From positions 1-11,648 of the forward strand of contig JALSIF010000263.1 in the NCBI GenBank assembly GCA_026981635.1: a DNA stretch of 11,648 nucleotides, written 5' to 3'. Shown piece after piece: positions 1 to 11,648 of the stretch. Each line of letters starts with the position of its first letter. The stretch's first letter is position 1. The DNA comes from JALSIF01 sp026981635 [NCBI: bacterium]. GTDB lineage: Bacteria > 4484-113 > JALSIF01. A program made the translations under genes and the position numbers. The notes under the pieces are model-generated. The model ran no database searches, was not told where the DNA came from, and saw nothing but the letters and a program-made list of their open reading frames with translations.

Positions 1-294
1 CCCCTGGGCCATGAGCCGCTTGGCCTCCCGCTCCACCTGCCGGATCATGGCCTGGCGGAAGTCGGCCAGCTCCGCCCTCACCACCTCGTCAACCAGCTCC
101 ACCGCTTCCTGCCCCAGCCTCTGCCTCAGGGCGGCAAGTAGCACCGTGGGGTCCTCGGGGGGCCGTTCGGGCATCCTCACCGGACGAACAGGCTCTTCTC
201 CCGGCTGGTCGCTTAGGCCGGTAAGAGAGACCAGCCGGTCCTCTCTGACCTTGACCCGCTTGATGATTCGGACTTTCTCTCGCTGACTAGACAA
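1..294 (-). CDS. fliH: FliH, flagellar export apparatus regulator (N-terminal part, runs off left edge)
   Basis: The reading frame is open from a TTG codon at 294 to the window edge (98 residues). It begins MSSQREKVRIIKRVKV, a short basic start like many FliH proteins, followed by a proline- and acid-rich stretch and then a charged helical segment (about residues 60-98, rich in E, R, Q and L) like the FliH stalk. FliH binds the export ATPase FliI and inhibits it or delivers it to the flagellar type III export gate. The TTG start is chosen because a strong ribosome binding site, GGGAGGT (complement of 300-306), lies 5 bases before it. The gene overlaps the end of fliG by 8 bases, which suggests translational coupling. 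Identity rests mainly on position after fliG plus composition. The C-terminal FliI-binding domain is outside the window. Confidence 0.75.
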   Translation of the reverse strand, partial: MSSQREKVRIIKRVKVREDRLVSLTGLSDQPGEEPVRPVRMPERPPEDPTVLLAALRQRLGQEAVELVDEVVRAELADFRQAMIRQVEREAKRLMAQG

Positions 295-1300
295 ACTCTA
301 CCTCCCCACCACGGGCGATGATGATCTGACCTTCCTCCTCCAGCCTCCTGATGGTGGCCACGATCCGCTGCTGGGCGTCCTCCACATCCTTGAGCCTGAC
401 CGGACCCATGTACTCCATGTCCTCCTGCAGGGTCTGGGCGGCTCGCTGGCTCATGTTCTTGAAGATGCGGTTCTTTACATCGTCGCTTACCGCCTTGAGG
501 GCCAGGGCCAGGTCCTTCATGTCAATCTCCCGGAGCACCAGCTGGATGGAGCGGTCGTCCAGCAGGCGGATGTCCTCAAAGACGAACATCCGCTTCTTGA
601 CCTCCTCGGCCAGCTCCGGGTCCTGGTCCTCCAGGCTTTCCAGGATGAGCCGCTCGGTCCCCCGATCCACCCGGTTGAGCACCTCCACCAGCGCCTGGAT
701 GCCCCCCACCTGACTGAACTCGGTCTCCAGCAGAGTGGAGAGCTTCTTCTCCATCACCCGCTCCACCTCCCTCACCACATCAGGGCTGGTGCGGTCCATG
801 GTGGCGATGCGGCGGGCCACCTCCACCTGGGTCTCGGGCGGTAGTCCGGAGAGGATCTGGGAAGCCGATTCCGGCGGCAGGTAGGAAAGGATCAGGGCGA
901 TGGTTTGGGGGTGCTCGTTCTGGATGAAGGCCAGAAGCTGCTGGGGGTCGGTGCGCTTGAGGAAGTCAAAGGGGCTCACCTTGATAAAGGAGGAGAGCTT
1001 GCTGATGATCTCGTCCGCCTTGCCCGAGCCGAGCGCCCGCTCCAGCACATCCCGCGCATAGCCCACCCCGCCAAGGCTTATATAGCGCTGGGCAAGCAGC
1101 ATGTTGTAGAACTCCTCCAGCACCTCCTCCTGCAGCTCGGGCTCAATCTTCTGGAAGTTGGCGATCTCCAGGGTGATGGATTCGATCTCCTCCTCCGACA
1201 GGTGCTTTAGCACCTCAACCGAAAGCTGCTGGCCGAGGGCGATGAGCAGCACCGCCACCTTCTGGCGCCCGTTGAGATCACTTAGTGCTCTGCGCGGCAT
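287..1300 (-). CDS. fliG: FliG, flagellar motor switch protein
   Basis: This 337-residue protein has the usual FliG length and is collinear with the family. The N-terminal domain (about 1-100) binds the MS-ring protein FliF. The middle domain carries the conserved EHPQT motif at residues 129-133, which contacts FliM. The C-terminal domain starts near the MFVFED motif (238-243) and includes the charged torque helix (RSIQLVLREID, 250-260), which meets the MotA stator. FliG sits on the cytoplasmic face of the MS ring and converts ion flow into rotation. The ATG at 1300 has only a distant ribosome binding site (GGGAG about 14 bases upstream), but no better in-frame start exists and the N-terminus (LNGRQKVAVLLIALG) fits the family. 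It lies 55 bases after fliF and overlaps fliH. Confidence 0.97.
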   Translation of the reverse strand: MPRRALSDLNGRQKVAVLLIALGQQLSVEVLKHLSEEEIESITLEIANFQKIEPELQEEVLEEFYNMLLAQRYISLGGVGYARDVLERALGSGKADEIISKLSSFIKVSPFDFLKRTDPQQLLAFIQNEHPQTIALILSYLPPESASQILSGLPPETQVEVARRIATMDRTSPDVVREVERVMEKKLSTLLETEFSQVGGIQALVEVLNRVDRGTERLILESLEDQDPELAEEVKKRMFVFEDIRLLDDRSIQLVLREIDMKDLALALKAVSDDVKNRIFKNMSQRAAQTLQEDMEYMGPVRLKDVEDAQQRIVATIRRLEEEGQIIIARGGEVEFV

Positions 1301-1355
1301 CCTGCGACGGCTAACTCCCTTTACCTCCCATACCCGAGCTCACTGCTACCCTCTC

Positions 1356-2936
1356 CTAGTCCTCAAACAACCAGCTCCGCAGCACGCTGACAATATCCTC
1401 GGGCCGCTCCAAGATGAGGCGGCCGATCTCGCTTCTGAGCTTGCCTACCTTGGTCTCCTCCTCCTCTGGCACCTCCCGCAGGATGTACTCCTCCTCGGGG
1501 ATGTCCTTGCCGATGATCACGTCAATCTTGCCCCCCGGCACTGCCGCGGTGACCACCCGGGCCGCCGTCCTAAGCCGGGCCAGGAACATGGCCACCACCC
1601 CGGCCAGGGCGAGCAGCAGGGCCACCCACAAGGAGATGCGGGTGACGGTCTCAAAGGTTCTCGCCCGCCGCTCGGCCGCCACCTGGGCGGAGATGATCGG
1701 GCTGGGCTGGACCTTGAAGGGCTGCCCCACTACCGTGATCTGGTCTCCCCCCTCGGGGTTGAAGCCCACCGCCGAAGCCACCAGGTCCCGTACCACCTGG
1801 GCCTTGTTGTCGTCCCACTCCTCGGTGTTGACCACCACCGAGACCGACTTGCTGACGATCTTGCCCAGCGCCTCCTCAATCCGGCTGACCTCGCGGTTTA
1901 CCTCATACTCAATCTTGGTGCTCTCGCTCTCGGTGCCCAGGGCCTCCTGCCCACCGGTGGGCTGGGGCTCCTGGTAGCCGGGGATGTTGGTGGTGGTGCC
2001 GGGGACCCCTCCGGTGGGCTGGGCCTCGCCCAGTCCTCGCTGGCGGGTGCTCTCCAGCTTCTTGGGGATCCCCTCAGTTCCCACCACCGGAGCAAAGGTC
2101 TCGCTCTCGCGGGACTTCTTGTCAAAGTCCATCACCACCTCAACCTGGGCGGAGACGTTGCCCTGGCCGAAGATGGGCTCCAGAAGTCCCTTCAGTTTCT
2201 GCTGGTAGTAGAGCTCCACCTGCCGCTTGAGCTTGATCTGCTCGTTTGTGGCCACCGCCCCTCCCTCACTGTCACGGGGCCAGAGCAGGTTGGAATACTG
2301 GTCGGTGATGGTGATGTTTTCCGGGGTGAGGTAGGGGACCGAGTGCTCAATCAGGTGGACCAGGGCGTTTACCTGATTGGGGCCCAGGCTGGCGTTGGGC
2401 CTGAGGGTAAGTTGCACCGCCGCGGTGGAGGCCGATTCTCGCCCCAGGAAGGCGCTCTCCGGCGGAATGGTGACATTGACCGAGGCATCCACCACCTGCT
2501 CCAGCTGGCGGATGGTGCGAGTGAGCTCTCCCTCAATGGCGCGGATGCGCATCGCCTCAAGCTCGGGGCCGGTTATGCCAAGGCGAGCCTGTTCAAAGAC
2601 CTCATATCCCACTACTCCCCGCGCCGGCAGTCCCTCACTGGCCAGCTCCAATCTGAGCTCCGGGGCTCGGTCCCGGGGAACCAGAATGGTCCTGCCTCCC
2701 TCGGCCAGCCGGTAGCTCACCCCCTTCTTCTTGAGCTCCTTGGCGATGGCTCCGGCATCCTTGCTGTCCAGGTCGGTATAGAGGACCTCAACTTCCCCCG
2801 GGGCGGCGCCGATGAGGCTCTTGGGCAGGTAGAAGGCCATGACCACAAGCAGCCCCAGCCCGATCAAGAAGACCGCCTTGCCGAGGGGCTTCAGGCTTGC
2901 CCAGAACTCACCGATCCGCTTGCCGATCTCCTCCAT
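1356..2936 (-). CDS. fliF: FliF, flagellar MS-ring protein
   Basis: FliF is the inner-membrane protein that multimerises into the MS ring on which the flagellum is built. The 526-residue product has the expected layout: a first transmembrane helix (about 21-37, AVFLIGLGLLVVMAFYL), ring-building periplasmic domains with the family-like stretches VLYTDLDSKDAGAIAKELKKKG and SYRLAEGG, a Pro/Gly/Thr-rich linker near residues 290-330, a second transmembrane helix (about 434-455), and a cytoplasmic C-terminal tail ending ERPEDIVSVLRSWLFED, the segment that binds FliG. The ATG at 2936 follows a GGGAG ribosome binding site with about 6 bases of spacing. It lies between fliE and fliG in the canonical order. 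At 526 residues it is within the normal range for the family. Confidence 0.97.
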   Translation of the reverse strand: MEEIGKRIGEFWASLKPLGKAVFLIGLGLLVVMAFYLPKSLIGAAPGEVEVLYTDLDSKDAGAIAKELKKKGVSYRLAEGGRTILVPRDRAPELRLELASEGLPARGVVGYEVFEQARLGITGPELEAMRIRAIEGELTRTIRQLEQVVDASVNVTIPPESAFLGRESASTAAVQLTLRPNASLGPNQVNALVHLIEHSVPYLTPENITITDQYSNLLWPRDSEGGAVATNEQIKLKRQVELYYQQKLKGLLEPIFGQGNVSAQVEVVMDFDKKSRESETFAPVVGTEGIPKKLESTRQRGLGEAQPTGGVPGTTTNIPGYQEPQPTGGQEALGTESESTKIEYEVNREVSRIEEALGKIVSKSVSVVVNTEEWDDNKAQVVRDLVASAVGFNPEGGDQITVVGQPFKVQPSPIISAQVAAERRARTFETVTRISLWVALLLALAGVVAMFLARLRTAARVVTAAVPGGKIDVIIGKDIPEEEYILREVPEEEETKVGKLRSEIGRLILERPEDIVSVLRSWLFED

Positions 2937-2990
2937 ACCACGCTCCCTCTAGGGAGGATTTCCTCCCCCTGACAGCCCTGCCTGGGCCGA

Positions 2991-3314
2991 TCAGATGGGC
3001 ATGCGGGCGAGCTCCTGGTAGGCCTCCACCACCCGGTTTCTCACCTCCACTGCAAGGTTCAGGGCCAGCTCGGCCCGGGTGATGGCCATCACCACCTCCT
3101 CAAGCTCAACCGGCTCGCCAGCGGCGTAGGCCCGGGTGAGGGTGTCGGCCCTCTGCTGGAGCTCCTCCAGCTGCTCAATCTTTTTCACCAGAAGCTCACC
3201 AAAGCTCTGCCCCTCGCTTCGCTCCTCCCTGAGCGGAGCGGGCCTGCCCAGCCCTCCGAACCTCCCCTTGCTGGCCTCCCCTGTGAGGCCGCCGATAAAA
3301 AGCTCACTTCCCAT
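2991..3314 (-). CDS. fliE: FliE, flagellar hook-basal body adaptor protein
   Basis: FliE is a small export-apparatus and rod protein that joins the MS ring to the proximal rod. The product is 107 residues. Its C-terminal half is diagnostic: AITRAELALNLAVEVRNRVVEAYQELARMPI matches the FliE ending, in which the helix carrying VRN and YQE is followed by MPI. The N-terminal third is Gly-rich and variable, as usual. I chose the ATG at 3314 because GGGGTG lies about 7 bases upstream; an in-frame GTG at 3320 would add two residues and cannot be excluded. The start follows the flgC stop by 27 bases, and fliF follows after a gap of 54 bases that contains two short palindromes. Confidence 0.93.
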   Translation of the reverse strand: MGSELFIGGLTGEASKGRFGGLGRPAPLREERSEGQSFGELLVKKIEQLEELQQRADTLTRAYAAGEPVELEEVVMAITRAELALNLAVEVRNRVVEAYQELARMPI

Positions 3315-3341
3315 CCTCACTCACCCCATAGCAGAGGCTTG

Positions 3342-3749
3342 CTACCTGGCCAGCAGACCGATGGTCCGCTGGGCGATGGACTTGGCCGTCTCCAGTACGG
3401 TGGCGTTGGCCTCCCAGGCGCGCTGGGCGGCGATCAGGTCCACCAGCTCCATCACCACATTCACATTGGGATACTCCACATACCCATCGGGCCGCGCGTC
3501 GGGGTGGCCCGGGTCGTAGACCAGCCGGGGCGGGGTGGGGTCGCGCTCAATGGAGGCGATCTCCACCCCCCTTACCTCCCTGCCCTCCACCTTGGCCCGC
3601 ATGATGACCAGTTGCCGGCGGAAGGGCCCCCCCTCCGGTGTGCGGGTGGTGTTGGCGTTGGCGATGTTTCCGCTGATTACGTCCATCCACAGGCGGTTGG
3701 CGGTAAGCCCACTGCCGGCGATGGAAATAAGCTCTCCTATGGTCCCCAC
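3342..3749 (-). CDS. flgC: FlgC, flagellar proximal rod protein
   Basis: FlgC is a proximal rod subunit secreted through the flagellar export gate. The 135-residue product has the rod/hook family N-terminal motif (LTANRLWMDVISGNIANANTTRTPEGGPFRR, about residues 15-45) and the C-terminal heptad helix (VNVVMELVDLIAAQRAWEANATVLETAKSIAQRTIGLL), both needed for rod packing. The start is GTG at 3749: an in-frame TGA lies three codons upstream and the next ATG would remove the conserved N-terminal helix, so GTG is the only reasonable start. An AAGGGGTG ribosome binding site lies about 10 bases upstream. It sits between flgB (83-base gap) and fliE, the usual order. The small size, near 135 residues, is typical of the family. 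Confidence 0.97.
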   Translation of the reverse strand: MGTIGELISIAGSGLTANRLWMDVISGNIANANTTRTPEGGPFRRQLVIMRAKVEGREVRGVEIASIERDPTPPRLVYDPGHPDARPDGYVEYPNVNVVMELVDLIAAQRAWEANATVLETAKSIAQRTIGLLAR

Positions 3750-3832
3750 GTCCGATCACACCCCTTCCACTTTTTTGCCTTTCTGGTCGGAAGCGTCCAT
3801 CATTCTTCCATCACCCATGACCTGCCGGCCGG

Positions 3833-4216
3833 TTAGACCGATCTTCCTCTAATCACCAGCCGGTAGAGCCCGATGCGTTTTTCGGCCATTGAATGCAGTG
3901 CCTCTATGGCGATGGCATTTTCGGCATGGGCCGCCATCTCAAGATCAATGTCCACCCCACTCTGGTCGTTTCGGTAGCGGGCAGGCAGGACAAGCTCCAC
4001 CGGCTCAAGCCTCTCCAGGCGGGAGATCCTTTCCTCTTTGCTCCCCTCTCCGGTCATGATCTCCCTGAGCTTGCCCTCAAAGGCCACATCCCGCCTGCGA
4101 TAGCGGGGAGTGTTGGCGTTGGCAATGTTTGCAGCGATCATCTTTTGGCGCCTCAGCCGCCCCTTCAGGGAGGCCTCAATAACCGCTAGGGTTAGATCAG
4201 AGCCCAGAACGTCCAT
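3833..4216 (-). CDS. flgB: FlgB, flagellar proximal rod protein
   Basis: FlgB is the most proximal rod subunit. The 127-residue product carries the family signature near the N-terminus (LRRQKMIAANIANANTPRYRRRDVAFEGKLREI, about residues 22-54) and the C-terminal segment GVDIDLEMAAHAENAIAIEALHSMAEKRIGLYRLVIRG, which matches the DLE...A.N...Y.......K...LR pattern of FlgB. The ATG at 4216 is chosen because its first base is the last base of the upstream HDOD stop codon (TGATG) and a GGAGG ribosome binding site lies 7 bases before it; a GTG one codon earlier is possible. The overlap implies translational coupling with the HDOD gene. Confidence 0.96.
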   Translation of the reverse strand: MDVLGSDLTLAVIEASLKGRLRRQKMIAANIANANTPRYRRRDVAFEGKLREIMTGEGSKEERISRLERLEPVELVLPARYRNDQSGVDIDLEMAAHAENAIAIEALHSMAEKRIGLYRLVIRGRSV

Positions 4217-5109
4217 CACGCCGCCTCCATCACCGCCAGCTCCTCCAGGTCGGAAAGACTAGCCTGCAACCTATCCAGTAGATCGGAGAGATAGCCCTCG
4301 TCTTTACCAATAAGCTCCAGCACCCCGGGGTCAAGGCCGCCGCTGGTTCCGTCCACCGCCATGCCGATGCCCAGGGCCAGGGAGGCGTGGTTGGCCAGGT
4401 GGACCACCGCCGCCATCAGACGAAACTCCTCCGGTGCCTCCAGCGGCCGGTAGAGGTGGAGGATGGCCTGGGAAAAGACCTCGGGCAGGTTCCACTGCTC
4501 CACCACCTTGGCCCCCAGCTCGGCGTGGTCAAAGCCCAGCACCTCCCGCTCCGCCTCGGCGAAGGTCTTGCCATCCTCCACCACCTTGGTGTAGATCTGC
4601 TCAAAGGCCTCAATCACATAGGTCTCCAGCACCGTCTTGCCGATGTCGTGGAGCAGACCGCAGACGAAGGCCTCCTCCGGGTCTAGCCGCCTGATGTCAC
4701 TGGCCACCGTGCGCGCCGCCACCCCGGTGGCCAGGGCGTGGCGCCACAGATCCCCTCGCTTCATCCCGTAGCCCGGAGTGGGCTTGTCGTAATAGTCATA
4801 GAGAGCGATGGCGTAGATCAGCCCCTTGAGGGTCCTCAGCCCCAGAAGAACGATGGCGTCCATCACCGTGCTGATGCGGCGGGGAAAGCCATAGAAGGCC
4901 GAGTTGGCAAGTTTCAGGATGCGGGCGGTGAGTGCCTGGTCGGTGCTTAGCACCTTGGCCAGCTCACGGATCTCCACCTCCGGGTCCTGGATCATGGGCA
5001 CCACCCGGTGCACCACACCGGGCAGGGGAGGGAGTTCCTTGACCTTGGCAAGGATCTCCTCCATGGTGGGCAGCTCCTGGTCCTTCCTCCTCTCGTCATC
5101 CCCAGCCAT
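4216..5109 (-). CDS. HDOD-domain signalling protein, first gene of the flagellar operon
   Basis: This 297-residue protein is almost entirely an HDOD domain, a relative of HD phosphohydrolases used in bacterial signalling. The opening LPPLPGVVHRVVPMIQDPEVEIRELAKVLSTDQALTARILKLANSAFYG (about 26-74) is the classic HDOD N-terminus. The block VCGLLHDIGKTVLETY (about 149-164) keeps a histidine-aspartate pair (H154, D155), and HAELG follows further on. Many HDOD proteins have lost catalysis, and whether this one hydrolyses anything (for example a cyclic dinucleotide) cannot be told. There are no membrane segments and no second output domain. The ATG at 5109 has an excellent ribosome binding site (AGGAGG, 5 bases) inside a short leader from the promoter at 5136-5164. 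Its stop overlaps the flgB start, so it is the first gene of the basal-body operon and is probably linked to flagellar control. Confidence 0.9.
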   Translation of the reverse strand: MAGDDERRKDQELPTMEEILAKVKELPPLPGVVHRVVPMIQDPEVEIRELAKVLSTDQALTARILKLANSAFYGFPRRISTVMDAIVLLGLRTLKGLIYAIALYDYYDKPTPGYGMKRGDLWRHALATGVAARTVASDIRRLDPEEAFVCGLLHDIGKTVLETYVIEAFEQIYTKVVEDGKTFAEAEREVLGFDHAELGAKVVEQWNLPEVFSQAILHLYRPLEAPEEFRLMAAVVHLANHASLALGIGMAVDGTSGGLDPGVLELIGKDEGYLSDLLDRLQASLSDLEELAVMEAA

Positions 5110-5135
5110 AGCTTCCTCCTGATCTCTGGTGTGAA

Positions 5136-5164
5136 ATTCTACCGTCTAATATCCCGTATAGTCA
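5136..5164 (-). promoter_or_regulatory. Predicted vegetative-type promoter of the HDOD-flagellar operon
   Basis: On the minus strand TAGAAT (5141 to 5136) forms a -10 box and TGACTA (5164 to 5159) a weak -35 box, with a 17-base spacer. Transcription would begin about 8 bases downstream, near 5127, giving a leader of about 18 bases that contains the AGGAGG ribosome binding site of the HDOD gene. The same TAGAAT hexamer recurs at other starts in this window. I see no sigma-28 or sigma-54 consensus. An AT-rich (ATA)n tract lies directly upstream of the -35 box. Confidence 0.55.
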
Positions 5165-5170
5165 TTATTC

Positions 5171-5186
5171 ATAATAATAATAATAA
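5171..5186. repeat. (ATA)n trinucleotide tract upstream of the flagellar promoter
   Basis: Five ATA units plus one A occupy this stretch, immediately upstream of the predicted -35 box. With ATTATT at 5164-5169 and AATAAT at 5173-5178 it also makes a perfect inverted repeat with a 3-base loop. It could act as an UP-like element or be length-variable, but neither is shown. Confidence 0.8.
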
Positions 5187-5256
5187 ACAACTAACACAGA
5201 AGAATTAGCCTTCCTATCAGATGCAGTTCAGTCACTTATCTGTCCATTCCTTGCAA

Positions 5257-5278
5257 CTGAGACGCCTAAGCGTCTTAG
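5257..5278. repeat. Inverted repeat, 9-bp stem with 4-base loop
   Basis: CTGAGACGC (5257-5265) pairs with GCGTCTTAG (5270-5278) around the loop CTAA, with one G-T wobble. No T-run follows on either strand, so it does not look like an intrinsic terminator. It could be a protein-binding site or part of a longer structured RNA. Confidence 0.6.
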
Positions 5279-5481
5279 AAGCCCCAGACCCAGTCCGGCA
5301 AGGCCGTCCGGGAGGCGCCCCTAATCTTAGGGCTAGAAGCAGCTCCGTCAAGTGCTGATAAGGGTTCCCAGCGAGTTGTCCACAACAGTCCACCGCCTCA
5401 GTGCCCACCAGAGCGCAAGGAAAAATCTAAAAATCTTTTTCACTAACATAACCAAACAGGGACTAACAGCTTATCCCCCTC

Positions 5482-6525
5482 TCAGACCGAGGTCTCCTCC
5501 AGCAGGCGGGGAAGATCGCTGAGCAGGCCGGAGCGGTGGAGGAGGTCCCTAACCTCCTCACGGCTCAGGGGCTCCTGCTCCAGGGTGGAGTAGGCCCGGA
5601 GGGGCCGGTTGGCCACCGGGGCGAAGGGGTCAATTACGAAGTAGTCGTCAAACTCCTCCGCCACCAGCGACTCCTCGGGGCTCATCAGCTCCTCGTGGAG
5701 CTTCTCCCCCGGCCTTACTCCGATAGTCTCAATCTCAATCTGGCTGGGGCTAAAGCCAAAGACCGGGGCAAGCTCCTCAACCAGCACCTCCAGAAGGTCG
5801 GCGATCCTAACCACCGGCATCTTGAGCACATAGATCCGACCGCCCTCGCCCAGTCCCCCTGCCGCCAGCACCAGCTCGGCCGCCTCCCCCAGGGTCATGA
5901 AGAAGCGGCGCATCTCCGGGTGGGTGAGGGTGACTGGCCCCCCCTTCCTGATCTGGCGAACGATGGTGGGGATGACCGAGCCGCGGCTGGCCAGCACGTT
6001 GCCGAAGCGCACCACGGTAAAGGTGGTCTTGCGGCTCCCCTTCCACCGCTCGGCGCTGACCACCAGTCGCTCTGCCAGCAGCTTGGTGGCCCCCATGGTG
6101 TTTCGGGGGCTGACCGCCTTGTCGGTGGAGACCGCCACCACCCGCTCGGCCTCCGCCTGGAGGGCCGCCTCCACCAGGTTCTGGGTACCGATGACGTTGG
6201 TCTTTACCGCCTCAAAGGGGTTGTACTCACAGGCGGTGACATGCTTGAGGGCGGCGCAGTGGAAGACCACCTCCACCCCCTCCATGGCCCGCATCAGCCG
6301 CTCCCGGTCGCGGATGTCGCCGATGAGCAGCCTGACCCGCTCATACAGCCCCTGTTCCCTGAGCTCCTCAGCTAGGAGGTGCTGGGCAAACTCGTTGCGG
6401 GAGAAGACCCGACACACCCTGGCCCCCGAGGCCAGCACCCGCCAGAGGAGCTCCCGGCCGATGGAGCCGGTGCCGCCGGTGATGAGCACCGTCCGGCCGG
6501 TGAGGTAGCCTAGGGAATACTCCAT
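5482..6525 (-). CDS. UDP-sugar 4,6-dehydratase-like short-chain dehydrogenase (CapD/PglF-like core, soluble)
   Basis: This 347-residue enzyme is an extended SDR of the polysaccharide-biosynthesis family, which removes water from UDP-GlcNAc-type sugars to give 4-keto-6-deoxy sugars. The nucleotide-binding motif TGGTGSIG is at residues 16-23, FHCAALKHV near 88-96, and the active-site block STDKAVSPRNTMGATK at 133-148 supplies T134, D135, K136, M144 and K148. VRPGEKLHEEL follows near residue 280 and is typical of the family. Methionine replaces the usual SDR tyrosine, as known for the large membrane dehydratases of the PglF/WbpM type, yet here the N-terminal membrane region is absent. The start at 6525 is chosen because TAGACT lies 7 bases upstream, as in its neighbours; the open frame extends to 6621 but would overlap the divergent gene. 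It may feed flagellin or surface glycosylation (inference). Confidence 0.87.
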   Translation of the reverse strand: MEYSLGYLTGRTVLITGGTGSIGRELLWRVLASGARVCRVFSRNEFAQHLLAEELREQGLYERVRLLIGDIRDRERLMRAMEGVEVVFHCAALKHVTACEYNPFEAVKTNVIGTQNLVEAALQAEAERVVAVSTDKAVSPRNTMGATKLLAERLVVSAERWKGSRKTTFTVVRFGNVLASRGSVIPTIVRQIRKGGPVTLTHPEMRRFFMTLGEAAELVLAAGGLGEGGRIYVLKMPVVRIADLLEVLVEELAPVFGFSPSQIEIETIGVRPGEKLHEELMSPEESLVAEEFDDYFVIDPFAPVANRPLRAYSTLEQEPLSREEVRDLLHRSGLLSDLPRLLEETSV

Positions 6526-6532
6526 CACGATA

Positions 6533-6538
6533 AGTCTA
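6533..6538 (-). promoter_or_regulatory. Predicted -10 box (TAGACT) for leaderless transcription of the SDR gene
   Basis: On the minus strand TAGACT ends 7 bases before the ATG at 6525, so the expected transcription start falls on the start codon. No close ribosome binding site is present; the nearest GGAG is about 17 bases away. No recognisable -35 box. This is the weakest hexamer match of the five start-proximal cases. Confidence 0.4.
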
Positions 6539-6585
6539 TCGGCTCCCTCGCTCGCCGGTTGACCCTCCGCCGGCCTGGGGCTCGT

Positions 6586-6594
6586 TGCTAGAAT
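6586..6594 (+). promoter_or_regulatory. Predicted extended -10 box (TGC-TAGAAT) for leaderless transcription of the amidase gene
   Basis: TAGAAT (6589-6594), preceded by TGC, is an extended -10 element. Seven bases (6595-6601) separate it from a GTG at 6602, placing the expected transcription start on that GTG. TTGACC at 6559-6564 is 24 bases upstream of the hexamer, too far for a normal -35 spacing. The same GCTAGAATGCC string recurs at 11439-11449 before another start. Confidence 0.55.
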
Positions 6595-6601
6595 GCCGCC
6601 G

Positions 6602-7552
6602 GTGAGTGAGCCCAGCCCCAAGCGCCGCTACACCGTCGCCCTGATCCAGTTCTCCCCCCGCCTGGGGGCAGTGGACGACAACCTCTCCACCATTGAGGAC
6701 TACCTCCGCCAGGCCCGTGAGCGGGGCGCAGATTTGGCCGTCTTCCCTGAGCTTGCCCTCTCCGGCTACCTGGTCCAGGACCTGGCCGGCGAGGTATACC
6801 TCACCGAGCTCCCCCGCCCGGAGCGCAACCGCCGCTGGTGGGACCGGCTGCTAGACCTCTCCCGCACCCTCCCCCTGATAGCCGGCTTGCCCTACCGCGA
6901 CGAGAGCGGCCTCTACATCGCCTCCGCCCTGCTTGCGGAGGGCAAGCTCCTTGCCCTCCACCGCAAGGTATATCTCCCCACCTACGGCCTCTTCCAGGAC
7001 CAGCGCTTCTTTGACCGCGGCCAGCTCCCCACCCTGGCCGCCACCGGGGCCTTCGGCCGGCTGGGCCTGCTCATCTGCGAGGATGCCTGGCACCCCCTGC
7101 TGGTAAACGCCACCGCCCTGATGGGGGCCGAGGTGCTGGTCATCGTCTCCGCCTCTCCCGCCGGCGGCGCCGCCACCGAGGTGGCCTATTCTGCCGAGTG
7201 GTGGGCCACCTTCTGCTCCGTCTACGCCAAGCTCTTCGGCTGCTACGTCCTCTTTGCCAACCGCACCGGCAGCGAGGACGGGGTGATCTACTCCGGCTCC
7301 AGCCGGGTGGTGGACCCCTTCGGCCGGGTGGTGGTGGAGGCCGACGGCAAGGAGGGCAGACCCGCCCCCCTGGAGGACGGCATGCTCATCGCCGAGCTTG
7401 ACCTGGAGGAGGTCTTCCGCGCCCGCACCATCCTCCCCCTGATGAGTGACGAGGACCCCCGCCTGCTGAGGGAGATCTTTGACCGCCTGACCGCCGGCTG
7501 GCAGAGTTTGCCGCCGGCCGCCTCCGGCAAGGCCCAATCAGGTGGAAGCTGA
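6602..7552 (+). CDS. Nitrilase-superfamily carbon-nitrogen hydrolase (amidase)
   Basis: The protein belongs to the carbon-nitrogen hydrolase (nitrilase) superfamily, which cleaves amides or nitriles with a Glu-Lys-Cys triad. All three can be placed: E50 in FPELALSGY, K122 in LHRKVYLPTYGLFQDQRFF, and C159 in LLICEDAW. The C-terminal part (FANRTGSEDGVIYSGSSRVVDPFGRVV) closes the four-layer fold. The K-block resembles the amidase domain of glutamine-dependent NAD synthetases, but no synthetase domain follows, so this is a stand-alone enzyme of 316 residues with unknown substrate. I prefer the GTG at 6602 because it is 7 bases after a TAGAAT box; the ATG at 6593 overlaps that box and would add three residues. 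The next gene overlaps its end by 11 bases, so the two form one operon and may act together. Confidence 0.88.
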   Translation: MSEPSPKRRYTVALIQFSPRLGAVDDNLSTIEDYLRQARERGADLAVFPELALSGYLVQDLAGEVYLTELPRPERNRRWWDRLLDLSRTLPLIAGLPYRDESGLYIASALLAEGKLLALHRKVYLPTYGLFQDQRFFDRGQLPTLAATGAFGRLGLLICEDAWHPLLVNATALMGAEVLVIVSASPAGGAATEVAYSAEWWATFCSVYAKLFGCYVLFANRTGSEDGVIYSGSSRVVDPFGRVVVEADGKEGRPAPLEDGMLIAELDLEEVFRARTILPLMSDEDPRLLREIFDRLTAGWQSLPPAASGKAQSGGS

Positions 7553-8294
7553 GCCGGCCAAGCCCCTCAGGGTGGGACTGCCCAACTACACCTTGGCCGA
7601 GCCCTACGCCCGCGCTTTCCCCGGGGCCCTGCGCCTGCCTCCCGCCGAGCTAAACCAGCTTGCCGCCCAGAACAAGTTGGATCTGGTCCTCACCAGCTCC
7701 CTGGCGGTGATTGAGCTGGGCCTTTTCCCCCATCCCCTCTATGGCATCGGGTGTTCTGGTGAGGTGATGAGCGTTCTTCTGGTGGGTGCGCCGCCTGAGG
7801 AGTGCGAGCGGCTGGTGCTGGACCCCGCCTCCCGCACCTCCAACGATCTCGCCCGGCTGGTGGTCCAGAAGCTCAGGGGTTCCCTTCCCCCCACCTCACA
7901 CCGTCCTGCGGGAGTGTCCATTGATCCCTCTCCAGGGGAGGCCTGGGTGGTGATCGGCGACCCCGCCCTGGGCCTCTCAGGCGATCTCCCCCGCCACGAC
8001 CTGGGCCGGCTGTGGAAGGAGCTCACCGGCCAGGGCTTCATCTTCGCCCTCTTTGGCCTCAGGGACGCCGGCCACCTGGAGGAGGCGAGCCGGGCCATCG
8101 CCCAGGCCCTGGAGAGGGCCGAGGAGGAGGAGTTTGCCTCCCCGGTGGAGATGCTGAGTGAGAAGGTGGGTCTGAGCAGGCGGGCCGCCCGCCACTACTT
8201 CGGCCAGTGCCTTGACTACCGCCTCACCGCCGACCACTGGCGAGGGCTGGAGCTCTTTATGGAGCTCCGCTCAGCCCTTTCCCCCTATCTCTGA
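7542..8294 (+). CDS. mqnA: MqnA-like chorismate dehydratase, futalosine pathway of menaquinone synthesis
   Basis: MqnA removes water from chorismate to give 3-enolpyruvyl-benzoate, the first step of the futalosine route to menaquinone. The 250-residue product follows the family from end to end: LRVGLPNYTLAEPY at the start, then KLDLVLTSSLAVIE (about 45-58), IGCSGEVMSVLLVG (69-82), LDPASRTSNDLARLV (93-107), AWVVIGDPAL (134-143) and DLGRLWKELTGQGFIFALFGLR (153-174). The two-lobed periplasmic-binding-protein fold is expected, and no signal peptide is seen. At 250 residues it is slightly short. It starts with GTG inside the end of the amidase gene, with only a weak upstream AAGG, so translation may depend on coupling. 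No other mqn gene lies in the window. Family membership is clear; the exact reaction is inferred. Confidence 0.85.
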   Translation: MEAEPAKPLRVGLPNYTLAEPYARAFPGALRLPPAELNQLAAQNKLDLVLTSSLAVIELGLFPHPLYGIGCSGEVMSVLLVGAPPEECERLVLDPASRTSNDLARLVVQKLRGSLPPTSHRPAGVSIDPSPGEAWVVIGDPALGLSGDLPRHDLGRLWKELTGQGFIFALFGLRDAGHLEEASRAIAQALERAEEEEFASPVEMLSEKVGLSRRAARHYFGQCLDYRLTADHWRGLELFMELRSALSPYL

Positions 8295-8334
8295 GATCTT
8301 TTACTTCCCCGACCAGGTGGCAGGGGTGGGAGCC

Positions 8335-8784
8335 TTAGCCTGCCGCCCCCGACTGGACGATGTTTAGTTCAAGCTCCATCGGGGCGTTGAGCAGCCGGGA
8401 GATGGGGCAGCCCGCCTTGGCCGCCTCCACCGCCTGGCGGGCCTTGGCCTCGTCGCTCCCCGCCGGCACCACCACGGTGGCGGTAAGCTTGGCCAGGGTG
8501 ATGGTGGGTGCCCCCTCCACCATCTCAAACTTTATGGTGCACCCTGCCTCAATCTTCTCCGGGGTAATGCCCACCTTGCCCAGCTCGGCCGAGCTGGCCA
8601 TGGCGAAGCAGGCCGCGTGGGCCGCCGCCACCAGTTCCTCCGGGTTGGTCCCCGCCTCCTCGCCAAACCGCTTGGCGAAGTTGTAGGGGGTGTCAGAAAG
8701 CACCCCGCTCTCACTGCTCACCCAGCCCTTTCCGTCCTCCAGGCCGCCTTGCCAGACGGCGTTTGCCTTGCGCAGCTTCTCCAT
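8335..8784 (-). CDS. osmC: OsmC/Ohr-family peroxiredoxin-like protein
   Basis: OsmC proteins are small dimeric thiol peroxidases that reduce organic peroxides. The 149-residue product has the two conserved cysteines: C59 in VAAAHAACFAMA and C126 in AKAGCPISRLL. The active-site partners R39 (AKRFGEE) and E50 (TNPEELVAAA) are in place, with TNPEEL matching the OsmC motif. The N-terminus (KANAVWQGGLEDGKGWVSSESG) is closer to OsmC than to Ohr. An extra cysteine (C82) is not part of the family pattern. The ATG at 8784 has a strong GAGGAGG ribosome binding site 6 bases upstream, so this gene has a normal leader, unlike its leaderless neighbours. It is convergent with mqnA and divergent from the HAD gene and appears to be a single-gene unit. 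Confidence 0.93.
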   Translation of the reverse strand: MEKLRKANAVWQGGLEDGKGWVSSESGVLSDTPYNFAKRFGEEAGTNPEELVAAAHAACFAMASSAELGKVGITPEKIEAGCTIKFEMVEGAPTITLAKLTATVVVPAGSDEAKARQAVEAAKAGCPISRLLNAPMELELNIVQSGAAG

Positions 8785-8799
8785 CGTGCTCCTCCTCAG

Positions 8800-8847
8800 A
8801 AATAGTTAGTCAGAAGGTAGTTTATCAGTCCCATCCCCCTGATGGGG
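8800..8847. repeat. Intergenic element, copy A (shared with 11160-11203)
   Basis: The 21-base core 8800-8820 matches 11160-11180 at 17 positions, and all four differences are transitions. In both copies the core is followed, after 12-14 bases, by a short C4/G4 inverted repeat (here 8835-8847, with TGAT inside). Copy A lies between the divergent osmC and HAD genes and covers the predicted osmC promoter. Confidence 0.5.
8819..8827 (-). promoter_or_regulatory. Candidate extended -10 box (TGA-TAAACT) for osmC
   Basis: On the minus strand TAAACT preceded by TGA would start transcription near 8811 and leave a leader of about 27 bases containing the GAGGAGG ribosome binding site. The hexamer matches TATAAT at four of six positions and no -35 is evident. 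It lies at the edge of the repeated element at 8800-8847. Confidence 0.3.
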
Positions 8848-8867
8848 AATGATAAGCTCCCCCTTCC

Positions 8868-9542
8868 GTGGCAGAGCTCAGGGCAGTCATCTTTGACCTG
8901 GACGGCATCGTGGCGGAGACCGAGCCCATCCAGATCGCCTGCTACACCGAGGCCTTCCGCCGGGTGGGCTTTCCCCTCTCCGCCGAGGAGTACCGCCAGA
9001 AGGTGGTCCTTGCCGGCATGCCCACCCGCGAGCTTTTTCGCTCCCTGGGTGGAAACGACCAGCGCTTTGAGGAGGAGCTTCTGCCCCTCAAGGACCGCCT
9101 CTACCGGGAGCGGGTTAGGCGGGAGCTCTCCCCCCGCCCCGGCCTCACCGAGCTTCTGGACGACCTTTCCCGCCACCGGGTAAAGACCATCCTGGCCACC
9201 GCCAGCCGCCGCAGGAACGCCCACTTCATCCTGGAGACCCTGGGCCTTGCCGACCGCTTCCTAGCCATCTACGGCCTAGAGGATGTGCTTCGCCCCAAGC
9301 CCGACCCGGAGGTATTCCTGGTCATCCTTACCGAGCACCGCCTCTCCCCCGATCAGGTTATCGCCCTGGACGACGCCCCCAAGGGGGTGAGGGCGGCGGC
9401 CGGCGCCGGCATAAGGTGCGTTGCCGTTCCCACTCCGGCCACCGCCGACGGCGACTTCAGCCTGGCCTGGCGCCGGGTGGAAAGCCTCACCGAGCTTAGC
9501 TACCGCTGGCTGGTGGAGGAGCTGGAGAAAGACCTAGGGTAG
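8868..9542 (+). CDS. HAD-family hydrolase, beta-phosphoglucomutase-like
   Basis: This 224-residue protein is a HAD subfamily IA enzyme, most like beta-phosphoglucomutases and small-sugar phosphatases. Motif I is FDLDGIVAETE with nucleophile D10 and acid D12. The helical cap follows (about 19-85). Motif II is ILATASRRRN with T111 or S113, motif III is K144 in RPKPDP, and motif IV is IALDDAPKGVRAA with D168 and D169, where most relatives have EDS. The FPLSAEEYRQKVVLAGMPT segment is a typical cap. Substrate cannot be assigned. The start is GTG at 8868; no other in-frame start precedes the FDLDG motif, and there is no ribosome binding site. GATAAG at 8851-8856 may be a -10 box giving an almost leaderless mRNA. 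Its last 9 bases overlap the end of the opposite-strand phosphoribosyltransferase gene. Confidence 0.88.
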   Translation: MAELRAVIFDLDGIVAETEPIQIACYTEAFRRVGFPLSAEEYRQKVVLAGMPTRELFRSLGGNDQRFEEELLPLKDRLYRERVRRELSPRPGLTELLDDLSRHRVKTILATASRRRNAHFILETLGLADRFLAIYGLEDVLRPKPDPEVFLVILTEHRLSPDQVIALDDAPKGVRAAAGAGIRCVAVPTPATADGDFSLAWRRVESLTELSYRWLVEELEKDLG

Positions 9543-10025
9543 GCCCCCTGTCTCTTCCCCCTCCCCCTGCTTCTTGAGGTAGCCCCGCTCCCAGAAGAAC
9601 TTGGGCACGCCGGCAAGGCAGCGCACGAAGATCAGCCCCTCCACCCTCACCCCCCGTTCGCAGTCAATGTAGAGGCAGGCGGGGACCGTCTCCGCCCAGG
9701 GGCAGGCCGCCGCCACCTTGCGCAGCGCCCGGCGCATGCTCCTTCCGGTCCAGGCCGAAGTGTCCACCACCGCGATGCGCTCAAACTGGCGCGGGATGTG
9801 GTCCAGGTTAAAGAGGGTAAACATGGGAAGACTTAGCTGGTTGGAGAGATAGACCGCCACCATCAGCCCCGAGCGGTGGATGCCCACCACCGTATCAAGG
9901 GGACCTTGGGAAGAGAGCTTCTCCCTGAGCTTCCCTAGGTCCAAAAACCACTGCTCGGGTGAGATGCGGCTTGATCCGGCCTCATCCTGCGGCTGCCTTT
10001 CCTTCTCTGCCTCGACTGATTCCAT
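9534..10025 (-). CDS. Phosphoribosyltransferase-like protein
   Basis: The 163-residue product appears to have a type I phosphoribosyltransferase fold. DTVVGIHRSGLMVAVYLSNQLSLPMFTL (about 44-71) resembles the first strand-loop-helix that binds pyrophosphate, and IAVVDTSAWTGRSMRRA (about 84-100) occupies the place of the PRPP loop, whose usual form is VVDD(x)3TG(x)T. The second acidic residue is Thr here (T89) and the final Thr is Ser (S96), so binding may be altered. A C-terminal FFWERGYL motif is distinctive. The first 22 residues are polar and probably disordered. The base it would use, if any, is unknown. The ATG at 10025 is 7 bases after a TAGAAT box and lacks a ribosome binding site. It ends tail to tail with the HAD gene, overlapping by 9 bases, and is divergent from the threonine aldolase gene. 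Confidence 0.7.
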   Translation of the reverse strand: MESVEAEKERQPQDEAGSSRISPEQWFLDLGKLREKLSSQGPLDTVVGIHRSGLMVAVYLSNQLSLPMFTLFNLDHIPRQFERIAVVDTSAWTGRSMRRALRKVAAACPWAETVPACLYIDCERGVRVEGLIFVRCLAGVPKFFWERGYLKKQGEGEETGGLP

Positions 10026-10032
10026 CGGGGGA

Positions 10033-10038
10033 ATTCTA
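10033..10038 (-). promoter_or_regulatory. Predicted -10 box (TAGAAT) for leaderless transcription of the phosphoribosyltransferase gene
   Basis: On the minus strand TAGAAT ends exactly 7 bases before the ATG at 10025. The intervening bases are TCCCCCG, with no ribosome binding site, so transcription should start on the initiation codon. No -35 box is recognisable in the GC-rich upstream DNA. Confidence 0.55.
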
Positions 10039-10068
10039 GGTGGCCGGGCGGGCCTGCGCCCTTGGGGC

Positions 10069-10074
10069 TATTAT
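10069..10074 (+). promoter_or_regulatory. Predicted -10 box (TATTAT) for leaderless transcription of the threonine aldolase gene
   Basis: TATTAT, one base from the TATAAT consensus, ends 7 bases before the ATG at 10082. The 7 bases are CGGCCCC, without a ribosome binding site. The hexamer stands out in otherwise nearly pure G+C DNA. It is divergent from the TAGAAT box at 10033-10038, only 30 bases away. Confidence 0.55.
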
Positions 10075-10081
10075 CGGCCCC

Positions 10082-11146
10082 ATGGAGCTTCCGGTGGACC
10101 TTCGCTCTGACACGGTAACCAAGCCCTCCCCCGAGATGCGCCGCTGGATGTATGAGGCCGAGGTGGGCGACGACATCTACGGCGAGGACCCCACGGTGAA
10201 CCTCCTTCAGGAGGAGGTGGCCGAGCTTTTGGGGACCGAGGCCGCCCTCTTCGTCCCCAGCGGCACCATGGCCAACCAGGTCGCCCTCAGGGTCCACACC
10301 CAGCCGGGCGACGAGGTCATCGCCCACCGGGACAGCCACTGCATCCACTACGAGACCGGCGCCCTGGCCGCCCTTTCCGGCTGCCAGGTGGCCGCCCTGG
10401 AGGGGGAGGGGGGGCTGTTTACCCCCGACGATGTGAGGCAGGCGGTGCGTCCCAGCCGCCCCTACCTGCCCCGCAGCACCCTGGTGGTGATGGAAAACAC
10501 CCACAACCGGGGCGGCGGCACCATCTGGCCCCCCGAGCAGTTTGCCGCCGTCGCCGAGGTGGCCCACGAGCTGGGCCTTATGGTCCACCTGGACGGCGCC
10601 CGCCTGATGAACGCCGCGGTGGCCCTGGGCGTGCCCCCCACCACCTGGACTAGGCATACCGATTCGGTGGCCATCTGTTTCAGCAAGGGCCTTGGCGCTC
10701 CCATCGGCTCGGCGGTGGCAGGTTCTAGAGACTTCATTGAGGAGGCCCTCAGGGTGCGCAAGATGTTTGGCGGTGCCATGCGCCAGGTGGGGGTGATCGC
10801 CGCCGCCGCCCGCTATGCCCTGAGGCACAACGTTTCGCGCCTGGCCGAGGACCACCGGCGGGCAAGGGAACTGGCCCGGGGACTTGGGGAGATTGACCAG
10901 GAGCTTGGCGGTGGCCTCCTTTCAGTACCCGAGCCCCAGACCAACATCGTCATGGTGGACCTCTCCCCGCAGCGCCTGCCCGGGGCGGAGGAGCTAGCCC
11001 AGCGCCTCAGGTCGGAGCAGGTGCTGGTGGGCGCCTTTGGCCCCCACCGCATCCGCATGGTGGTCCACCTTGACCTCACCGACCAGTCGGTGGCCTTTGC
11101 CCTTGAGGTGTGGCACAGGGTGCTGGGAGAGGTGAGAAAAGGTTAG
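10082..11146 (+). CDS. ltaE: Low-specificity L-threonine aldolase
   Basis: This PLP enzyme splits L-threonine or allo-threonine into glycine and acetaldehyde. The 354-residue product is full length. Family landmarks are [16 protein letters not shown] at the start, [13 protein letters not shown] (28-40), the PLP-site loop [12 protein letters not shown] (58-69), the SHCIHYETG block with H89 (85-93), [13 protein letters not shown] (138-150), HLDGAR with D171 and R174 (169-174), and the PLP lysine K202 in [12 protein letters not shown]. The [10 protein letters not shown] block fits a low-specificity type. The start at 10082 is 7 bases after TATTAT; the open frame reaches back to 10040 but the extra 14 residues ([14 protein letters not shown]) lie across the promoter and do not match the family. 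It is a single-gene unit followed by a structured intergenic region. Confidence 0.95.
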
Positions 11147-11159
11147 TTCGCAAGTGGCT

Positions 11160-11203
11160 AAATAGTTAGCCGGGAAGTAGAAATTATTTGTGCCCCAGTG
11201 GGG
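11160..11203. repeat. Intergenic element, copy B (shared with 8800-8847)
   Basis: Core 11160-11180 matches 8800-8820 at 17 of 21 positions. It is followed by an AT-rich 12-base stretch and a CCCC-AGT-GGGG inverted repeat (11193-11203). In this copy the left part of the core also forms a GGCTAA/TTAGCC stem (11156-11171). It lies just after the threonine aldolase stop codon and is not beside an osmC-like gene. Confidence 0.5.
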
Positions 11204-11266
11204 TATTAACAGGTGCGTGGTCCTCTCTCTCTGCCGCCCCCACGGCTGGACCACGACTTCCTCCGA

Positions 11267-11289
11267 CAGCCCCGGTAACCCCGGGGCTG
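11267..11289. repeat. Perfect inverted repeat, 9-bp stem
   Basis: CAGCCCCGG (11267-11275) is the exact complement of CCGGGGCTG (11281-11289), with the 5-base loop TAACC. One A-run (AAA) follows on the plus strand, with no T-run. Confidence 0.75.
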
Positions 11290-11294
11290 AAATT

Positions 11295-11312
11295 GCGTCC
11301 CCGCGGGGACGC
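11295..11312. repeat. Perfect 18-base palindrome
   Basis: GCGTCCCCG (11295-11303) is followed directly by its complement CGGGGACGC (11304-11312). As DNA this is a symmetric dimeric-protein-type site; as RNA it would fold with a small loop. Confidence 0.8.
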
Positions 11313-11326
11313 CCTTCCTTCCTCCC

Positions 11327-11351
11327 CACGGTCCCCACCCTGGGGACCGTG
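11327..11351. repeat. Perfect inverted repeat, 11-bp stem with 3-base loop
   Basis: CACGGTCCCCA (11327-11337) pairs with TGGGGACCGTG (11341-11351) around CCC. It is the longest stem in the window. There is no downstream T-run, so an intrinsic terminator is not clear. Confidence 0.8.
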
Positions 11352-11440
11352 CTCCTAACCAGTCTTAGACTTAACCCACCATGGGCCGATCTGTCAAGTC
11401 TCCCCCTCTCCCCAAGGGAGGGGCGGCCCTCTGGTGGGGC

Positions 11441-11446
11441 TAGAAT
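11441..11446 (+). promoter_or_regulatory. Predicted -10 box (TAGAAT) for leaderless transcription of the last gene
   Basis: TAGAAT ends 6 bases before the ATG at 11453. The context GCTAGAATGCC is identical to that before the amidase gene at 6587-6597. There is no ribosome binding site. An overlapping ATG at 11444 is in another frame. Confidence 0.5.
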
Positions 11447-11452
11447 GCCCCC

Positions 11453-11648
11453 ATGCCGGCTGAGGTTTCCCCGCTCATCTCGGTGGAGTTTTCCCACCGC
11501 GGAACCACCCGCCGGATCACCGCTCCCCTGCCCCCTTTCCTCACCGCCGACTTCCTCCTCCGCCAGTGGGAGCTGGTCGGGGAGGTAGCCCCGGCCGAGG
11601 GGAGGGTGCTGGTGGTGGGGATGGGGGGGAGCATCCTGCCCACCTCCG
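11453..11648 (+). CDS. Unrecognised protein, N-terminal part (runs off right edge)
   Basis: From the ATG at 11453 the frame is open to the window end, giving 65 residues that start MPAEVSPLISVEFSHRGTTRR. Codon use is strongly biased to G or C at the third position, as in the neighbouring real genes. The last residues, RVLVVGMGGSILPTS, form a hydrophobic strand followed by a glycine loop, as at the start of a Rossmann-like or SIS (sugar isomerase) domain; GMGGS is common in bifunctional phosphoglucose/phosphomannose isomerases, but this is not enough to name the protein. The start is supported by the TAGAAT box 6 bases upstream. There is no signal peptide. Confidence 0.6.
   Translation, partial: MPAEVSPLISVEFSHRGTTRRITAPLPPFLTADFLLRQWELVGEVAPAEGRVLVVGMGGSILPTS

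What the first reader, a model, noticed from the sequence alone, without database searches (positions are those of the whole stretch)
6533..11455. A shared -10 hexamer ending 6-7 bases before the start codon of five genes: predicted leaderless transcription
Seen directly: TAGACT-7-ATG (6525, minus), TAGAAT-7-GTG (6602, plus), TAGAAT-7-ATG (10025, minus), TATTAT-7-ATG (10082, plus), TAGAAT-6-ATG (11453, plus). None of these starts has a usable ribosome binding site. Known: bacterial transcription starts about 7 bases after the -10 box, so the RNA 5' end would be the start codon; leaderless genes with a TANNNT box at this distance are documented in Deinococcus and Actinobacteria. Other genes here (HDOD, flgB, fliF, fliH, osmC) carry strong ribosome binding sites, so this organism appears to use two initiation modes, with leaderless starts at the first genes of short housekeeping units. 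No -35 boxes are visible at these five sites.
Basis: partly seen in the sequence, partly recalled or inferred. Interest (0 to 1): 0.62.

Follow-up and report, generated by a model that had tools for sequence, protein, structure and literature searches.

The report
Genes starting right after their promoter
Several genes in this uncultured bacterium have their promoter's -10 box six or seven bases before the start codon, so their messages probably begin at the start codon with no leader; this is a known way of starting genes, found here across a small, little-sampled bacterial phylum.

Summary
The five boxes are real and where stated. They belong to a genome-wide signal: among 341 gene starts from a 461-kb sample of the own genome, TANNNT occurs 44 times at spacer 6-7 against 6.3 expected. 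TANNN[ACG] and TGANNT show no peak, so ORF-bounding stop codons do not explain it. E. coli shows no peak, D. radiodurans MP1 a small one. All 10 held genomes of the phylum have more TAGAAT-N6/7-RTG than TAGAAT-N12/13-RTG (593 versus 214). Three of four genes tested keep the box in relatives (15 of 19), the fourth does not (0 of 6). No -35 is detectable; boxed genes seldom carry a Shine-Dalgarno 5-mer (4 of 75 versus 80 of 266). Best reading: sigma-A, -10-driven leaderless transcription beside SD-led initiation, in about 11-16% of genes. This is a further lineage for a well-documented mode. 'First genes of short units' is only partly right: divergent starts are richest, but close tandem genes have boxes too. 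No RNA 5' end was examined.

The parts
6533..6538 (-). -10 box TAGACT, 7 bases before ATG 6525 (4 before the in-frame GTG 6528) of a Polysacc_synt_2 gene
   Evidence: the arrangement is not found at the expected start in 6 of 6 relatives
5482..6525 (-). polysaccharide biosynthesis / NAD-dependent epimerase gene
   Evidence: PF02719, E 4.6e-104
6589..6594 (+). -10 box TAGAAT, 7 bases before GTG 6602
   Evidence: TATAAT at spacer 6 in 6 of 7 evaluable relatives
6602..7552 (+). carbon-nitrogen hydrolase gene (probably the glutaminase half of an NAD-synthetase-like protein of relatives; the NadE name is recalled)
   Evidence: PF00795, E 1.2e-35; best matches lie in open frames of 540-580 aa in 7 of 9 relatives, the other 2 are cut by contig ends
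10033..10038 (-). -10 box TAGAAT, 7 bases before ATG 10025
   Evidence: box at spacer 6-7 in 5 of 6 relatives
9534..10025 (-). phosphoribosyltransferase-like gene
   Evidence: PF00156, E 3.8e-4, below the curated cut-off
10069..10074 (+). -10 box TATTAT, 7 bases before ATG 10082
   Evidence: box at spacer 6-7 in 4 of 6 relatives, the other 2 have a leader with an SD-like sequence, by eye
10082..11146 (+). beta-eliminating lyase / L-threonine-aldolase-like gene
   Evidence: PF01212, E 8.3e-102; the aldolase name is recalled
11441..11446 (+). -10 box TAGAAT, 6 bases before ATG 11453
11453..11648 (+). start of a gene cut by the contig end; no Pfam match to its first 65 aa
5136..5141 (-). TAGAAT 26 bases before ATG 5109 of the HDOD gene: the same box with a leader
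5115..5120 (-). AGGAGG Shine-Dalgarno sequence of the HDOD gene (the second initiation mode)
8853..8858 (+). possible further box TAAGCT, 9 bases before GTG 8868 (HAD hydrolase)
   Evidence: weaker match and longer spacer

Best explanation
The hexamers are -10 elements (consensus TAgAAT) of ordinary housekeeping-sigma promoters placed so that transcription starts at, or 1-3 bases before, the start codon. The mRNAs are leaderless or nearly so, and are translated from a 5'-terminal AUG/GUG without a Shine-Dalgarno sequence. The same organism uses SD-led initiation for other genes, some with the same box further upstream (HDOD). Shown here: the box, its spacing, its enrichment in a sample of the genome and across the phylum, its recurrence at the same spacing in relatives, the lack of a -35, and the near-exclusion with SD. 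Inferred: that it acts as a promoter, that the RNA starts at the codon, and how it is translated.
For: Own genome: TANNNT 44 at spacer 6-7 versus 6.3 expected, 341 starts; TAGAAT 16 versus 0.8; TANNN[ACG] 17 versus 17.1; TGANNT 3 versus 1.8. Non-stop boxes TA[CT]NNT are also enriched, 12 versus 2.3. Relatives: G003 21 versus 7.2 (309 starts), G006 21 versus 4.7 (281 starts). Controls with the same script: E. coli K-12 2 versus 4.4 (147 starts); D. radiodurans MP1 5 versus 1.1 (99 starts). Whole genomes of the phylum: 10 of 10 have more TAGAAT-N6/7-RTG than TAGAAT-N12/13-RTG, 593 versus 214 (own 36 versus 5); reversed pattern at 6-7: 91. Orthologues: box at spacer 6-7 in 4 of 6, 6 of 7 and 5 of 6 relatives for three genes, while the 20 bases upstream of the box are 25% identical between genera, i.e. 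random. SD 5-mer in 4 of 75 boxed versus 80 of 266 unboxed genes, P = 1.7e-6; boxes at control spacers show no such effect, 4 of 19 versus 80 of 322. Sigma-A of relatives is close to solved sigma-A proteins over its whole conserved part (one tested, G003; E 1.6e-100), including the stretches that read -10 and -35 (region assignment recalled).
Against: No RNA data. The fourth gene (6525) lacks the box at the expected start in 6 of 6 relatives. Starts come from a home-made coding-score gene finder, and several candidate starts per gene were allowed. There is a second peak at spacer 9 (22 versus 3.2), which means either 2-3-base leaders, misplaced starts, or a residue of the in-frame-TAG effect. 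The SD exclusion is partly forced, because a box at spacer 6-7 occupies the place of an SD. The own genome's sigma-A was not found (0 matches to PF00140; the assembly is 85% complete).
Confidence: 0.87

Rival explanations
1. The box is a real -10, but the true start codon lies further downstream, so the transcript has a short leader.
For: Starts are predicted; at 6525 and 6602 two in-frame starts compete; the spacer-9 peak could be 2-3-base leaders.
Against: Sharp peaks at 6 and 7; box-to-start spacing is 6-7 in most relatives for three gene families; no SD after the box at the five sites.
Confidence: 0.08
2. Artefact: TAG/TAA upstream of an ORF is simply the stop codon that bounds the longest ORF.
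For: At spacers 6 and 9 the TAG of the box is in frame with the start; TAG is the commonest stop in this genome sample.
Against: Spacer 7 puts TAG out of frame yet is enriched (20 versus 3.2); TA[CT]NNT is enriched; TGANNT and TAG/TAA without a final T are not clearly so.
Confidence: 0.02
3. The hexamer is a translation or regulatory element rather than a promoter.
For: It sits where a ribosome binding site would sit.
Against: Its sequence is that of a bacterial -10 (T1, A2, A5/C5, T6), the same TAGAAT lies before the leader of the SD-led HDOD gene, and in Deinococcus the equivalent motif was shown to act as a promoter and not to be replaceable by an RBS (PMC12340547: first part of Results, one Results sub-section and the Discussion read).
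Confidence: 0.03

Closest known systems
The -10-motif adjacent to ORFs of Deinococcus-Thermus (PMC12340547; parts read)
   Same: TANNNT about 6-7 bases before the start, working without a -35, coexisting with RBS-led genes, in nearly a third of D. radiodurans genes
   Different: Here the lineage is an unnamed phylum, the commonest box is TAGAAT (TACACT in D. radiodurans), the estimated fraction is lower (about 11-16%), and no experiment backs it
TA-led (leaderless) genes in bacteria (Zheng et al. 2011, PMC3160421; abstract and one Results section read)
   Same: TA-like signal about 10 bases upstream, TAnnnT form in high-GC genomes, around 20% of genes in Actinobacteria
   Different: The window's lineage cannot be matched to a listed group because the tools give it no name
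Bacteria with leaderless transcription in GeneMarkS-2 (Lomsadze et al. 2018, seen only as cited in passages of PMC9581028)
   Same: Leaderless genes mixed with SD genes in one genome; predicted in 21.6% of bacterial species, up to 40% of transcripts
   Different: None in kind that I could see

Membership tests
Leaderless genes led by a TANNNT -10 box | TANNNT hexamer with T1, A2, T6 before the start | tested here: met
   Enrichment vanishes if position 6 is not T (17 versus 17.1 expected)
Leaderless genes led by a TANNNT -10 box | Fixed distance of about 6-7 bases to the start codon | tested here: met
   24 at spacer 6 and 20 at spacer 7 versus 3.16 per position; a further peak of 22 at 9
Leaderless genes led by a TANNNT -10 box | Genome-wide use, not a few loci | tested here: met
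   341 starts from 100 contig stretches plus the window, about a quarter of the genome; 10 of 10 genomes of the phylum for TAGAAT
Leaderless genes led by a TANNNT -10 box | No Shine-Dalgarno sequence at these starts | tested here: met
   0 of 5 in the window; 4 of 75 boxed versus 80 of 266 unboxed genes, partly forced by overlap
Leaderless genes led by a TANNNT -10 box | -35 element dispensable or absent | tested here: met
   4 of 48 upstream regions with 4 or more of 6 matches to TTGACA at spacing 15-19 versus 6.0 in shuffles; dispensability itself not tested
Leaderless genes led by a TANNNT -10 box | Transcription start at the start codon | not testable with these tools
   No RNA data
Leaderless genes led by a TANNNT -10 box | Box required for transcription | not testable with these tools
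   Needs a reporter

The most novel reading that the evidence does not exclude
In this genome leaderlessness has led to fused gene ends and starts: the TAG stop codon of one gene is itself the first half of the next gene's -10 box (TAGAAT, TAGACT, TAGGCT with the next start 9-10 bases after the stop), giving each gene of a tightly packed cluster its own promoter in about 15 bases. In the own sample 5 of the 7 TAG stops with a candidate start at that distance complete a TAGNNT box. Divergent pairs with two leaderless promoters can be as short as 35 bp in all (L153). Against a strong version: in the relatives sampled no TAG stop does this (G003 0 of 3, G006 0 of 1; one TAA stop does in G006), one TGA stop in the own sample also has the T, and T at stop+6 is about as common after TAG (41, of at most 230) as after TGA (19, of at most 120), so the genome's preference for TAG is not explained by it.
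Probability: 0.15. Interest if true: 0.5.

Novelty: new member of a known kind. Interest (0 to 1): 0.33.

Why it matters
It adds a sparsely sampled, apparently uncultured phylum to the bacteria that mix leaderless and SD-led initiation, and gives a simple rule (TANNNT 6-7 bases upstream) for correcting start codons in its genomes. It also shows that orthologous genes keep or lose a leader within one phylum, which makes the gain and loss of leaders traceable.

Tried and rejected
ORF-boundary artefact from in-frame TAG: rejected by the out-of-frame spacer 7, TA[CT]NNT, TGANNT and TANNN[ACG] controls. Extended -10 (TGN before the box): 5 of 48 leaderless boxes, not a clear enrichment. A hidden -35: none. 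TAG read as sense: downstream frames after TAG look like separate operon neighbours by their lengths and N-termini, and the window's FliG- and FliF-like frames end at TAG where I would expect (judgement from memory). TAG preference caused by promoter fusion: not supported. Naming the phylum: the tools give G handles no names; the best named matches of the 10082 protein are mostly records labelled Phycisphaerae or Planctomycetota at up to 57% identity, which does not place the genome. Spacer 9: left open. The gene at 11453 was not searched in relatives (cut by the contig end, no Pfam match).

In the orthologue test I left out the weak aldolase match of G001 (E 8.7e-4), the partial G002 hydrolase, the second hydrolase copies in G001 and G007, and the weaker epimerase paralogues; the G001 hydrolase lies at a contig edge and was not counted. 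The second hydrolase copies in G008 and G009 were looked at, have no box, and were not counted. For the epimerase, two relatives (G006, G007) have TAAACT 7-8 bases before an ATG about 19-26 codons upstream of the expected start; these were not counted. In one search the aldolase loci L076-L078 were left out.
Full report
What was checked. The window is the whole of contig C263 of a 1.745-Mb, 317-contig, 85%-complete assembly. Genes: epimerase-type polysaccharide gene (6525), carbon-nitrogen hydrolase (6602), phosphoribosyltransferase-like (10025, below Pfam's cut-off), threonine-aldolase-like lyase (10082), unknown (11453).

Genome-wide test. A simple coding-score gene finder that ignores upstream signals gave 386 genes, 341 of them with 80 readable bases upstream. 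TANNNT occurs 24 times at spacer 6 and 20 at spacer 7; the mean at 20-70 bases upstream is 3.16 per position. For TAGAAT the figures are 10, 6 and 0.39. The final T is essential: TANNN[ACG] shows 17 against 17.1. TGANNT shows 3 against 1.8 and the non-stop class TA[CT]NNT 12 against 2.3, so an ORF-bounding stop codon is not the cause. There is a further peak at spacer 9 (22), which I could not resolve between 2-3-base leaders and misplaced starts. The first 60 contigs plus the window show the same peak. The same script finds no peak in 200 kb of E. coli K-12 (2 against 4.4, 147 starts) and a modest one in 150 kb of D. radiodurans MP1 (5 against 1.1, 99 starts).

Phylum-wide test. All 10 held genomes of the phylum (own included; one class, four families by the handles) have more TAGAAT-N6/7-RTG than TAGAAT-N12/13-RTG: 593 against 214 in total, own genome 36 against 5; the reversed pattern at 6-7 gives 91. 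The margin is smallest in G005 (41 against 26) and G003 (65 against 39). Profiles from 400 kb each of G003 and G006 repeat the peak: 21 against 7.2 and 21 against 4.7.

Orthologues. Counting relatives only, a TANNNT box at spacer 6-7 before an in-frame start stands upstream of the aldolase gene in 4 of 6, of the hydrolase in 6 of 7 evaluable, and of the phosphoribosyltransferase in 5 of 6 genomes; of the epimerase gene in 0 of 6 at the expected start. More than one candidate start per gene was allowed. Between boxed orthologues from different genera the 20 bases upstream of the box are 25% identical (random), while the box is 77-95% identical. Three of its six positions are fixed by my selection, so only the remaining ones and the spacing are independent evidence. 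Where the box is not adjacent, the gene can carry a leader instead, judged by eye: the G003 hydrolase has TAGAAT, then a GGGAGGAG sequence before its ATG, and the aldolase of G005 and G009 has a box further up and an AGGAG-like sequence. Leaders are thus gained or lost within the phylum.

Promoter anatomy. In 48 own boxes of the form TANN[AC]T at spacer 6-7, TAGAAT is commonest (17), then TATAAT (7). Position 3 is G in 54%, position 4 A in 77%. C is frequent before the start (71% at -2), compared with 43% over the 184 starts. The starts are GTG in 31, ATG in 15 and TTG in 2. Matches to TTGACA are not above shuffles (4 of 48 with 4 or more of 6, 6.0 expected). A sigma-A-type PF00140 match was found in 8 of 10 genomes, not in the own assembly or G001; the G003 protein aligns to solved sigma-A proteins over its conserved part.

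Two modes and context. Boxed starts (spacer 6-9) carry an SD 5-mer in 4 of 75, unboxed in 80 of 266 (P = 1.7e-6); boxes at control spacers 14-17 show no such relation (4 of 19 versus 80 of 322). The exclusion is partly forced by overlap. Boxes by context, with control spacers in brackets: divergent with gap up to 250, 26 of 68 [6]; divergent above 250, 1 of 14 [0]; tandem gap under 30, 17 of 84 [1]; tandem gap 30 or more, 23 of 131 [10]; contig edge 8 of 44 [2]; all 75 of 341 [19]. The net fraction is about 16% for spacers 6-9 (75 minus 19 of 341), or 11% for spacers 6-7 alone (44 minus 6.3 of 341).

Compared with what is known. Leaderless, TANNNT-led genes are documented in Deinococcus-Thermus, Actinobacteria and many other groups (PMC12340547 and PMC3160421, parts read; passages in PMC9581028 citing a prediction for 21.6% of bacterial species). 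The case meets the sequence-level features of that kind that I tested; the transcript start itself was not tested. It is therefore a further lineage for a known mode. Searches for leaderless initiation with metagenome-assembled genomes and SD (0 papers), with candidate phyla (3 papers, listing seen only) or with Planctomycetes (10 of 46 listed) showed no title on such a group, but the group's name is not known to me, so I cannot say that it is unreported.

Side results. Named outgroups show the pattern to differing degrees; among 17, a record labelled Phycisphaerales (44 versus 3 reversed) and one labelled Myxococcales (34 versus 2) stand out, while one labelled Sedimentisphaerales shows none (61 versus 62) and the actinobacterium Thermocrispum has few TAGAAT matches at all (5 versus 0). 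In 13 of 76 evaluable outgroup aldolase loci a TANNNT, TACCCT in 6 of them, stands at spacer 6-7, against 3 of 76 at control spacers. TAG is the commonest stop codon in the own sample (230 TAG, 120 TGA, 36 TAA), and in 5 tandem pairs it doubles as the first half of the next gene's box; the two relatives sampled show no such TAG case.

Noticed in passing
own-genome sample (L081-L180 and window): TAG is the commonest stop codon: TAG 230, TGA 120, TAA 36; relative G003 147/101/70, but G006 87/167/36. The abstract of PMC10471768 (its start seen in a listing) says that TGA is used more than TAG in most eukaryotes and prokaryotes.
   Followed up: partly
L091, L095, L161 (three pairs): The TAG stop codon of the upstream gene is the TAG of the next gene's TAGNNT box, with the next start 9-10 bases after the stop; the upstream gene in L095 is a weak prediction. 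No such TAG case in the G003 and G006 samples.
   Followed up: partly
L153; window 6525-6602 and 10025-10082: Back-to-back leaderless promoters in very short divergent gaps: 35, 76 and 56 bp between start codons, boxes 10, 50 and 30 bp apart; two polymerases could hardly bind at once (inference). Both starts boxed in 4 of 34 divergent pairs of the sample, control 0 of 34 (the 10025-10082 pair was measured by hand).
   Followed up: partly
L003, L015, L027, L041, L051, L061 and seven others (aldolase loci): Outgroup aldolase genes, many in records labelled Planctomycetes, have TACCCT or another TANNNT 6-7 bases before a start in 13 of 76 versus 3 of 76 at control spacers.
   Followed up: no
window 6602-7552: This carbon-nitrogen hydrolase gene ends after 316 aa, while the best matches in 7 of 9 relatives lie in open frames of 540-580 aa, i.e. 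it seems to lack a second (probably synthetase) half.
   Followed up: no
window 7542-8294: A menaquinone-biosynthesis (VitK2_biosynth) gene overlaps the end of the hydrolase gene; futalosine type recalled.
   Followed up: no
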